Assembly: GCA_021413735.1 (NCBI GenBank)
Contig: JAIOPV010000195.1
Span: forward strand, 1-64,000
Source of the DNA: Planctomycetota bacterium
GTDB lineage: Bacteria > Planctomycetota > Planctomycetia > Gemmatales > Gemmataceae
DNA length: 64,000 nt
Reading direction: 5' to 3'
Below, one piece after another: positions 1 to 64,000 of the stretch. The notes beneath the pieces were generated by a model. That model was not told the origin of the DNA, ran no database searches, and saw only the letters and a program-made list of their open reading frames with translations. How positions within the stretch are numbered: position 1 is the stretch's first letter; every line of letters begins with the position of its first letter. The position numbers were made by a program, and so were the translations under genes.

Positions 1-141
1 GAGCATCTTCGAGTACATCGAGACGTTTTACAACCGCGTTCGGCGACACTCAACGCTGGGGTACGTTGCCCCGGCTGAGTATGAACGGACGCACAACCCG
101 ATTCACCGCTAAACGCTGTCCACTATCCGTGGGGAACTCCA
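1..141 (+). mobile_element. Right end of an IS3-family insertion sequence
   Basis: The first 112 bases encode the C-terminus of an IS3-type transposase. After its stop, the stretch at about 115-141 (TGTCCACTATCCGTGGGG then AACTCCA) resembles the right terminal inverted repeat found just after orfB in IS3/IS150-group elements. The left end lies outside the window, so the boundary at 141 is inferred from family habit and no target-site duplication can be checked. Confidence 0.6.
2..112 (+). CDS. IS3-family transposase OrfB, C-terminal fragment (cut by window edge)
   Basis: The 36 visible residues contain [17 protein letters not shown] followed by APAEYE. This is the conserved end of the rve integrase core of IS3-group transposases, just beyond the third acidic catalytic residue. 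The enzyme would catalyse copy-and-paste transposition of the element. The N-terminal part and the DDE residues are off-window, so I cannot tell whether the gene is intact. It lies beside an integrase-bearing region, which fits a hotspot of accessory DNA. Confidence 0.8.
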
Positions 142-312
142 GGCAGTGGGGCAACACTCATGTCGTCAGCCTTCTTGTGAATACAGCAGCATTCACCCGA
201 TTGCCTCATAACGATCTTGGTGAGCCGGGCGCGCAGCCGTGAAACGCTCATCTGGTTTTCTCGGTTTGGTTGATGATTCGTAGTTCAAGTTCTGCGGCGT
301 GAGAACACATCT

Positions 313-639
313 CTACACGCTCGCCATCGCCCGCAGCGTTGCCATCTCGGCAGGCGTCAGGAGCAGGTTGTCGCGTTCCCATGCGTCTTGCTGGGCCCGC
401 GCCCACGGGTTCGCGTCGCAATGCGCTTGGTGTTCTGGGCCGAGCGTCACAAGGCAGACGTTCAGCAATGAGGCAGCCGTCACATGCTCGAAGTTGGTAA
501 AGTCGAGATCGCCAACGCGGAAGGTTCCGGCAATCATCCCGCGAATGAATTCCGTGAGCGATCCCGTGGGAATGTGAGTCTGTCGGCGCGGTTCCGGGAT
601 GTGTTCGTAGAGTCGTTGCACCCGCTTCGTTAGTCGCAT
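313..639 (-). CDS. Small hypothetical protein of the integrase-linked gene set
   Basis: 108 aa if translation begins at the MRLTKRVQRLYEH methionine. That ATG overlaps the end of the upstream gene by 10 bases, which suggests translational coupling. An in-frame upstream methionine (696) would add 19 residues lying entirely inside the upstream gene, so I prefer the shorter start. I recognise no domain. The protein is soluble, rich in Arg and His at the start, with a Thr/Phe/Asp-rich middle. It is the last gene of a tightly packed minus-strand trio downstream of a tyrosine recombinase and is probably cargo of the same element. Confidence 0.55.
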   Translation of the reverse strand: MRLTKRVQRLYEHIPEPRRQTHIPTGSLTEFIRGMIAGTFRVGDLDFTNFEHVTAASLLNVCLVTLGPEHQAHCDANPWARAQQDAWERDNLLLTPAEMATLRAMASV

Positions 640-1100
640 TTCTCGGCCTCGCTTCCGGGTTGATGCGACGCGGCGAAACTCGTTCGTCCGCGGCATGCGG
701 GACAGTTGGGGAACGCAATAACGGTTGATGGTGGGTTCGGGTCATTCGCCCACGTTGAGAAGATTGGCACGCCCAAGCCACACCTTTCGCAATGGTGCCC
801 CATCCAGTACGCACGCGGTGGGGCGATCATCCACTCCACCAGTGAGCGTGGCAGTCGATAGTCGGGATTCGCTGGCCGTGCCCAGCGTGCGAACGGGCAC
901 CCGAGCCAGAGTATGAGCGTTTCCACAACGAGCGGATCAGTGTCGAGAAGTGTACCCATCGTCGCTTGCAGATCGAGCGGAACGTGTCTCAACAGTTCAT
1001 TTCGCTGACGACGAATATCTTCGGGAGTTGGTCGCGACTTCGCTCCGGGGCGGACTTCTACCCGTGCAGTAAGCGACTTGATCCGGGTTGCCAACCTCAT
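630..1100 (-). CDS. Hypothetical protein with a C-terminal four-cysteine zinc ribbon
   Basis: 156 aa. The N-terminus (MRLATRIKSLTARVEV) is basic. The C-terminal half has two CxxC knuckles, HHCERC and NCPAC, separated by about 24 residues, which is the spacing of a zinc ribbon. The middle is hydrophobic and aromatic (ETLILWLGCPFARWARP). Its start overlaps the stop of the preceding gene by 4 bases (ATGA), so the two are probably translated together. Function is unknown. Zinc ribbons of this type often bind nucleic acid, but that is only an inference. It belongs to the integrase-linked gene set. Confidence 0.6.
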   Translation of the reverse strand: MRLATRIKSLTARVEVRPGAKSRPTPEDIRRQRNELLRHVPLDLQATMGTLLDTDPLVVETLILWLGCPFARWARPANPDYRLPRSLVEWMIAPPRAYWMGHHCERCGLGVPIFSTWANDPNPPSTVIAFPNCPACRGRTSFAASHQPGSEAEKCD

Positions 1101-1474
1101 GCTTGCTCCTCTTTGGAGACTCGCCGTTCCAACTCTTCGACCTGTTTCTGCAAGTCCGATAGTTCCGTTACCTTCACGGCTTGGTCGAGCAATTTAACGG
1201 CAGCCCCGAGCCGAATGCGTGCGTCAGGGTCAGAGAGAAGCGAGCGCAAAACGTCGGCTGCCTCACCCATCGCGGCAACCAACTGACCTGCGGCAGCGCG
1301 GACCATTTCACCGCGAAGGGCGGAAACCTGCGCCGCGAACGCGGAATCGGTCAGCCGACGAAACGCCGTTCTCTCGGCGATGCCCGCAGAGATAGCCGCA
1401 TCCTTGACGGTCTTCCCCGCTGCCAGTTCCGCAGCGAGTCGTTCATCAGCGCCAGTCCTGCCACGACCTGCCAT
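1097..1474 (-). CDS. Helix-turn-helix protein resembling small terminase or phage regulators
   Basis: 125 aa. Residues about 10-45 (AAELAAGKTVKDAAISAGI then AERTAFRRL) form a helix-turn-helix of the kind seen in phage small terminase subunits and transposon regulators. The middle is Ala/Leu-rich helical, and the last 25 residues (LQKQVEELERRVSKEEQ) make a short coiled coil suited to dimerisation. It heads an overlapping three-gene set and is preceded by a perfect hairpin at 1494-1520 that could be its operator. DNA binding is inferred from the helix-turn-helix, and the target is unknown. Confidence 0.6.
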   Translation of the reverse strand: MAGRGRTGADERLAAELAAGKTVKDAAISAGIAERTAFRRLTDSAFAAQVSALRGEMVRAAAGQLVAAMGEAADVLRSLLSDPDARIRLGAAVKLLDQAVKVTELSDLQKQVEELERRVSKEEQA

Positions 1475-1493
1475 GAGGTGACTCCAAAGGGGT

Positions 1494-1520
1494 CGCTATC
1501 CGAGTGGTGCTCGGATAGCG
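1494..1520. promoter_or_regulatory. Perfect 11-bp hairpin between integrase and HTH gene
   Basis: CGCTATCCGAG at 1494-1504 pairs perfectly with CTCGGATAGCG at 1510-1520 across a 5-base loop. It sits 20 bases upstream of the helix-turn-helix gene and 55 bases downstream of the integrase stop, both on the minus strand. There is no T-run after it on the minus strand, so an operator or a factor-dependent terminator is as likely as an intrinsic terminator. Confidence 0.4.
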
Positions 1521-1574
1521 GTCTTGATCGACGGGGATGTATTTCAAGGGATTCAAGGGACGGGTTTCGGGGAA

Positions 1575-2642
1575 TCACGCCGGAATCGCTGTGGGTGGTT
1601 CGTTCGGGGTCTCGGGTTTGGCAGCAGGGCGAACCATCGCGGCAGCGTTGCGCAGAACGCCAGCCTGAGAAGTCAGGTGCGAATAGTGCCGGTGCAACAT
1701 CTGTGTTGAGCCATGCCCCAGCAAAGCGGCAACCTGAGCATCGGGCAATCCGTTCACCAACCCATCCGTCGCGAACGTGTGACGATAGCCGTAAGCGATC
1801 GCTTTCACCCCGGTCAGTTTTCGGAGCCGGCGCATACCCTCCATGATGGCCCGAGCCGTCCAGGGCTTGCCTCCACGACTTCTGAGCAGTGATCCGTCGG
1901 GGTGCTTCTCGACCAGCAGTTTCAGTTCCTCGACCAGATCGGGAGTCAGGAAGATGAGCCGCGGTCGGCCGGTATGGTCGGCTTTGTGTTCGTTCAACCG
2001 CACCAACCCCGCGTCGGGGTAGAAGTTCGTGGCGCTGATGCGGGCGATTTCCCCGGGTCGGCAACCAGTGCCGTGGAGGAGTCGCAGGACGAACCGAAAC
2101 CCAGCGCTTGCCGCGTTGATGAGTTTCGCGTGATCCTCGGCGCTGATGACTGTCGTTTCCGAACGGCTTCGCGATTTGGGCCTGGTGACACGCTCGACGG
2201 GGTTGTGTTCCAGCCATCCGTTCCGAACGCCCCAACCCAGACAGGCGGACACCGAACGCAAGCGAATGCCCTTCGTGGTTTCGGATACTCCGAGTTTGGC
2301 CAGCCAGCGAGAAACATCTGCGGGGATGAGGCGGTCGAGAGATGAACTGCCGAGTGATTCGCCGAACCCGTCGAGGTGATGGCGATACATACCGAGCGTT
2401 GCAGCCTTCAGCCGAGTTGTGGCGTCTGCGAGGAATGCGTCGATCAGATCGCGAACTGTGGTAACTGTGGGTTTGGGCTTCTTCTCAGCCGGGCCATCCG
2501 CCATGAGTTTGTAGAACGCTTCTTGCGCCAATTTCCGGTTGTTCTTACCCCTGATCCCGAGTGAAACAGACCGGCCCCCGATGGTTGCATACCATGCGTC
2601 CTTGCCGCTCCGATACCACGCCCCGTTGTTCGCTCTGGACAT
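1575..2642 (-). CDS. Tyrosine recombinase / phage-type integrase
   Basis: 355 aa, usual length for the family. The N-terminus (about 5-50) looks like an arm-binding domain, residues 60-150 are the SAM-like core-binding domain, and 165-325 the catalytic domain. Visible catalytic residues are Arg195 (GCRPGEI), Lys220 candidate (NEHKADH), Arg287 (YGYRHTF), His310 (LLGHGS) and nucleophile Tyr320 (HRHYSHL). The box II histidine of HxxR is replaced by Tyr284. The start codon lies about 80 bases from a tRNA-Leu gene on the other strand, the classic arrangement for an integrase at its attachment site. It probably mobilised the small genes at 313-1474. Confidence 0.92.
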   Translation of the reverse strand: MSRANNGAWYRSGKDAWYATIGGRSVSLGIRGKNNRKLAQEAFYKLMADGPAEKKPKPTVTTVRDLIDAFLADATTRLKAATLGMYRHHLDGFGESLGSSSLDRLIPADVSRWLAKLGVSETTKGIRLRSVSACLGWGVRNGWLEHNPVERVTRPKSRSRSETTVISAEDHAKLINAASAGFRFVLRLLHGTGCRPGEIARISATNFYPDAGLVRLNEHKADHTGRPRLIFLTPDLVEELKLLVEKHPDGSLLRSRGGKPWTARAIMEGMRRLRKLTGVKAIAYGYRHTFATDGLVNGLPDAQVAALLGHGSTQMLHRHYSHLTSQAGVLRNAAAMVRPAAKPETPNEPPTAIPA

Positions 2643-2719
2643 CGCCGGTGACCCCGGCGGCGTGAATTCACTGCCCTATTCACTGCCCTGTGCAGTGATG
2701 GGCTGACCGAAATGCTTAA

Positions 2720-2803
2720 AATCCAGTGGCGGAATTGGCAGACGCACTGGACTTAGGATCCAGCGGGAGCAATCCCATGGGGGTTCAACTCCCCCCTCTC
2801 GCA
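2720..2803 (+). tRNA. tRNA-Leu(UAG) with a non-pairing 5' acceptor strand (probable attachment-site copy)
   Basis: The D-arm, anticodon stem (CTGGA/TCCAG) with loop CTTAGGA (anticodon TAG at 2754-2756), long variable arm and T-arm (GGGGG TTCAACT CCCCC) are all intact. The 3' acceptor strand CTCTCGC plus discriminator A is present. The seven bases before the D-arm (AATCCAG) pair with it at only two positions, where GCGAGAG would be expected. No CCA is encoded. The gene therefore looks recombined at its 5' end by the adjacent integrase and is probably non-functional, unless the cell tolerates the broken stem. Confidence 0.75.
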
Positions 2804-2805
2804 CT

Positions 2806-3105
2806 CAAATCCCACAAGCACTTACACAACGCTTACCGCTCCCTCGCGGTCACGGCTCGCCAAACCTCGGAACCCTCATTCCAAACCGTGCGGACGATTA
2901 TCGGCCAGTCCGGGATACCGGGTTGGCGGACAATGTCGTCGTTCAGCACACACCACCGCTGACAATCACGCCCATCGCCAGCTTCTCCTTGCCGGGCACG
3001 CCTGAGATTCATCTCGGCACGTTTTGTATTTGAGCCGAACGCGGCGCGCTGGTTGCTGCTGTTACACCTGCCCATTGACCAGCCAATTCCCACGGAGAAC
3101 TCATC
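2806..3105. other. 300-base gene-free stretch after the tRNA, with a copy of a dispersed motif
   Basis: No convincing gene is seen. 2836-2864 (CCGCTCCCTCGCGGTCACGG then CTCGCCAAAC) is nearly identical to 14169-14199 (CCGCTCCCTGGCGGTCGCGG then CTCGCCAAAC), a short dispersed repeat. The last 15 bases carry the ribosome-binding site (CGGAG) of the gene at 3106. Confidence 0.5.
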
Positions 3106-3414
3106 ATGCCACGCGGCGACAAGTCGAAATACACCGACAAACAGAAACGCAAGGCTGAGCACATTGCCGACAGCTACGAGGAACGCGGCACCCCTGAGAG
3201 TGAGGCGAAGCGGCGTGCCTGGGCGACGGTCAACAAGGAATCCGGTGGCGGGAAGAAGTCGGGGAGCGGGCGCGGCAAGCCGGAGTCCCACGCATCCAGC
3301 GAGAAGGGCGGACGCACGGGAGGCGCTGCGTCGGCCTCACGAACCGCAGCGGAACGGTCGGCATCAGCCAAGAAAGCGGCCGCAACCCGCAAGCGGAACA
3401 AGGCCCACGCCTGA
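3106..3414 (+). CDS. Small basic plasmid-stabilization-like protein
   Basis: 102 aa, strongly basic. The opening MPRGDKSKYTDKQKRKAEHI and the following motif RAWATVNK then SGGGKKSGSGRG match a family widely labelled plasmid stabilization protein, although its biochemical role is unproven. The C-terminus is Ala/Lys/Arg low complexity (ASAKKAAATRKRNKAHA), like histone H1-type tails, which suggests nucleic-acid binding. A good Shine-Dalgarno (GGAG, about 10 bases upstream) supports the start. It opens the island that follows the tRNA and is read in the same direction as the kinase downstream. Confidence 0.75.
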   Translation: MPRGDKSKYTDKQKRKAEHIADSYEERGTPESEAKRRAWATVNKESGGGKKSGSGRGKPESHASSEKGGRTGGAASASRTAAERSASAKKAAATRKRNKAHA

Positions 3415-3538
3415 CACGGTCAGCCGCGGCTACCCAGGTGCCACTCCAAAAGTGGCATCAGCCAAACTAAGATACGCCCGCACGGCTTCCTCGCTTTTAT
3501 GGCGTTGTAACCGTTCGAGTACACAGGACGGGCTCGTC

Positions 3539-6500
3539 ATGGCAGAAGCGGACACGACGACTCCCAACAACGCAGAACGCCAACCCGCCCAGGAGCCAAA
3601 TCGACAGGCACAGCCGGTTGATGGCGAGCAACCGCCCCGCCTCCCGTTCGCGGTCGTCGGAATCGGCGCTTCCGCGGGCGGCCTGGAGGCCGTCGGTGAG
3701 TTTCTCGATGCCATGCCGACCGACAGCGGAATGGCCTTAGTGCTGATCCAGCACCTGCCACCGGAACACAATAGCATGATGGCCGAGATCCTCGGCCGCC
3801 GCACGAGCATGCCGGTCAGGCAGGTCGAGGACGGCATGGCGATCGAGGCGAACAGCGTCTACGTCATCCGCCCCGGGCACGTCCTGACCATCCGCGATGG
3901 CCGGTTACGTCTGGGACCACGGCTCGGCACCAGGCGTGCCGCCAACCGCCCGGTCGATGACTTCTTCAAGAGTCTGGCTGAAGAACAGCGTGAGCGAGCG
4001 ATCGCCGTCGTGTTGAGCGGGATGGGGTCGAACGGCACCGCCGGCGCTCAGGCGATCAAGGCTGTCGGCGGTCTCTGCGTCGCCCAGGATCCAGAGACGG
4101 CTCAGTTCCCAAGCATGCCGCGACACTTGATTGACGCGGGCTACGCCGACCAGATCGCCAGCCCGGCCGACCTCCCCGCCATTCTCCTCGGTTATGCCAG
4201 CCACCCTTACGCCAGCGGCGGCCGCGAGGCCGATGCCGATGCAGTGCTCCGGCGCGAGCGGCAGCACGTGAGTGAGGTTCTGGCAGTCGTTCGCGCCCGA
4301 ACCCGCCAGGACTTCGCCGGTTACAAGAAGCCGACCGTGCTTCGCCGCATCCAGCGGCGGATGGGCCTGACCCGCACCGAGAACGTGGGCGAGTATGCCA
4401 GGCTCGTGCGACAGACCCCCGCCGAAGCGACAGCTCTGGCCGACGATCTCCTGATTCACGTCACCGGGTTTTTCCGTGATCCGGATGCGTGGGAGTCGCT
4501 GCGCCAGTGCGCTATCGCTCCACTGATCGCCACCCGTGAGTCGGGCGGATCAGTCCGCGGGTGGGTGACCGCGTGCTCCAGCGGCGAAGAGGCGTACACC
4601 CTGGCCAGGCTGCTGAGGGAAGAGGCCGAACGGGCCGGCAAGTTGCTCGACATCAAGGTGTTCGCCACCGACCTCGCCGAGCGAGCGCTCGACCACGCCC
4701 GCGAGGGCGTCTACCCTGGCGGGATCGAAAGCGAGATCACCCCTGAGCGGTTGGAGCGATTCTTCACTCCGGGCGACGAGGTGTATCACGTCCGGCCGGA
4801 ACTCCGCGACCGGGTCGTGTTCGCGTCGCAGAACATTCTCCAGGACCCGCCGTTCAGTCGAATCGATATCGCCTCCTGCCGCAATCTGCTCATCTACCTG
4901 GAGCCGGAGATGCAGCAGCGGGTGCTGGGTCTGTTGCACTTCGGGCTGCGTGAAGGCGGTACTCTGTTCCTGGGCTCGGCCGAAACGGTCGCCGGGGCAG
5001 ACGACTTGTTCGAGCCGATCGATAAGAAATCGCGGATCTTTCGGCGGGTGGGCCCGACACGGCATGGGTCGGTCGAGTTCCCGCTCCCGCACTCCCACCT
5101 CTCAACTGGTGTTGAAGGCACCGGTGGCCGGGTCGGGATTCCGTCGCGGCCGGTGTTCAAACGTCGAGAAGGTGCCCGGCCTCCCGTCGAATACCTCACC
5201 CATCGCACGCTTCTGGATGCCCACACTCCGCCAGCCGTGACGGTGGACCGCGATGGTCGCATCCTGTACTACCACGGTGACACACGGCCGTTTCTCCAGC
5301 AACTCTCCGGTGAGCCGACCCGCGACCTGATGATTCTGTGCCAGGACGGCGTCCGTGGTGCGGTGCGGGTGGCGTTGCACCAGGCGGCAGCTCAGAACGC
5401 GCGGACCACGGCGGACGACGGGTGGATTGAACCTGAACCCGGACGCCGCGTGCGGGTCTCGGTCACCATCTCGCCTGCTTTGCCCGACCCGGATGGCACG
5501 GGAGGCGCGGGTGACTGGTTCGTTGTCAGCTTTACCGAGCGTGGGGAATTGCTGAAGCCTCTTCCGCCCGAGACGGACCTGGGCGACGAGACACGGCGAC
5601 TTCGGGCCGAACTGCGGACCACAATTGAGGAGTTGCAGACGAGCAACGAGGAGTTGAAGGCGTCCAACGAAGAGGTGATGAGCATCAACGAGGAACTCCA
5701 GAGCGCCAACGAGGAACTGGAGACGAGCAAGGAGGAAATGCAGTCACTCAACGAGGAGTTGACCACGGTCAACGGCCAACTCCGTGGCAAGATGGACGAG
5801 TATGCGGCCGCCAGCAGCGACCTCACGAGCTTGTTGGCCAGCACCGACATCGCTGTGCTGTTCCTCGACACCGCATTCCGCATCCGTCGATTCACGCCAG
5901 CCGTCCGCGATCTGGTGGACCTGATTGTCGGCGACGTCGGGCGGCCACTCTCGGCTCTGGCTCGCAAGTTCGACGATCCACGGCTGGACGACGACACACG
6001 GGCGGTGCTCGAACGCCTGTCCCCGATCGAGCGTGAAGTTGCGGCGGCCGACGGACGGCACTACCTGCGCCGGGTGACCCCCTACCGCACGACGGACAAT
6101 CGGATCGATGGGGTGGTGGTGACGTTCGTGGACATCACCGCCCGACTTCGAACCGAGGCGGCGCTGCGGGTGAGCGAGGAGCGACTGCGGCTGAGCCTGG
6201 AAAGCGCGACCGACTACGCCATCCTGACGCTCGATCCAGACCGTGTCGTGACCAGTTGGAGTCCGGGGGCAGAGGCTCTCTTCGGATATGTGGCAGCGGA
6301 GATCGTCGGCTGGTCGGCGGATCGACTGTTCACCCCCGAGGACCGGGCGGCCGGTGTACCGGTTTCGGAAATCGAGCAGGCCAAACTCGCAGGTCGTGCG
6401 GCTGATGAGCGGTGGCACATCCGTAAGGATGGGACACGGTTCTACGCTTCCGGAGTGCTCACGCCGCTGGGCGACCTCAATCGCGGGTGTGTGAAAGTCC

Positions 6501-7297
6501 TCCGCGATCTGACCGAGCGCAAGCGAGCGGAAGACGAGTTGCGGGCCGCACGCGACGAGTTGGAGACGCGAGTGATGGAGCGAACGGCCGAACTGACGGC
6601 GGCACTGGAGTCGCTGGAGGCGGAAATGTCCCGGCGGCGGGATTTAGCCCAGCGACTGGTGACCGCGTCGGAGGCGGAACGGCGGCGGGTGGCCCGCGAC
6701 CTTCACGATACCGTCGGTCAGACGCTCACTGGACTGGCCCTTGCGGTCGCGGGGGTGGCGAGTATCGGCCAGTTGCCAGAGGCGGTTACCGATAGGCTGG
6801 ATCAAGTTCAGCGGCTGGCCGACTCGCTGGGTCGTGAACTGCATGAGGTGTCGTTGCGGTTGCGGCCGACGGCTCTGGATGACATCGGATTGGAGACCGC
6901 GGTGCGGGCGCTGGTCGAGGAGTGGGCGCAGCGGACCGGGGTCTCGGTGGAATTCACAGCAACGGTCGATGGACGGTTCCCGTCTGAGGTGGAGACGGCT
7001 CTGTATCGCGTGGTCCAGGAGGCATTGACCAACATCACCAAGCACGCCGCAGCGTCTCGGGCGTCGGTCGTCCTGGGGCGGCGTGACTCCGAGGCTGTCG
7101 TCGTGATCGAGGACGGCGGCACCGGGTTCGATCCCCAGGCCGTGTTCGCTCCAACCCTGGGCCGCCGTGGCGGTCTCGGCTTGGCCGGGATGCGTGAGCG
7201 GGTGACGCTTCTCGGCGGTGCGGTGGAAATCGAGTCCGAGCCTGGCCGTGGCACCACCGTCATCGCCCGCATCCCGCTCGAAAGCGGTTCTCAGTGA
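3539..7297 (+). CDS. Hybrid CheB-CheR-PAS histidine kinase
   Basis: 1252 aa. CheB-type methylesterase domain at about 36-225, with Ser45 (GIGASAGG) and His72 (IQHLPP). The usual catalytic Asp is Asn165 (GMGSNGTAG). CheR methyltransferase at about 240-520 (HVTGFFRDPDAWE, WVTACSSGEEAYTLA, SCRNLLIYLE). A long heptad coiled coil (repeats of NEEL/NEEV) follows at about 680-760, then two PAS domains, then HisKA_3 with phosphoacceptor His1056 (ARDLHDTVGQ) and an HATPase_c domain (GGLGLAGMRERV). No membrane segment is evident, so it is a cytoplasmic NarL-type kinase. The start at 3539 follows AGGACGGG and begins just before the CheB fold. Partner: the LuxR-type regulator at 7575. Confidence 0.93.
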   Translation: MAEADTTTPNNAERQPAQEPNRQAQPVDGEQPPRLPFAVVGIGASAGGLEAVGEFLDAMPTDSGMALVLIQHLPPEHNSMMAEILGRRTSMPVRQVEDGMAIEANSVYVIRPGHVLTIRDGRLRLGPRLGTRRAANRPVDDFFKSLAEEQRERAIAVVLSGMGSNGTAGAQAIKAVGGLCVAQDPETAQFPSMPRHLIDAGYADQIASPADLPAILLGYASHPYASGGREADADAVLRRERQHVSEVLAVVRARTRQDFAGYKKPTVLRRIQRRMGLTRTENVGEYARLVRQTPAEATALADDLLIHVTGFFRDPDAWESLRQCAIAPLIATRESGGSVRGWVTACSSGEEAYTLARLLREEAERAGKLLDIKVFATDLAERALDHAREGVYPGGIESEITPERLERFFTPGDEVYHVRPELRDRVVFASQNILQDPPFSRIDIASCRNLLIYLEPEMQQRVLGLLHFGLREGGTLFLGSAETVAGADDLFEPIDKKSRIFRRVGPTRHGSVEFPLPHSHLSTGVEGTGGRVGIPSRPVFKRREGARPPVEYLTHRTLLDAHTPPAVTVDRDGRILYYHGDTRPFLQQLSGEPTRDLMILCQDGVRGAVRVALHQAAAQNARTTADDGWIEPEPGRRVRVSVTISPALPDPDGTGGAGDWFVVSFTERGELLKPLPPETDLGDETRRLRAELRTTIEELQTSNEELKASNEEVMSINEELQSANEELETSKEEMQSLNEELTTVNGQLRGKMDEYAAASSDLTSLLASTDIAVLFLDTAFRIRRFTPAVRDLVDLIVGDVGRPLSALARKFDDPRLDDDTRAVLERLSPIEREVAAADGRHYLRRVTPYRTTDNRIDGVVVTFVDITARLRTEAALRVSEERLRLSLESATDYAILTLDPDRVVTSWSPGAEALFGYVAAEIVGWSADRLFTPEDRAAGVPVSEIEQAKLAGRAADERWHIRKDGTRFYASGVLTPLGDLNRGCVKVLRDLTERKRAEDELRAARDELETRVMERTAELTAALESLEAEMSRRRDLAQRLVTASEAERRRVARDLHDTVGQTLTGLALAVAGVASIGQLPEAVTDRLDQVQRLADSLGRELHEVSLRLRPTALDDIGLETAVRALVEEWAQRTGVSVEFTATVDGRFPSEVETALYRVVQEALTNITKHAAASRASVVLGRRDSEAVVVIEDGGTGFDPQAVFAPTLGRRGGLGLAGMRERVTLLGGAVEIESEPGRGTTVIARIPLESGSQ

Positions 7298-7326
7298 CGC
7301 CGCTGCTTTATTGAATTGATAGGCGT

Positions 7327-7419
7327 TTGTGAGCGTCGAGCCGTCAGGCCGACGGTGGTTTTCGCTCGACCGACGGTTGTGTTAATCACACCGTCGAGCT
7401 TACGCTTCGACGCTCACAA
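7327..7419. repeat. 13-bp perfect inverted repeat flanking a GCCGTC palindrome
   Basis: TTGTGAGCGTCGA at 7327-7339 is the exact inverse complement of 7407-7419. Inside lies GCCGTCAGGCCGACGG, another near-palindrome. It separates the kinase from its regulator and looks like a dispersed palindromic element or a processing or attenuation site rather than a gene. Confidence 0.5.
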
Positions 7420-7574
7420 TGGTTTCAACACCGCATGACGCCCACTCCAGCATTGATGCGTCGGGTTGGCGGCGTGTCAGGAAAATCCCGACGCCATTCA
7501 ACCCGGCGAGCCGTAAGGCACGAATACCCATGCCCGTTCTCGGTGAACGCACCGAGTCAACTGAGGAGGGTTCT

Positions 7575-8222
7575 GTGAGTGATATCCGTATACTCCTGGC
7601 CGATGACCACGCAGTCGTTCGGGAAGGGCTCAAGTCGCTCATCAACGCGCACTCGGGGATGAAGGTGGTCGGTGAGGCGGCTGACGGACTGGAGGCGGTT
7701 AAGCTCGCGGCCGAACTCGACCCCGATGTCGTGGTGGTGGATGTGTCCATGCCAGCGCTCAACGGCGCGCAGGTGACGACTCGACTGCGTGAAATGCGAC
7801 CGGACCGCAAGGTGCTGGCGCTGACCGTACACGAAGACGTGGGGTACCTTCGTCTACTCCTGGAAGCGGGTGCGGTTGGGTACGTCCTGAAGCGGGCAGC
7901 GGTTTCCGAGTTGGTGCAAGCCATTCGTGTCGTGGCAGAGGGTAAAACCTATCTCGATCCAACCGTGGCAGGCAACGTTGTGGGAGGATTCGTCAACTCC
8001 CCACTCGAACAAGAGTGCACGGCCGAGTTGAGTGAGAGGGAGACGGAGGTACTCCAGTTGATTGCCCTGGGGTACTCGAACAAGGAGATCGGATCTCGGT
8101 TGAAGCTCTCCGTGAAGACGGTTGAGACGTACAAGACGCGGTCGATGGAGAAACTCGGTCTGCATGGTCGAGTGGACATTGTGCAGTATGCCGCACGTCG
8201 GGGCTGGCTCAAAACCGCTTAA
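7575..8222 (+). CDS. NarL/LuxR-family response regulator
   Basis: 215 aa. Receiver domain 1-120 with the acidic pair Asp10/Asp11, phosphoacceptor Asp56 (VVVVDVSMPALNG) and the conserved Lys (YVLKRAA). GerE-type helix-turn-helix at about 150-210 (LSERETEVLQLIALGYSNKE, VKTVETYKTRSMEKL). I chose the GTG at 7575 because GAGGAGGG lies 5 bases upstream and the next residues open directly into the receiver fold. An in-frame ATG upstream would add an unrelated leader. It is almost certainly phosphorylated by the HisKA_3 kinase immediately upstream, a standard NarL-type pairing, and acts as a transcription factor. Confidence 0.93.
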   Translation: MSDIRILLADDHAVVREGLKSLINAHSGMKVVGEAADGLEAVKLAAELDPDVVVVDVSMPALNGAQVTTRLREMRPDRKVLALTVHEDVGYLRLLLEAGAVGYVLKRAAVSELVQAIRVVAEGKTYLDPTVAGNVVGGFVNSPLEQECTAELSERETEVLQLIALGYSNKEIGSRLKLSVKTVETYKTRSMEKLGLHGRVDIVQYAARRGWLKTA

Positions 8223-8261
8223 GCCAAACGGACGGCATTCATCCGACGCAAGCCAACGGGA

Positions 8262-8708
8262 TCACGATCTGGTGAGCCCCGCAACTCGGTGGAGAACATT
8301 CGCCTCTGAACCCGCTGGGGAAAGGATGCCACGGATTCTCGCCAGGAGCAGGATCAGGGCGGTTGGGTCGGCAGGCTTGGCGAGATGCAAGTCGATTCCC
8401 GCGTCGGCCGAACGCTGCCTGTCGGCATCTGTGGCATAACCCGTTACGGCCACGACCAGCGGTTGTTTGTCCACCGCCTGTTCCCGCAGCCAACGGGCGG
8501 CTTCCCACCCGTTCATGCCCGGCAGGCCAATGTCCAGGAGGACCACGTCCGGCATTTGATCTTCAGCCGCGTCGAGAGCTGCCGGGGCAGAGCCAACGGC
8601 TCGCACGTCGCACCCGCACAGCGTTAGCAGTTCCGCGAGGGATTCGGCCGTGTCGGCGTGGTCTTCGACGATGAGAACGGAGAGTGGATTTGGGAGAGTT
8701 GCGATCAC
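8262..8708 (-). CDS. Single-domain response regulator (CheY-like receiver)
   Basis: 148 aa and only a receiver domain: acidic pair Glu15/Asp16, phosphoacceptor Asp59 (VVLLDIGLPGMNG), Thr in VAVTGYA and Lys in HLAKPAD. The last 20 residues carry no output domain. It starts at a GTG. It is convergent with the NarL regulator, 40 bases from its stop. Such stand-alone receivers usually relay phosphate or bind a target protein. It may be a second branch of the kinase in this island, but that is inferred from position only. Confidence 0.88.
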   Translation of the reverse strand: MIATLPNPLSVLIVEDHADTAESLAELLTLCGCDVRAVGSAPAALDAAEDQMPDVVLLDIGLPGMNGWEAARWLREQAVDKQPLVVAVTGYATDADRQRSADAGIDLHLAKPADPTALILLLARIRGILSPAGSEANVLHRVAGLTRS

Positions 8709-8946
8709 GATATCCTCCGCACTGTGGCGGTTGCCGGGTCTCTGATGGCGGGTCCCTCCACCGCGAGATTCGCGAGATCTAAAGATGGATCGTAATTGGC
8801 ACTCGCAAGAATCGAAAGGACGAAAGCGACCGCGGCGGCGCTTCTCTCAAAATCCCGACAGAGTACCGGGAAACCGCCTGTTGTTTGCTTTCGTGCATTG
8901 ACGAGGTCACCGGCAAGGCCAACTTGTGACGTGACGCTTCGCTTCA

Positions 8947-8975
8947 GATCCAGCGGGAGCAATCCCTCTCGCACT
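8947..8975 (+). other. Deleted tRNA-Leu remnant (probable att site at the island's right edge)
   Basis: 8947-8966 equals tRNA-Leu 2757-2776 (anticodon 3' stem through variable arm), and it then jumps to the tRNA 3' end. The T-arm is missing by a deletion between CCC repeats, which leaves TCTCGCACT. No functional tRNA can form. It marks the right limit of the putative island, two bases before the stop of the next gene. Confidence 0.65.
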
Positions 8976-8977
8976 TT

Positions 8978-10243
8978 TCAACGTCCGCCGATCGGCAGCG
9001 TCAGGAGTGGAGCGGAGCCGCCCTTGTCGGTGGAAAGCTGAAGTCGCGACAACTCGACCAGCAACGAGAAGGTTGATTTCGAGTCGCGGTCACGGTCGTC
9101 GATGTAGAACCAGTACCCGTGGTAACGCACAGCGACGTGAGCGGTTGCGGGCGGTTTTCTGCCTTCCGCCCAGCAGACATGGAACAGCCCGCCAAGCACT
9201 TCCTGCCAGTCAAACGGACGCCCATTCGCTCCCGCTGTCACCGGTGCCACACCACTGGCTGCGTGACATGGTGGAATCTCGACTCCGTTCGCCACGAAGA
9301 ACAACACCTGAAGCAGCGACCGCGTTTCGAGGTCGAGCGTGGCAAGTCCGTCCTTCGGAGCGTCCTTCAGGAATGGATCGAGTTTCGCCGTCGTGAGATC
9401 GAACGACGTTAGCGCCGGGTTCAGGTGGAAGATGCGGCAAAACGTCTGGAAATCCGGGTCATCCTTCGCTGAGTCGGCGACTCGCAGAATCGGTTGCTGT
9501 TTCTTACGCACCACTCGCCAGTTGTCGGTCTTCTCGACCTTCCGGAACTCCAGACCGTCCTTCGCCGCGTTGCCCAGTGCCTCGGCGGTGATCTTCGCGG
9601 CGGGAATCTCATCGCTCGCGGGGTCGTCCTTTTCCTCGATGAAGACGGTTGCCATCTTGCGGTCGGTGAGTCGTTGAAGAGCGCTGACCGCAGTGAGGAA
9701 GTCCGCATATTCCGGCGGATCACGCGGCGTCGGGCCGCTCGCCGTCTCGGCATTCGACACCCAGTTCATGTTCTCCAGCCACAGCCGAAACACCGTCGAA
9801 ACCGGCCAGGTTGTCTTGCTCAGCGAAGCCGTCGATTCGAGCGATAACGGCGTGAACAGTCGTCGCGTGAAGTCCTGGTCGTCCTGCGGGCTGTAGGTCA
9901 GCGTCGGACGAGTGGCACCGCCGAGGTTGAACTGCGGCAATACTGTTCCGCGATAACCTCCGGTTGCCTGCCCAGCCGCGGCCGAGGTGAAGAAGGGCAT
10001 GATCCCGAGGCTCTGCGTGAACTCGTACTGATCGGCCAAGGAACTGACCGCGAGACTACTTGGCGTGTCGGTGTAACGCAGCCGCACGATGTTCAGGAGG
10101 AGTTGCTCTTCCGTGCTTGCTTTGACGGCTTCGTTGTAGCGGATGCGGTCGATGGGCAGCGCTTTCGGACCAAACGAACACCCGACCGGGAGCAGCGACA
10201 GCCCGAGGAGCCAAACAAAGTGCTGGCGAACCAAGAACGCCAT
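8978..10243 (-). CDS. Hypothetical lipoprotein
   Basis: 421 aa. The N-terminus has a hydrophobic stretch and a lipobox (LSLLPVGC), so it should be secreted and lipidated at Cys22 or so. Next comes a conserved motif, EEQLLLNIVRLRYTDTPSSL, which I associate with a family of uncharacterised bacterial lipoproteins sharing LLNIVRLRY. The rest is soluble, with a WWE-like or beta-rich C-terminus (YHGYWFYIDDRDRDSKSTF) that also ends many members of this family. Function unknown. The gene ends two bases from the tRNA remnant, so it is probably the ancestral chromosomal neighbour of that tRNA. Confidence 0.82.
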   Translation of the reverse strand: MAFLVRQHFVWLLGLSLLPVGCSFGPKALPIDRIRYNEAVKASTEEQLLLNIVRLRYTDTPSSLAVSSLADQYEFTQSLGIMPFFTSAAAGQATGGYRGTVLPQFNLGGATRPTLTYSPQDDQDFTRRLFTPLSLESTASLSKTTWPVSTVFRLWLENMNWVSNAETASGPTPRDPPEYADFLTAVSALQRLTDRKMATVFIEEKDDPASDEIPAAKITAEALGNAAKDGLEFRKVEKTDNWRVVRKKQQPILRVADSAKDDPDFQTFCRIFHLNPALTSFDLTTAKLDPFLKDAPKDGLATLDLETRSLLQVLFFVANGVEIPPCHAASGVAPVTAGANGRPFDWQEVLGGLFHVCWAEGRKPPATAHVAVRYHGYWFYIDDRDRDSKSTFSLLVELSRLQLSTDKGGSAPLLTLPIGGR

Positions 10244-10560
10244 GAAGACCCCCGAGGCGACCCTCAGAGGATTTCATCGGTTGTTCCGAATGTGCGGATC
10301 AGTCAATTTGGGCGAGACGGCTTCTCATTGGTTCCGGACGACTTCCCCACCCCACCTCCGGAACCAACCGTTTCAGCCCCGGAACCATTCCATTCGTCCG
10401 GAAGAAATATCGTTCAGACAAGCTGAACTGATTTCTTCTGACGCATCCTCTTTTCAGATTGTATCTTGCGGTGCCGGTTCACAGCAAAATTGTTACGTCA
10501 TCGGATGCGAAATGTGATGAACTTAGGGGGGTATTTTCCCACCCCGGAACCATCCGGAAT
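10244..10560. repeat. 317-base gene-free gap containing copy 1 of a CCGGAACCA-rich repeat
   Basis: 10331-10420 holds CTTCCCCACCCCACCTCCGG followed by several CCGGAAC(C/A) units, GTTTCAG and GTCCGGAAGAAA. The same block recurs, with small changes, at about 61104-61216. A further CCCCGGAACCATCCGGAA lies at 10543-10560. No open reading frame here is convincing. The GC-poor stretch at about 10430-10510 could hold promoters, but none is clear. Confidence 0.6.
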
Positions 10561-11280
10561 TCACTCTTTCTTCAGCACGCCATCGAGAACCCAGCAGCCG
10601 CGGAAGTGGGGTGCCTTCGCATTGCGGCAATGCCCCAACATAACCGGATTGGTGCAGCCCGCTTTCTCAAGTTCGTTGGCGAGTGCCGGCATCGCGGAGA
10701 AGTCACGGCTTTCGTACATCTGATTCGCGAGCGTGGTCGCGGCTTCGGTTCGCCAGGCTGGTTCAAACGCGACCGGTTGGAACGGGTTCCCGAACGCATC
10801 CCACACGACCGCTCGCAGGACCGGAATGAACTCCGGCGACACGACCGTCTCGGCCAACATATCGGTGTTCGCACCAGCCTTTGACGCCACCGCTTCGCCC
10901 ATTCGCGTGCCCACGGCTGACACCGGAAGCGGAGTTGTGCCGGCGAACGCAACAGCCCACGCGACCTGATGCTGAACCATTGGGTTCAGCCCTTCACGCA
11001 CGTTCGTTTCGGACCACCGCACATACTTTTCGTAAGCCTGCACCGCGACGATCCGTGCGTGCGAACGAGCCTTCTCCAGTTCCGCGGCGCTGGTGGCACC
11101 ATCGGCGTAGCGTTCGATTGCATCGACCGACGCGATCAACTCCGGATGATCGAGGAGATCGCCCGCAGCTCGGCAGAACGCCGCGGCGAGCAACCGGAGT
11201 TTCCGGGCCGACGCACGCGGTTCGACGTGCTGGACGTGGAGAACGAAATTCGGCTCGGAAAGCCACTCGGCTTCTGTCAT
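10561..11280 (-). CDS. MTEAEWL-family Gemmata paralogue of unknown function
   Basis: 239 aa. It opens MTEAEWLSEPNF, then has a Leu/Ala-rich helical segment (KLRLLAAAFCRAAGDLL), the signature FGNPFQPVAFEPAWRT, and ends CRNAKAPHFRGCWVLDGVL. This set of motifs marks a large family specific to Gemmata-type planctomycetes, usually present in many copies per genome. Predicted cytoplasmic, with no signal peptide or membrane span. Its role is unknown, and I would not assign an activity. It is separated by about 140 bases from the transporter gene upstream on the same strand. Confidence 0.8.
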   Translation of the reverse strand: MTEAEWLSEPNFVLHVQHVEPRASARKLRLLAAAFCRAAGDLLDHPELIASVDAIERYADGATSAAELEKARSHARIVAVQAYEKYVRWSETNVREGLNPMVQHQVAWAVAFAGTTPLPVSAVGTRMGEAVASKAGANTDMLAETVVSPEFIPVLRAVVWDAFGNPFQPVAFEPAWRTEAATTLANQMYESRDFSAMPALANELEKAGCTNPVMLGHCRNAKAPHFRGCWVLDGVLKKE

Positions 11281-11381
11281 AAGGCACGATCAATGTTGGA
11301 CACAGGAGCGTCTTTCACAACAGTATATCATAATGAACACCCGCAAGTAGGCTTTGAGTTTTGTGGGGCTGAGACTGAGCA

Positions 11382-11405
11382 AGCCACGGGGTTTATCACG
11401 TGGCT
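11382..11405. repeat. Short AGCCACG palindrome, relative of the hairpin at 30287-30361
   Basis: AGCCACG (11382-11388) and CGTGGCT (11399-11405) flank GGGTTTAT. The same words (GAGCCACGGGGTTTAT then CGTGGCTC) build the long hairpin at 30287-30361. It lies just downstream of the transporter gene's stop and could act as a weak terminator. Confidence 0.35.
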
Positions 11406-11417
11406 CGCCAGCTTCGA

Positions 11418-12992
11418 TCACGTCGCGGTTTCGGCGCGGGTCGTGTCCTCGTCCAGATGCTTCGCGCCCCAAATCCACAGCACCCCACTGACGAGAACCA
11501 ACGGTGAGATGGCGACGAACGCCGTCTGCAAACTGCTGTAATCCGCGATCAATCCCAGGATCGGCGGCGAGATGGCGTCGCCGATCGCGTGGATGATCAG
11601 GATGTTGATGGCGAACGCCGTCGCGCGAATCTTCGACCGCGTGACGTTCGCCAGGATCGTGTTCGCGGGGCCGGTGTTGAAGAACAGGAAGAAAACCGCC
11701 ACGAAGAGGAACACCCACCCAAGCGGGAACGGGATGTACAGCATCGCAATGTACGCCGGGAACGCCACGATCATGCCCCACCCCGCGACCTTGAAATACG
11801 CCCCCTTGATGCCACGGTTACGCAAGTAGTCGCCGAGCATGCCGCCAATCAGCGTCGCCACCAATCCGCTGATGACCACAATCGCCCCGAAATAGAGCCC
11901 GATCGTGCCGTTCGTCAGCGACCCCTCGGCCGGCGAACTGTCGAACGCCCACGAACTGTAAAGCATGAACTCGTTCTCCGTGAGCGTGCCACGCAGTTTC
12001 ACCCGGAACTCCGGCAACGTCATTCCTTGGGGCCACGCCACAGTCTTCAGCTTGTCGGTTACTGCCTCGGGCACCACTCGCGTTCCAGCGCTATCCACGA
12101 TCTTTTCGAGCTTGGTAATCGCCTTGTCGTCGAGAGTGAAGCGTGCTTCTCGCTCGAAGAGGTAGAGTTGCGCCATCGTTGCCACGCCGCCCAGAACAAA
12201 TGTCGATGCCGTCATGCCCGCACTGCACAGCACGAACGACCTAACGCCTTTCAGTTCCCGCAGCACATCCCAGTAACTTGGGCCCTTCGGTTCGGGTGGT
12301 GCGTGCCATTCGGCCGCTGCCTTCTCGGAAGTCGGAACCGATTCTCCCTTCTGTGCCGGACTCATGCTCCGCACGTCACGCATGAAGAAGCACAACACGC
12401 CCAGCACGATGCCTGGAATCACTGCGACGTGAAACGCTCCACGCCAGCCGAGTTCCGTTTCTGCGATCTGCGAACCGATCACGAAGCCCAGCGCGCTACC
12501 CACGGGAATCGCCATGTAGAACCACGACATGATCCGACCGCGATGATCTACCGGATAGAGATCCGAGAGCATCGCGGGTGCGACGGGACCGTAAGCCGCT
12601 TCGCCAACCCCCACAAGGCAGCGAGCGAAGAAGAGCAGGAAATATCCCGTCGCAAGCCCGGTTCCCCCTGTCGCGAGGCTCCAGAGAATCACGGCAATGC
12701 CAACGAGAACCCAGCGCGACATCGTATCGCCGAGGCGACCAAACAGCGGCGACAGGCACATATACGCGACCATGAAGGCGGTCGTGAGTGCGCCGAGTTT
12801 TGTCTGTGCGAGGGGATCGTCAGGCCGGAGAATCGTGGCGTCGAGGCGAATTTTTGGCAGCGTGGCCGAGAGAATTTGCCGGTCGATGTAGTTGAACAGG
12901 TTGATTCCGAGCAGGAGGGCGAGGGCCCAACCGGCACCTGGCACCGGTCGGCTCGGTCCGCCGTGCGTCGATGTCGTTTCCCCGCTCAGCAT
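11418..12992 (-). CDS. MFS transporter, spinster-like
   Basis: 524 aa with about twelve hydrophobic segments. The first (LALLLGINLFNYIDRQIL) carries the NYxDR motif typical of spinster-like and hexuronate-type major facilitator proteins. The loop motif FGRLGDTMSRW after TM2 and the VGVGEAAYGP motif in TM4 are also spinster-like. A hydrophilic insertion of about 90 residues lies between TM7 and TM8 (ARFTLDDKAITKLEKIVD and following), longer than usual. The substrate cannot be read from sequence; lipids, sugars and organic acids are all known in the family. Inner-membrane location. Confidence 0.9.
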   Translation of the reverse strand: MLSGETTSTHGGPSRPVPGAGWALALLLGINLFNYIDRQILSATLPKIRLDATILRPDDPLAQTKLGALTTAFMVAYMCLSPLFGRLGDTMSRWVLVGIAVILWSLATGGTGLATGYFLLFFARCLVGVGEAAYGPVAPAMLSDLYPVDHRGRIMSWFYMAIPVGSALGFVIGSQIAETELGWRGAFHVAVIPGIVLGVLCFFMRDVRSMSPAQKGESVPTSEKAAAEWHAPPEPKGPSYWDVLRELKGVRSFVLCSAGMTASTFVLGGVATMAQLYLFEREARFTLDDKAITKLEKIVDSAGTRVVPEAVTDKLKTVAWPQGMTLPEFRVKLRGTLTENEFMLYSSWAFDSSPAEGSLTNGTIGLYFGAIVVISGLVATLIGGMLGDYLRNRGIKGAYFKVAGWGMIVAFPAYIAMLYIPFPLGWVFLFVAVFFLFFNTGPANTILANVTRSKIRATAFAINILIIHAIGDAISPPILGLIADYSSLQTAFVAISPLVLVSGVLWIWGAKHLDEDTTRAETAT

Positions 12993-13168
12993 TATCCAAT
13001 CTCCAATCGTGGCTTAATCTGATTGAACGGCCGGTACGCTACGGTAAAATCGGAAAGAAGTCGATAAAGATCTCGGACGCGACACCGAAGAACCAAGGAA
13101 CGGGCGTCCGTCGCCCACGGTTTCACTCTGTCCCATCCCGTTTTTGGCCAGGAAAAGGAGACGCGACC

Positions 13169-13600
13169 ATGTCCGTTGAAGACATCAAGAAACGGTTCGT
13201 GAACGAGATCAAGCTCCGAGCTTACGACGACAAGTACCTCGACAAGAACGAGGAACGCGAAATTCTTCAGATCGCGATTCAACTTGGCGTCAGCATCGAC
13301 AGCGCTCGCGGCGCTCTCGTGCAGGTGTGCGACGAACACAGCTACATTCTGGAAAGCCAGCTCCACAAGCAAATCAAGGATCAGGTTGAAGCGGCGGCGG
13401 GCAACGACGGGAAGGTCGATCAGAAAGAATTCGACATGATCTTCCACACGGTCAAAAAGGCCGCGCAAGGCAAGAAGAACGACCGCGACATCAAGAAAAT
13501 GATCGTGACGATCATGGAAGACACCGGCAACAACAAGGTGAAGACCGGTTGGTTCAGCGATTGGTACACCGCGCTGAAGAAAGACCTCGGTATGGCGTGA
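13169..13600 (+). CDS. Conserved hypothetical acidic/basic helical protein
   Basis: 143 aa from an ATG preceded by AAAAGGAG. Almost entirely charged helices (DIKKRFVNEIKLRAYDDKYL). One segment, GNDGKVDQKEFDMI, resembles an EF-hand loop, but the first position is not Asp, so calcium binding is only a possibility. No signal peptide. A strong terminator follows, so it is probably a single-gene transcript. I do not recognise a named family. Confidence 0.75.
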   Translation: MSVEDIKKRFVNEIKLRAYDDKYLDKNEEREILQIAIQLGVSIDSARGALVQVCDEHSYILESQLHKQIKDQVEAAAGNDGKVDQKEFDMIFHTVKKAAQGKKNDRDIKKMIVTIMEDTGNNKVKTGWFSDWYTALKKDLGMA

Positions 13601-13621
13601 GCCAGCGGCCAGAAATCACGG

Positions 13622-13664
13622 AAAGGTAACCCGAGACGCAAGAACCGCATCTCGGGTTACCTTT
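13622..13664 (+). terminator. Rho-independent terminator
   Basis: AAAGGTAACCCGAGA (13622-13636) pairs perfectly over 15 bases with TCTCGGGTTACCTTT (13650-13664), followed by TTCCCTTTTCACTTTTTC. It lies 21 bases after the stop of the preceding gene. Confidence 0.85.
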
Positions 13665-13759
13665 TTCCCTTTTCACTTTTTCTTTTCCCACTAGGATGGC
13701 ACTTCCCGAATTTTCGGAACACACAGATCGGTAACATCAGGTGAGGGTGGGTAGCGAAC

Positions 13760-14002
13760 ATGATCCGGAAGAAGCTGGGCAAGAACCGTAAAAACCGTTG
13801 CCGGTTCTGCACGAAAGAAGGATGCCCTCGTCCGGCGTTCGTCGATTACAAGGACGTGAGCAATCTGAAGAAGCTCATCACGAGCCAGGGGAAGATGTTC
13901 AGCCGCAAGCGAAGCGGGCTGTGCGCGACCTTCCAGCGAGCATCGGGCGACGCCGTGAAGCGTGCCCGGTTCATGGGCTTGCTGCCATACGTCGGCGAAT
14001 AA
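13760..14002 (+). CDS. rpsR: 30S ribosomal protein bS18
   Basis: 80 aa, normal length. Conserved core FVDYKDVSNLKKLITSQGK, then RSGLCATFQRA and KRARFMGLLPYV match bS18, which binds the platform of the 30S subunit with bS6. The N-terminus has cysteines at 14, 17 and 22 (CRFCTKEGC) and a fourth in GLCATF. This is the zinc-coordinating form known for bS18 in some phyla. It stands alone, not beside rpsF or rplI as in many bacteria, and is followed by a terminator. Confidence 0.96.
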   Translation: MIRKKLGKNRKNRCRFCTKEGCPRPAFVDYKDVSNLKKLITSQGKMFSRKRSGLCATFQRASGDAVKRARFMGLLPYVGE

Positions 14003-14028
14003 TTCCGTCGTGAATGCGGAATCGAATT

Positions 14029-14050
14029 AGCCCCCGGCTTGCCGGGGGCT
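14029..14050 (+). terminator. Rho-independent terminator of rpsR
   Basis: AGCCCCCGGC (14029-14038) pairs with GCCGGGGGCT (14041-14050) and is followed by GCTTTCGTTT, 27 bases after the rpsR stop. Confidence 0.75.
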
Positions 14051-14088
14051 GCTTTCGTTTAGGGCTTCTCGAAAACCGTCCACGTCTC

Positions 14089-14217
14089 AGGTCGGCGGTG
14101 GGGCGAAACGCCCCGGTTACTGGAACAATGCGATCCTCCGCGCGTTGGGAAATGAGCGGTTCACCTTTCCCGCTCCCTGGCGGTCGCGGCTCGCCAAACG
14201 CCTCATTTCCCAACGCG
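14089..14217. repeat. Palindromic dispersed repeats between rpsR and the membrane protein
   Basis: GGGGCG-AAA-CGCCCC at 14100-14114, followed by GGTTACTG, recurs in altered form at 16033-16056. CGCGTTGGGAAATGAG (14141-14156) is the perfect inverse of 14202-14217 and encloses the CCGCTCCCTGGCGGTC motif also present at 2836. These look like non-autonomous repeat elements and may add to termination. Confidence 0.5.
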
Positions 14218-14268
14218 GAGTATAACGATAAGCGAATCGTGATTCGCGTTCTTCTCCCGAGCTGAGCC

Positions 14269-15684
14269 ATGCACCGGTTCTCGCCGCATCCCCTCGTTCG
14301 GTCGGACGCGTTCGTCGCGCTCGCGCTGGTCGCCCTGGCGGCCTGTGTCTATTTACCGGCGTTCTGGTTCGACTTCGTCAACTACGACGATCCTGGGTAC
14401 GTCACTTTGAATCCGCACATTCTCGGCGGACCGACCACCGAAAACCTCTGGTGGGCGCTCACGACCTTTGATCTGGCGAACTGGCATCCGCTAACCTGGG
14501 TCTCGCTCCAGTTCGACGCCGCGATCTGGGGTGCGAACCCGGCTGGCTTCCACCTGACAAACCTCCTTCTTCACGCCATCAACACTGCTCTGTTGTACCT
14601 GATCCTCCGGACCGCGACCGGTGCTGTCGGCCGGTCGGTAGCGGTTGCGGCCGTTTGGGGATTGCATCCGTTGCACGTCGAATCCGTGGCATGGGTGACC
14701 GAACGAAAAGACGTCCTCTGCACACTGTTCTGGTTCCTGACAATGCTGGCTCACGTCCGCTACGCCGCGGTGCCATCGTGGGGCAGGTACCTCACGCTGA
14801 TCGTGTGCTGTGCGCTGGCGCTGGCGTCGAAGCCGCTGGCCGTCACGCTTCCGTTCGCGTTACTGCTGTTTGACCTCTGGCCGCTCGGCCGGGTCCGCAC
14901 CCTTTCCGAATTCGGCGAGCGAGTTTGGGAGAAGTGGCCGCTGTTCGTCCTGGTCGTCGCGGCGTGCGTCCTGACATTCTCTGCTCAAGCATTCGGTGGT
15001 GCGGTACACGAGTTAGATCGCATTGGCCTGCCACTGCGAGTGGCGAACGTCATCGGATCGTATGCGACCTACCTCGGCCAGACAATGTGGCCGACCGACC
15101 TCGTGGTCTTCTACTCGTTGCCGAAAGAACCGCCGCCCGTCGTGCGGACGGCGGGGCTGGCGCTTCTCCTCCTCGGGCTGACGGTCCCGGCGGTCGCCTT
15201 ATATCGGCGAGCCCCGTACCTCTTGATCGGGTGGCTGTGGTTCCTCGGCACGTTCGTTCCGATGATCGGCATTGTCCACGTCGGGGAGCAGTCCCATGCT
15301 GACCGCTACACCTACGTTCCGCACGTCGGACTGTTCCTGGCAATGGTCTGGGGGCTGGCTGACCTGGCGGAGCGGCTCTGTATACCGGTCGTTGCGCGAT
15401 ACGTGGCGGTGGTTGTGGTGGTCGCGTTACTCGCCGTCGCGACCCGGCAGCAACTCGTTTACTGGCGCGACGGAGAATCGCTCTGGGCGAGGGTTATCGC
15501 GGTCGATCCCGAGAACGTCTCCGCACGAATTGCCCTCGGGAAGTGTTACCTCCAGAAAGGCGAGAGCGACACCGCTCTGGAGCTGTTCGAGGAGGCGCTG
15601 CGAAAGGATCCGGACAGTTTTGAAGCCCTCATGATGCGTGCGCGAGTTCTGTTGCACCAAGGGCGGTGGGGCAGTCCGAAGTGA
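14269..15684 (+). CDS. TMTC-like polytopic membrane protein (DUF1736 type) with a short TPR tail
   Basis: 471 aa with about ten membrane segments. The first loop has FDFVNYDDPGYVTLN, with the conserved acidic pair of GT-C glycosyltransferases. Later motifs WGLHPLHVESVAWVTERKDV and HADRYTYVPHVG are hallmarks of DUF1736/TMTC proteins, which in eukaryotes transfer mannose to proteins. The tail (SARIALGKCYLQKGESDTAL and on) is one and a half TPR repeats and stops abruptly, although family members usually carry several. The gene may be 3'-truncated, since the following 490 bases are degenerate. Glycosyl transfer is inferred from family only. Confidence 0.85.
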   Translation: MHRFSPHPLVRSDAFVALALVALAACVYLPAFWFDFVNYDDPGYVTLNPHILGGPTTENLWWALTTFDLANWHPLTWVSLQFDAAIWGANPAGFHLTNLLLHAINTALLYLILRTATGAVGRSVAVAAVWGLHPLHVESVAWVTERKDVLCTLFWFLTMLAHVRYAAVPSWGRYLTLIVCCALALASKPLAVTLPFALLLFDLWPLGRVRTLSEFGERVWEKWPLFVLVVAACVLTFSAQAFGGAVHELDRIGLPLRVANVIGSYATYLGQTMWPTDLVVFYSLPKEPPPVVRTAGLALLLLGLTVPAVALYRRAPYLLIGWLWFLGTFVPMIGIVHVGEQSHADRYTYVPHVGLFLAMVWGLADLAERLCIPVVARYVAVVVVVALLAVATRQQLVYWRDGESLWARVIAVDPENVSARIALGKCYLQKGESDTALELFEEALRKDPDSFEALMMRARVLLHQGRWGSPK

Positions 15685-16171
15685 CGACCAGGGAAGCTGG
15701 TTGTTCGCCAAACCTGCTTCAATTGAGGCATCACACGAATTTCCAATCGCGCAGGGGGCGTGGCGGCTTGGCTCAAGATCCACTTCCTGAATTCCTTGCG
15801 TCTGCGGATCTCCGTGTTCCGCACGAAATACTGCATCCCCAGCGGCCAACTGTTTGGCTTACCCGCTTTCCGTCGCGGCTTTCGCTGGTTGACAAGTTTC
15901 TTGAAACGTCGAAGTGCCTGCCCGATTGGCTCCCCATCGTGGAGCCGCATTCGGAGACCCATAATCGTGCGTCTTGACGGCTGACGCGATGCCGGTGGAT
16001 TGTGCGATCAAATGGTCGCAGAACGTGAGGTTGGGGCGAAGTGCCCCGGTTACTGAAGTGATGATATCACGCTTCGAGTTCTGAAAGCAACGAAACCTCA
16101 AACAAAGAAGAAGCGATGACTCTCGGGAGAAGCTATGATTCAACCCAAATTCCCGTTATCGAGGCATCATC
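15685..16171. other. 490-base gene-poor stretch with degenerate sequence
   Basis: The only open frame is 15760-15984 (+), 74 aa, basic (LKIHFLNSLRLRISVFRTKY), without a ribosome-binding site or a family I know, so I do not call it. 15722-15760 resembles 17904-17942 (ATTGAGGCA, then AATTTCCAATCG), making a pair of imperfect direct repeats around the next gene. 16033-16056 carries the GGGGC-GCCCC/GGTTACTG repeat also seen at 14100. Confidence 0.5.
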
Positions 16172-17893
16172 ATGGCCAAGTCTGTGTTTTGGGGTGAAGA
16201 GTACTTCGGTGTGTTGAGCGGGGGGCTGGCCGCGCTATTCATCATTGGGAGTTGCCTCACGGTTGCTGCATTCTTCCCACCGATTTCAAGGCCAGATAAG
16301 GCGAAAGACATAGCGCCTCTCATTGTCGCAGTTGGGATACTTTTGTCGGCGCGACTTTGGATGAGTTGGAAATCCCGTCACTGGCTCACGGCTCAGGATG
16401 AGGAGTTTGTTTACAGTCACTGCGGAGTGAACCATCGCATCTCCGAGAACAAAGTGTCGGATGTTGGCATTGCCGAGAACGTTGTTCGACTTCCAAAAAT
16501 CACGCATTTGCGGCGGCGTATTCGGTTTGCCTTTCAAGTCGGTAAGGAAACCAAGGAGCTGATTTTCGAACATGAAACGTCGTCCAAGGAAGAGGACAGT
16601 ATCGGGACTGCATTGCAGCAAACCGTCGAGAATCTTGCCAAGCGTACTCTGCAACAACTTCAAGACGGAGAAACGATCACCGGCGAAGGGTGGACACTGC
16701 GACGTGAAGAATTGTCGATTGATACCGACGGCGAATCCACAACGGTTCGGATCAACGAGATCGTGGCTGTTGACTGGGTGGATAACGCTGTCTGCGTCTG
16801 GCTCTCTGGTCACGCTGAGCCGATGCTTCGCAAGGATGCGACCTCACCTCGGGCGACTGTTCTGTATCGCGTTTTGAAAGAACTTGTCAGGAAACCGCCA
16901 CGGGCCACTCCAAGCGCTGCAATAACACAACCCAAACCAACTACCAGGCCCGAGCCAGCGACATCGGCAACGGGTTATCCTCCGGGTGGTTCGTCCGTTC
17001 GAATGCCGAGGGATTCAATTCCCAGGGCAGAAGCCGTACCGATAGGAATGAGTTCAACTCCGGTTGGAGATGAACTTGGCCGGTTGATCTTCGAGCGAGA
17101 AGCGGGGGCAACCAAAAAAGAGATGCGTTCGCATTTGCTGTGGCTCCTCGTGGCCGGGCCACTCGGCAGCATCTGGATCCTCGCGGGACTTGCGGGGGTC
17201 GCGGGGCTTGGGACTGCGAAACAACAAAGCGCGTCGTTCGCTGGATTGATTTTTGGTCCGTTGCTTATCGCCGGAGGAGCGTTACCACTTCTGCTACAGT
17301 GGCGGAAGATGGGCTGCCTCTTTCAATGCCACGAGAACGGTCTCGTTTACAAAGAACGATCGCGCACCAGAAAGCTCCTCTATCGCGATGTTGGCTCGTT
17401 TACTTATGCCGTGGTTCAGCAATTTATAAATGGTGGCTACGCCTTCACCGGCGGAGTCATGACATTTGAGCATCGCGACCCCAAGAAGAAGCCCATCGAA
17501 TACCGGTGGGCTTCGCAGTACGAAGACGAAGAAATCAACAGGCTTCGCGATCACATCAGTGGGGTACTCGCCGGGCACATGCTCCGTCGTCTAAAGGAAG
17601 GACAGCCAGTCCGGTGGACGACTCATTGGACGTTCATGCCAAAAGGACTCTACATTTTGCGAGATGGCAAGGGAGAAGGCCCAGGGAACGCGCGGACCAC
17701 TCCATACGACCACCTCACCCGCCACAAGTTCAAAGAGGGGGTGTTCTACCTATCACCCAAAGATGATACCCAAGTTGAAGAGAACGCTTCGGAGCCCAAC
17801 TTCTTCCCTGGGTATTTCCTCCTGTTGTTGCTCACCCCAGCGCCGGCGGAAACCACCGTGCCCGCCATCAACAAACTCAAGAAGCCTGGGTAA
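16172..17893 (+). CDS. Membrane protein with PH-like domains, function unknown
   Basis: 573 aa. Two membrane segments near the N-terminus (about 12-35 and 45-60), a soluble region to about 240, a Pro/Ser-rich linker (240-300), two more membrane segments at about 325-380, and a cytoplasmic region. The second half (CLFQCHENGLVYKERSRTRK, LYRDVGSFTYAV) resembles bacterial PH-like domains such as DUF6585, in which a short beta-sandwich follows membrane spans. A hydrophobic stretch (FFPGYFLLLLLTPAPAE) lies near the end. Base composition looks less GC-rich than the neighbours, and imperfect direct repeats flank the gene, so it may have been acquired. Function unknown. Confidence 0.75.
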   Translation: MAKSVFWGEEYFGVLSGGLAALFIIGSCLTVAAFFPPISRPDKAKDIAPLIVAVGILLSARLWMSWKSRHWLTAQDEEFVYSHCGVNHRISENKVSDVGIAENVVRLPKITHLRRRIRFAFQVGKETKELIFEHETSSKEEDSIGTALQQTVENLAKRTLQQLQDGETITGEGWTLRREELSIDTDGESTTVRINEIVAVDWVDNAVCVWLSGHAEPMLRKDATSPRATVLYRVLKELVRKPPRATPSAAITQPKPTTRPEPATSATGYPPGGSSVRMPRDSIPRAEAVPIGMSSTPVGDELGRLIFEREAGATKKEMRSHLLWLLVAGPLGSIWILAGLAGVAGLGTAKQQSASFAGLIFGPLLIAGGALPLLLQWRKMGCLFQCHENGLVYKERSRTRKLLYRDVGSFTYAVVQQFINGGYAFTGGVMTFEHRDPKKKPIEYRWASQYEDEEINRLRDHISGVLAGHMLRRLKEGQPVRWTTHWTFMPKGLYILRDGKGEGPGNARTTPYDHLTRHKFKEGVFYLSPKDDTQVEENASEPNFFPGYFLLLLLTPAPAETTVPAINKLKKPG

Positions 17894-18033
17894 CTGAAAC
17901 TCCATTGAGGCACCGCATTAATTTCCAATCGGTCGGGCGGCGTTTGTCGTCTTTACTGGTAGCGATTCCGCGCCGGGCCAGGTAATGAGAAGGTGGTCGC
18001 CGCCTTCTCATTCGGGAAATGGGGACGAAGACG

Positions 18034-20703
18034 ATGCCAGCCAAGAACTTCCTCATCGCAGTCGCGTTTGTCGTCTTCGCGTCGCCAGCATTTGCTGACG
18101 ATCCGAAGCAACTCGCGGCCAGCGCACAAGCTGTGCTGAAGACGCACTGCTATCGCTGCCACGGCCAAGACGGTGCAATCGAAGGCGGCATCAACTACGT
18201 CACCGACCTCGGGAAGCTCGTCGCTCGCAAGAAGATCGTGCCCAACGAACCCAACGCGAGCCGCCTCTTCCGTCGCATGGACGACGGCACCATGCCACCC
18301 CCCGGCGAAAAGATTCGCCCGACGGTCGAGGAACTCGAAGCGATCAAGAAGTGGATCGCGGCAGGAGCAAGCGGCGGCGAAATGACTCCGAGCCGACCCA
18401 CGATCACCACCGGCGACGCCTACAACTTCATCCTCGCCGACCTCGAAACGATGGATCGCCGCACACGGCGATTTCAGCGATACTTCTCGCTCGCACACCT
18501 GCACAACGCGGGCCTCTCCGACGAAGAACTGCAAACGTATCGCAACGCTCTCAACAAGCTCGTGAACAGCCTGTCGTGGGGCTCAAAGGTCGTCAATCCG
18601 GTGGCCATCGACCCGCTGAAAACCGTCTTGCGAATCGATCTGCGGTGGTACGTTTGGGACGCGACCATCTGGAACCGCATCTTGCAGGAATACCCCTACG
18701 GCATCCTCGAAGACACGACCGCCGCACGAGCCGCGAGCGTCGGCACGCTGACGAAGGTTCCCGTGATTCGAGCCGACTGGTTCGTCGCAACGGCGAGCCG
18801 TGCGCCTCTTTACTATGACGTGCTGCAACTGCCCGCGAGCATCACCGAAGTCGAGAAGCTGCTGCGGGTCGACGCCATCGCCGACATTCAGCAGGAACGG
18901 GTCGCACGGGCTGCGTTCAACGGGTCTGGCATCTCGCGGTTCAACCGCATTCTGGAACGCCACGACTCGGCACACGGCATGTACTGGCGAACCTACGACT
19001 TCGACGAACCGCCCGCGAACCTCGGCGATCGGCTCAACGGCAACCTCGTGCCCGATCAGCGAAACGTGTTCGCGTTTCCGCTCGGACCGGCGGGGCTGGC
19101 GGAGTTTCCGTTCAAGCACGCAGGCGGCGAAGCGATCTTCGCGCTGCCGAACGGGATGCACGCCTACTACATCATGAACGCGAACAACAACCGACTCGAC
19201 AAGGCCCCCCAAGCGATCGTGAGCGACCCCAAACGCCCCGACCGTGCGGTGGAAGCGGGCGTGTCGTGCATGTCGTGCCACGTCACGGGCATTCTGCCGA
19301 AAGCCGATCAGGTTCTCGATCACCTGACCAAAAATCCGAAGGCGTTCACGCGAGCCGAGGGCGATCTCATCAAGGCGCTCTACCCGGGCAAAGATACCGT
19401 CATCAAGCAGATGGAAGACGACGCGAAGAAGTACGCCGAGACCGTGGCGAAGACCGGCGCTCGCGTGTCGAAGTACGAGGCGGTCAGCACGATCACGCTA
19501 AAGTACGAGGCTGATCTCGATCTCGAAACGGCCGCGGCCGAGGTTGGTCTGACAACGAACGCACTCCGCGAGAAGATCGACGTTTCCGAAACGCTTCGCA
19601 AACACTTTGGGGCGTTGCGGGCTGCGGGCGGCACCGTGAGTCGGCAAATCTGGCTGCAAGCGTTCGGCGATCTCACCCGCGAGTTGCGGCTCGGCACGCT
19701 CTTCCTCGCGAGCCTGAACGGACCCACAAACGCCGACAACACGGGCGAAATCGACCCGCTCGAATCGCGTGACGGCACCGCGAATCAGATGGCGTTCGCG
19801 AAGGACGGGTTGCGTGCGGTCGTGGCGAGTGGCGATCGCAGCGTGCGGTTGTGGGATGTCGAAGGGCGGCGTGATGTGAAGCGATTCGTCGGGCACACCG
19901 GCAGCGTGTGGTCGGTGGCGCTTTCCGCTGACGGCAAATACGCGATCAGCGGCAGCATGGACGGCACCGCTCGCGTGTGGGATATGTACAGCGGATTGCA
20001 GGTACAGAAGTACGGCGAGCATTCGAGTCTGGTGAGCGCGGTCGCGTTCAACCCGAATGGTCGCTGGGGCATCTCAGCGGGTTTCGATGGCGTCGTGGCT
20101 GCGTGGAAAGTCGCCAACGGCGAGGAAATCTGGCGACTCGAAAAGCTCGGCACCGTCACCGCCATCGCGGTTGATCCGACGGGAAGTTATCTACTCGTCG
20201 CGTCGAATCGCAACGTGGAAATGTTGGAACTGGCGACCGGCAAGACGGTCCGCACGCACGGCAAGTTCGCGTCGCCGGTGGTGAGCCTCAGCATCAGTCC
20301 CAACGGCAAGTGGTACGCGGCAGGCAGCGACGACGGCACGACTCGCGTCTGGAAGTTGGGTGAAAATGCGGCCGAGTTCACGCTGACGGGGCACGACGGG
20401 CCAGTGCGTTCGGTGACCGTGAAGGACGGCGGCCGGTGGGTTCTGACTGCGGGTGCGGACAGCACCGTTCGGCTGTGGGACACGGCTGTGAAGACGGGGG
20501 CGGTCGCGACCTTCAAGAAGCACGGGCAACCGGTGGTGTCGGCGGCGTTCCTGTCGAACGGCACGCAGACGCTTTCCGGTGACCGCGACATGACGGTGTT
20601 ACCGTGGAAGATCGACAAATTCTTCGGCAACGTGACCGTTGAGCCGCCGAAACGCGACCCGGTGAAGGACCCGCCGGACAAGATTCCGTATGCGAAGCCG
20701 TGA
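18034..20703 (+). CDS. Secreted cytochrome c domain fused to a WD40 propeller
   Basis: 889 aa. Signal peptide (FLIAVAFVVFASPAFA). A c-type haem site CYRCHG at about 40 in a planctomycete-type cytochrome (PSCyt1) domain, a long middle region, a second haem motif CMSCH at about 415, then WD40 repeats from about 590 to 870 (VRLWDVEGR, ARVWDMYSG, TRVWKLGE, VRLWDTAVK). It presumably carries electrons in the periplasm while the propeller binds a partner. I prefer the ATG at 18034, because GGGGA lies 8 bases upstream. An in-frame ATG at 18019 would add five residues. Confidence 0.88.
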   Translation: MPAKNFLIAVAFVVFASPAFADDPKQLAASAQAVLKTHCYRCHGQDGAIEGGINYVTDLGKLVARKKIVPNEPNASRLFRRMDDGTMPPPGEKIRPTVEELEAIKKWIAAGASGGEMTPSRPTITTGDAYNFILADLETMDRRTRRFQRYFSLAHLHNAGLSDEELQTYRNALNKLVNSLSWGSKVVNPVAIDPLKTVLRIDLRWYVWDATIWNRILQEYPYGILEDTTAARAASVGTLTKVPVIRADWFVATASRAPLYYDVLQLPASITEVEKLLRVDAIADIQQERVARAAFNGSGISRFNRILERHDSAHGMYWRTYDFDEPPANLGDRLNGNLVPDQRNVFAFPLGPAGLAEFPFKHAGGEAIFALPNGMHAYYIMNANNNRLDKAPQAIVSDPKRPDRAVEAGVSCMSCHVTGILPKADQVLDHLTKNPKAFTRAEGDLIKALYPGKDTVIKQMEDDAKKYAETVAKTGARVSKYEAVSTITLKYEADLDLETAAAEVGLTTNALREKIDVSETLRKHFGALRAAGGTVSRQIWLQAFGDLTRELRLGTLFLASLNGPTNADNTGEIDPLESRDGTANQMAFAKDGLRAVVASGDRSVRLWDVEGRRDVKRFVGHTGSVWSVALSADGKYAISGSMDGTARVWDMYSGLQVQKYGEHSSLVSAVAFNPNGRWGISAGFDGVVAAWKVANGEEIWRLEKLGTVTAIAVDPTGSYLLVASNRNVEMLELATGKTVRTHGKFASPVVSLSISPNGKWYAAGSDDGTTRVWKLGENAAEFTLTGHDGPVRSVTVKDGGRWVLTAGADSTVRLWDTAVKTGAVATFKKHGQPVVSAAFLSNGTQTLSGDRDMTVLPWKIDKFFGNVTVEPPKRDPVKDPPDKIPYAKP

Positions 20704-20749
20704 CGGGAAACGCTGTGACAACGTGTGCCCGTGGCATTGGAAGGTATTC

Positions 20750-20881
20750 GCCCTCTCCCCTTGCGGGAGAGGGCAGCGAGGCTTTGCGAGCGGGTGAGGG
20801 GTTAAGTTTCACAACTGTTGGAGGTTTCACCCCTCACCCGGCCGCAAAGCACGGCCACCCTCTCCCGCCAGGGGAGAGGGC
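20750..20881. repeat. About 130-base inverted-repeat element between convergent genes
   Basis: Arm 20750-20801 (GCCCTCTCCCCTTGCGGGAG through GGGTGAGGGGT) is an imperfect inverse of 20829-20881 (ACCCCTCACCC through GGGGAGAGGGC). The arms themselves contain small palindromes. It separates two convergent genes, so it can end transcription from both sides, but the nested structure suggests a MITE-like repeat. Confidence 0.65.
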
Positions 20882-20895
20882 AAAATCAGGAAGTG

Positions 20896-21975
20896 CTACG
20901 CAGTCGCAGTGGCCAGTTTCTCCAACTGATCCAGGTGCCGGCGCTGACCAAGCGCGATCATCACCGCTTCCGGTTCGATGATCGTGTCCAACGGCGGGTT
21001 ATACAGAAGCTCGCCGTTGGGTCGCACAATGCCCACCACAAGGATTCCCAGGTCGGAGTGAATCCGCGAATGTCTCAGTGATTGAGTCGCGAGAGTGCTT
21101 CCGGACGAAACCTTCACTTCCTCAATCTGCAAATCGAGGAACTCGGGCCGGGTCGCCAGTTCCATGAAGTGCAACACGGCAGGCCGCAGCACCGCCTGCA
21201 CGACGCGATGCCCACCCGCGAGATACGGCGAAATGATCTTGTTCGCACCGACCTTGCGGAGCTTCACCTCGGCATCTTCCTCTTCTGCACGGGCGACAAT
21301 CTGCAACTTCGCATTCAGCAGCCGAGCACTGAGCGTGATGTAGAGATTCTCGGCGTCGGACCCCACGACCGTGACCAACGCACGAGCACGCTCGATGCCG
21401 GCCTTGCGGAGCAGTTCGTCATTCGTGGCGTCGCCTTGCAACGGCAGGCAGTGCGTGAACGGCAAGTCTTTCAGCAGTTCCGGCGACTTGTCGATCAGCA
21501 CGAACCACTTCTTTTGCCGGTCGAGTTCGGCACAGACGATCTTGCCCATGCGGCCGTAGCCGCACACGATCAGGTGCCCTGTCAGGGTCGCGAGTTTGTC
21601 GTCCACCCATTGCCTCCCGATTGTCTGCTTGAGTTCGCCCGTCACCACGGCCCGCACCAACTCGGACGCGAAGTAAGCCAGCGTGAAGATGCCGCTGTAA
21701 GCGAGAAGGACGGTGAAGATCCGGCCGTTGGTTCCGAGTTCGTGAGTCTCGCCGTAACCGATGGTGGTGAGCGTGATGGCGGTCATGTAGAAGCCATCGA
21801 AGTACGACCACTGATCGCCCTCGATCCACCGATAGCCGACGGTGCCGATGCCGAGAAGTAACGCGGGGATAAATAGCGCCGCCCAGACCCGTCGCGGAAT
21901 GGTCGTCCGCAGCCAGCGCACGCCACGGTGAACGGCTCCGCGAATGTGGACCATCCAGCGTCCGGGGTGCCTCAC
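20896..21975 (-). CDS. Potassium channel with RCK (TrkA-N/TrkA-C) domains
   Basis: 359 aa from a GTG that overlaps the stop of the upstream gene by 4 bases (GTGA) and has GGAGG 7 bases before it. TM1 at about 30-48 (WAALFIPALLLGIGTVGY), pore helix and selectivity filter TLTTIGYGE at about 68-75, TM2 at about 85-105. The RCK N-domain begins GHLIVCGYGRMGKIV (Rossmann GxGxxG) and the RCK C-domain fills the last 90 residues. It is a two-TM, one-pore channel subunit gated by ligand binding to the RCK ring. Coupling to the upstream hydrolase is positional only. Confidence 0.92.
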   Translation of the reverse strand: MRHPGRWMVHIRGAVHRGVRWLRTTIPRRVWAALFIPALLLGIGTVGYRWIEGDQWSYFDGFYMTAITLTTIGYGETHELGTNGRIFTVLLAYSGIFTLAYFASELVRAVVTGELKQTIGRQWVDDKLATLTGHLIVCGYGRMGKIVCAELDRQKKWFVLIDKSPELLKDLPFTHCLPLQGDATNDELLRKAGIERARALVTVVGSDAENLYITLSARLLNAKLQIVARAEEEDAEVKLRKVGANKIISPYLAGGHRVVQAVLRPAVLHFMELATRPEFLDLQIEEVKVSSGSTLATQSLRHSRIHSDLGILVVGIVRPNGELLYNPPLDTIIEPEAVMIALGQRRHLDQLEKLATATA

Positions 21976-23492
21976 GCATCGCCTCCAAGTTTGGCGAAGG
22001 CTTCCGCACAGCGAGCAAGCAGTTGCTCGCGGCGTTTGGGGTTCACATACCGTCCATGTTGTTCGGCCCATTCGCGGGTCTGGTCGATGAGCTTTCGCAG
22101 TGCCACGACCGCTGCTGGATCGCGTGTCGGCTGTCCCACTGCAACCGGCGACGTGTGTGCGAAGGTTCCCGTCGCAGAGTGACAACGCACTGTCACCCAC
22201 CCCGATTCGGGCAGCGTGGCTGAAAGTGTCTCGGAACCTGCGACGGAAGCGATGACCTTTCCGTTCGCGATGATTGCGGTTTCATCGAATGGGAAAAGCG
22301 AACGTGCGGTCGCGTGGATGCTCAACTCTGAGATGTTAAAGTCAAGCAGCGGTCCGGTGGTGGCGTAGCAGCGCCCCGCACGCACTGCGGCAATCCACGA
22401 CGATTCCCCACCGCTTTGTCTTGCTCCCCCTTCCTTCTTAGGGAAGGGGGTTGGGGGGTTAGGTTCTTCTGAAGACCCCTCCCCAACCCCTCCCCCAAGG
22501 GGAGAGGGGCTTAAAACCAGTTCTCGCACCCTCGCATACGTTCGCATCGAGCCGAGCGGCACGCGGTTGCTGTCCTTGCCGCTGCCGCCAACGAGCGGCA
22601 CCAATACCCCCGCGTTCCACAGCCGATACACCCACGGCATCAACGGCACCTTCCGCGGACCAGCCGTCACTTCAATCGCGTCAATTTTGCCGAGAATCGC
22701 CGCAACCAACGCCTCACCGCCAACCAACCCACCCGTTGGCTCGAACGCATCGACCCACACCCGTAAGCCGCCCTTGCGGTGACACTGATCGCACCAGTCG
22801 CAGATGCCCCAGTCATCGGTTTCTTCGCCGCCGAACGTCAGCGGGTACACCGGCCGATGCGAATTCAGTAACCCAACGCTGCCGAGAACGGGGTGCGTGT
22901 TCAGCGTGTTGACGATGACCGCGTGCCCATCGCGTTCGAGTGCCGGTGACTGCCCGCTGAACGCCGTGAGATTCGGAACCGTGAGGTATGCCGTACCGTT
23001 GATGCTCGGGAATCGCTGCACCGTCGCGAGCAGGTTCACGACATCGACCCCCTCGGCCGCAGCTTCGAGTAGGGCATCGTGCGGTGTCAGGAAGTGACAG
23101 CGTGAATCAACCGACATCCACCCGTTAGCGTGTGAATCAGTCCATCGAGTGATCTCGAACCGCAGCGAGATTTGCCCCGTACCGAGCGTGACCGCTTCAT
23201 CGAGCGGCGTGAACTCAGGGCCTTTGGTGGCCTGAATTCGCAGGGGAACGCCAGCAGGCAGCGGAATCTCGCACGCTCCGTCGATGGGGAACCACAGTGT
23301 ACGGTCGAGGTTCATACCTGCACCCACCGCCTCGTTCCGACCAACGGGGAATTCCAGAACTCGCCCGAGTGGTGCGTGATGGGTGCCGTCTGGTGATGTG
23401 ATGCGAACGCGAACGGGCGTTGGCTTCTTGGTGCTGTTGTCGTTGATGCGAAGGTGAACGTTGAGCATGTTGTTTTGAGAGTCGAAAGTCAT
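21972..23492 (-). CDS. CehA/McbA-type metallohydrolase carrying an in-frame repeat insertion
   Basis: 506 aa. An N-terminal beta-sandwich (1-115) is followed by a PHP-like region. Motifs include DSHANGWMSVDSRCHFLTPHD, EGVDVVNLLATVQ, and C-terminal ESSWIAAVRAGRCYATTGPLLDF, which is characteristic of CehA/McbA-family proteins. The metal-site histidines are less complete than in carbamate hydrolases, so activity is uncertain. Residues specified by 22434-22514 (SPSPLGGGVGEGSSEE, then NPPTPFPKKEGGA) come from an inserted palindromic repeat of 81 bases, exactly 27 codons, placed just before the conserved WIAAVRAGR motif. No signal peptide. Confidence 0.72.
   Translation of the reverse strand: MTFDSQNNMLNVHLRINDNSTKKPTPVRVRITSPDGTHHAPLGRVLEFPVGRNEAVGAGMNLDRTLWFPIDGACEIPLPAGVPLRIQATKGPEFTPLDEAVTLGTGQISLRFEITRWTDSHANGWMSVDSRCHFLTPHDALLEAAAEGVDVVNLLATVQRFPSINGTAYLTVPNLTAFSGQSPALERDGHAVIVNTLNTHPVLGSVGLLNSHRPVYPLTFGGEETDDWGICDWCDQCHRKGGLRVWVDAFEPTGGLVGGEALVAAILGKIDAIEVTAGPRKVPLMPWVYRLWNAGVLVPLVGGSGKDSNRVPLGSMRTYARVRELVLSPSPLGGGVGEGSSEEPNPPTPFPKKEGGARQSGGESSWIAAVRAGRCYATTGPLLDFNISELSIHATARSLFPFDETAIIANGKVIASVAGSETLSATLPESGWVTVRCHSATGTFAHTSPVAVGQPTRDPAAVVALRKLIDQTREWAEQHGRYVNPKRREQLLARCAEAFAKLGGDA
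22434..22514. repeat. Palindromic dispersed repeat inserted in frame within a coding region
   Basis: Module X (CTCCCCCTTCCTTCTTAGGG to TTAGGTTCTTC, 22434-22469) is followed by module Y (CTCCCCAACCCCTCCCCCAA to GGGGCTTAA). Each module is a small hairpin. Module X is repeated almost exactly at 36648-36694, where module Y precedes it instead of following it. Confidence 0.8.
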
Positions 23493-23545
23493 AACGCCGG
23501 GGTTGTCGCTGACTTTATGACATTAGGACTTTACGACTTTCGACT

Positions 23546-24259
23546 TCAGTCAAGGAACGTGCGCCATTCGCCGTCGGGGTGCAGCACCTCGTTCGGACGA
23601 AAGCGGCTCTTGTATTCGAGCGAACGGCAACCTTCGACGTAGTACCCCATGTAAACGTGGGGCAGTTTGCGACGGGCCGTTTCGCGGAGAACGCACAGTA
23701 CGTTGTACGTGCCGAGCGAGCGGTCGCGTTCCTCGGGGTCGTGGAAGAAGTAGATTGCCGATAACCCATCCGGGATGAGATCGACATACCCGACGCCGAT
23801 AAGCTTGTCGCCGAGGTAGTAGCACCATTCCTCGGTTGGGATCGGGTTATCGACGAACGAGTCGGCATACGCGGCGACGGTTTCGGGGCCGTGTTCGGGC
23901 CAGCCCTTGCTGAGATGCTGGAAGTGGTGAAACCGATCGTACAGGTCGAGTTTCGCGTCGGTTACCGATGGGTCGTCGATCACGAGTTTCACGTCGCCGT
24001 CGTTGGCGGCCATCGCTCGCCGCTGGCTGCGATTCGGTACGAAACTGGCGATCGGCACGCGAACCGACTGGCACGCCTGGCACTTTTCGCAGGTCGGGCG
24101 GAACAGCGAGTGCCCAAATCGCCGCCAGCCCGCGTTGAGTCGGTCGCCGTATTCCGTGGACGTGAGTTCGGCGACGATTTCGTATGTGAGTTGCGACTTC
24201 TTGTGCGGGAGATACCCGCACTGGCTCGGCGGCGGCGTATAGACAATGAGGGAAATCAT
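23546..24259 (-). CDS. Arginyl-/leucyl-tRNA-protein transferase (N-end rule)
   Basis: 237 aa, typical of the bacterial ATE/Bpt family. Conserved motifs: SQCGYLPHKKSQLTYEIV, GWRRFGHSLFRPTCEKCQACQSVRVP, RSQRR, and late GYYVEGCRSLEYKSRFRPNE. The enzyme moves an amino acid from its tRNA to the N-terminus of a protein to mark it for ClpS/ClpAP degradation. Bacterial members mostly transfer Leu to Asp/Glu, but substrate preference cannot be read here. The start at 24259 is the methionine before the conserved CGYLP motif. The upstream in-frame extension lies in repeat DNA. Confidence 0.88.
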   Translation of the reverse strand: MISLIVYTPPPSQCGYLPHKKSQLTYEIVAELTSTEYGDRLNAGWRRFGHSLFRPTCEKCQACQSVRVPIASFVPNRSQRRAMAANDGDVKLVIDDPSVTDAKLDLYDRFHHFQHLSKGWPEHGPETVAAYADSFVDNPIPTEEWCYYLGDKLIGVGYVDLIPDGLSAIYFFHDPEERDRSLGTYNVLCVLRETARRKLPHVYMGYYVEGCRSLEYKSRFRPNEVLHPDGEWRTFLD

Positions 24260-24261
24260 GA

Positions 24262-24368
24262 GTTGTCGATTGTGGATTGAGGATGGTGGATTGTAGATCG
24301 CCGGAAAGGGATTGGGAAGCACGGTGGCGATTCCAACCCACAACCAACAATCCACAACCCACAATCAA
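24262..24368. repeat. Imperfect inverted repeat of GTGGATTG units
   Basis: GTTGTCGATTGTGGATTG and GGATGGTGGATTGTAG (24263-24297) face CCACAACCAACAATCCACAA and CCCACAATC (24340-24368). The short repeats of ATTGTGG form an imperfect hairpin between two minus-strand genes. Likely a dispersed repeat or processing site. Confidence 0.5.
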
Positions 24369-25235
24369 CTATTCCACGAATTCAACTGCCGTTGGGTTCG
24401 CGATGATCCCCGCCTTGTGGCCTGCGTCGAGCAACGCCCGAATCGCAGCTCGACCACGTTCGCCGTAGTCGAGCGTCCAATCGTTGACGTACATGCCGAC
24501 GAACTTGTCCGCGAGGGCCACGTCCATGTCGCGGGCATACTTCAGGGCGTAATCCAGAGCCTCGCGGCGGTGGTCGAGCGCGTAGCGGATGCTCTCCTTG
24601 ATGAGCCGGCTGATCTCGCGCATCGTGTCCTTGCCGAGATCCTTGCGAACGACGTTCCCGCCGAGCGGCAGCGGCAACCCCGTCTTGTCTTGCCACCACA
24701 CGCCGAGATCGGTCACGAGGTGCAAGCCCTGGTTCTGGAACGTGAGCTGGCCCTCGTGGATGATGAGCCCCGCGTCGTACTTGCCCGACGACACCACCGG
24801 AATGATCTCGTCGAACGGCACGACATCGAACGTGAGCTTGTCCTTCGCGCCGATCGAATCGAACAGCAACTTCAGCGTGAGGAACGCCGTGGTGAGGGTG
24901 CCCGGAACGGCGATCTTGATGCCCGGAAGATCGCTCACTTTCATCGGCTTGCGGGCCACGACCATCGGGCCGTATTTGTCGCCCATGCTACAACCCGTCG
25001 GCAGCAGTGCGTACTTGTCGAGCAACTGACTGTAGGCGTGAATGCTCACGGCCGTGACTTCGAGTTCGCCCTTGAGTGCCCGGCGATTCAGAGTCTCGAT
25101 GTCCTGCAGTTCGTGGACGAACTTCAGGTTTCCGGTGGCGATCTTGTCGTTCGCCAGGGCGTGGAACATGAAGGCGTCGTCGGGGTCGGGGCTGTGCCCA
25201 ACACGGATCACTTGTTGTGCGGTCGCGGTTGCCAT
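24369..25235 (-). CDS. mqnD: 1,4-dihydroxy-6-naphthoate synthase of the futalosine pathway
   Basis: 288 aa, a periplasmic-binding-protein-like fold without a signal peptide. The opening motif IRVGHSPDPDDAFMFHAL, then AVSIHAYSQLLDKYALL and AGLIIHEGQLTFQNQGL, are diagnostic of MqnD, which converts cyclic dehypoxanthine futalosine to 1,4-dihydroxy-6-naphthoate in menaquinone synthesis. The next gene starts 3 bases upstream on the same strand (ABC ATPase), so they share a transcript. With the UbiA-type enzyme at 60143 this supports the futalosine route rather than the Men route. Confidence 0.92.
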   Translation of the reverse strand: MATATAQQVIRVGHSPDPDDAFMFHALANDKIATGNLKFVHELQDIETLNRRALKGELEVTAVSIHAYSQLLDKYALLPTGCSMGDKYGPMVVARKPMKVSDLPGIKIAVPGTLTTAFLTLKLLFDSIGAKDKLTFDVVPFDEIIPVVSSGKYDAGLIIHEGQLTFQNQGLHLVTDLGVWWQDKTGLPLPLGGNVVRKDLGKDTMREISRLIKESIRYALDHRREALDYALKYARDMDVALADKFVGMYVNDWTLDYGERGRAAIRALLDAGHKAGIIANPTAVEFVE

Positions 25236-25238
25236 GAA

Positions 25239-25967
25239 TCACTCCATCTTCTCGACGGGGCCGCCGGGTGCGAACGCCTCGGCAGCCGGTCCGGTGTAAG
25301 CGACACGCCCCGCATTCAGGACGTGAACGGTGTCGGCGATCTTCTTCACCGCCGCGAGATCGTGCGAAACAATCACCATCGCGGCCTGGAACTGTTCGTC
25401 GTCGGCCAGGTCGTCGATGACCCGCATGACCTCCGCCGACATCTTCGGATCGAGAGCGCTCGTCGGTTCGTCGAACAGGATCGCCGCAGGGTTAACCGCA
25501 AGCGCCCGTGCGATAGCAACACGTTGTTGCTGACCGCCCGAAAGTTGCCACGGCTTCGCGTCGATCCTCGGACTGAGCCCGACGCGATCAAGCAACTTCT
25601 TCGCGATGGTCTCAGCCTCAGCGTGCGACTTCCCGAGAGCGTAAATCGGCCCCGCCATGACGTTCTTCAACACCGTCATGTGCGGGAACAGGTTGAACTG
25701 CTGGAATACCATGCCAACCATTCGCCGCAGTTGAATCAGCGTTGCCTTGGTGGGAGTCTGCCCACCGATCAGTTTCGCCGCGTCCCCGACACCGATCTCG
25801 CCTTCTTGAAACAGTTCGAGGCCGTTGATGCAACGAAGCAAGGTGCTCTTGCCACCACCTGACGGCCCGATGATCGCCGCGACTTCGCCCTTGCGAATCG
25901 TGATGCTCGCACCATCGAGGATGCGAGTCGGCCCGTGATATTTCACGATGTTCGTGACGGAAATCAT
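25239..25967 (-). CDS. Polar amino-acid ABC transporter ATP-binding protein
   Basis: 242 aa. Walker A GPSGGGKST at about 34-42, Q-loop FQQFNLFPHMTVL, signature LSGGQQQRVAIARAL, Walker B ILFDEPTSALDP and switch His (VIVSHD). The sequence is of the GlnQ/HisP class that powers uptake of polar amino acids. Its partner is the fused binding protein-permease 173 bases upstream on the same strand. It acts on the cytoplasmic face of the membrane as a dimer. Substrate is not determined. Confidence 0.93.
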   Translation of the reverse strand: MISVTNIVKYHGPTRILDGASITIRKGEVAAIIGPSGGGKSTLLRCINGLELFQEGEIGVGDAAKLIGGQTPTKATLIQLRRMVGMVFQQFNLFPHMTVLKNVMAGPIYALGKSHAEAETIAKKLLDRVGLSPRIDAKPWQLSGGQQQRVAIARALAVNPAAILFDEPTSALDPKMSAEVMRVIDDLADDEQFQAAMVIVSHDLAAVKKIADTVHVLNAGRVAYTGPAAEAFAPGGPVEKME

Positions 25968-26016
25968 CGGTGGCCTCCTGCATTGCGAAGGTGGCTTGGG
26001 TGAGGGGTAGGTGGTA

Positions 26017-26058
26017 CCCCCTCACCCGCCGCTCGAAGACTCGCGGCGGGTGAGGGGG
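26017..26058. repeat. 16-bp perfect hairpin, CCCTCACCC type
   Basis: CCCCCTCACCCGCCGC (26017-26032) pairs perfectly with GCGGCGGGTGAGGGGG (26043-26058). It sits between the transporter permease and ATPase genes and could reduce downstream expression. Sequence words are shared with the element at 20750-20881. Confidence 0.6.
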
Positions 26059-26107
26059 CCAACGCTTGCACCTCGGGAGCCCGTCTCCAATATCGGGATT
26101 TCTATTT

Positions 26108-26128
26108 CGTGCTTCGTGCTTCGTGCTT
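26108..26128. repeat. Three tandem CGTGCTT heptamers
   Basis: CGTGCTT is repeated three times at 26108-26128, just after the stop region of the permease gene. It has no obvious role. Confidence 0.6.
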
Positions 26129-26140
26129 CGAATTTGCTGC

Positions 26141-27673
26141 TCATCGGTGGCCTCCCGCTGCTTGTGTGCCCATTCGTCGTTCGAGCCAGCGAGCCAACAA
26201 CGACATCGGATAGCTCATCAGCAGATACAACCCCGCCGTGATGAACGCCAACTGCACGATGTAATCGCGGTTGAAGTTGTACAGCTCGTTGTACTTCCGG
26301 GTCAGTTCCGTGATGAGAATGACGGAGCACACCGACGTATCCTTGAACAGCGCGATGAAGTCGTTTGTCACGGGCGGAATCACGACGCGAACCGCCTGCG
26401 GCACGATCACCACGCGAATCGCCGTCAGCGGACTCATTCCAAGCGCGAGCGCCGCTTCCATCTGCCCTCTGGGAATGGACTGAATGCCAGCCCGGTAGTT
26501 CTCCGCTTCGTATGCGGAGTAGTTGATCGCCAATCCGAGGATGCCCGCTTGCAACGGCGTGAGCGTGAGATGCGGGTCGATTTGCGGCAGCATGTAGAAG
26601 ACGCAATAAAGCTGAAGCAACAACGGCGTGCCGCGAAGGAACTCGACATAGATTCCGAGTGGGATTCGCAGCCACAGCGGACCGTAGACGCGACCAAGGC
26701 CAACGAGCAACCCGATGAACATGGCAATCGGGAACGACGCGATTGCGAGGTACACGGTCATGCCTGCAGCTCGCAACAACTCCTTGAACATCTGCTCCCA
26801 GTTCACTTTTGAGTTGGTCGATTCCTCTTCCATCTCGACTTTGAACGGCGGCCACGGCTGTTCCGTCCAGTACAGCAACCGCTCCTGATCCTCGTTCCAC
26901 AGCCCGTACTTGTCGTAGATCTTTTTCAGCGTGCCGTCCTTGATGCCCTTCTTGATCGCCGCGTTGAGTTGCTCGCGGAGTTCCTTGTCCTTCGCCCGCG
27001 TCAGGATGACGTAGTACCCCGGCTTGCGTGGCTCGTCGCAGAGTACAATGTCCTTGCCGTGCTTGATGTAGTAAACTGCGGCGGGCAAATCCTGTACGGT
27101 TGCATCAAGTCGCTTCTGCTCGACGAGACCGATGACGGTTGCCACGTCTGGATTGATCTTGAGATCAATCTTGTCGCCGAAGACGTCGCTCTTCATGTAC
27201 TCGTGCGCTGCCGAGCCGATAAGAACGCCAACCGTGCGTTTCTCGTCTTTCCCCTTGGGTCGCTTCAGATCGCTCCAGCCTTCGATAGCTTCGGCGTTGT
27301 CTTTGTGAATGACCAACCCGAGTCGGTAGACGTAGTACGGCACCGTGGACGGATACTGCTTTTCCAGGTCTTCGCGAAGCTCGTAGCCGTTCAGAACGAT
27401 GTCGATGCCGTTGGCGTCGTCGGCAGGCTTGCCGAGTAGTTCGGGTAGTTTGTCCCAGTCGCCGGTGACCATCTTGCTTTCGCGCCCCAGCTCCTTCGCG
27501 AGATAGTCAGCCAGTTCGACCTCGAACCCGACGAACTTGTCGCCTTCCTTGTAGACATAGGGTGCGCCGCCGGTCGGGTCGGTGCCCCAACGCAGCGGTG
27601 GCTTCTTGTCTTGCGCGCCGACAGGCGTTGCAATCAACAACGCAAACGCGATGAGTAACCAGCGTGGGTTCAC
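26141..27673 (-). CDS. Fused amino-acid ABC transporter: binding protein plus permease
   Basis: 510 aa. Signal peptide (LLIAFALLIATPVGAQ), then a family-3 solute-binding domain at about 25-265 (RWGTDPTGGAPYVYKEG, FVGFEVELADYLAKELG), a linker, and a HisM/GlnP-type permease at about 290-500 with the EAA motif region (AALALGMSPLTAIRVVIVPQ). Fusion of binding protein and permease tethers the receptor to the channel. Such fusions are known in some Gram-positives and planctomycetes. The ATPase at 25239 completes the system. Likely uptake of polar amino acids, substrate unknown. Confidence 0.92.
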   Translation of the reverse strand: MNPRWLLIAFALLIATPVGAQDKKPPLRWGTDPTGGAPYVYKEGDKFVGFEVELADYLAKELGRESKMVTGDWDKLPELLGKPADDANGIDIVLNGYELREDLEKQYPSTVPYYVYRLGLVIHKDNAEAIEGWSDLKRPKGKDEKRTVGVLIGSAAHEYMKSDVFGDKIDLKINPDVATVIGLVEQKRLDATVQDLPAAVYYIKHGKDIVLCDEPRKPGYYVILTRAKDKELREQLNAAIKKGIKDGTLKKIYDKYGLWNEDQERLLYWTEQPWPPFKVEMEEESTNSKVNWEQMFKELLRAAGMTVYLAIASFPIAMFIGLLVGLGRVYGPLWLRIPLGIYVEFLRGTPLLLQLYCVFYMLPQIDPHLTLTPLQAGILGLAINYSAYEAENYRAGIQSIPRGQMEAALALGMSPLTAIRVVIVPQAVRVVIPPVTNDFIALFKDTSVCSVILITELTRKYNELYNFNRDYIVQLAFITAGLYLLMSYPMSLLARWLERRMGTQAAGGHR

Positions 27674-27753
27674 CAGCGAACTCCTTCCGAGGATATCCGT
27701 TTCGCAAAGTGTATTGCAGTGACCCCGCTGGGGTCACCGCTAAACTTGATGAT

Positions 27754-30276
27754 ATGCCACGCGAACCGCTCCCAATTGATGATGCCTTGCCCGACCTGCT
27801 CGCTGCGATGCGAACGCGAGGGGCCGTCGTTTTGCGTGCCCCCACCGGTGCGGGCAAGACCACTCGCGTTCCCCCGGCCCTTGTGGAATCAGGTCTGGCG
27901 AGCGATGGACTCGTCATCATGCTGGAACCTCGCCGCGTTGCGGCTCGCGCTGCTGCCAGACGAATGGCCATCGAACACGGTTCTCCCCTGGGAGATGTCT
28001 TCGGGTATCAAGTGCGGTTCGATCGCAAGGCTGGTCCGCGAACGCGAGTGCTGGTCGTCACGCCCGGCGTGTTGCTTCGCAGGCTTCACGATGATGCGTT
28101 CCTTGAAGGCGTCGCGTGCGTCGTGTTCGACGAGTTCCACGAACGCAGCCTCGAAGCCGATTTAGCGTTGGGCTTGGTCAGACTCATTCGCGAGACGGTG
28201 CGGCCCGAGTTGCAAGTGATCGTGATGTCGGCGACGGTCGATCCAGCGGCGATCTCGGCGTATCTCGGTGGATGCCCGGTCGTGGATAGTGCGGGGCGGG
28301 CGTTTCCCGTGGACGTGAAGTATCGGCCGCGTCGCAGTGACATCGGTGTGTCATTCGCGGTTGCGGATGCCGTGCGGGAAGTGCTGACCGAAACCAGCGG
28401 CGACGTGCTGGCATTCCTGCCGGGATTGCGTGAGATTCGGCAAGCAGCCGACGAGTTGGAACGCGACGCCAGAGAGCACGGCTTCGAGGTGCTTCCTCTT
28501 CATGGCGATCTGCCCCCCGAACAGCAGGATCGTGCGTTGCAGAAGTTACCGCACCGAAAAGTCGTGCTGGCGACGAACGTGGCCGAAACGTCCGTGACCG
28601 TTGACGGCGTCACGGCGGTAGTTGATTCGGGGCTTGCTCGCCAGATGGAGTTCGAGCCCGGCATCGGCATGGATCGACTGAAGCTCGGCCCGATTTCGCG
28701 TGCGTCGGCGGATCAGCGGGCCGGGCGTGCGGGGCGAACGCAGCCGGGCGTGTGCGTCCGATTGTGGGATGAGCCGAGTCATCGCGGACGGCCCGAACAA
28801 ACCATTCCCGAGATTCGGCGCGTCGACCTGTGTGGTGCGGTGCTGCAACTGTTCGCGTTAGGCGAATCGGATGTCGAACGTTTCCCGTGGCTCGACGCAC
28901 CACGATCGGATTCGCTCGCCGAATCGCTGCGGTTGCTGGAACAACTCGGCATCGTGGCAAACGGTTCGCTCACCGACATTGGCCGCGATGCGGCAGCTTT
29001 GCCTGTGCATCCGCGACTGGCCCGCTTGCTGATCGAAGGCCAGCGGCTCGGCTGCGGTCAGCGTGCGGCACTCGCGGCGGCACTGCTTTCGGAACGCGAT
29101 CCATTTTTGAGGGAGTTCGATTCAGGGCCATATGTTCGCACGGCCCCGCCGACCGTTTCGGATGTGCTTGACCGCGTGGAAGCACTCGAAGCGTTTGACG
29201 CAACTGGTCGGCTTGATGGTCCGCTTGGGCGACTGCATCGTGGCGGTGCACGTGCCGTGCTGGATGTGCGAGACCAGTTGAAACGACTTCTCACGCCAAC
29301 CGCTCGCCAAGATCAAGACTCATCGCTGTTGCGGTGCATCTTCGCAGCGTATCCGGATCGTCTCGCACGGCGACGCGAGCCCGGCAGCAGCAAGGCCGTC
29401 ACCATCACCGGTCGTGGCGTGAAACTCGCTCCCAGCAGTGGCGTCAGCGAACCGGAACTGTTCGTGTGCGTCGATGTCGATGCGGGCGGCACCGATTCGT
29501 TCGTGCGGCTCGCTTCAGGCGTCGAACGGGACTGGCTTCCCGCAGATCGCGTGAGCACGCAAATCGAAGTGATGTTCGACGAACGCACCGAGAAGCTCAT
29601 CGCCAAGAAGCTCACGCGATTCGATGAGTTGGTGCTGTCGGAGACGCCCGCACACATCGGCGACGACAACGAAGCCGCCCGGATTCTCGCGGAATCTGCG
29701 GCGAAACACTTCGCGCAATGTCTACCGACGCCAGAGTCGGAGGCCGGGCGATTCCGCACGCGAGTGCGTTGCCTGCGAGCGTGGGTGCCGGAGTTGAACT
29801 TGCCCGCGTTCGATGCCGCCGACCTGCGGGAAGCACTCGAATTCTTCTGTCGCGGTCAGCGGTCACTCGCGGACGTGCGGCACGGTCCGTGGCTCGACTT
29901 CCTTCGCAATCAGTTGACCTACGACCAACTGCGGACCATCGACGCGGAAGTTCCCGATACGATCGAGGTGCCGAGCGGCAGTCACATCAGCATCGAGTAC
30001 ACGGAAGGCCGCACACCGATTCTCGCGGCTCGCATTCAGGAGATGTTTGGGCTCACGGAGACGCCACGCATTGCCAGAGGGCGAGTGAAAGTGCTACTGC
30101 ATTTGCTCGCGCCAAATCACCGCCCGCAGCAGGTGACCGACGACCTCGCGAGCTTCTGGGCGAATGGCTACCCGCTCGTGCGGAAGGAATTGCGTGGCCG
30201 CTATCCGAAGCACAGTTGGCCCGAAGACCCGCTGACCGCAGAGGCGATTTGCGGCGTGCGACGGAAGCCGAGTTGA
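27754..30276 (+). CDS. hrpB: ATP-dependent helicase HrpB
   Basis: 840 aa, full length. Walker A APTGAGKTT, DEFH box (FDEFHERSL), SAT motif (VIVMSATVD), then the C-terminal helicase motif QRAGRAGRTQPGVCVRLW and the HrpB-specific C-terminal domain (SHISIEYTEGRTPILAARIQ). It is a DExH-box RNA helicase of unknown precise substrate. I chose the ATG at 27754, since an upstream in-frame ATG (27664) would place 30 residues across a TGACCCC-GCT-GGGGTCA palindrome. It is divergent from the transporter gene, with about 80 bases between them. Confidence 0.93.
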   Translation: MPREPLPIDDALPDLLAAMRTRGAVVLRAPTGAGKTTRVPPALVESGLASDGLVIMLEPRRVAARAAARRMAIEHGSPLGDVFGYQVRFDRKAGPRTRVLVVTPGVLLRRLHDDAFLEGVACVVFDEFHERSLEADLALGLVRLIRETVRPELQVIVMSATVDPAAISAYLGGCPVVDSAGRAFPVDVKYRPRRSDIGVSFAVADAVREVLTETSGDVLAFLPGLREIRQAADELERDAREHGFEVLPLHGDLPPEQQDRALQKLPHRKVVLATNVAETSVTVDGVTAVVDSGLARQMEFEPGIGMDRLKLGPISRASADQRAGRAGRTQPGVCVRLWDEPSHRGRPEQTIPEIRRVDLCGAVLQLFALGESDVERFPWLDAPRSDSLAESLRLLEQLGIVANGSLTDIGRDAAALPVHPRLARLLIEGQRLGCGQRAALAAALLSERDPFLREFDSGPYVRTAPPTVSDVLDRVEALEAFDATGRLDGPLGRLHRGGARAVLDVRDQLKRLLTPTARQDQDSSLLRCIFAAYPDRLARRREPGSSKAVTITGRGVKLAPSSGVSEPELFVCVDVDAGGTDSFVRLASGVERDWLPADRVSTQIEVMFDERTEKLIAKKLTRFDELVLSETPAHIGDDNEAARILAESAAKHFAQCLPTPESEAGRFRTRVRCLRAWVPELNLPAFDAADLREALEFFCRGQRSLADVRHGPWLDFLRNQLTYDQLRTIDAEVPDTIEVPSGSHISIEYTEGRTPILAARIQEMFGLTETPRIARGRVKVLLHLLAPNHRPQQVTDDLASFWANGYPLVRKELRGRYPKHSWPEDPLTAEAICGVRRKPS

Positions 30277-30286
30277 ACGAAGCCTC

Positions 30287-30361
30287 TTGCGAGCCACGGG
30301 GTTTATCCCCGTGGTCTTGCGTGGTGAAAAACCCCACGGGGATAAACCCCGTGGCTCGCAA
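30287..30361. terminator. 28-bp perfect hairpin between convergent genes
   Basis: 30287-30314 (TTGCGAGCCACGGGGTTTAT then CCCCGTGG) is the exact inverse complement of 30334-30361, with a 19-base loop. It lies between hrpB (+) and the ImpE-like gene (-) and probably stops transcription from both. A short relative is at 11382-11405. Confidence 0.65.
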
Positions 30362-30370
30362 AACCATGAC

Positions 30371-31150
30371 TCACCGCACTTCGATCATGCGGCAGTTCGT
30401 CAGCGGGATTTCGTCTTCGTCCCCGACGAGCAATAACTTTCCGCCAACGCAACGAGTCGGGCCGCCATCCGGGCAGACGTGATCGGTCTCGAAGCCAAGC
30501 GAGAACGCACCCTCGACACTGTGCGAGCCCGGATACACCATCGGCAAATGCACCACGAACATCGACCCATCTTTCAGCGACAACATTGCCGGCCGATAAA
30601 GTTGATCCAAAAGCGTGTCCAACGGCGAGATCGTCAGCTTGCGGATAGACTCCCAGGTGAACCAGAAGTATTCGCCGCCGAGAAATACTTCCAACACAGA
30701 CCCGTAACGGTCGTCGGCATCACGTAACCCCGTGAATTCTTGGCCATCGATGAAGCCGCGAATTTCCGGCGAGACGCTGTCGGCGGCGTCGATGCATTTG
30801 ATGGCGTCGTCGGGCTTGCCCCGGCGAATCGCCTTCATGGCGAGCCAGCGACGGGTGGCGTGCCTCGGTGCCGGTTCTGGGCGAATTTGCGGCTGACGCA
30901 GTTCCACCGAACGTCGGGTTTCCGCCCGGAACAGCCGGAGCAGACTGCGTTCGACATCGTGCCATTCTGGAACGTCGGGGTGGATGTGCGAGAGTTGTGC
31001 GCGGGCATCATCAAGGCGACCCGCGAACACAAGCAGATCGACGAGCAACCGACGCGCACCAGGATCAGTCGGTGCCGCGACGACATCCGCTTCTTGAAGC
31101 GAAATCGCATCGGTGAGCCGGCAGTCGGCGAGTGCATCGTGAACCGTCAT
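30371..31150 (-). CDS. ImpE/TagJ-family protein, orphan
   Basis: 259 aa. The helical N-terminal half (LADCRLTDAISLQEADVVAA, ARRLLVDLLVFAGRLDDARAQL) is TPR-like, and the C-terminal half (FLGGEYFWFTWESIRKL, RPAMLSLKDGSMFVVHLPMVYP) matches ImpE/TagJ, an accessory protein of type VI secretion that binds the sheath protein TssB. No other T6SS gene is visible in the window, so this is either an orphan or has another role here. I chose the start at 31150; longer in-frame forms have no support. Confidence 0.8.
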   Translation of the reverse strand: MTVHDALADCRLTDAISLQEADVVAAPTDPGARRLLVDLLVFAGRLDDARAQLSHIHPDVPEWHDVERSLLRLFRAETRRSVELRQPQIRPEPAPRHATRRWLAMKAIRRGKPDDAIKCIDAADSVSPEIRGFIDGQEFTGLRDADDRYGSVLEVFLGGEYFWFTWESIRKLTISPLDTLLDQLYRPAMLSLKDGSMFVVHLPMVYPGSHSVEGAFSLGFETDHVCPDGGPTRCVGGKLLLVGDEDEIPLTNCRMIEVR

Positions 31151-31215
31151 GTCGAAAGTATAGTTACGCCAGTCCCGCCCTCCTACAATCTCCGTCATCC
31201 ACACGGAGAAACATC

Positions 31216-32277
31216 ATGTCCTCCCCATTCGGATTCGCGATCATCGGCTGCGGCATGATCGCACGGTATCACGCTCGTGCCATCGCGGAGATTCCAGGCG
31301 CTCGTACTGCGGCGCTGGTGAGCCGCACGCCTGCGAATGCTCACAAACTCATCGCCGAAACCGGCATCCCGGAATGCCCGATCTTCGCCACGGTCGAGGA
31401 GGCGGTAAATGCTCCCGGCGTCGACGCGGTCATCATCACGACCCCCAGCGGCGCCCACGTCGAACCCGCTCTGACTGCTGCCGCGGCTGGAAAGCACGTC
31501 GTTGTTGAGAAGCCGTTGGAGATCACCGGGCCGCGCTGCCAGACAATCATCGACGCCTGCGACAAGGCAAAAGTGCAGCTTTGCACGATCTTCCCGAGCC
31601 GATTCGCCGACTCGAACGTGACGCTGAAGGCCGCCGTGGACGCGGGCAAATTCGGCAGGCTCACGCTTGGCGAGGCGTCGAACAAGTGGTGGCGTTCACA
31701 GGCGTACTACGACGAAGGCGGCTGGAAAGGCACGCAGGCTCTTGACGGCGGCGGCGCGATCATGAATCAGGCGATTCACAATGTCGATTTGCTGCTGTGG
31801 ATGATGGGGCCGGCCGCAGCGGTGTGCGGCCTGACTGCCACGCTCGCACACGAACGCATCGAGGTCGAAGACACGGCTGTCGCGGCGATTCGTTTCCGCA
31901 ACGGAGCTTTGGGTTTCCTCACAGCAACGACGAGCGTTCATCCGGGGTACCCGAAGCAAATCGCGATTCACGGCGACAAGGGTTCGGCGGTCATCGAGCA
32001 GGAGGATGTGCTGAAGTGGGACTTCAACCCGCCGACGCCAACGGATGACGAAATCAAGGCTCGTTTCGCTGCGAAAGTCGGGGCGAGCGGTGGTGCGGCC
32101 GATCCGAAGTCGATCAATCATGAGGGCCATCGGCGGCAGCTCGCGGACTTCGTTGACGCAGTTCGTGGGAAGAGATTGCCAAAAGTTGATGGCCGCGAGG
32201 GGAAAAAGTCCGTTGAATTGATTTGCGCCATCTACGAGAGCAACCGTACGGGAAGGCTGGTGGAATTGCCCGCATGA
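31216..32277 (+). CDS. Gfo/Idh/MocA-family NAD(P)-dependent oxidoreductase
   Basis: 353 aa. Rossmann motif FAIIGCGMIARYHARAI at the N-terminus, the EKP motif (HVVVEKPLEIT) at about 95-100, and the catalytic-site motif GGAIMNQAIHNVDLLLWMMG at about 175-195. These enzymes oxidise or reduce sugars, inositol or related polyols, and the exact substrate cannot be told. The ATG at 31216 starts directly at the fold and follows GGAGAAACATC. Its stop overlaps the next gene's start by 4 bases (ATGA). Confidence 0.92.
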   Translation: MSSPFGFAIIGCGMIARYHARAIAEIPGARTAALVSRTPANAHKLIAETGIPECPIFATVEEAVNAPGVDAVIITTPSGAHVEPALTAAAAGKHVVVEKPLEITGPRCQTIIDACDKAKVQLCTIFPSRFADSNVTLKAAVDAGKFGRLTLGEASNKWWRSQAYYDEGGWKGTQALDGGGAIMNQAIHNVDLLLWMMGPAAAVCGLTATLAHERIEVEDTAVAAIRFRNGALGFLTATTSVHPGYPKQIAIHGDKGSAVIEQEDVLKWDFNPPTPTDDEIKARFAAKVGASGGAADPKSINHEGHRRQLADFVDAVRGKRLPKVDGREGKKSVELICAIYESNRTGRLVELPA

Positions 32278-32762
32278 ACCCGAATCCGAATCAAACCTCG
32301 CAACCGAGTCCTGAAACTAAACGCCCCCAACTCGATGCGGAGCGGTATTTCCTCATCGAACCGGGGCTGTATCAAGCCGGAGACCTGGGGTTGTATCCCC
32401 CTGGTGACATTCAGGTCGTTCTCAACGTAACTGATACGCCGAACGAATTCGTCGCGGGCCACGGGCTCACGGCGGTCATTCACATGCCGCTTGCGGATCA
32501 TGCGTTCCCTGGAATCGACTGGCTTGAACTTGCCGTCGAAATGTTGTCGCGCTTTCGTCGGAAGAATTTCTCCGTAGTGGTTCACTGCGATGCGGCGGAA
32601 AGCCGGAGTTCGTTGGTGATCCTGGGCTATTTCATGCGAGAACGTGCCTTCAGCCTTGATGAGGCAATGGCCGACCTTCAGTCGAAGAACCCACACGCGG
32701 ATCCGAACCACCGATTCCTCGTTGGCCTCGGCGAGTACGAAAAGTTCTTGGAACGCGGGTGA
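32274..32762 (+). CDS. Dual-specificity-type phosphatase
   Basis: 162 aa. Residues 101-112 (VVVHCDAAESRS) carry the HCx5R active-site loop, His104-Cys105-x5-Arg111. The Gly normally third in the loop is Ala. Asp75 (MPLADHAFP) is a candidate general acid. The fold opens with PGLYQAGDLGLYPPGDIQVV, typical of tyrosine/dual-specificity phosphatases. It is translationally coupled to the oxidoreductase (ATGA overlap). Substrate is unknown; phosphoproteins or small phosphates are both possible. Confidence 0.8.
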   Translation: MNPNPNQTSQPSPETKRPQLDAERYFLIEPGLYQAGDLGLYPPGDIQVVLNVTDTPNEFVAGHGLTAVIHMPLADHAFPGIDWLELAVEMLSRFRRKNFSVVVHCDAAESRSSLVILGYFMRERAFSLDEAMADLQSKNPHADPNHRFLVGLGEYEKFLERG

Positions 32763-32770
32763 GCGACCAC

Positions 32771-32828
32771 GCCGTGCGAAGCCGCAGGCGGCTTTTACCA
32801 TTTGAAGCCGCTTGCGGCTTCGCACGGC
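32771..32828 (+). terminator. 24-bp hairpin after the phosphatase gene
   Basis: GCCGTGCGAAGCCGCAGGCG with GCTT (32771-32794) pairs with 32804-32828 (GAAGCCGCTTGCGGCTTCGC then ACGGC), with small mismatches. It begins 9 bases after the stop codon. A probable terminator, perhaps derived from a dispersed palindromic repeat. Confidence 0.55.
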
Positions 32829-33013
32829 GCACTCATTCCGTCACACATCTCAAAAATTCACCTCCGGTAAGTGCTGACATTCAACCACGGCTTCACATCT
32901 CTCAACCACGCGGAACATTTCGCCTAAGCCTCAAGATCAGCACATCCGCCTCCCGATGAATATCCCACACCACCCGCCCGTGGCGTGTGCGGCTTCGCCG
33001 CCTGGGAGGCACC

Positions 33014-34000
33014 GTGGCCAAGAAAAGGAATCGCGCTGCTGATTTCGGCGTGTACCTGATCGTCCGTCTCATCGTCTGCGTCGTGCAGGCACTTCCCGCA
33101 CGACTCGCATACAAGCTCGCCGACAACCTCGCCTGGCTCGTCTATTCGGTCGCAAAGCGACGCCGCGAAATCGCAAGTGAAAATCTCGCGGCAGCGTTTC
33201 CCGAAATGGCCACCGACCCGGTTGCGATTGACCAACTCGTTCGCGGAATGTTCACGCACTTCGTGCGAGCCGCGATCGAACTCGTTCTCGTTTCGCGCAA
33301 GCTCACGCTCAACACATGGCGACGGCACGTTGTCCTCGCCGACGGCGGAAAGATTCTGCCGCCGTTGCTCGCGGATCGGGCCGCCCTTATCGTTACCGGG
33401 CACCTCGGAAACTGGGAACTCGCAGGCATCAGTTTGGGACTATTCGGCTACCACACGCACGCCATCGCTCGCGTGCAGGATAACCCGCATCTCGAACGCT
33501 ACGTGCGTCGCTTTCGGCAATCGTCCGGGCAGGGCATCATCGCGAAGAACGGCGAGTTCGACCAGCTCGCGGCAGTCATGAAAGCTGGCGGAAAGGTCGC
33601 GGTGCTCGCGGATCAGGACGCTGGGCCGCGAGGCGTGTTCGTGGATTTCTTCGGTCGGCCGGCGAGCACACACAAGGCTATCGCGTTGCTCGCCATGCAG
33701 CACGACGCGGTGTTGGTGGTCACCGGCGTGGCTCGCGTTCGGCGAGAAGATCACGCATTTGATCCGGCACGGAGTCACGCGCCCGGCCTCGATCCGATGT
33801 TCTACGCGGTGACCTGCGAAGACGTGATCGACCCGCGAAACTACGCCGGAATGAGCAGGCTGGCGGCTGTGCGTGAAATGACGCAACGCTATACGACGGC
33901 GCTGGAGAGGGTGATTCGGAGGCATCCGGAACAATACTTCTGGCTGCACCGTCGCTGGAAAACGCGACCAACCGAGAAGCGTTCGACCCGTGCCGCGTAA
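33014..34000 (+). CDS. LpxL/HtrB-like lysophospholipid acyltransferase, first tandem copy
   Basis: 328 aa. Membrane anchor at about 12-30 (YLIVRLIVCVVQALP). Acyltransferase motif TGHLGNWELAG (HX4E) at about 120, then ADQDAGPRGVFVDFFGRPAS and the C-terminal HPEQYFWLHRRWKTRP. These enzymes add a secondary acyl chain to lipid A or related lipids at the inner membrane. The start is the GTG at 33014, preceded by GGGAGG. It lies 68 bases from a paralogue of the same length and layout, so the pair arose by tandem duplication. Confidence 0.9.
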   Translation: MAKKRNRAADFGVYLIVRLIVCVVQALPARLAYKLADNLAWLVYSVAKRRREIASENLAAAFPEMATDPVAIDQLVRGMFTHFVRAAIELVLVSRKLTLNTWRRHVVLADGGKILPPLLADRAALIVTGHLGNWELAGISLGLFGYHTHAIARVQDNPHLERYVRRFRQSSGQGIIAKNGEFDQLAAVMKAGGKVAVLADQDAGPRGVFVDFFGRPASTHKAIALLAMQHDAVLVVTGVARVRREDHAFDPARSHAPGLDPMFYAVTCEDVIDPRNYAGMSRLAAVREMTQRYTTALERVIRRHPEQYFWLHRRWKTRPTEKRSTRAA

Positions 34001-34068
34001 TGCTCGCAGGTTGGGAGTGACACGGGGTTTGCCTCGGGAGTATGATCGCGGCGGGAAGGAGTCCCGCC

Positions 34069-35058
34069 ATGAGCAACGACATCCGAACGAAAGCCAAACA
34101 CCTCGTTGTGTTCCTCGTTGTGCGCGTCGCGGTCTGCATCGTGCAGGCCGTTCCCTCAGCCATCGCAATGTGGGTGGCCGACCGAATCGCCTGGCTCCTC
34201 TATCGCTTTGTGCCCGCACGTCGGCGAGTCGCTCTCGAAAACCTCACCGCTGCGTTCCCCGAACTGGCCACCGATCCCGCGGCGGCGAATCGGGTGGTTC
34301 GGGATATGTACCGGCACTTCCTGCGGGCCACGGTCGAAACGCTACTGATGCCACGGAAGTTCCACGTCACGAACTGGCGAGCGTTCGCGGATCTGTACCC
34401 CGGAACGCCCGTGCTGGGTGCTTTGCACGCGGGGCGTCCGGCCCTCATCGTGACGGCCCACTTCGGCAACTGGGAACTCGCCGGGTATCTGCTCGGTGCG
34501 GTCGGCTTCAAAACGCATGCCATCGCTCGCGTGTTGGATAACCCCTATCTGGAACGCTTCGTGCTGCGGTTACGGCAATCGACCGGCCAAACGATCATCG
34601 CGAAGAAAGACGACTTCGACCGCCTCACCGGGGTTCTCCGAAGCGGCGGCAAAGTGGCGACGCTCGCCGATCAGGACGCGGGGCAGCGTGGGCTGTTCGT
34701 GGACTTCTTCGGACGCCCGGCCAGCACGCACAAAGCGGTCGCGCTGATGGCGATGGAGTTCGACGCCGTGATGGCCGTGCTTGGCGTGCCTCGTGTTTCG
34801 CGTGCAGGGCGTGCCACTCTACCCGGACCCGCCGGCATGGATGGCACTTACTACGCCATCGAAGTGGAAGACGTCATCGACCCACGCGATTATGCGGACC
34901 GCCCGGACGCAGTGAAGGCGATCACGCAGCGGTACACGTCGGCGTTGGAACGGCTGATTCGGCGACATCCGGAGCAATACTTCTGGCTGCACCGTCGCTG
35001 GAAGCATCAGCCGAAGGTTCGCGAGAAAGCCAAGCCCATCACATCAGACGCAGCGTAA
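34069..35058 (+). CDS. LpxL/HtrB-like lysophospholipid acyltransferase, second tandem copy
   Basis: 329 aa from an ATG after AAGGAG. It has the same architecture as the preceding protein: membrane anchor (LVVFLVVRVAVCIVQAVP), TAHFGNWELAG (HX4E), ADQDAGQRGLFVDFFGRPAS and HPEQYFWLHRRWKHQP. The C-terminal third is most alike, the central 60 residues least. It may have split roles with its neighbour, for example by acyl length or acceptor, but this is inference. Probably co-transcribed with it. Confidence 0.9.
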   Translation: MSNDIRTKAKHLVVFLVVRVAVCIVQAVPSAIAMWVADRIAWLLYRFVPARRRVALENLTAAFPELATDPAAANRVVRDMYRHFLRATVETLLMPRKFHVTNWRAFADLYPGTPVLGALHAGRPALIVTAHFGNWELAGYLLGAVGFKTHAIARVLDNPYLERFVLRLRQSTGQTIIAKKDDFDRLTGVLRSGGKVATLADQDAGQRGLFVDFFGRPASTHKAVALMAMEFDAVMAVLGVPRVSRAGRATLPGPAGMDGTYYAIEVEDVIDPRDYADRPDAVKAITQRYTSALERLIRRHPEQYFWLHRRWKHQPKVREKAKPITSDAA

Positions 35059-35149
35059 CTGGTTGCCGTCGGTGCTTCGGCGCGTTACTTTGTGCCCGTC
35101 TCGTGACGAGACGCCCGCCCACACGCGCCAGCCCCACAAGGTCACACCA

Positions 35150-36022
35150 ATGCGCCGCCTCCTCCCACTCGCATCGCTTGCGCTGCTTGTCGCAGCAATC
35201 CTCCAACCCGCGCCGGCTGTTGACGATTACGCCCTCGGCTCCGAGTCGCAACCGCAGAAGGATGTGCCGAAGGGCAAGGTCACGCCGTTCAAGTGGAACA
35301 CGAGCAAGGTCTACGAAGGCACCGAACGCGACTGCTGGATCTACGTCCCCGCTCAGTACGACGACAAGACCCCGGCGTGCGTCATGGTCTTCCAGGACGG
35401 CGCAGGCTACGTCAACGAGAAGGGCGGATTCCGCGTGCCGGTCGTGTTCGACAATCTCATCCACGCGAAGCAAATGCCCGTGACCGTGGGCATCTTCATC
35501 CAGCCCGGCACCTTCCCGGCGAACGGCAAGAACCCCGGTCGCTCGAACCGCAGTTTCGAGTACGACACGCCATCGAATCAGTACGTCACGTTCCTGGAGA
35601 AGGAGATTCTGCCGGAGGTGTCGAAGACGGTGAAGCTGCGGAACGACGCGGCCGGTCGCGCGATTTGCGGCATCAGTTCCGGCGGTATCTGTGCGTTCAC
35701 GGCAGCGTGGGAACGGCCTGATCTGTTCAGCAAGGTTCTCTCGCACATCGGCAGCTTCACGAACATCCGTGGCGGCGACGTGTACCCTGGGCTGATCCGC
35801 AAGACGGAGAAGAAGCCGCTTCGTGTGTTCCTGCAAGACGGCTTCGGCGACCTCGACAACCTGCACGGCAACTGGCCGCAGGCGAACCTGGCGATGGCCG
35901 CGTCGTTGAAGTTCATGGACTACGACTACAAACTGGTGATGGGTGACGGTCCGCATGGCGGGAAGCACGGCGGCGCGATCCTTCCGGACTCGCTGCGATG
36001 GCTGTGGCGTGACACGAAGTGA
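35150..36022 (+). CDS. Secreted esterase of the alpha/beta-hydrolase (enterochelin-esterase-like) family
   Basis: 290 aa with signal peptide (LPLASLALLVAAILQPAPA). Alpha/beta-hydrolase motif AICGISSGGICAFTAAW gives nucleophile Ser in GISSGG; DGFGDLDNLHG holds the likely Asp and DGPHGGKHGG the His. The class contains putative esterases, D-type. The start at 35150 gives a normal signal peptide. The next gene, 26 bases later, resembles the SMP-30 half of the two-domain esterase/SMP-30 proteins found in planctomycetes. Confidence 0.85.
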   Translation: MRRLLPLASLALLVAAILQPAPAVDDYALGSESQPQKDVPKGKVTPFKWNTSKVYEGTERDCWIYVPAQYDDKTPACVMVFQDGAGYVNEKGGFRVPVVFDNLIHAKQMPVTVGIFIQPGTFPANGKNPGRSNRSFEYDTPSNQYVTFLEKEILPEVSKTVKLRNDAAGRAICGISSGGICAFTAAWERPDLFSKVLSHIGSFTNIRGGDVYPGLIRKTEKKPLRVFLQDGFGDLDNLHGNWPQANLAMAASLKFMDYDYKLVMGDGPHGGKHGGAILPDSLRWLWRDTK

Positions 36023-36048
36023 TCGTTCAACCCAACACGGAGCCACAC

Positions 36049-36594
36049 ATGAAACGCACCCTGTTCGCGCTGCTGTCGCTGTTCGTCTTTGTGCCTGTCT
36101 CGCAGGCGCAGGACATGCCATTGTCGCAAATTCTCATCCCCGGCGAAGGCTGGAAGAAGGTGGAGAACGCGACGCGGCCGAAGGATCTTGGCGTCACCGA
36201 TCGCGACCCTTCGGCCACACCCTGGAAAACCTGTTCGGTTCGCTCGGCTGGCGGCACCGTGTACGTCGGCTACAGCATGGGCACGTATCTTCTGGCGCAC
36301 GCCGTCGGCAAAGACGGCGAACTGAAGCCAGGTTATCCTTATGCTCCGCTGCGATCGAAACGCGGCGAGAAAGGAATCGGCGTGACGAGTCTGGCCGCTG
36401 ACAAAGACGGTCGCATCTATGCGGCAACCGAGATTGGCGTGCAGGTGTACGACCCCACTGGCCGCATGTGTGGCGTGCTGACACCTGCCGCCGAAGGTAA
36501 GCCCGAAGGACTCGAGTTCGAGGGCGATCAACTCACGCTCTGGATCGGCAACACGAAATACACCCGAACGCTGCGGACTGTCGGCGTAAAGTAA
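36049..36594 (+). CDS. Secreted partial SMP-30/gluconolactonase-like protein
   Basis: 181 aa with signal peptide (LFALLSLFVFVPVSQA). The C-terminal part (VTSLAADKDGRIYAATEIGV, QVYDPTGRMCGVLT, WIGNTKYTRTLR) matches the last blades of SMP-30/gluconolactonase propellers, but a complete propeller needs over 250 residues. The metal-site residues are not complete. It is probably the split partner of the esterase just upstream, acting with it in the periplasm, or a decayed half. Confidence 0.7.
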   Translation: MKRTLFALLSLFVFVPVSQAQDMPLSQILIPGEGWKKVENATRPKDLGVTDRDPSATPWKTCSVRSAGGTVYVGYSMGTYLLAHAVGKDGELKPGYPYAPLRSKRGEKGIGVTSLAADKDGRIYAATEIGVQVYDPTGRMCGVLTPAAEGKPEGLEFEGDQLTLWIGNTKYTRTLRTVGVK

Positions 36595-36600
36595 ATCGAA

Positions 36601-36694
36601 GAACCTCTCCCCAACCCCTCCCCTAAAAAGGGAGGGGCTAAATCCTACTCCCCCTTCCTTCTTAGGGAAGGGGGTTGGGGGGGTTAGGTTCTTC
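36601..36694. repeat. Palindromic dispersed repeat (modules Y then X)
   Basis: Module Y (CTCCCCAACCCCTCCCCTAA, AAAGGGAGGGGC) at 36605-36640 is followed by X (CTCCCCCTTCCTTCTTAGGG to TTAGGTTCTTC) at 36648-36694. Both form hairpins. The order is reversed relative to the copy at 22434. The gene that follows has its ribosome-binding site (TAAGGAGA) just beyond the repeat. Confidence 0.75.
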
Positions 36695-36713
36695 CTCACC
36701 TAAGGAGACATCC

Positions 36714-37511
36714 ATGCGTCGTCTGCTGTTCGCATTCGCGATCGTTCCGTTCGCACTGGTGACCACGGGGCCGAGTGCTCCGAAAGCTGTCGCCGAAGAG
36801 AAAAGCAAGGAGAACAAGATTTACGAGATGCGTGTTTACTATGCGGCCCCCGGCAAGCTTGACGCTCTGAACGCTCGCTTCCGCGATCACACGATGAAGC
36901 TGTTCGAGAAGCACGGCCTCACGAACATCGGCTACTTCGTGCCGGTCGGCGAGAACAAAGACAACAAGCTCGTGTACTTCGTCGCGGCCCCGAGCAAGGA
37001 AGCCCGCGATAAGTCGTTCAAGGATTTCGGTGCCGATCCAGAATGGAAGAAGGCCGCCGCTGAGAGCGAGAAGGATGGCAAGCTCGTGGCGAAGGTCGAA
37101 TCGACGTTCCTGACGCCAACGGACTACTCGCCGATGCTGAAGCTGGCACAGGGCAAGGACGACCGCGTGTTCGAGTTGCGAACGTACACCGCGACGCAGG
37201 GCAACCTCGTGCATCTGAACGCACGCTTCAAAGATCACACGCTGAAGCTGTTCGAGAAGTACGGCATGACGAACCTGATCTACTGGAACGTGCTGAAGGG
37301 TCAGAAGGGCGACGACAAGATGCTCATCTATCTGCTGACGCACAAGAACCAGGAGGAGGCGAAGAAGTCGTTCGAGGGGTTCCGCAATGACCCGGCCTGG
37401 ATCGCGGCTCGCAAGGCCAGCGAAGAGAAGGGCGGCGGCAGCCTGACCGAGAAGGAGAACGGCGTCGTGAGCGAGTTCCTGAAGCCGACGGATTACTCGC
37501 CGCTGAAGTGA
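36714..37511 (+). CDS. Secreted protein with two NIPSNAP domains
   Basis: 265 aa. Signal peptide (LLFAFAIVPFALVTTGPSA). Two tandem ferredoxin-like NIPSNAP domains share the pattern YEMRVYYAAPGKLDALNARF and FELRTYTATQGNLVHLNARF, each followed by DHTxKLFEKxGxTN. These dimeric alpha-beta barrel proteins have no established reaction in bacteria. The start at 36714 follows AAGGAG. Some planctomycete genomes encode this family near heme-containing proteins, but nothing here indicates a function. Confidence 0.88.
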   Translation: MRRLLFAFAIVPFALVTTGPSAPKAVAEEKSKENKIYEMRVYYAAPGKLDALNARFRDHTMKLFEKHGLTNIGYFVPVGENKDNKLVYFVAAPSKEARDKSFKDFGADPEWKKAAAESEKDGKLVAKVESTFLTPTDYSPMLKLAQGKDDRVFELRTYTATQGNLVHLNARFKDHTLKLFEKYGMTNLIYWNVLKGQKGDDKMLIYLLTHKNQEEAKKSFEGFRNDPAWIAARKASEEKGGGSLTEKENGVVSEFLKPTDYSPLK

Positions 37512-37529
37512 AAACCAACCCTCGTTTAG

Positions 37530-37573
37530 CGGTGGTCCAACGGGACCACCGTCGGCATCGCCCCGCTGGGGCG
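37530..37573 (+). terminator. Two hairpins between convergent genes
   Basis: CGGTGGTCC-AACG-GGACCACCG (37530-37551) and CGCCCC-GCT-GGGGCG (37559-37573) lie between the NIPSNAP gene and the convergent kinase gene. There is no clear T-run. Confidence 0.45.
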
Positions 37574-37585
37574 ACCGCTTCACGA

Positions 37586-39166
37586 TTACTGATGTAATTG
37601 CTTCTCGAATTCGGCCAATCCCGCACGATACGTTTCGACCCACTTCGCCTCGGGTTCCACGCGATCCTTGAACTTCACCATCATCGCCACGGCGTCCGCT
37701 GCCGTGAACGGCTCCGCGATACGGGCCGCACTTCTCGCGTTCGCCTCGGCTCCTGCCAACGCGACGACCGCTGCCCCGAGCGCAGAACCCTCGTCCGAAA
37801 CGAGCCGATCCAACGGCTTGTTCAACACGCTAGCGAGAATCTTCACCATGAGGTCGTTCTTCGCGATGCCGCCGGAAACGCTGACTCGTGTGACCTTCTG
37901 CCCCGCCGCTTCGTGAGCGCGAACGCCAAGCGCGATCAGATACGCAATCGCCTCGAAGCTCGCTCGCACTCGCACGCCGCCAGCGTCGGCACTCGGCTCG
38001 GATGGTGTCCACTTGAAACGCGGCTGCGTGACGCCCAGCGACGGTTCCGATAGCAGGAACGGCAACACCGACACGCCCCCGCAGCGAGGTTCAATACGGG
38101 TCGCGGAAGCCGTGAGTTCCTGCCATTGCTCCTTCGTGCGATTCGGACCAACCACGCGGTCGAGGAACTGTGCCCCGTTCGAGTAGCACCGCATCCACAG
38201 ATACGGACCCCAGTTCAGTTTCATCGCGTCGAGGTTGTCGGCGTTCGGCAACGCCGCTGAAGATGAGTTCACGACCGCCGAGTTGCCGAGGATAATCGCG
38301 ACCTGTCCGGCATCGACGGCACCGCCACCGATCAACCCCGCAGCCTGATCGTCGAGCGTCGGGTACACCAGTGGCCGCACTCCTGAGGGTAAGTTTGCAT
38401 CGAGCGCAAGATGCTCCGCGATGCGGCCGACCGGCGAGTTCATGTCAACGATCTTGGGAAGCGTGTTCCAGGCACTTTCGCGGTACTCGGGCGAAACCGC
38501 GTCGAGCATCTCGCGCCGCCATTCATTCGTGCGGAGGTTCATGATCCCCGTGGACGCCGCCGACGAAACCGACGTCACGCCCCAGCGATCCGTGAGATAG
38601 CCAGCCGCGAGCGGACCGTGCGGAAGCATCCACTTCGTCCGGTTCCAGTCCGCCTGCGGCAGCACTGACGAATCCTTCACGAGATGCGACAGCGAATAGC
38701 GCACGGCCCACGGTCCACCGGTCAGTTCGACGGCTCGCTCCTGCCCGCCGAGTCGCTTCAAGCCTTCGGCGTGATATTCCGCGAGCGTCTGGTCGTTCCA
38801 GCAGATGATACGGCGAATCGGGTTGTGGTTGGCGTCGATGCGGCCAGCCGAATGGTGCGTTGCCGAGATGCCCGACACGAGCCAATCCTTCAGCCGACCG
38901 AGCGCCGCCAACTCCGCCGCGATGGCACGAGTCGCAGCGCGAACTTGCCCTTCGAGGAACAGGCCGCTGAGTTCGCGGTTGCCGGTGTCTCGCACGAGCT
39001 TGGGGTCGTCGGTGGGGAGGTAATCCGTCCACAGATCGGTCGGCAGCTTGACCGATGCGACGGTGTTGCCGTGCAGGTCGAAGGCGAGGGCTTTCGCGCC
39101 TCCGGTGCTGAAATCGAAACCCACCACGAGAGCGTGCGACGGCAAACAGCGACTCGGTTCAGACAT
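37586..39166 (-). CDS. FGGY-family carbohydrate kinase (xylulokinase-like)
   Basis: 526 aa. The N-terminal FGGY domain opens with VVGFDFSTGGAKALAFDLHG (phosphate-1 loop) and contains GISATHHSAGRID and ICWNDQTLAEYH. The C-terminal domain has IILGNSAVVNSSS and the signature SVSGGIAKNDLMVKILASVL. The closest fit is xylulokinase or a related pentulose kinase, which phosphorylates a ketose sugar with ATP in the cytoplasm. The neighbouring dehydrogenase could supply the sugar, but this is inferred from position. Confidence 0.87.
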   Translation of the reverse strand: MSEPSRCLPSHALVVGFDFSTGGAKALAFDLHGNTVASVKLPTDLWTDYLPTDDPKLVRDTGNRELSGLFLEGQVRAATRAIAAELAALGRLKDWLVSGISATHHSAGRIDANHNPIRRIICWNDQTLAEYHAEGLKRLGGQERAVELTGGPWAVRYSLSHLVKDSSVLPQADWNRTKWMLPHGPLAAGYLTDRWGVTSVSSAASTGIMNLRTNEWRREMLDAVSPEYRESAWNTLPKIVDMNSPVGRIAEHLALDANLPSGVRPLVYPTLDDQAAGLIGGGAVDAGQVAIILGNSAVVNSSSAALPNADNLDAMKLNWGPYLWMRCYSNGAQFLDRVVGPNRTKEQWQELTASATRIEPRCGGVSVLPFLLSEPSLGVTQPRFKWTPSEPSADAGGVRVRASFEAIAYLIALGVRAHEAAGQKVTRVSVSGGIAKNDLMVKILASVLNKPLDRLVSDEGSALGAAVVALAGAEANARSAARIAEPFTAADAVAMMVKFKDRVEPEAKWVETYRAGLAEFEKQLHQ

Positions 39167-39229
39167 ACGGAACTCCAGGGGAGATCGGGTTCTTCCCGTG
39201 AAGTGTACGGAATTCGGGCGGTTTGCTCC

Positions 39230-40321
39230 TCACCCTCGCATCATCACCTGAGCGGGGTTGATCGCCTGATACTTGCCCTTGTTCGCCGTGATCTCGAACG
39301 CTATCGGCACGGACTCGATGCCCTGCAGAATGTGCGTGATTGTCGGCTTCAACCGAACTCGCCCGGAAGCGACGAGCCTAACCGTGTGTTCGAGATGCCC
39401 GATCGTGCTGACATCCGGGAACAGATACCGCAGGCTACGTTCGCGGAAGAGGTCGATGTTCAGTTCCATTGGTCCGCCGAACCACGACACACCGATGATC
39501 TTGCCACCAGAACGCACCGCCTCCACCGCTTGCATCACCGTCGTGTGCCCCGCGAGCCCCTGCTTCGGACTGCCACCAGCACACTCGAAAACGACATCGG
39601 CACCGTTGCCACCGGTGAGTTCGCGAATCGTCGCAACCACGTCGCACTCGCGGGCATTCAGGGCGTGATCGGCTCCAAGTTCTCGCGACACGTTGCACGC
39701 CTCATCTCGCACGTCCACCGTGATGAGCAGTCCTGCTCCGCTGAGTCGTGCGATTTGCAGACACTCCAAACCCATGCTGCCCTGCCCGAAGATCACCACG
39801 GAATTCGCAATCCGCAACTCGGCCGTCTCGACCGCCGCGACGCTGTCGCTCAGCGATTGCAGACACGCCGCTTCGCTATCCGAAATGCGATCATCGACCT
39901 TCACGAGAGCGATCTCGGGGATGCACGCCCGTTCCGCGAAGCATCCCGGCAGATCGAAGCCAACCACCGGCCCCGCTCGGCACAGATTCCCTTGTTCGCT
40001 CAGGCACAGCGGACACTTCCCGCACGGAAGTTTCGCACGAGCCGCGACCCTATCACCCGGCTTGAAACGACTCGGCCCCGGCCCGGCATCGAGCACGCGA
40101 GCGCAAAACTCGTGCCCGAACAGTTGCACTGGCGGCTCGGTTTCCAGCCGGCGCTTCACGCGGTCGTAAGCGAGCGTGCGGATGCCCTGTGCGAGTTGTG
40201 CTTCCGTCACGCTCGGCTGCACGCAGATCGGTTCAACGAGAACCTGCCCCGGTCCGCGAACGGGTTCGGGTACGTCGTCGAGCCGCAGATCGCCGAACGC
40301 ATGGAATCGCCACGCTTTCAT
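39230..40321 (-). CDS. Zinc-dependent alcohol dehydrogenase-like (MDR) oxidoreductase
   Basis: 363 aa. GroES-like domain with FGHEFCARVLDAGPGPSRFK and the structural-zinc cysteines CGKCPLCLSEQGNLC, then Rossmann motif FGQGSMGLECLQIA (GxGxxG). This is the medium-chain dehydrogenase family of sorbitol and threonine dehydrogenases. Catalytic zinc ligands near the N-terminus are atypical, with Cys in ICVQPSV. Its start overlaps the stop of the NHL gene by 4 bases, so they are co-translated. It could oxidise a polyol ahead of the FGGY kinase 63 bases away. Confidence 0.88.
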   Translation of the reverse strand: MKAWRFHAFGDLRLDDVPEPVRGPGQVLVEPICVQPSVTEAQLAQGIRTLAYDRVKRRLETEPPVQLFGHEFCARVLDAGPGPSRFKPGDRVAARAKLPCGKCPLCLSEQGNLCRAGPVVGFDLPGCFAERACIPEIALVKVDDRISDSEAACLQSLSDSVAAVETAELRIANSVVIFGQGSMGLECLQIARLSGAGLLITVDVRDEACNVSRELGADHALNARECDVVATIRELTGGNGADVVFECAGGSPKQGLAGHTTVMQAVEAVRSGGKIIGVSWFGGPMELNIDLFRERSLRYLFPDVSTIGHLEHTVRLVASGRVRLKPTITHILQGIESVPIAFEITANKGKYQAINPAQVMMRG

Positions 40322-41313
40322 GGGAGAGGTTTCCGCAAGGAGAATTTCTGGAGTGAGTGACAGTCGGGTGACACCAGCCCGCGATTGCCGCCCGCCGACA
40401 TCGTAACCTCGGCGACGTAAACATCACCGTGCGAATCGACACAAATATCGTGCGGAGCGAAGAAGTCGCCGGGGGTACACGGATTCGTACCGCCACCCCA
40501 GCGAGCGAGCAACTTCCCGCTGCGATCGAAGACACTCACGCGGCCGCCAGTGGCGTCGGGCGGGGCGCTGGTGCCCGGCCACATTCCCGCCCGATAGCCC
40601 AACTCGGCGACGTACACATCTCCGCTCTTGGGGATGAACACCTGACACGGCCTCGCGATGCCGATCCACTCCGCGAGGAACTTGCCAGCCGGGGTGAACA
40701 GTTGCAGGCGGCTATTCTCGCGGTCGGCGACGAACACCGTTCCATCCGAACCGACCGCGATGCCGTGCGGAATGTTGAACTGGCCCGGACCGCTACCTGG
40801 TTCGCCCCACGAGAACAGCAGCCTGCCATCCGAGGCGAACTTGTGGATGCGAGCGTTGCCGTAGCCATCGCAGACGTAGATTTCGCCCGTCGGCGACAGT
40901 GCCACATTGCAGGGGTAATGGAAAGGCGGCCCCGCTCGCTGAATCGTGCGGAAGTCCATGCTCGTTGCGCCCGTGTCGGATGGTTTGCCCGGCGTTCCGA
41001 GCGTGAAGAGAAGTTTGCCGTCTGGCGTGAACTTGTGAACGGCGTGGCCGCCGTCGTCGGTGCAGTAAACCGAATCGTCGGGACCGATGCAGATGCCGTG
41101 CGCCCGCGTGAACACGCCTTCGCCCCACGATGTGAGGAAGCTGCCGTCGCGGTCGAAGATCATCAGCGGATGGTCGCCGCGATTGAAGACATACACACGG
41201 TCGCGTGAATCCGTCGCAACCGCTGTCGCTTCTTTCCACGACCAGCCCGCGGGGAGCTTCGCCCACTGGTCGTCAGGCGTGAAGCCGCATTCGAGAGAGG
41301 TGAACACGATCAT
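40318..41313 (-). CDS. NHL-repeat beta-propeller protein (peptidyl-glycine amidating lyase-like)
   Basis: 331 aa, six NHL-type blades with repeats such as GTVFVADRENSRLQLFTPAG, GEIYVCDGYGNARIHKFASD and FNIPHGIAVGSDG. The pattern is that of the amidating-lyase-like NHL proteins common in planctomycetes and proteobacteria. Catalytic metal-binding residues are not certain. No signal peptide, so it is probably cytoplasmic. It is translationally coupled to the alcohol-dehydrogenase-like gene. Confidence 0.85.
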   Translation of the reverse strand: MIVFTSLECGFTPDDQWAKLPAGWSWKEATAVATDSRDRVYVFNRGDHPLMIFDRDGSFLTSWGEGVFTRAHGICIGPDDSVYCTDDGGHAVHKFTPDGKLLFTLGTPGKPSDTGATSMDFRTIQRAGPPFHYPCNVALSPTGEIYVCDGYGNARIHKFASDGRLLFSWGEPGSGPGQFNIPHGIAVGSDGTVFVADRENSRLQLFTPAGKFLAEWIGIARPCQVFIPKSGDVYVAELGYRAGMWPGTSAPPDATGGRVSVFDRSGKLLARWGGGTNPCTPGDFFAPHDICVDSHGDVYVAEVTMSAGGNRGLVSPDCHSLQKFSLRKPLP

Positions 41314-41335
41314 TCCTCGGAGGAGCGAGACAGTC

Positions 41336-42268
41336 TCACTTATGTCGCAGTTCTTCGCGTGTCAATCGACGTGCCGCCGTGACTCCTCCGGGAAGTGTGT
41401 GATGTGCGGGATGCATGGAATGTGCGATGATCTCCAGGCTATCCACCAGACGCGGCCCCGGTCGGCTGAAGTACGCATTCCCATCGGTGACATACACACG
41501 CTCATTCCGCACGGCGGGAATGTCTGACCAGTTTGGTCGTGCCCGCAATCCAGGCAGATCAGCGAGCGTGCGTTCCAGCGTGAAGCCGCAACACGCGATG
41601 AACAACACCTCGGGTTGAGCCGCGACAACCTCGCCCCATTCCAGCGTTCGCGACCGTTGACCGGCTTGCCCGATCACTTCGATTCCGCCCGCCATTCGCA
41701 CCAACTCCGGCGTCCAGTGACCGGAACTGAACGGCGGATCGAGCCACTCCAACATCACGACTCGCGGCCGCTCTTTCACCTGCTCTGAGCGTCCCTCAAC
41801 TGTCGCGATTCGCTTGCGAAGGGCAGTGACAGCAGCTTCGCCCTTATCGGGAACACCCGCCGTGCGAGCCACAAGCTGAAGTGTTGCCAGCACGTCTTCG
41901 AGCGACATCGGTTCGAGGTTGACCACCTTCGGCTGACCCAGAAGCGAACACGCGGCAGCGGTCACCTCGGCTTCCGCCACTGCACACACGTCGCACAACG
42001 ATTGCGTCACGATCAGGTCGGGAGCGAGCCGTTCGAGCGTCGGCATGTCGAGGCTGTACAGAGCGAGTTGCGTTTTGAGACGTTCCCGCACGAGGGCGTC
42101 GATTTCGCTGCTCGACGCATCGTGTGGGATTAACGTTTTGGTGACTTTGGGAAGACACGCGACGAACGGCGGGTAATCGCATTCGTGCGTGACGCCAACG
42201 AGTTGCTCGTTAAGCCCAAGCTGACAGATGATCTCGGTCGCGCTCGGCAGCAATGACACGATTCGCAT
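41336..42268 (-). CDS. BtuF-like cobalamin/haem-class substrate-binding protein without a signal peptide
   Basis: 310 aa. Opens directly at the first beta-strand, MRIVSLLPSATEIICQLGL, then VGVTHECDYPP and YVTDGNAYFSRPGPRLVDSLEIIA, all typical of TroA/BtuF proteins of the cobalamin/iron-siderophore class. No signal peptide is visible at the chosen start (42268). An upstream extension would overlap the neighbouring WD40 gene and adds no hydrophobic leader. A cytoplasmic member is unusual and may bind its ligand inside the cell. Separated from the WD40 gene by 4 bases. Confidence 0.8.
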   Translation of the reverse strand: MRIVSLLPSATEIICQLGLNEQLVGVTHECDYPPFVACLPKVTKTLIPHDASSSEIDALVRERLKTQLALYSLDMPTLERLAPDLIVTQSLCDVCAVAEAEVTAAACSLLGQPKVVNLEPMSLEDVLATLQLVARTAGVPDKGEAAVTALRKRIATVEGRSEQVKERPRVVMLEWLDPPFSSGHWTPELVRMAGGIEVIGQAGQRSRTLEWGEVVAAQPEVLFIACCGFTLERTLADLPGLRARPNWSDIPAVRNERVYVTDGNAYFSRPGPRLVDSLEIIAHSMHPAHHTLPGGVTAARRLTREELRHK

Positions 42269-42272
42269 GTGA

Positions 42273-43241
42273 CTACGTTCGCTTCTCGGCGATGCGGTGA
42301 GCGTCCACGATTCCCTCGTTGGTGCCGTTCGCGAAGTAACGGCCGTCCACGGTCGTCGCAAACACTGACGTCGCAACCTGCGGCACCTGCCATTCGCCGG
42401 TCACCTTGCCGGTCGCCATGTCCCAGTTCATGATCTTCGGGCCGTCGCTGACGCTCACCAACGTCTTGCCATCTGGCGTGATCCACACGAGGCGAACCGC
42501 ACTGGTATGGCCCTTCAACTCCATCTTCACCTTCGGCTTGATGCTTGTGAGATCCCAGATCCGAACCACCTTGTCCATGCCGCCCGTGGCGACCATCGTG
42601 CCGTTCGGGGCATAGACCACCGAGAAGACTTCGCTCTCGTGCGGGAGAGTTGCCTTCTCGGTGGAGCGGATTCGGCTCAGGGTCCAGAGCTTCACCGTCT
42701 TGTCGATTGAAGCCGTTGCGACCTCCGTGCTATTCGGAGCGAACGCAATCGACTTGATCGTTCCCGTGTGGCCTTTCAGCATGGTTCGAGGTGTGCCAGT
42801 GCCGCCCGGAATCGGCTCCCAGATTCGCAGAGTCTGATCTTCGCCACCGCCAGCCACCGTCTTGTTGTCCGGCGAGAACGCAACCGCCGTGATCGCTCCC
42901 TTCGCGCCTCGCAAGGTCGCAACGTCCTGCGGCGTCTTGTCGGACACGTCGAACACCCACACGAGACCGTTCAGCGACCCTGAGCCTGCGACAAGCTGAC
43001 GGTTGTTGGGCGAGAACGCGAACGAGATGAAATTGTCGCCGTCTTTGCGAAGAATGCCGCGTTCGCCGGGCTTTCGACTGCCGACGTCCCAGATGCGACC
43101 CGTGCCGTCCTGACTGCCAGACGCCAACATGCAGCGATCGGGACTGAACGCCAACGCCGTCGTGCGGCCCGTCTGTCCCTTCATGTTGGCGATGAGCGTA
43201 CCGGGGTTCACGGGCCAGGCAGATTTCTTTTGTGCGTCCAT
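42273..43241 (-). CDS. WD40-repeat protein
   Basis: 322 aa with about seven WD40 blades: repeating GHxxxVxxxAFSPD-like and IWDV/LWTL ends (TGRIWDVGSRKP, LRIWEPIPG, VKLWTLSRI, VRIWDLTSI). No signal peptide, enzyme or membrane segment. The propeller would serve as a scaffold for partner proteins. It is the first gene of a minus-strand run WD40-BtuF-like-NHL-dehydrogenase with gaps of 4 to 23 bases, so the set is probably one operon. Confidence 0.88.
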   Translation of the reverse strand: MDAQKKSAWPVNPGTLIANMKGQTGRTTALAFSPDRCMLASGSQDGTGRIWDVGSRKPGERGILRKDGDNFISFAFSPNNRQLVAGSGSLNGLVWVFDVSDKTPQDVATLRGAKGAITAVAFSPDNKTVAGGGEDQTLRIWEPIPGGTGTPRTMLKGHTGTIKSIAFAPNSTEVATASIDKTVKLWTLSRIRSTEKATLPHESEVFSVVYAPNGTMVATGGMDKVVRIWDLTSIKPKVKMELKGHTSAVRLVWITPDGKTLVSVSDGPKIMNWDMATGKVTGEWQVPQVATSVFATTVDGRYFANGTNEGIVDAHRIAEKRT

Positions 43242-43344
43242 CGGTCAAATACCTTGCAGCGAATCGGTCACTTCAGCAGTGAGGTTATTGTGCGAATTGA
43301 GTGCAGAATGGCACATCCGCTGTGAAGCGGCGGCCTCCCAATTT

Positions 43345-43406
43345 GTCGGAGCCCGAGCGCCAAGCGAGGGGCACGCTGGGGCCTCGCTTGGCGCTCGGGC
43401 TCCGAC
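43345..43406. terminator. 25-bp perfect hairpin between operons
   Basis: GTCGGAGCCCGAGCGCCAAG then CGAGG (43345-43369) pairs perfectly with 43382-43406 over a 12-base loop. It lies 18 bases beyond the DUF1501 stop region and upstream of the WD40 operon. Probably a terminator for the DUF1501 transcript that doubles as a dispersed repeat. Confidence 0.6.
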
Positions 43407-43424
43407 GAACCACCCCGCCTGACA

Positions 43425-44846
43425 TCATACCAGAATTTCCTTCACGACGTGCCCGTGCACATCGGTCAGGCGGTAATCGCGACCCTGGAACCGCACGGTG
43501 AGGCGTTCGTGGTCGATGCCGAGCAGATGCAGCATCGTCGCGTGAAGATCGTGAACCGGGAACACGTTCTCGGCAGCGTTGTAACCGAACTCATCGGTCG
43601 CACCGTAGCTGACGCCGCCCTTGATTCCGCCGCCAGCCAGCACGACCGAGAAGCCCTTCATGTGGTGATCGCGACCACTGCCGCCTTGCGACATCGGCGT
43701 GCGACCGAACTCGCCCGTCAGCACAATCAGCGTGTCGTCGAACATGCCGAGCCGCTTCAGATCCTTGATGAGTGCCGCGAGCGGTTGGTCGATCTCCGTG
43801 ATCTTCCCCTTGATGCCTTCCTTCACACCGCCGTGATGGTCCCAGTCGCGGTTATAGAGTTGGATGAAACGCACGCCCTTCTGGGCGAGTTTGCGAGCGA
43901 GCAGGCAATTGGCCGCGAACGAGCCGTCGGTGCCCTTCGTGCCGTACATATCGAGCACTTTGGCGGGTTCGTTCTTGAAGTCCATCAGCGCCGGCACGCT
44001 GGTCTGCATCTTGAACGCCATCTCGTACTGAGCGATTCGCGTGGCGACTTCCGGATCGTCAACGACGCCGTTGTGAATCTGGTTCAACTGCGAAACCGCG
44101 TCGATCACGTCCTTCTGCTGATCCTGGCCGACGCCCTTCGGGTTGGCGAGATACAGCACGGGGTCGCCCTGCCCTCGCAGGTGAACGCCCTGGAAGCGAC
44201 CCGGCAGGAACCCTGGTCCCCATTGCCGCGACGCGATGGGTTGCATCTGCCCGCCACGGCTCGACGTCAGCACGACGAAGCCGGGCAGGTCATCAGTTTC
44301 AGCGCCGAGTCCGTAGGTGAGCCACGAACCCATGCTCGGCCGGCCCGACACGGAGCTGCCCGTGTTCATGAACGTGTGAGCGGGATCGTGGTTGATCGCT
44401 TCGGTTTTGATGGAACGCACGATGCAGAGGTCGTCGGCGACTTCCGGGAGATGCGTGAACAGCTCGTTCATCTCCTGACCGCTCTTGCCGTGCTTCTTGA
44501 AGCCCCACTGCGGCCCGAAGCAGATGAGCTTCGCAGAGCCCTGGAGTTGTGCGATCGGCTGGCCCTTGGTGATGCTCGCGGGCATCTCCTTGCCGTGCTG
44601 CTTGAGCAGTTCGGGCTTGTTGTCGAACATTTCGAGATGGCTTGCGCCGCCGGCCATCACGATGAAGATGACGCGCTTGGCCTTGGGCGGAACGTGCGGC
44701 TTCATGACGACGCCGCGCCACTTGTCTTCGGCCGCGGCGGCCTTGGCGTTGCCGAACAGTGATCCGAGCGCGACGGCTCCGACCCCCCGGCAGGATTGCG
44801 TGAGGAACGTCCGGCGTTTGTGTAGTTTGATGGTTTCGAGGTTCAT
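43425..44846 (-). CDS. DUF1501 protein (Tat-exported sulfatase-like)
   Basis: 473 aa. The N-terminus KRRTFLTQSCRGVGAVALGS is a twin-arginine signal. The fold is alkaline-phosphatase-like, with VIFIVMAGGASHLEMFDNKP, DDTLIVLTGEFGRTPMSQGG and GRDHHMKGFSVVLAGGG at the expected places. DUF1501 proteins are nearly always encoded beside a PSD1-type DUF1553/DUF1549 cytochrome c protein, as here. Their reaction is not known, but the fold suggests hydrolysis of a sulfate or phosphate ester in the periplasm. Confidence 0.9.
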   Translation of the reverse strand: MNLETIKLHKRRTFLTQSCRGVGAVALGSLFGNAKAAAAEDKWRGVVMKPHVPPKAKRVIFIVMAGGASHLEMFDNKPELLKQHGKEMPASITKGQPIAQLQGSAKLICFGPQWGFKKHGKSGQEMNELFTHLPEVADDLCIVRSIKTEAINHDPAHTFMNTGSSVSGRPSMGSWLTYGLGAETDDLPGFVVLTSSRGGQMQPIASRQWGPGFLPGRFQGVHLRGQGDPVLYLANPKGVGQDQQKDVIDAVSQLNQIHNGVVDDPEVATRIAQYEMAFKMQTSVPALMDFKNEPAKVLDMYGTKGTDGSFAANCLLARKLAQKGVRFIQLYNRDWDHHGGVKEGIKGKITEIDQPLAALIKDLKRLGMFDDTLIVLTGEFGRTPMSQGGSGRDHHMKGFSVVLAGGGIKGGVSYGATDEFGYNAAENVFPVHDLHATMLHLLGIDHERLTVRFQGRDYRLTDVHGHVVKEILV

Positions 44847-44870
44847 GGTGGGAGATTTCCTGTTTAACGT

Positions 44871-44887
44871 CCGCCCCGACGGGGCGG
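44871..44887. repeat. CCGCCCC-GAC-GGGGCGG palindrome
   Basis: A perfect 7-bp arm palindrome sits between the DUF1501 start and the stop of the small membrane protein. It may modulate translation, or it may be one of the dispersed GC palindromes. Confidence 0.45.
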
Positions 44888-44890
44888 CGG

Positions 44891-45292
44891 TTAGTTTTTC
44901 AAGCCTTCCCGGAGCTTCATCATGGGCAACTCGATCGCAACGGCAGTCGTTGTGCCGATCGCACCGAGCAGGAGAGCGACGCCGACGATCCATGCCTTCT
45001 GAGAAAACCGACCCGACTCGCCAAGCCACCAAATCGTGACGAAATCCAGCACACCGAAAACAGCAAACACGGGAACCAGCGTCCACCAGTAGTCGCTGAC
45101 CCACATGGAAAGCTTGAAGGTGGTCTGAGTGAGCCAGGGCAGAGTGAGGCCGAACTCATCGCACGTCCGCTTGGCGTCGGGGACGTACGACATGTAGGCC
45201 ACCAGCAGCCCGAACACGAACCCCGCATGGAGCAGCGTCCCCAACACGGGGAGACGCAAGCCTCGCGTTTGCGGCGTTGTCGTTGCAGTCAT
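44891..45292 (-). CDS. Small three-TM membrane protein in the PSD1-DUF1501 set
   Basis: 133 aa with about three membrane segments (TLLHAGFVFGLLVAYMSYVP, WWTLVPVFAVFGVLDFVTIW, AWIVGVALLLGAIGTTTAVA). The loop EFGLTLPWLTQTTFKLSMWV resembles part of type II secretion F-type proteins, but the protein is too short to be one. It lies 13 bases from the PSD1 stop and 45 from the DUF1501 start. An inner-membrane partner for the two exported proteins is likely; nothing more can be said. Confidence 0.75.
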   Translation of the reverse strand: MTATTTPQTRGLRLPVLGTLLHAGFVFGLLVAYMSYVPDAKRTCDEFGLTLPWLTQTTFKLSMWVSDYWWTLVPVFAVFGVLDFVTIWWLGESGRFSQKAWIVGVALLLGAIGTTTAVAIELPMMKLREGLKN

Positions 45293-45304
45293 TACAATTC
45301 CCCA

Positions 45305-47845
45305 CTACTGCCGAGTGATGGTCTCGTGCAAATTCAGGATCACGCGGCAGACGTTCGTCCACGCTGCGACTTCCTCGGGCTTCGCGTCCTTGGGCACTGG
45401 GGTATCGCCGATGGCCAGCAACAACTTCACCTCGGCAGGCTTCGCAGCGAAATCGGTGCGGTGCTTCGCCAGCATCGTTGTCAGCACTGCGGCTTCCTTG
45501 TCGTTCGGCTTGCGACCCGTGGCTCGCTCGAATGCCCACGCGATGCGGGTTGCGTCGTCCTTGCCGCCTTGCTCAAGTGTGTGCTGTGCGAACACACGAG
45601 CGGCTTCCACGAACTCCGGATCGTTCAACAATACGAGCGCCTGTTGCGGGATGTTCGAACGCGGACGATCGCACGCTGCTTCCTCGCGGCTCGGAGCGTC
45701 GAACGCCACCATCGCCGGGTGCGGGAACGATCGCTGCCAGTGCGTGTACATCCCACGACGATACACCTTCTCGCCAGCATCTTTCTGCCATTCGCGCGTC
45801 GGGAAGTTCAACGCCGACCAGTAACCCGCAGGCTGATACGGCTTCACGCTCGCGCCACCAATGTCGCGATTCAACAGACCGCTCACGGCAAGCGCTGTGT
45901 CACGCACGAACTCCGCATCGAGACGGCCGCGTGTCTGGCGAGCGAACAATCGGTTCGTCAGATCGCGTTCACGGATCGCTGGCGTTTCCGCTGACGACTG
46001 CCGATATGCCGAGGATGTCACCATCAGGCGAATCATGTGGCGGACGTCCCACTTCGTCTGAAACTCGGTCGCGAGCCAATCCAGCAGTTCCGGGTGCGAC
46101 GGCACCGTGCCCTGCGTGCCCGACTCTTCCAGCGAACGGGCGATGCCGTTGCCGTAGAACAGTTTCCACAAACGATTCACGGTCACGCGGCTCGTCAGCG
46201 GGTTCTCTGCCGAGACGCTCCACTTCGCGAGGTCGAGGCGGGTGTACCGAGCCTTGGGATCAGCCTTCGCGGGCATTGGCGGGAGGAAGCCCGGCGTCTT
46301 GGGCGTCATCACCGGGCCGGTATCGTCCTGCCAGTTGCCGCGATTGAGTAGCCGCACGGTTCGCGGGTTACCGCTGATGCTCATCAACACATGCGGCACA
46401 GTCTTGTCGAAGTCAGCCCTCGCCTTGGTCGCAGCGGCGATGGCGTCGCGTTCGGATTTCAGCGCGGGTGCGTTGACCTGTGCGAACGCGGCGAGTTTCG
46501 TGACCTCGGCCGAGGTACGTTCGGCTGGCTTCTTCGCGATGATCGCCTTCACATCCGCGGGTACCACGACAACAGCCGGACCTTTCTTCGCGACAGCCGG
46601 GCTTGTCCACTTCTCGACGTCGTCGAATGCTTCGGGCTTTGCTGCGAACTCCTTGGCGGCAGCTTCGAGCTTCGCTTGAGCCGTGGCAATCGCTTCGGCA
46701 AAGACCTTCAACTTGGCTTCGTGTTCGGGGGTTGGAACTGGCGTTCCCGGGCCACGGTTCCCGATACTCGGCTCTTGAATGTCGGCGAAGAACGCGGCCA
46801 CCGAATAGAAGTCGGCTTGCGTGTATGGATCGAACTTGTGGTTGTGGCACTCGGCACACATGATCGTGCCGCCGAGCCAGACCTGCCCGTAGTTTCGCAC
46901 GCGATCGGCGGAATACTTCGCCTCGTACTCCTTGGCCTGTGCCCCACCTTCTTCGGTCGTCTGAAGCAAGCGGTTGTACGCCGATCCTACTCGCTGTTCG
47001 ATTGTCGCGTTCGGCAGCAGATCGCCCGCAAGCTGCTCGATGGTGAACTGATCGAACGGCTTGTTCGTGTTGAAGCTCTTGATGACGTAATCGCGGAACG
47101 GCGACACGTTGATGGGGTTGTCGCTGTGGTAGCCGGCGGAGTCGGCGTATCGCACGAGATCGAGCCACCACACCGCAAGCCGCTCCCCGTAGTGCGGCGA
47201 CGCAAGCAACTTCTCGACGAGCTTCTCGTAAGCATCTGGCGACTTGTCCGCGACGAACGCCCGCACTTCCTCGGTGCTCGGCGGCAAACCTGTCAGGTCG
47301 AAGTACAGTCGGCGAATGAGCGTGACGCGATCCGCCTCGGCGGCTGGCTTCACGCCTTCTTGCTGGAGTCGATACAGAATGAAGTTGTCGATGGCGTTGC
47401 GAACCGCGAACGGCGGGTTGTCGATCTTCGGCACGGCTGGCCGCTTCAGTGGCGTGAACGACCAGTGATCGGAATAGTTCGCGCCTTCGGCAATCCACCG
47501 CTTCAGAACGGCGATCTCGGCGGCAGTGATGGCCGGCTTCTTCAGCTTCGCGGGCGGCATCCGCAGCTCTTCGTCCTTTGAGCAGACCCGCTTGATGAGT
47601 TCGCTTTCGTCGGGCTTGCCCGGAACGAACGCGCCGGCTTTGATCGCATCCTCGCGAATATCGAGCCGCAGTTTTGCCTTGCGAGCCTTCTCGTCTGGCC
47701 CGTGACATTGCAGACAGTTGTTCGCCAGAATCGCTCGCACTTCACGGTTGAAGTCGACCTTCCCCTGAGGAACTGGGGCAGGGTCGGCCGCACTGGCGAG
47801 CGAAACGAAGACAACGGGACCGATAAGGACTAATGGAATTCGCAT
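45305..47845 (-). CDS. PSD1-type protein: cytochrome c, DUF1549 and DUF1553 domains
   Basis: 846 aa. Signal peptide (IPLVLIGPVVFVSLASA), haem site CLQCHG in a PSCyt1 domain at about 25-110, DUF1549 at about 145-350 (FDLTGLPPSTEEVRAFVADK, GGTIMCAECHNHKFDPYTQ with a CxxCH), a low-complexity Ala/Lys region at about 395-530, then DUF1553 at about 600-830 (TVNRLWKLFYGNGIARS, PQQALVLLNDPEFVEAARVF). This family is a planctomycete hallmark, paired with DUF1501. Role unproven, probably periplasmic redox-linked degradation of polymers. I placed the start at 47845, just before the signal peptide. Confidence 0.92.
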   Translation of the reverse strand: MRIPLVLIGPVVFVSLASAADPAPVPQGKVDFNREVRAILANNCLQCHGPDEKARKAKLRLDIREDAIKAGAFVPGKPDESELIKRVCSKDEELRMPPAKLKKPAITAAEIAVLKRWIAEGANYSDHWSFTPLKRPAVPKIDNPPFAVRNAIDNFILYRLQQEGVKPAAEADRVTLIRRLYFDLTGLPPSTEEVRAFVADKSPDAYEKLVEKLLASPHYGERLAVWWLDLVRYADSAGYHSDNPINVSPFRDYVIKSFNTNKPFDQFTIEQLAGDLLPNATIEQRVGSAYNRLLQTTEEGGAQAKEYEAKYSADRVRNYGQVWLGGTIMCAECHNHKFDPYTQADFYSVAAFFADIQEPSIGNRGPGTPVPTPEHEAKLKVFAEAIATAQAKLEAAAKEFAAKPEAFDDVEKWTSPAVAKKGPAVVVVPADVKAIIAKKPAERTSAEVTKLAAFAQVNAPALKSERDAIAAATKARADFDKTVPHVLMSISGNPRTVRLLNRGNWQDDTGPVMTPKTPGFLPPMPAKADPKARYTRLDLAKWSVSAENPLTSRVTVNRLWKLFYGNGIARSLEESGTQGTVPSHPELLDWLATEFQTKWDVRHMIRLMVTSSAYRQSSAETPAIRERDLTNRLFARQTRGRLDAEFVRDTALAVSGLLNRDIGGASVKPYQPAGYWSALNFPTREWQKDAGEKVYRRGMYTHWQRSFPHPAMVAFDAPSREEAACDRPRSNIPQQALVLLNDPEFVEAARVFAQHTLEQGGKDDATRIAWAFERATGRKPNDKEAAVLTTMLAKHRTDFAAKPAEVKLLLAIGDTPVPKDAKPEEVAAWTNVCRVILNLHETITRQ

Positions 47846-47882
47846 GGGAGAATGTGGGTTGGGGCGGGTTGGTAGGCGGGGA

Positions 47883-48056
47883 TTACTTCGGGACTCCAGT
47901 GGTTGTCCCGAGTGAGGGTTTCGGTGGTGGTGCTTTGATCTTCGGGTCTGGAGCACCCTGGAGTTTGGGTTGTTTCGAGTCGGTTCCCGAGTCCGAACAA
48001 CCCGCGAAGAACACCAACGCGAAGAACACCAACGCCAGGGTTGCTTTATGCTTCAC
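47883..48056 (-). CDS. Small lipoprotein companion of the DUF1559 protein
   Basis: 57 aa from a GTG, with GAGG five bases upstream. Signal peptide and lipobox VFFALVFFAGC give lipidation at Cys20. The mature part is short and Pro/Lys-rich (DPKIKAPPPKPSLG). A small lipoprotein commonly follows DUF1559 genes in planctomycetes. The signal peptide contains a 15-base tandem duplication (GCGAAGAACACCAAC twice on the plus strand), which encodes ALVFF twice. Function unknown. Confidence 0.65.
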   Translation of the reverse strand: MKHKATLALVFFALVFFAGCSDSGTDSKQPKLQGAPDPKIKAPPPKPSLGTTTGVPK

Positions 48057-48115
48057 AATAACCTCGTCGCTGACCAGTTCCAAGGGTGCGGGGAGAGCAT
48101 CACGAGGAATGCGGA

Positions 48116-49054
48116 TCAGTCGAAACTGACAGAAACTCCATCGCTTGTGCCGCTGAGCGCCAGCAGAATCGCGTACCCGGAGCCGCCACTGGCATACTGA
48201 GATGGGTTCGTCAACGCATGAACAGACCCATCGCAAAACGCGAAGTTCACGGCGTTTGTGTGGCCGCTGCCGAACAATGCCCCGGCAAGAGGATCGTTGA
48301 GGCCGCTTGCCAGTCCAAACTCCGTGTACAGAGAACTGCACATCCATGACCAGATGACAACCGGGTTATTTGGTGCCCCGAAATTGCCCCCAACACTCTC
48401 ACCGAACATCAAGGTGTTGCTCAACCCATCACTGATGTCCACGAGTTTCATGGGACGGTTGTAGTAGAACACGCCGTGATAACGGGGGGCGTAAGCCGCA
48501 GTGAAAGCGCCCGAGACGCCAAGGTAGTTTGTCCTTCCCCAGATTGTCGCATTTTGGCGGATGTGGTCTCCTGTCGGGTCCGTTGGGAGGATGAAGGGAG
48601 AGTAATCGACTCCAGGTACTCCGTAAGCAACGAGGTAGATCGTTCCGACAGACGGCACATAATCTGGGACGGCGGGGCACTCAAGCGACTTGATTCGCGT
48701 TTGCGCGACGGTCGAGTTACTCCCCACGTTGTACCAGATCTGGCCTGAGGGGATGTTGAGGTTCAGTTTTTGATACAGCGGTTCCTGTTCCAGATACGGC
48801 AGGAACCAGGGAATTGGTCCGACTCCGCCGTCGGTGTGCCCGGCTGGCAGGCCGCCCTTACTCGTCGCGTGCGATTGCGCCGCCAACGCCAATTGTTTGA
48901 GGTTGTTCAAGCAAACCGTTCGAGCTGCTGCTGCTCGAACCTTCTGCACGGCTGGCAACAGCAAACCAATCAGGATTGCGATAATTGCGATCACGACAAG
49001 CAATTCCACCAGCGTGAAACCATTGCGTTTTCGCCGGTTGCTCGCGTGAGTCAT
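48116..49054 (-). CDS. DUF1559 pilin-like protein
   Basis: 312 aa. Type IV prepilin-like N-terminus, GFTLVELLVVIAIIAILIGLL, with a basic leader ahead of the Gly-Phe cleavage site. The DUF1559 head follows (NLKQLALAAQSHATSKGGLP, MFGESVGG), with the H-X-G-motif tail GHTNAVNFAFCDGSVHALT near the C-terminus. Large families of these pseudopilins exist in planctomycetes, and their role is unknown, perhaps in a T2SS-like assembly. The ATG at 49054 has GGAGG 8 bases upstream; the TTG one codon earlier is less likely. Confidence 0.93.
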   Translation of the reverse strand: MTHASNRRKRNGFTLVELLVVIAIIAILIGLLLPAVQKVRAAAARTVCLNNLKQLALAAQSHATSKGGLPAGHTDGGVGPIPWFLPYLEQEPLYQKLNLNIPSGQIWYNVGSNSTVAQTRIKSLECPAVPDYVPSVGTIYLVAYGVPGVDYSPFILPTDPTGDHIRQNATIWGRTNYLGVSGAFTAAYAPRYHGVFYYNRPMKLVDISDGLSNTLMFGESVGGNFGAPNNPVVIWSWMCSSLYTEFGLASGLNDPLAGALFGSGHTNAVNFAFCDGSVHALTNPSQYASGGSGYAILLALSGTSDGVSVSFD

Positions 49055-49635
49055 CAAGTCATCCTCCGAGATGCGGGCGAACCGTGCTCACGTTGGAACG
49101 CCGAACATTCAGCTCAAGATAGCGGAAAAATGCCAGTGATTGCTGTGTTCGGAAGAAGAAAATTCAGTTCCTCGATTGTCACGCACTCAGCAGGATTGTC
49201 AATGGTTTTCGCCAATTCTCAAATTGCTCCTGAATGCACAATTCTTTCGGTCAGTGCGGCGGATGTCGGAAGTTGCGACACTTGCGCCAAGCCGGAATAT
49301 GCCGATGGCAGCACGGCACTCAGGCAGATGTTTGTCGCTGATCGTCCGACTGTCACCACCGAAACCGTCTTGTGCGTATGGTTTGTTTGAACAGCCCGCG
49401 AACGGGTCTGGCAGTCACGCAATCACTCGGCTGGAGTTCTGCCAGATCAAACTCACGCCGCACTGCATCAACATAACTTTTCGCCTTCAAATGAAGGCAA
49501 CTCGGTTTGGCTTTCTTCCGAGATAAGACACGTCATGAGCTAAAATATCATTGCCGTGCCCCCCGCTGGTCTGATTCCGGTTACAGCGCCCCTGTGCCGA
49601 CGCCCATCGACCCGCACTCTCCGCGGAGGTCTGTC
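49055..49635. other. 580-base gap with no supported gene
   Basis: It separates the divergent DUF1559 and TIGR03000 genes. The open frames on it are short and lack ribosome-binding sites and recognisable motifs. It is clearly less GC-rich than the flanking genes, as expected for promoters of both. I see no repeat longer than a few bases. Confidence 0.5.
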
Positions 49636-50277
49636 ATGGTTTCGCGTATGGTTGCGCTCGCTTGCCCCGTGCTTCTGTTCCTCACAACCCCCGCAATGGC
49701 CGCACATGGTGGCGGTGGTCACGGTGGCGGTGGTCACGGTGGTGGTGGTCACGGCGGTCACAGTGGCGGGTATCACAGTGGCGGGTATCACGGGAGTTAT
49801 CACCACGGCGGCTACCACCACACTGGTTATTACGGCGGTTACGGCAACATTGGGTATGGTGGTTACGGCTACGGTTTGGGCTACGGCAACTACGGTTATG
49901 GCCTCGGTTATGGCAACTCCGGTTACAACAACTACGGTTACAACAACTACTCGACTCCGTATTACTCCAGCGGTGGGTATTACTACCCCTCGCAGGTGCT
50001 CGGAACGCAAGTGATTCCAGCAGGTGGGTTCACGCCAGCGTCGGCAACGGTTGCGGCTCCCGCTCAGTTGACCGTTGTCGTTGCGGCTGGGGCGCAGGTG
50101 TGGTTCAACGGTCAGGAAGACACCGCGAACACGCCAGCGAGAACGTTCAGTTCGGCTGTGCTGCAACCTGGCCAACGATCAACCGTCACGGTGCGGGTGA
50201 TGCAAAACGGAAGCAGTCAGGAGATGACGCTTCCGATCGTCGCTGGCGACAGGATGAGCGTCGATCTGAGCAGGTAA
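49636..50277 (+). CDS. TIGR03000-domain protein with a Gly/His/Tyr-rich region
   Basis: 213 aa. Signal peptide (MVALACPVLLFLTTPAMA). Residues about 25-55 are HGGGGHGGGGHGGGGHGG-like, 55-110 GYGGYGYG-like low-complexity repeats. The C-terminal 75 residues (LTVVVAAGAQVWFNGQEDTA, TPARTFSS, QPGQRSTVTVRVM) match TIGR03000, a planctomycete-specific domain. The His/Gly part might bind metal or form a surface gel, but no function is known. The start at 49636 has GGAGG about 7 bases upstream. Confidence 0.85.
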   Translation: MVSRMVALACPVLLFLTTPAMAAHGGGGHGGGGHGGGGHGGHSGGYHSGGYHGSYHHGGYHHTGYYGGYGNIGYGGYGYGLGYGNYGYGLGYGNSGYNNYGYNNYSTPYYSSGGYYYPSQVLGTQVIPAGGFTPASATVAAPAQLTVVVAAGAQVWFNGQEDTANTPARTFSSAVLQPGQRSTVTVRVMQNGSSQEMTLPIVAGDRMSVDLSR

Positions 50278-50511
50278 GAAGTGGATGAGCAGGTCAACGA
50301 ATGCTCGAGTGGGTTGCGAGGAAACACCAGTCGGGTTCTTGGCGAATGCTTCAATCGGAACGCGTCGGTTTACGTTCGCGTGACTTTCCTTTCCCCTTGA
50401 TCCTCGCACAGTGGCAGATAAGCAGGGCCGTTCCCCGAGTTGGGCTTGACGTCCGTTCGGGGATCAGGCTCTACTCTCGGCGGGAAATTGCGCACCACGG
50501 GAATCCCGCAC

Positions 50512-52857
50512 ATGGCCACGGACACGGCCGCCCGCTCTGAGGCGAACACTTACCGACCAGACCCAACCAGGAACATCTGGCAACTGCCGACGTTCTTACT
50601 TGGAGTCGCGGTCTTCGTGGGTGCGTGGCAAGGTTGGCTGCCGCTGGGCACTCCCGACCCGACTGCGGATTTCACCCGCGACCTCGCCGCACTCCGCACG
50701 GCCTACGAGAAGGTCACACCCGACCGCGACGAACTCAAGGAACTGCTCACAAAAGTGGCCGGCGAACTCGACTCGTTCCCCGAATCAAGCACCGCCACGC
50801 ACTTCGCCCTCGGATGCGGCTACGTTCGACTCGCGGAATTGACCCCCGCTCCCGAGGAAGCTCGGACTCACTGGACACTCGCGAAACAGCACTTCGAGCT
50901 GATAACCGCCGAGCAGTTGACAGACCCAGCCGATGGACCACGGCTTGCATTCCGTTCGGCGAAGGCACGAGTCGGGGTCGGGCTTCCTGCGAACGCCACT
51001 CCTGCCGACATCAAGCTCCATATCAACCTGCTCGCCAACTATCCGGCGAACGAAGATCCGGGTGACGCCAACCGCCTTTCGGCTGATCTGGCCCTGCGTC
51101 TGTCGCCGCCAGATCTGAACACGGCGAAAGAAGCGCTGACACGCTATCTCACGTCTGCCGGGATTGCGACGCCCGCCGCATCGCTTGCCCGAGCACGGTT
51201 GCAACTCGCCGATATTCACGTTCGCCGAAAGGAACACGACCTTGCCCGCAAGTGGCTTGAACAAATCGGTGGCGACGCGCCTCCCGAAGTGCTCGCGCCT
51301 GCGAAGGCGTTGCTCGCCCGAGTGCGGATGGCCGACGAAGACTGGCTCGGTGCCGCTCGCGATTGGGAAGCTGTGCGGGCAGCGCCGGGAGTGTCGCAGG
51401 AAATGCGGGCGCTGTCGGCGTACTACCTCGGATTGTGCCGACTGCGAACGCACGAGTACCCCGTCGCCACGAAGCTGTTCGAGGAAGCCGCGAAGGTCGA
51501 AACCGATGAAGGTCGCGCTGCCGCGGGCCGCCTCGCGGAACTGCATCTGAAAGGCAGCGACGCGACAAAACGGCTCGTCGTTCCCGATTTGCTTGCGGCC
51601 TGCGTCAAGGGAACACCTGCACGCAGGGATTACAACAACCCGCTCTTCACGATCAACGATCTTCAGCCGGTGTTTGAACTCGCGGTGACCGTGCTGAACA
51701 CGGATGGAGTTTACGAACTGTCTGTGAAAGTCACGGATACTTACGTCGTGATTGCTCCGGCCAGGGCACGCGAAAGACGAGCCGAAACGCTGGCTGCGTG
51801 GGCGACCGCTCTCCAGAAGGAGAACTCGGACTTCAAGCCGAAGGCACTCGCAGCCGCGGCGGAGTATGAAGCAATCGCAGGCGGGCAGCCAGCCGCGACC
51901 GCCAAGGCCGACACACTTCGCCGAGCTGCGGGGATGTACAAACTGGCCGGCGAACCATCGCAGACCGTGACCGCACTCGAAAAGGCGTCGCAGTTGACGG
52001 GCTTGCCCGACGCAACAGTCAGCCTCGTGTTTACCGAACTTGCCGAAGCACTGATCGTTGCCCAGCGCCCGGAAGATGCGGTGAAAGCGTTCAATCAGGC
52101 GTTGACTCGACCCGGAGTGAGTTCGACCGCACTTCGCTATCGCCTCGGTCGCCAGTTCATCGACAGTCACAACGCCGGACTTGCCACGTTGGGCAAGAAC
52201 TTGTTCGAGCAGATCGTCAAGCAGGAGATGATCGGCCCCGGTGAGCAGGAACACCACGAACTCGCGCTCGTCGGCCTGGGCTACGAGGTCATGCGTGTGA
52301 ACAACTATCCCGAGGCAGAGGTCTGGCTGCGGAAACAACTCGCGTTGTACCCAAGTGGCACCGAGTCGTCGCTGGGTCGGCTGTTCTTGGGCATCTGTCT
52401 GCTTCAGCGAGCCGCGACCCCCGGCGTGACAGCCCCAGACGCTTCGACCGTCACCCGGATGCGGGAGGAGGCGATCAAGCTGTTCAAGCAGGTGGTGACC
52501 GACGCAGACGCGAAGCAAAAGAAGGACGGGAAGCTGAACGATCGCGATAGCTGGCTGCGAATCCAGTCGGGTTTGCGGATTCTCCAGACGTATCAGCAGA
52601 TGCAGAAGCCGAACGATCTGCTCGCCGAGGCTTCCTCGCTCCTCGACCGGCACCGCGGCACCGTAGACGAACTCATCATCCTGAGCCTCGTGTACCACGC
52701 CTTCAAGCAGAAGAACGAAAGTGGCCGAGCATTGCAAACACGCGATCAGATGAAGGAGTTATTCGACCGATTGCCGGGGAAAGCGTTCCCGGCGAAGAAG
52801 GGCGAGTATAGCCGTGAATACTGGGAGCAGGTCTGGTTTGCGCCAGAACCGAAGTGA
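50512..52857 (+). CDS. Large TPR-repeat protein with an N-terminal membrane anchor
   Basis: 781 aa. One membrane segment at about 24-42 (LPTFLLGVAVFVGAWQGWL), then helical repeats throughout (THFALGCGYVRLAELTPAPE, ARARLQLADIHVRRKEHDLA, AYYLGLCRLRTHEYPVATKL), which are degenerate TPR units. No enzyme domain. It is likely a periplasm-facing or cytoplasmic scaffold for protein complexes. I chose the ATG at 50512. An upstream start would extend into the GC-rich leader without a hydrophobic signal. Confidence 0.8.
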   Translation: MATDTAARSEANTYRPDPTRNIWQLPTFLLGVAVFVGAWQGWLPLGTPDPTADFTRDLAALRTAYEKVTPDRDELKELLTKVAGELDSFPESSTATHFALGCGYVRLAELTPAPEEARTHWTLAKQHFELITAEQLTDPADGPRLAFRSAKARVGVGLPANATPADIKLHINLLANYPANEDPGDANRLSADLALRLSPPDLNTAKEALTRYLTSAGIATPAASLARARLQLADIHVRRKEHDLARKWLEQIGGDAPPEVLAPAKALLARVRMADEDWLGAARDWEAVRAAPGVSQEMRALSAYYLGLCRLRTHEYPVATKLFEEAAKVETDEGRAAAGRLAELHLKGSDATKRLVVPDLLAACVKGTPARRDYNNPLFTINDLQPVFELAVTVLNTDGVYELSVKVTDTYVVIAPARARERRAETLAAWATALQKENSDFKPKALAAAAEYEAIAGGQPAATAKADTLRRAAGMYKLAGEPSQTVTALEKASQLTGLPDATVSLVFTELAEALIVAQRPEDAVKAFNQALTRPGVSSTALRYRLGRQFIDSHNAGLATLGKNLFEQIVKQEMIGPGEQEHHELALVGLGYEVMRVNNYPEAEVWLRKQLALYPSGTESSLGRLFLGICLLQRAATPGVTAPDASTVTRMREEAIKLFKQVVTDADAKQKKDGKLNDRDSWLRIQSGLRILQTYQQMQKPNDLLAEASSLLDRHRGTVDELIILSLVYHAFKQKNESGRALQTRDQMKELFDRLPGKAFPAKKGEYSREYWEQVWFAPEPK

Positions 52858-52978
52858 TCCCTTTTTCCGCGTTGTAGGCAGTTGAAATCTGTCCACGTAT
52901 CCACTCTCCGGTTCACATACGGTACAATCGCGGGAGGGATATGGGAGCGTCGAATTCCAATTCACAACCGGGTGAGCT

Positions 52979-53893
52979 GTGGGCCTCTTCGACTTCCTCT
53001 TCGGCAAGAAAACCACCGGCGGCGGCAAGGCTGCTAATCGCGGCGCTGGTGCCAACCCGACTCGGGTGAATGTTGAGAAACGCTTCGAGTTGAGCGGACG
53101 CACCGGTCAGGGAAGCATGTCCAAGGTGTACCGCGCCTACGACCGTGACCTCGGTCGCAATATCTGCTTGAAAATTCTCGACAAAGAGAAAACGAAGAAG
53201 TTCGAGGAGCGGTTCAAGGGATTGAAGAAGCCCAGCGAGGGCGAGATTTGCCTCGGCTTGCGGCACGACAACATCGTCCGCACTTTCGAGTATGGGCTGA
53301 CGACCAAGGGTGAGCCGTATCTGGTGCTGGAGTGGGTTGATGGCCACGGGCTGAACTATCTCGTCGAAACCAAGAATGCGCAACTCAACGGCAACCGCAT
53401 CGACTACATCTGCCAACTCTGCGATGCCCTTCAGTACATGCACGATAACAAATGGCTGCACCGCGATCTCTGCACTCGCAATGTGATGGTTACCACCGAC
53501 GGCGTGTTGAAGCTCATCGACTTCGGGTTAGCTGTGCCATACACCCCGGCGTTCACCGGAAGCGGCAATCGCACCGGCACGGCAGACATCCTGGCACCGG
53601 AAATTCTCCTGCGAAAACCGTTCGATCATCGCGTCGATTTGTTCGCGTTGGGGATCACGGCGTTCGAAGTGTTCACGGGGCAGTTGCCCTGGGAGCGGGC
53701 GGCATCGAGCGAAGAGAACTTCCGACGCCGACTCAACACGCCGCGCCGCAACCCGCAGGATTTGAAGCCGGGAATCGGTGAAGATCTCGCCGCCGTGCTG
53801 ATGAAGTCGATTGAACGCGAAGCAGCAGACCGATACCCGACCGCGACAGCATTCAAGATGGCGTTGGCAAGGGTGGAAAAGCAGGACTACTAA
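52979..53893 (+). CDS. Ser/Thr-type protein kinase lacking the catalytic-loop Lys
   Basis: 304 aa from a GTG. Glycine loop GRTGQGSMSKVY at 40-51, ATP-anchoring Lys65 (ICLKIL), catalytic loop HRDLCTRN at 161-168 (Asp163, Asn168), DFG at 181-183, and TGTADILAPEILL. The catalytic loop has Arg167 where Ser/Thr kinases carry a Lys two after the Asp, in the style of HRDLAARN tyrosine kinases. No sensor or membrane domain, so it is a free kinase core. The stop overlaps the convergent RsmE gene by 3 bases. Confidence 0.9.
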   Translation: MGLFDFLFGKKTTGGGKAANRGAGANPTRVNVEKRFELSGRTGQGSMSKVYRAYDRDLGRNICLKILDKEKTKKFEERFKGLKKPSEGEICLGLRHDNIVRTFEYGLTTKGEPYLVLEWVDGHGLNYLVETKNAQLNGNRIDYICQLCDALQYMHDNKWLHRDLCTRNVMVTTDGVLKLIDFGLAVPYTPAFTGSGNRTGTADILAPEILLRKPFDHRVDLFALGITAFEVFTGQLPWERAASSEENFRRRLNTPRRNPQDLKPGIGEDLAAVLMKSIEREAADRYPTATAFKMALARVEKQDY

Positions 53894-54585
53894 CGGGGAA
53901 CTCCAAGCAGAGCCGCCGCCGTCAATGCGGCGGTCTCCACCCTCAAGACCCGTGTCCCCAGGCTCACCGCTCGCCAACCCAGCGCGAGCGCCGCATCCAG
54001 TTCCGTTGGCGTGAATCCACCCTCGGGCCCAACAGCCACCACACTTCCGCCACGTTCACCGAAACCCGGTAAGCCTTCCCCCGTGTGCAGCACGAACCGC
54101 GTCGCGGGCAGGTCAGCCAGCTTCAGGAAGGTGTCCCACGTTCGGGGCGGGCCAATCGTCATGAGTCGGTTTCGGCCACACTGCTTACTCGCCTCAATGA
54201 CAGCCCGGTTGAACTTCTCAACGGTCGAATCCTTGGGTTGAACCACGGAACGAGCCGTAATCAGCGGCACGAATCGCGAGACGCCAAGTTCGGTGAGTTT
54301 CTCGATGAGAAAGTCGGCTCGATCGCCTTTAGGCAACGCTGACGCAACCACGAGAGGGAATGGCAGTTCTCGGTCGGTGGGTTCGACGCGAAGGATGTTC
54401 AGGGTTGCGGATTTTTTGCTGGTGCCGAGAACCACGGCGGGATAGTCGTTGCCGTCGCCATTGAAGAGTGTGATTGTGTCGCCCGGACCAAATCGGCGCA
54501 CGGCAACAAGATGATGACCCTCGGCCCCGGCGAGGACGAATTCGCCGGGACCGAGCATTTCGGGAGTGTAGAATCGGTCGGCCAT
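53890..54585 (-). CDS. rsmE: 16S rRNA m3U1498 methyltransferase
   Basis: 231 aa, normal length. N-terminal PUA-like domain (MADRFYTPEMLGPGEFVLAG), then SPOUT domain with LIEKLTELGVSRFVPLITAR, FNRAVIEASKQCGRN, AVGPEGGFTPTELDAAL and SLGTRVLRVETAALTAAAL, which are the knot-forming and SAM-binding motifs of RsmE. It methylates U1498 of 16S rRNA from the 30S subunit. It is adjacent to, and probably transcribed with, the small gene at 54586. Confidence 0.95.
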   Translation of the reverse strand: MADRFYTPEMLGPGEFVLAGAEGHHLVAVRRFGPGDTITLFNGDGNDYPAVVLGTSKKSATLNILRVEPTDRELPFPLVVASALPKGDRADFLIEKLTELGVSRFVPLITARSVVQPKDSTVEKFNRAVIEASKQCGRNRLMTIGPPRTWDTFLKLADLPATRFVLHTGEGLPGFGERGGSVVAVGPEGGFTPTELDAALALGWRAVSLGTRVLRVETAALTAAALLGVPR

Positions 54586-54756
54586 TCAGGCGGCGTCTGG
54601 AGCCGAATCCTCGGGAAGTTCATCCTCGGAGCAGTTCACGAAGGCCGTGTACGCTTCTTCCGTCGATACTTGAACCCTGGGCGTGGGTGGGTTGTCATCG
54701 GTCCAGAAAGTGGGATACGATTCCACAACCGCAAATTCGCGGGGTTCGAGAATCAT
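54586..54756 (-). CDS. Small hypothetical protein upstream of rsmE
   Basis: 56 aa, acidic (STEEAYTAFVNCSEDELPED), ending one base before the rsmE ATG. The ATG at 54756 is more plausible than a GTG 39 bases upstream. No ribosome-binding site is obvious and I do not recognise a family, so it could be a real coupling leader or an accident of GC-rich sequence. Confidence 0.45.
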   Translation of the reverse strand: MILEPREFAVVESYPTFWTDDNPPTPRVQVSTEEAYTAFVNCSEDELPEDSAPDAA

Positions 54757-54927
54757 GATGCCGACCCTTGGGGATGTGGGCGATGAGAAGGGCACCCGTT
54801 ACCCTAACTCGCATTACCCGTCCGGGTCAACCGGACTCCTGTCCGAAATTCATCGCCTGGAAATCTGGATAATCTGGGCTGTTTGAAACAACAGCGCGGC
54901 AGGCCCAGGTTTCCGCGGTTCGCACAC

Positions 54928-55221
54928 TTACATCTCATCGACAGAACCACGACCGCCGACGCGATGCCAGCCGCCAGATCGCCACTCAAGGACGACTTCG
55001 TCGCGACCACGCCACGCCACGCAGTAGGTGCCAGTGAACGAACTGACCGACCAGCCCTTACTGCGAATCAATTCGATGTTTGGTTCGCCGTCCTGGGTCA
55101 CCCGAAGAGGAGATGTGGGTTGCATGCGAAGCCCTCTTTCGGTGAGTCCGTCGGCATTGGCCGGAGGGACATCACTCAACCGTAGAACGAAACCGACCGT
55201 GGCGAATTGCGCGATTTCCAC
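54928..55221 (-). CDS. Small hypothetical protein
   Basis: 97 aa from a GTG. The C-terminal part (SSFTGTYCVAWRGRDEVVLE then WRSGGWHRVGGRG) looks like an ordered beta domain with several Trp and Gly, and codon use is consistent with a gene, but no start signal is strong and I know no family. It lies alone between the rsmE cluster and the DUF6655 gene. Moderate to low confidence. Confidence 0.45.
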   Translation of the reverse strand: MEIAQFATVGFVLRLSDVPPANADGLTERGLRMQPTSPLRVTQDGEPNIELIRSKGWSVSSFTGTYCVAWRGRDEVVLEWRSGGWHRVGGRGSVDEM

Positions 55222-55344
55222 TTTTTGTGGTTCACGGTGGCCAACTCGCCACCTTTCCGTTATCGACCGTCACAGGGGTTGAGGTTTTGTCCTCTACTCC
55301 AATAAGCGGGATGCGATGCCAAGACCGGACAGAATAACCGGAAT

Positions 55345-56127
55345 TCATCGCACGACTGGCTTGTCGGCGAGGACCGCAGCTCCGGTTACTCCGAGCAATC
55401 CGGCAGGAATCACAGGCGACGGAAGAGGCATCTGCGAGTTCGGGAAGTATTGCTCGCCCAACGGATTCGTCGTCGTCGGGTGCGTGTTTCCGCCGAAGAT
55501 CGTGGTCGGAATCGTCGGCAACGGTTCGCCAGCGAGTTCCGATCGCTTGAGAATGCTTCCCCGAGTGAACGGACCAGCACCGAACACCCAGGTATCGTTC
55601 ACGCGGCTCTCGGCTTCAACCGTGCCCGATTGCCAGAGTGCCCGACCCGTCACGCGGCTATAAGCAAACACGCCGATCTTTGCGATACCACGTTGGTCGT
55701 TTTTCTTGAGCAGCGCGATTTCGGGAACGCTTGTCGGAATGCCCGGCACGACGCTTGGCAGTTGCACGGCGGGCGTACCAAGGAGCATCGAACGCCGATC
55801 AGTTCCGAGACCGCCGGAACGCAGTTCGACGACGTATTCGGCTCGCGGTTTCTCGTCGTGGAGCAATGCTCCGGTGGAGAGGAGCTGTTGCCGAATGAGG
55901 CTGACGAGGTAGCCCTTGTCGAGATCCTTTTCGGGAATGCTGCTCGCGTCGAGGAACACCGTTTTGCCACTGAGCGGAGTGAAATCGATCTGCACGACGG
56001 CTTTGTCGGCCGCTTGCGACACCAACAGCATTTCTGTCGCGGAACGTGCGGTGTCGGTCATCCGGGTTGTGCCGCACCCGGCAAGAAATGGAACGAGCAA
56101 CAACGCGGGATGCCGCAGTCGGGTCAT
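55345..56127 (-). CDS. DUF6655-type lipoprotein
   Basis: 260 aa. Lipobox LVPFLAGC gives lipidation near Cys18, followed at once by GTTRMTDTARSATEMLLVSQ, the family motif of DUF6655. The middle has IPEKDLDKGYLVSLIRQQLL, RAEYVVELRSGGLGTDRRSM and IPTSVPEIALLKKNDQRGIAK. The C-terminus carries a hydrophobic stretch (SPVIPAGLLGVTGAAVL). It should be an outer- or inner-membrane lipoprotein of unknown role. The start at 56127 is the methionine just before the signal peptide. Confidence 0.85.
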   Translation of the reverse strand: MTRLRHPALLLVPFLAGCGTTRMTDTARSATEMLLVSQAADKAVVQIDFTPLSGKTVFLDASSIPEKDLDKGYLVSLIRQQLLSTGALLHDEKPRAEYVVELRSGGLGTDRRSMLLGTPAVQLPSVVPGIPTSVPEIALLKKNDQRGIAKIGVFAYSRVTGRALWQSGTVEAESRVNDTWVFGAGPFTRGSILKRSELAGEPLPTIPTTIFGGNTHPTTTNPLGEQYFPNSQMPLPSPVIPAGLLGVTGAAVLADKPVVR

Positions 56128-56301
56128 CGTCTGGTCCGTGTGTGTGGTGGGCGAGGGATATAGCGTGTTGCGAAATGGACGCAAGGCGAATGGTGTTTGA
56201 AAGGTGGACAGAGGCACAGGAGTCACGAAATTCGCCGTCAATGCGTCCGTTTCCTACGCTAACCATCATCCCCACAGCACACTCATCACGAAGGTTCTCC
56301 C

Positions 56302-57306
56302 ATGTCCAAAGTCGTTCGCGTGGCAGTCACCGGAGCAGCCGGTCGCGTCAGCAGCAGCCTCATCGCTCGCCTTGCGTCAGGCGAAGTATTCGGCCCTGAG
56401 ACGCAGGTAATCTTGCAACTCCTCGAACTCCCTGCATCCATCGCTCCAACTGCAATGAAGAACCTCGAAGGAGCGATGTACGAGTTGCAGGACTGCGGAT
56501 TCTCGACCCTCAAGGACGTCATTATCACCGACGACGCAAACAAGGCGTTCGACGGGGCTAACTGGGCCATCCTCGTCGGAGCTGCACCACGCGGGCCGGG
56601 CGAACAGCGTGCTGATCTGATCCGCAAGAACGGTCCAGGGTTTATCAGCCAGGGCAAGGCGATTGCCGCGAAGGCCGCCAGCGACGTGCGAATCCTCGTC
56701 GTCGGCAACCCATGCAACACGAACTGCCTCATCGCACAGCGAAACGGCCGCGAAGTGCCAACGGATCGCTGGCACGCCATGACACGCCTCGATCACAATC
56801 GTGCTGTGTCTGCTATCGCTTTGAAGGCCGGCGTCGCGAACGCTGCGGTCACGTGCATGACCATCTGGGGCAACCACTCGAACACGCAGTACCCGGACTT
56901 CACCAACGCGAAGATCAACGGCAAGCCCGTCACGGACGTCATCACGGATCGGGCCTGGTTGGAGAGCACGTTTGTGCCGGCCAACCAGGATCGCGGCAAG
57001 TTCATCATCGACACCACGAAAGTCTCGTCGTCGTTCTCGGCCGCGAACGGTGCCATCGATCACGTCAAGAGTCTGGTGAAGGGAACGCCGGCTGGCGACT
57101 GGACGAGCGCCGCGATTGTCTCGAAGGGCGAGTACGGCGTGCCGGCCGGCTTGGTGTTCGGTTACCCCTGCACCACGAGTGGCGATGGCAACTGGAAAGT
57201 GGTCGAAGGACTGAAGCTCGACGCTTTCGGTCAGGCCAAGTTCAAGACGACGCTGGACGAATTGCTCAAGGAACAGGACGTCGTAAAGGATCTGCTTCCT
57301 TCGTGA
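56302..57306 (+). CDS. mdh: Malate dehydrogenase
   Basis: 334 aa, cytosolic-type MDH. The dinucleotide motif is VTGAAGRVSSSL, with Ser where a third Gly normally lies. Active-site motifs are LVGAAPRGPGEQRADLIRKN, VVGNPCNTNCLIAQR, RLDHNRAVSAIALKAG and catalytic His in IWGNHSNTQYPDF. It oxidises malate to oxaloacetate with NAD+ in the citric acid cycle. It is transcribed with the DUF2237 gene, 93 bases downstream. Confidence 0.93.
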   Translation: MSKVVRVAVTGAAGRVSSSLIARLASGEVFGPETQVILQLLELPASIAPTAMKNLEGAMYELQDCGFSTLKDVIITDDANKAFDGANWAILVGAAPRGPGEQRADLIRKNGPGFISQGKAIAAKAASDVRILVVGNPCNTNCLIAQRNGREVPTDRWHAMTRLDHNRAVSAIALKAGVANAAVTCMTIWGNHSNTQYPDFTNAKINGKPVTDVITDRAWLESTFVPANQDRGKFIIDTTKVSSSFSAANGAIDHVKSLVKGTPAGDWTSAAIVSKGEYGVPAGLVFGYPCTTSGDGNWKVVEGLKLDAFGQAKFKTTLDELLKEQDVVKDLLPS

Positions 57307-57398
57307 TTTGGGATGTCGCGTCGCAAGAAGCATGACGCAACCACGTTCGTCGCCTACAACTTCCTCCGGGAGCACTTCGGCATCCCGGAGACAACACC

Positions 57399-57779
57399 AT
57401 GCCTTCAGCGAAGAACGTACTCGGCGGCCCACTTCAAACGTGTTCCACCGAACCACTCACCGGGTTCTACCGGAACGGTTGCTGCGACACCGGCCCCGAC
57501 GACGAGGGGCTTCATACCATTTGTTGTCAGGTGACGGCCTCGTTTCTGGCTCACCAGAAAGAGATCGGCAACGATCTCTCGACGCCGTTCCCCATGTACG
57601 GCTTCCCCGGCCTGAAACCCGGCGACCGGTGGTGCGTGTGCATCACTCGGTGGAAGGAATCGCTCGAAGCTGGCATGGCCTGCCCGGTTGTGCTGGAAGC
57701 GACCCACATGCACGCGCTGGAGTTCGTCGATCTCGAAGACCTTCAACGGCTCGCCGTCGCGCTGAAGCCTGGAACGTGA
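57399..57779 (+). CDS. DUF2237 family protein
   Basis: 126 aa. Characteristic motifs KNVLGGPLQTCSTEPLTGFY, GCCDTGPDDEGLHTICC, FPMYGFPGLKPGDRWCVC and VVLEATHMHALEFVDLEDLQ cover the whole protein, with several conserved cysteines. Function of the family is unknown. The start has GGAG 8 bases upstream. It lies downstream of mdh on the same strand. Confidence 0.9.
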   Translation: MPSAKNVLGGPLQTCSTEPLTGFYRNGCCDTGPDDEGLHTICCQVTASFLAHQKEIGNDLSTPFPMYGFPGLKPGDRWCVCITRWKESLEAGMACPVVLEATHMHALEFVDLEDLQRLAVALKPGT

Positions 57780-57875
57780 TCGCGTCGCGAAAATGGCACT
57801 GAAATCGCAGAGACTCTTCACCTCAAATTGCGGCGACGGAAGTTTGCCGCTCACCGATAGCCTGGAGCCAATCAC

Positions 57876-58760
57876 ATGGATCTCAGCGGCGTAAGTGAGA
57901 GCAGCAACGTTGAAGATCGCCGAGGGATGAAGACTGCCGGCGGATTAGTTGCCGGTGGTGGTGGGTTGCTCGTCCTGATTCTTGGATTGGTGTTTGGGGT
58001 CGATCTCAACAAACTCGGCGTTACGGGTGGCGGTCCCGAGCAAGGCGGACCACCGCCGAACGACAACTATAAGCAGTTTGCTGGGAAGGTTCTCACCACG
58101 CTCGAAGATGTGTGGACCAAGGAGTTCGCCAAGCGGTCTAACGGCTACGGGAACACTACCTACGAGAAGCCGCACATGGTGCTGTTTTCCAAGGGCGTGA
58201 ACACCGGTGGCTGTGGCTTCGCTCCATCCGAAGTTGGTCCGTTCTACTGCCCGGCCGACAAAGTGATCTACCTCGACCCCTCGTTCTTCGACGAACTCGA
58301 ACAGAAGCTCCGTGGCTCGAAGGGCGAGTTCTCGCAAGCGTATGTCATTGCGCACGAGAACGGTCACCACGTCCAGAATCTCCTCGGTTACTCGGCTCGC
58401 GTGGACTCGAAACGCAAGACTCGCCAGGAGAATGAGTATTCGATTCGGCTGGAGTTGCAGGCCGATTACCTCGCGGGGGTGTGGGCGTATCACGGACAGA
58501 AGCAGTTCAACTTCATCAAGCCTGGCGACGTGGACGACGCTCTCACGACGGCGAAGGCGATTGGCGACGACCGCATCATGCAGAAGATGGGGCGGAAGCC
58601 GTGGCCGGAGAGCTTCAACCACGGCACGTCGGAACAGCGACTCGCGTCGTTCACCTCGGGTATGCGAACCGGGAACGCCACGAAGGCCAAGCTCGACGAG
58701 TTCTTCACGGTTTCGTTCGACCCTCACTCGGCCGAGTTGGACTCCGCTGTCTTCCGATGA
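57876..58760 (+). CDS. Putative neutral zinc metallopeptidase (YpfJ-like)
   Basis: 294 aa. Membrane anchor at about 20-42 (GGLVAGGGGLLVLILGLVFG). Zinc-binding HENGH at 160-164 (His160, Glu161, His164), with the third ligand region ELQADYLAGVWAYHGQ further on. Motifs YEKPHMVLFSKGVNTGGCGF and FYCPADKVIYLDPSFFDEL match the YpfJ family. It would hydrolyse peptides on the periplasmic side. No substrate is known. The stop precedes a strong hairpin. Confidence 0.9.
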   Translation: MDLSGVSESSNVEDRRGMKTAGGLVAGGGGLLVLILGLVFGVDLNKLGVTGGGPEQGGPPPNDNYKQFAGKVLTTLEDVWTKEFAKRSNGYGNTTYEKPHMVLFSKGVNTGGCGFAPSEVGPFYCPADKVIYLDPSFFDELEQKLRGSKGEFSQAYVIAHENGHHVQNLLGYSARVDSKRKTRQENEYSIRLELQADYLAGVWAYHGQKQFNFIKPGDVDDALTTAKAIGDDRIMQKMGRKPWPESFNHGTSEQRLASFTSGMRTGNATKAKLDEFFTVSFDPHSAELDSAVFR

Positions 58761-58766
58761 GATGAT

Positions 58767-58819
58767 TTCGCCGCTTGCGGCGTTGCACTCTGAGTTTGTG
58801 CAACGCCGCAAGCGGCGAA
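58767..58819. terminator. 22-bp perfect hairpin between convergent genes
   Basis: TTCGCCGCTTGCGGCGTTGC then AC (58767-58788) is the inverse of 58798-58819 with a 9-base loop. It ends the peptidase (+) and WD40 (-) genes. Confidence 0.7.
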
Positions 58820-58833
58820 TACCAAGCAAACGA

Positions 58834-59982
58834 TCACTCACTCTTCAGCAGCGATTCCACATCCCAGCCGCAGAACTTCCCGGAGTGGCCGCCCGTCACC
58901 AGCGTTCGACCGTCTGGACTCCATGCCACGGTGGTCAAGGTGCGATCCAACTTCACCGAGCGAAGCAGCGAACCAGAATCGGCGTCGATCAGGTACAAGT
59001 TCGGCTTCTTCGTATCCCAGGTGATCGCGGCCAGCACTCGCCAGTCCGGACTGAACGCCACCGACACGACTCGGTACTCGCTGCCCGTCACGGTCGCACG
59101 CGGGTTCCATGTTGTCGATTCCGTGTCCTTCACATCCCACAGACAGATCGTGCCGTCTTCGCCACCAGTCGCAAGCGTCTTTCCGTCCTGTGCGAAGGCG
59201 AGAGCGCTCACGCTGCCGCCGTGCGGGATCGTCGCTTCGGCGACCACTTCAAGGTTAAAACTGTCGATGGTGTTGATGCGATAGTGCATCAAGGCGTGGC
59301 GTGGCTTGTTCGATGTCGTGGAATCGTCGCGGAACGCTGCCACGAGGCGAGTGCGACCGGGATTCATCGCGATTGACTGCGGTCGCATATCGGATCGCGG
59401 TGCCAGAATCTCCGTTTGCCGAACCATGCGATTATCGCCCCGGAAACGCTTGCCCGAGAATTCCTCGTTGATGTTGCTGGCCGACCGGAAGTTGAGTTGC
59501 AGCGGTTTGGCGTCGCGATCTGGGTCGCGGTTCAGGTGGAAGGTTTCCTGCACATCTCGCGTGAACCACACTCCATGCTGGACGCTCTCGCCGGTGTAAG
59601 TCGTCGTGCGTTCCGTTCCGTCGAGCAGAGATCGCACGATGAGCGATGCTCCGCCCGTCAAGATGCTGTCGTCGGTCGGAAACGCGACGAGATCGTCGCC
59701 GAATGTCGGCGTTTTGCCGCGACCGAGGTCAGCAGTGAATCGTTCCTTGCGGGTGTTCGCGTCCCAAACCCGTAGCGTGTATGTGTACTCGGGTGGGTCC
59801 ATCTGCCCGTTGCGCACCACCACGGCAACGATCGCCTTGCCGTCGGGCGAGTAGCCGAGCCAACCCGGAGCGGTTGCTTTGTCGCCGGGTGTGTCGATTT
59901 GCCAGAGTGGTTTGGGATCGCCGGCACGCACCGACGCGGAGATCAGCAGAACCGCACACACCGCGAGTATCGAGCGAGACAT
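58834..59982 (-). CDS. Secreted WD40-like propeller protein
   Basis: 382 aa. Signal peptide (SILAVCAVLLISASVRAG). WD40 blades in the second half (ALAFAQDGKTLATGGEDGTI, CLWDVKD, VAFSPDWRVLAAITWDT, VAWSPDGRTLVTGGHSGKF); the N-terminal half is a looser propeller region (WLGYSPDGKAIVAVVV, YTLRVWDANTRKE). A non-enzymatic scaffold, exported to the periplasm. Start at 59982; the upstream in-frame extension has no signal. Confidence 0.87.
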   Translation of the reverse strand: MSRSILAVCAVLLISASVRAGDPKPLWQIDTPGDKATAPGWLGYSPDGKAIVAVVVRNGQMDPPEYTYTLRVWDANTRKERFTADLGRGKTPTFGDDLVAFPTDDSILTGGASLIVRSLLDGTERTTTYTGESVQHGVWFTRDVQETFHLNRDPDRDAKPLQLNFRSASNINEEFSGKRFRGDNRMVRQTEILAPRSDMRPQSIAMNPGRTRLVAAFRDDSTTSNKPRHALMHYRINTIDSFNLEVVAEATIPHGGSVSALAFAQDGKTLATGGEDGTICLWDVKDTESTTWNPRATVTGSEYRVVSVAFSPDWRVLAAITWDTKKPNLYLIDADSGSLLRSVKLDRTLTTVAWSPDGRTLVTGGHSGKFCGWDVESLLKSE

Positions 59983-60142
59983 GGGCAACGCTCCGCATTC
60001 CTGCTTCGTGTTCGCACAATGCTCAGTGTACCCCAGATTCGGTTGCCGGGATACCCTCGTGTGCGGTTGACTCGTTGCATACATCGACGGGCGAGCGAAC
60101 TGTTGCTAACCGAATGTCTGAAGGAAATAAGCAGGAACCGTC

Positions 60143-61024
60143 ATGCCGAACGCCGTCCGCAAGTTACTCGAACTGATCCGATTCAGTCACACGATCTTCG
60201 CGTTGCCGTTCGCGTTGCTTGCCGCGGCGCTCGCATGGGCCGACGAACCGTTCCGCTGGCCCGACCTGCTCGGCATCCTCCTGTGCATGGTCTTCGCTCG
60301 CAGTGCCGCAATGGCCTTCAATCGTCTCGTGGATCGCCACATCGACGCACGCAATCCTCGCACTGCGGGTCGTCACCTGCCTGTCGGCAGTCTGAGCGTT
60401 GCCGCCGTGTGGATCTTCACGATTGTTTGTTGCGTCGGTTTCGTCGCATGCACGCTGATCTTTTACGAACGCGACCCATCGAACCCGTGGCCGTTGTATC
60501 TGTGCAGTCCGGTGCTGCTGTTACTGCTCGGATACTCGCTCGCGAAGCGATTCACGAGTCTGGCTCACTTCTGGCTCGGGGCGGCGTTAATGCTCGCGCC
60601 GGTGGCTGCATGGATCGCAGTGAAGGGACTCGCAGACATGACCGTGCCCGTGATCCTCGGTGCTGCGGTCGCATTCTGGGTCGCCGGTTTCGACATCCTT
60701 TATGCGTGCCAGGATGCGGATTTCGACCGCGAACAGGCGTTGCACAGCGTTCCCGCGCGGTTCGGTGTGCCGACGAGTCTGCGGATTGCCGCGCTGTGTC
60801 ATGCGGTGATGTTCGGCTTGCTGGTCTGGTTGGGCTTCGCGTCGCCGCATCTGGGATATGTGTTCGCGGGCGGTCTCGTCGTGGCTGGCGTGTTGCTGGT
60901 CTACGAACATCGCCTCGTGCGACCCGACGACCTGACGCGAGTGAATCGCGCCTTCTTTCACGTCAACGGCGTGATTAGCGTCGGGCTGTTGGTGCTGGTG
61001 TTGATTCAGTTAGCCGTGAAATGA
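60143..61024 (+). CDS. UbiA-family prenyltransferase, probably MqnP of the futalosine pathway
   Basis: 293 aa, about eight membrane segments. First Asp-rich motif AFNRLVDRHIDARNPRTAGR (NxxxDxxxD) and second FDILYACQDADFDREQ (DxxYxxxDxxxD). This pattern, and the length, fit the 4-hydroxybenzoate-type prenyltransferases used as MqnP in organisms that make menaquinone through futalosine. It attaches a polyprenyl chain to the 1,4-dihydroxy-6-naphthoate ring at the membrane. It would act after MqnD at 24369. Assignment to MqnP rather than UbiA rests on that pathway context. Confidence 0.88.
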   Translation: MPNAVRKLLELIRFSHTIFALPFALLAAALAWADEPFRWPDLLGILLCMVFARSAAMAFNRLVDRHIDARNPRTAGRHLPVGSLSVAAVWIFTIVCCVGFVACTLIFYERDPSNPWPLYLCSPVLLLLLGYSLAKRFTSLAHFWLGAALMLAPVAAWIAVKGLADMTVPVILGAAVAFWVAGFDILYACQDADFDREQALHSVPARFGVPTSLRIAALCHAVMFGLLVWLGFASPHLGYVFAGGLVVAGVLLVYEHRLVRPDDLTRVNRAFFHVNGVISVGLLVLVLIQLAVK

Positions 61025-61103
61025 GATGAGCCGAAGAAGAATGACCCACGGGTTTCCGGAGTCAACGCTTCACGAGAGTCAAGCGTGCTGTGTGCTGCAA
61101 TTT

Positions 61104-61216
61104 GATTCCGGCCCACTTCCCCACCCCACCTCCGGAAACAACGGTTTCAGACCCGGAACCAACCGTTTCCGCGCCGGAACCGCGTCATCTGTCCGGGAGA
61201 AACCATATCAGAATGT
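61104..61216 (+). repeat. Copy 2 of a dispersed CCGGAACCA-rich repeat
   Basis: TTCCGG, then CACTTCCCCACCCCACCTCC, GGAAACAACGGTTTCAGACC and CGGAACCAACCGTTTCC correspond base for base, with few changes, to 10333-10400. The other copy is about 51 kb away and in the same orientation. Units are CCGGAAC(C/A) spaced by GTTTC(A/C)G. Confidence 0.65.
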
Positions 61217-61497
61217 ATGTAAAGCTATTTTGGGGAATCGGTTGCGATCAATTCTGCTGACGCGAGAATCAAATCCACGTCCGGAACCATCTCGATCGTC
61301 CGGAAGAAACTCTATCAGAACGACGCTATCCGCCACATCACACCCTCCGGCACAGTTCTGCCACCCACTGGACGGCTGATTGTTAGTCAGATCAGAGTAG
61401 CGCCAGGCGAACTGATAGCGAGGCGTGCCGTTCGCCGAATTCTTGGGGAGTCAGCCTCTTGTGTCATCACAGCATGGAGGGTATTTTGCGTGTCAGA

Positions 61498-61544
61498 TTG
61501 ACCGGGCGGTCAAGTCGTGGCGTGTTAGCATGACCGACAGGTCA
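61498..61544. promoter_or_regulatory. Pair of TGACC-N4-GGTCA operator-like palindromes
   Basis: TTGACC-GGGC-GGTCAA (61498-61513) and TGACC-GACA-GGTCA (61531-61544) share the arm TGACC/GGTCA with a 4-base spacer. The two are 32 bases apart, about three helical turns. This is the form of TetR-family operators. The downstream gene begins at 61608 with no regulator gene nearby. Confidence 0.5.
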
Positions 61545-61607
61545 GACTGAACACTCGCCGGATATTAAGCTGATCCTGATATGAGTTCGGCGAGAGAGAG
61601 GGCGCGG

Positions 61608-62036
61608 ATGGGGTGCGACATTCACGCCGCGATCGAGTACCGCCACCCCAACGGCTTCTATGCCTCGTTCACCGACGGCGGGCTGCTGGTGTACCGGGAC
61701 TACGAGTTGTTCGGGGCGCTCGCCGGAGTCCGCGGCGACCCGGACAAGCCGCCGCTGGTCGAGCCGCGGGGGCTGCCGCCGGAGTTCGGCACCGAGGTCA
61801 GTAGCCTGTACTTCGAGCGCGAGTTGGTCGAGGGGACGTGGCGGGTGACGCCGTGCCCGGACTGGCACTCGGCGAGTTGGCTGACAGCCACCGAGGTTCG
61901 CGCCGCATTGGCCCACTACGGCCGACGGCTGGAGGAATGCGGGCCGGAGTTCCGCGCGGCCGTGGCGGCTATGGACGAGTTGGACCGGTGCATCGGGCAG
62001 GGCGCGAGCCGCCTGGTGTTCTGGTTCGACAACTGA
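61608..62036 (+). CDS. GCDIH-type protein of unknown function
   Basis: 142 aa. Opens with MGCDIHAAIEYRHPNGFYAS, then YRDYELFGALAGVRG and an acidic middle. The GCDIH start followed by a YR-rich segment marks a family common on phages and mobile elements, usually uncharacterised. The GC-rich codon usage differs little from neighbours. I chose the ATG at 61608 because the family begins there; an in-frame ATG at 61581 would add nine residues. It follows the paired operators. Confidence 0.65.
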   Translation: MGCDIHAAIEYRHPNGFYASFTDGGLLVYRDYELFGALAGVRGDPDKPPLVEPRGLPPEFGTEVSSLYFERELVEGTWRVTPCPDWHSASWLTATEVRAALAHYGRRLEECGPEFRAAVAAMDELDRCIGQGASRLVFWFDN

Positions 62037-62160
62037 GTCATTTGGTCGGGGCAGCCAGACGCCGAACCGAGTGCTGCAGCAGACACCGGCCACGTGTAGG
62101 TTTCCTGGGACGCGTGTCTCACTCGGCGGCCGGTGCTGCAGAGCGAGGTCATTCGTCTTT

Positions 62161-63747
62161 CTACTTCTTCATCAGGAGGAAGCCGATTCCGCCGAGGGCC
62201 AGCAGCAGCGCCACGACGAGGACCACAACGATGATCGTCATCGACTTCGATCGCGGTGCCGGCTCCAGATCATCGTCGTAATTCTCGACAGGAGCAGGAC
62301 GCGGTTTGCGCCGAGGCTTCCGCGGACCTGACCCGTCACCGTTCGCGTCGGGCGTGGTGTCGATTTCCGACTCGTCGGGGCTCGATTTACCGCGGTTCCG
62401 GTCCGTTGGCGTGTTCGACACTCGGCCCGTCTCAGCTGAGCCTTTGACGTCCTCTGGTGGCAGCCGCAAATCCGAATTGCTTCCGCCTTTCTTTCGAGGT
62501 GGGGCAGGCGGATTTGTCTTCTGTGGAAACGTCGGCGCGAACACATGCGATGCGGGGCCACCTGAACCGCCGCCACCACCCGCGCTGGGGACCGGGGCAT
62601 TCGGACGTGCCGCGATCGCTGCCGAGAGCGGGTTGGGGATCGCCGCGCGACCAATCGCCACACGCCCCGACCGTTCCGGAATCCACGCGGGATCAGCCGG
62701 CGGCGGCACTTCGTCGGCAATGAACGGAGTCAACGCCTCGAAGACTTCGGTTGGCGTCGAGAAGCGTTCCTCGGGCTTCTTCCGCAGCATCTTGTGAACG
62801 ACGCCTGCGAGTTTCAGCGGCACCTCAGGCCGAAGTTTGTTGATCGGCGTCGGGTTCTTGACCTGTTGCCAGATCATCTTTTCCCCTGCCGGGCAGTCGG
62901 GGAACAGCGTTTGACCCGTGAGCATGAAATACAGCGTCGCACCCAGCGAATAGATGTCGGCGCGAATGTCCACCTTCGAGCTATCGACCGCCTGCTCAGG
63001 GGCGATGTAGTCCTCGGTGCCGAGGATGCTCCTGTCCACGGCCTGCCGGGTCAGCTCGCCGGTTTCGTCGGCCTCGGACCGCACAAGCCCGAAGTCGAGG
63101 ATCTTCACGACGCCGCCACGATCCAGAAGCATGTTCGCTGGCCGGATGTCGCGGTGGACGAACTTCAGTTCGTGAGCGTGCTGGAGGCCAAACGCAACTT
63201 GCCGGGCGTAGTGAACCGCCGTGGAAACCTCAAGCGGTCCATGCTGGGAAACGATCGCCTGGAGACTCGCTCCATCGACGTATTCCATCACGAGGTAGAG
63301 AAGTTTGCCGTCCTGACAGAGATCGAAGACGTGGACGATGTTCGGGTGGTCGAGCGTGCCGGCGGCGCGTGCTTCGCGGTAGAACCGCTCCTTCGCGATT
63401 GGGTCGTTTTCGTAAGCTTGCGGCGACAACGCCTTGAGCGCGACCAACCGGTTCATGTTGACGTGATGGGCGAGATAAACTTGCCCAACGCCGTCGCTGC
63501 CGAGTTGGTCGAGGATGAGATAGCTGCCAAGCTGGAAGCCTTTGTACTTCCCGATGGCGAACTTCTCACCGTGAAATCGCGTGATGAGACCGGCTTCGAT
63601 GAGCCGTTCGATCATCTCGTTCGGCGTCCGTGGCGGTTGGCCTAGCTCCGCCAGTTCATCGAAGAGACCCTGTAATTTTTCCGCTGGTACGACGCCGCTA
63701 CGACTCACGCGGTCGAGCAGTTCGGGAATGGTGGTAGGTGGCGGCAT
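62161..63747 (-). CDS. Membrane-anchored Ser/Thr protein kinase with a repeat-bearing linker
   Basis: 528 aa. The N-terminus (1-70) is helical, followed by a kinase domain at about 73-350: LGSDGVGQVYLA, Lys105 (LVALKAL), HRDIRPAN at 198-205 (Asp200, Asn205) and DFG 218-220. The catalytic-loop Lys is replaced by Arg202. Then a Pro/Ser/Gly-rich linker (about 370-500) and a C-terminal membrane segment (MTIIVVVLVVALLLALGGIG). The linker includes NPPAPPRKKGGSNSD, a translation of the palindromic-repeat type also found at 22434. The kinase is cytoplasmic, tethered by its tail. Confidence 0.92.
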   Translation of the reverse strand: MPPPTTIPELLDRVSRSGVVPAEKLQGLFDELAELGQPPRTPNEMIERLIEAGLITRFHGEKFAIGKYKGFQLGSYLILDQLGSDGVGQVYLAHHVNMNRLVALKALSPQAYENDPIAKERFYREARAAGTLDHPNIVHVFDLCQDGKLLYLVMEYVDGASLQAIVSQHGPLEVSTAVHYARQVAFGLQHAHELKFVHRDIRPANMLLDRGGVVKILDFGLVRSEADETGELTRQAVDRSILGTEDYIAPEQAVDSSKVDIRADIYSLGATLYFMLTGQTLFPDCPAGEKMIWQQVKNPTPINKLRPEVPLKLAGVVHKMLRKKPEERFSTPTEVFEALTPFIADEVPPPADPAWIPERSGRVAIGRAAIPNPLSAAIAARPNAPVPSAGGGGGSGGPASHVFAPTFPQKTNPPAPPRKKGGSNSDLRLPPEDVKGSAETGRVSNTPTDRNRGKSSPDESEIDTTPDANGDGSGPRKPRRKPRPAPVENYDDDLEPAPRSKSMTIIVVVLVVALLLALGGIGFLLMKK

Positions 63748-64000
63748 TGTCCCGCGGGGCAAACGGATAGGGGCAAATTCGACACGACCGCACCAGTATA
63801 GGACACGCTGACCCCGAGGTCATGCGAATAATCGCTGGAGCCGATTTGGGGGTCATTGGAAGAGTCGGAAGGCTGGAAATCCCTGGATGTTCTGGCTCAC
63901 GGCGAATGCGGCAATTCCGCGAGGAGCGGCGGTTTCCCCATTTTCGCACGAAGAACATTGACACCCGTCAGCACCCCACGGCGAGTGAGAAGCCAGCGTT
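63748..64000. other. Terminal stretch with no supported gene
   Basis: The upstream region of the kinase gene runs to the window edge. I see no complete gene, no repeat longer than a few bases and no RNA motif. The last 100 bases are GC-rich and may belong to a gene beyond the window. Confidence 0.4.

Follow-up and report, generated by a model that had tools for sequence, protein, structure and literature searches.

Here we report that the 6.1-kb interval at positions 2812-8946 of the window, as we call the whole 64,000-nucleotide stretch of DNA that was analysed, is probably a CIME-like relic, that is, an older insertion into a tRNA-Leu gene that would have lost its integrase end and been displaced from the tRNA by a younger element. 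To its left stands an 87-bp copy of tRNA-Leu and to its right a damaged copy of 29 nt; the two lie in the same orientation with 6,135 bp between them (Table 1). The original prediction of an interval that has no integrase and is bounded by directly repeated tRNA-Leu 3' pieces was borne out by our analysis. The locus can be read as a record of apparently two insertions at one tRNA gene, and it illustrates that an island seemingly devoid of an integrase makes more sense once the adjoining DNA is considered.

Table 1. Features of the tRNA-Leu locus and complete elements of the related group
Feature	Location	Strand	Remarks
Tyrosine integrase, 355 aa, of the younger neighbouring element	1575-2642	-	Pfam Phage_integrase, 5e-14
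Two ATTCACTGCCC repeats	2666-2688	+	Exact motif at 2666 and 2678
attR of the younger element	2725-2811	+	tRNA-Leu(UAG) nt 6 to 3' end, plus 7-8 nt
Interval between the two tRNA-Leu pieces, 6.1 kb	2812-8946		Putative older, decayed island
Small protein, 102 aa	3106-3414	+	No Pfam or NCBIfam match at E 0.001
CheB-CheR-PAS-HisKA_3-HATPase sensor kinase	3539-7297	+	Pfam; ATG at 3539
NarL-type response regulator (receiver and LuxR-type HTH)	7419-8222	+	Pfam; start may be further in
Single-domain response regulator	8262-8708	-	Pfam
T-arm-deleted tRNA-Leu fragment	8947-8975	+	Probable damaged attR of the older island
Right-flank protein, 421 aa	8978-10243	-	Stop codon starts 2 nt beyond the fragment
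Complete element	G064:C200		tRNA-Leu(UAG), 8.8 kb, integrase, 71-bp attR
Complete element	G000:C130 (107469-112828, L133)		tRNA-Leu(CAG), 5.2 kb, integrase, 59-bp attR

A T-arm-deleted tRNA-Leu fragment at the right boundary

The fragment at 8947-8975 reads GATCCAGCGGGAGCAATCCC followed by TCTCGCACT on the forward strand and, in tRNA numbering, fuses nt 38-57 of the tRNA-Leu(UAG) of this genome to nt 78 onward. Its first 20 bases (8947-8966) match the tRNA exactly, positions 8964-8975 correspond to the tRNA 3' end and the next 1-2 nt, and the 20-nt gap, which includes the T-arm, lies between CCC runs. Two mismatches to the tRNA fall in the anticodon loop, immediately to the left of the exact part. 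At up to three mismatches, the 29-mer occurs once in the window and in none of 100 shuffled sequences, and its 25-mer core has one site in the genome to which the window belongs (G000) and none in 18 congeners. The match to tRNA-Leu is no chance event: a second copy with the T-arm deleted between CCC runs, as predicted, is supported by the sequence itself, by its uniqueness and by the shuffles, and the feared recurrence of the fragment at many unrelated loci was not seen in these genomes. The sequence variants of the fragment (GATCC and TCTCGC) are those of the tRNA of its own genome and not those of G008 and G013, which carry GTTCC and CTTCGC; because of this agreement, we conclude that the fragment was copied from the tRNA-Leu gene of its own lineage. 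An assembly error at 8947-8975 may also be the source of the fragment.

The T-arm deletion creates a 7-pair hairpin followed by ACUUUU (window 8947-8981; -10.7 kcal/mol; equally good in 3 of 200 shuffles). This hairpin might stop transcription; it was not among the predictions of a terminator scan of the window.

The first copy belongs to a probably younger, integrase-bearing element

The original prediction took the copy at 2725-2811 for the home tRNA gene, which it is not: it represents the attR of an integrase-bearing element to its left, and the interval therefore lies outside that younger element, on its far side. ARAGORN found no tRNA in the window, and the copy, which scores 36.4 bits against Rfam, is missing the first five nucleotides of the tRNA. 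The intact tRNA-Leu(UAG) is located on another contig (G000:C15:9214-9298), and the two are identical over 87 bp, from tRNA nt 6 to 7-8 nt beyond the 3' end. A gap of 82 bp separates the window copy from the start of the integrase gene on its left, whose frame is uninterrupted; integrase homologues occur near tRNA-Leu genes in G064, G069 and G107 and on contig C130 of the same genome, and a scan of viral contigs with the integrase gave no match. Two copies of ATTCACTGCCC lie between the integrase and the window copy, and three lie behind the intact tRNA on C15. Judged from their position and repetition, these repeats are probable arm-type integrase sites. The neighbour's tRNA-Leu copies on C15 and in the window, with repeats inside both ends, demonstrate the use of tRNA-Leu as an integration site.

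The first bases of the window's contig (C146) fall within the end of a transposase-type frame (Pfam rve_2, 1.1e-6), C15 breaks off within a frame that matches a transposase weakly (HTH_Tnp_1, with an E of 0.013 that is below its cut-off), and 27 bp near the ends of the two contigs are 89% alike and oriented as inverted ends. From the transposase ends on both contigs, one IS copy, which we take to be of the IS3 type, probably bridges C15 and C146. If a single IS does so, the younger element would be about 13 kb long, with its attL at the intact tRNA and its attR at 2725-2811. It has an integrase and, at both ends, repeats and a tRNA-Leu copy, as is characteristic of the group of elements described below. 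These two transposase-like contig ends, with their similar inverted ends, are at window positions 1-142 and at positions 1-145 of locus L009.

Genes and composition of the interval

The interval has neither an integrase nor transfer genes, as in a CIME: Pfam shows solely signalling domains in its called genes, and the search for an integrase or its remnant in 2812-8990 gave no credible match (best E 1.0). The name 'plasmid stabilization', originally proposed for the small protein at 3106-3414, found no support in Pfam or NCBIfam at E 0.001. No copy of ATTCACTGCCC was detected in 2812-8946 at up to two mismatches (average in 30 shuffles, 1.9), and the interval thus shows neither trait of the ATTCACTGCCC element group, an integrase beside attR and repeats at both ends. 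Among 9-mers shared by the 300 bp at each end of the interval, there was no direct and one inverted pair. The G+C content is 63.9%, versus 59-61% in the surrounding DNA, with an ordinary third-position G+C, and the composition gives no clear foreign signature. Besides the fragment, nothing in the interval points to an element, which counts against its reading as an island.

The present mobility of the interval is doubtful. That its mobility must come from elsewhere, as stated earlier, is not proven; since the end repeats of the group are missing even at two mismatches, a dead relic is likelier than an element moved from elsewhere.

Distribution of the kinase cluster in related genomes

With the CheB-CheR portion of the kinase as the query (window 3593-5600), matches at E 1e-60 were obtained in 14 of 41 genomes, including that of the window, and close homologues in two of the 40 relatives, G013 and G014 (58% and 61%). 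The NarL-type regulator has homologues of 66% in G013 and 64% in G014, and the single-domain regulator one of 56% in G013. All three signalling genes stand in the same arrangement in G013, and the kinase and the NarL-type gene are present in G014. At these two kinase loci, no window ORF from outside the interval found a match (E 1e-15, 45% identity, 40% coverage), and neither locus is at a tRNA-Leu gene. Because close copies are few and at unrelated loci, we regard the cluster as accessory, without conserved synteny to its flanks; the feared synteny of the kinase genes with the window flanks is absent from both loci.

These observations bear on the idea that the kinase genes have long been part of the chromosome downstream of tRNA-Leu, with the fragment left by an unrelated, vanished element. 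The ordinary composition would agree with such a history, as would the CAAATC beyond the tRNA that is common to the tRNA-side end of the younger element and the left end of the interval, which is expected if the attP of the younger element matched the resident flank. However, the cluster was not found behind tRNA-Leu(UAG) in five relatives, in each of which 9-17 kb was read, and the kinase query found nothing at E 1e-60 in G008, one of the two closest congeners. We consider this explanation very improbable.

The kinase cluster of G013 lies 1.1 kb to the right of an intact tRNA-Arg(CCT) gene that is adjoined by an integrase, and 38.9 kb to the left of the intact gene the 5' part of this tRNA recurs as a 47-nt copy (G013:C3:3137934-3176936; L115, L154). 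As a candidate mobile unit, the cluster was rejected: it seems to lie outside that island, and the 20 kb read beyond the cluster contained no credible copy of tRNA-Arg. A tRNA-His call in G014 falls inside the kinase-homologous stretch and was taken as a false positive.

The right flank and the search for an empty site

The right-flank protein (8978-10243) had matches at E 1e-10 in 13 of 41 genomes and close homologues (77-78%) in three of the 40 relatives, G007, G009 and G012, where its gene is located about 15 kb upstream of a phosphatase gene and tRNA-Leu(UAG), in an arrangement other than that of the window. tRNA-Leu(UAG) directly follows the phosphatase gene at six of six loci, all of which were chosen through the phosphatase gene, and the sequence after the tRNA is common to G012 and G007 alone, as judged with queries from G013, G008 and G012 only. 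Three genes taken from this 15-kb stretch in G012 have their homologues on three different contigs of the G000 genome, and in G008 and G013 these are likewise scattered; the genes at 11418 and 12971 stay together in G008 and G013, away from tRNA-Leu.

An empty site, consisting of a complete tRNA-Leu(UAG) followed by CACTTTTCAACG and the 8978-10243 gene, was sought via the right-flank gene and the upstream phosphatase gene in 40 relatives (18 congeners and 22 others) and was not found, and the right-flank gene did not directly follow tRNA-Leu(UAG) at any of the five relatives' loci read. The precise absence of the interval from a relative, proposed as a proof of the island, was not obtained, and gene order at the locus is not conserved in these relatives. 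Since the surroundings of the right-flank gene and of tRNA-Leu vary among relatives, gene order is too loose for an empty-site test.

The tight right junction could be a rearrangement breakpoint, given the different arrangement of the right-flank gene in three relatives. The fragment would then be a scar joining a site in tRNA-Leu to one immediately beyond the 8978-10243 stop codon, and the kinase genes would have arrived otherwise. The 2-nt distance between fragment and stop codon is in keeping with such a scar, as are the rearranged 15-kb linkage of this gene with tRNA-Leu(UAG) in G007, G009 and G012 and the spread of the three G012 homologues over three G000 contigs. The scattering of the same homologues in G008 and G013, however, makes this linkage weak evidence; moreover, a simple rearrangement moves a tRNA end without duplicating it, whereas the fragment is a second copy that points in the same direction as the attR, as integration gives. 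A rearrangement scar thus appears unlikely to us.

On contig C1 of G016, at least 12 matches to the 10561-11280 protein have identical score and identity, which would fit repeated copying of a single gene.

Proposed origin of the interval

Integration of an element into a tRNA gene leaves, at the far end of the element, a copy of the tRNA 3' part that points away from the tRNA. Two tRNA pieces in a row suggest two insertions and, under the simplest order, the tRNA-proximal one would be the later. For the CIME-like relic that we favour, we propose that an older element integrated into the 3' part of tRNA-Leu(UAG), its distal att site surviving as 8947-8975. A later deletion may have removed the integrase end together with the 5' part of this site, and if it reached into the older attR, this would explain why the fragment starts only at nt 38; the T-arm may have been lost by slippage across the T-stem hairpin between the two CCC runs. 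A second integrase-bearing tRNA-Leu element would then have entered the same tRNA gene, taken the tRNA-proximal place and left the 87-bp attR. Of the tRNA-bounded island originally proposed, the two direct tRNA-Leu pieces and the accessory kinase stand, and the first tRNA copy has to be ceded to the neighbouring element.

Relation to known systems

As characterized in PMC5704250, CIMEs have lost integration and transfer genes, have kept attL and attR, and are accreted with incoming elements in the same target. The interval resembles them in having no integrase, in being bounded by copies of the target-gene end and in lying beside an integrase-bearing element in the same target. In contrast to a CIME, which keeps both sites, the distal site is cut here to 29 nt and is a putative att site. 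We would therefore place the interval among structures of the CIME or tandem-island kind and would not class it as a CIME proper, its damaged 29-nt distal attR being only putative. The ssrA genomic islands of Dehalococcoides, according to PMC3146451, are arranged in tandem, and 15 of them have no integration module; they are similarly placed behind an RNA gene and delimited by copies of its 3' end, but involve ssrA as the target and a serine recombinase, compared with tRNA-Leu and a tyrosine recombinase here. The tRNA-Leu elements at G064:C200, G000:C130 and C15/C146 share the target gene family, and the neighbour of the interval is one of them; unlike the interval, they possess an integrase as well as ATTCACTGCCC-type repeats at either end. 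Events of this kind are known, and the locus adds an example, not a new system.

A group of tRNA-Leu integrative elements

Homologues of the integrase (E 1e-60) were identified in 10 of 95 genomes of the family, including that of the window, and all 14 integrase loci listed among them were scanned for ATTCACTGCCC with flanks of up to 1.5 kb. Two exact copies are present within about 60 bp of the integrase start at six of the 14 loci (L119, L120, L121, L122, L124 and L129), and two copies with one mismatch at L125. The sole repeats at L130 sit behind the tRNA and were hence assigned to the neighbouring element, and no copy was found within these flanks at six loci (L123, L126, L127, L128, L131 and L132). 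The end repeats provide a simple handle for finding further tRNA-Leu elements. The 8-mer TTCACTGC occurs three times at the tRNA end and twice at the integrase end of the complete G064 element, whose tRNA end contains four copies of ATTCACTGCCC at up to one mismatch, two of them exact; in the C130 element, the 8-mer occurs four times at the tRNA end, twice at the integrase end and once inside. A DUF3987 protein is common to the C15 and G064 elements (51% over 529 aa; both confirmed by Pfam), that of G064 having an additional Prim-Pol domain, and a search of the C130 element for this protein gave no match.

A copy of tRNA-Leu(CAG) nt 1-64 about 31 kb to the left of the intact gene in G069 is taken as the far end of an element there. 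The shared tRNA blocks begin at nt 6 in C15/C146, nt 16 in G064 and nt 30 in C130, and extend to nt 64 in G069; strand exchange would occur between nt 30 and 64 if the zone is the same in all four elements. This putative zone bears on the idea of the interval as a cis-mobilizable element, which the neighbouring integrase would still move, by itself or together with the neighbour, through the 87-bp attR and the fragment. The tandem place beside an integrase gene with an uninterrupted frame and the retention of nt 38-57 of the zone in the fragment would allow this, and CIMEs accreted beside integrative elements are described in PMC5704250 and PMC3146451. Nonetheless, the fragment has lost nt 30-37 and 58-64 of the zone and the interval is devoid of arm-type repeats, so that continued movement seems to us quite improbable. 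A more general proposal is that compact tRNA-Leu elements of 5-13 kb form a family that stacks at one tRNA and leaves behind host-type signalling modules still movable by the integrase of a neighbour; such a family would be marked by a tyrosine integrase, by ATTCACTGCCC-type arm sites numbering three or four on the tRNA side and two on the integrase side and, in no fewer than two members, by a DUF3987 protein. We put this forward as speculation.

A literature search for tRNA-Leu integrative elements in Gemmata or Planctomycetes yielded nothing on point among the matches listed, a thin basis for calling them undescribed. The C130 element contains an inverted 33-nt copy of the 5' part of tRNA-Leu (G000:C130:112560-112591; 94% identical), situated about 150 bp from the tRNA 3' end. 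At G064:C200:13648-23744 (L134), one tRNA-Leu(UAG) is accompanied by two integrases of the same group, one directly to the left of the tRNA and the other at the far end of the right-hand element, and GGTGCCC repeats were spotted by eye beside the left integrase.
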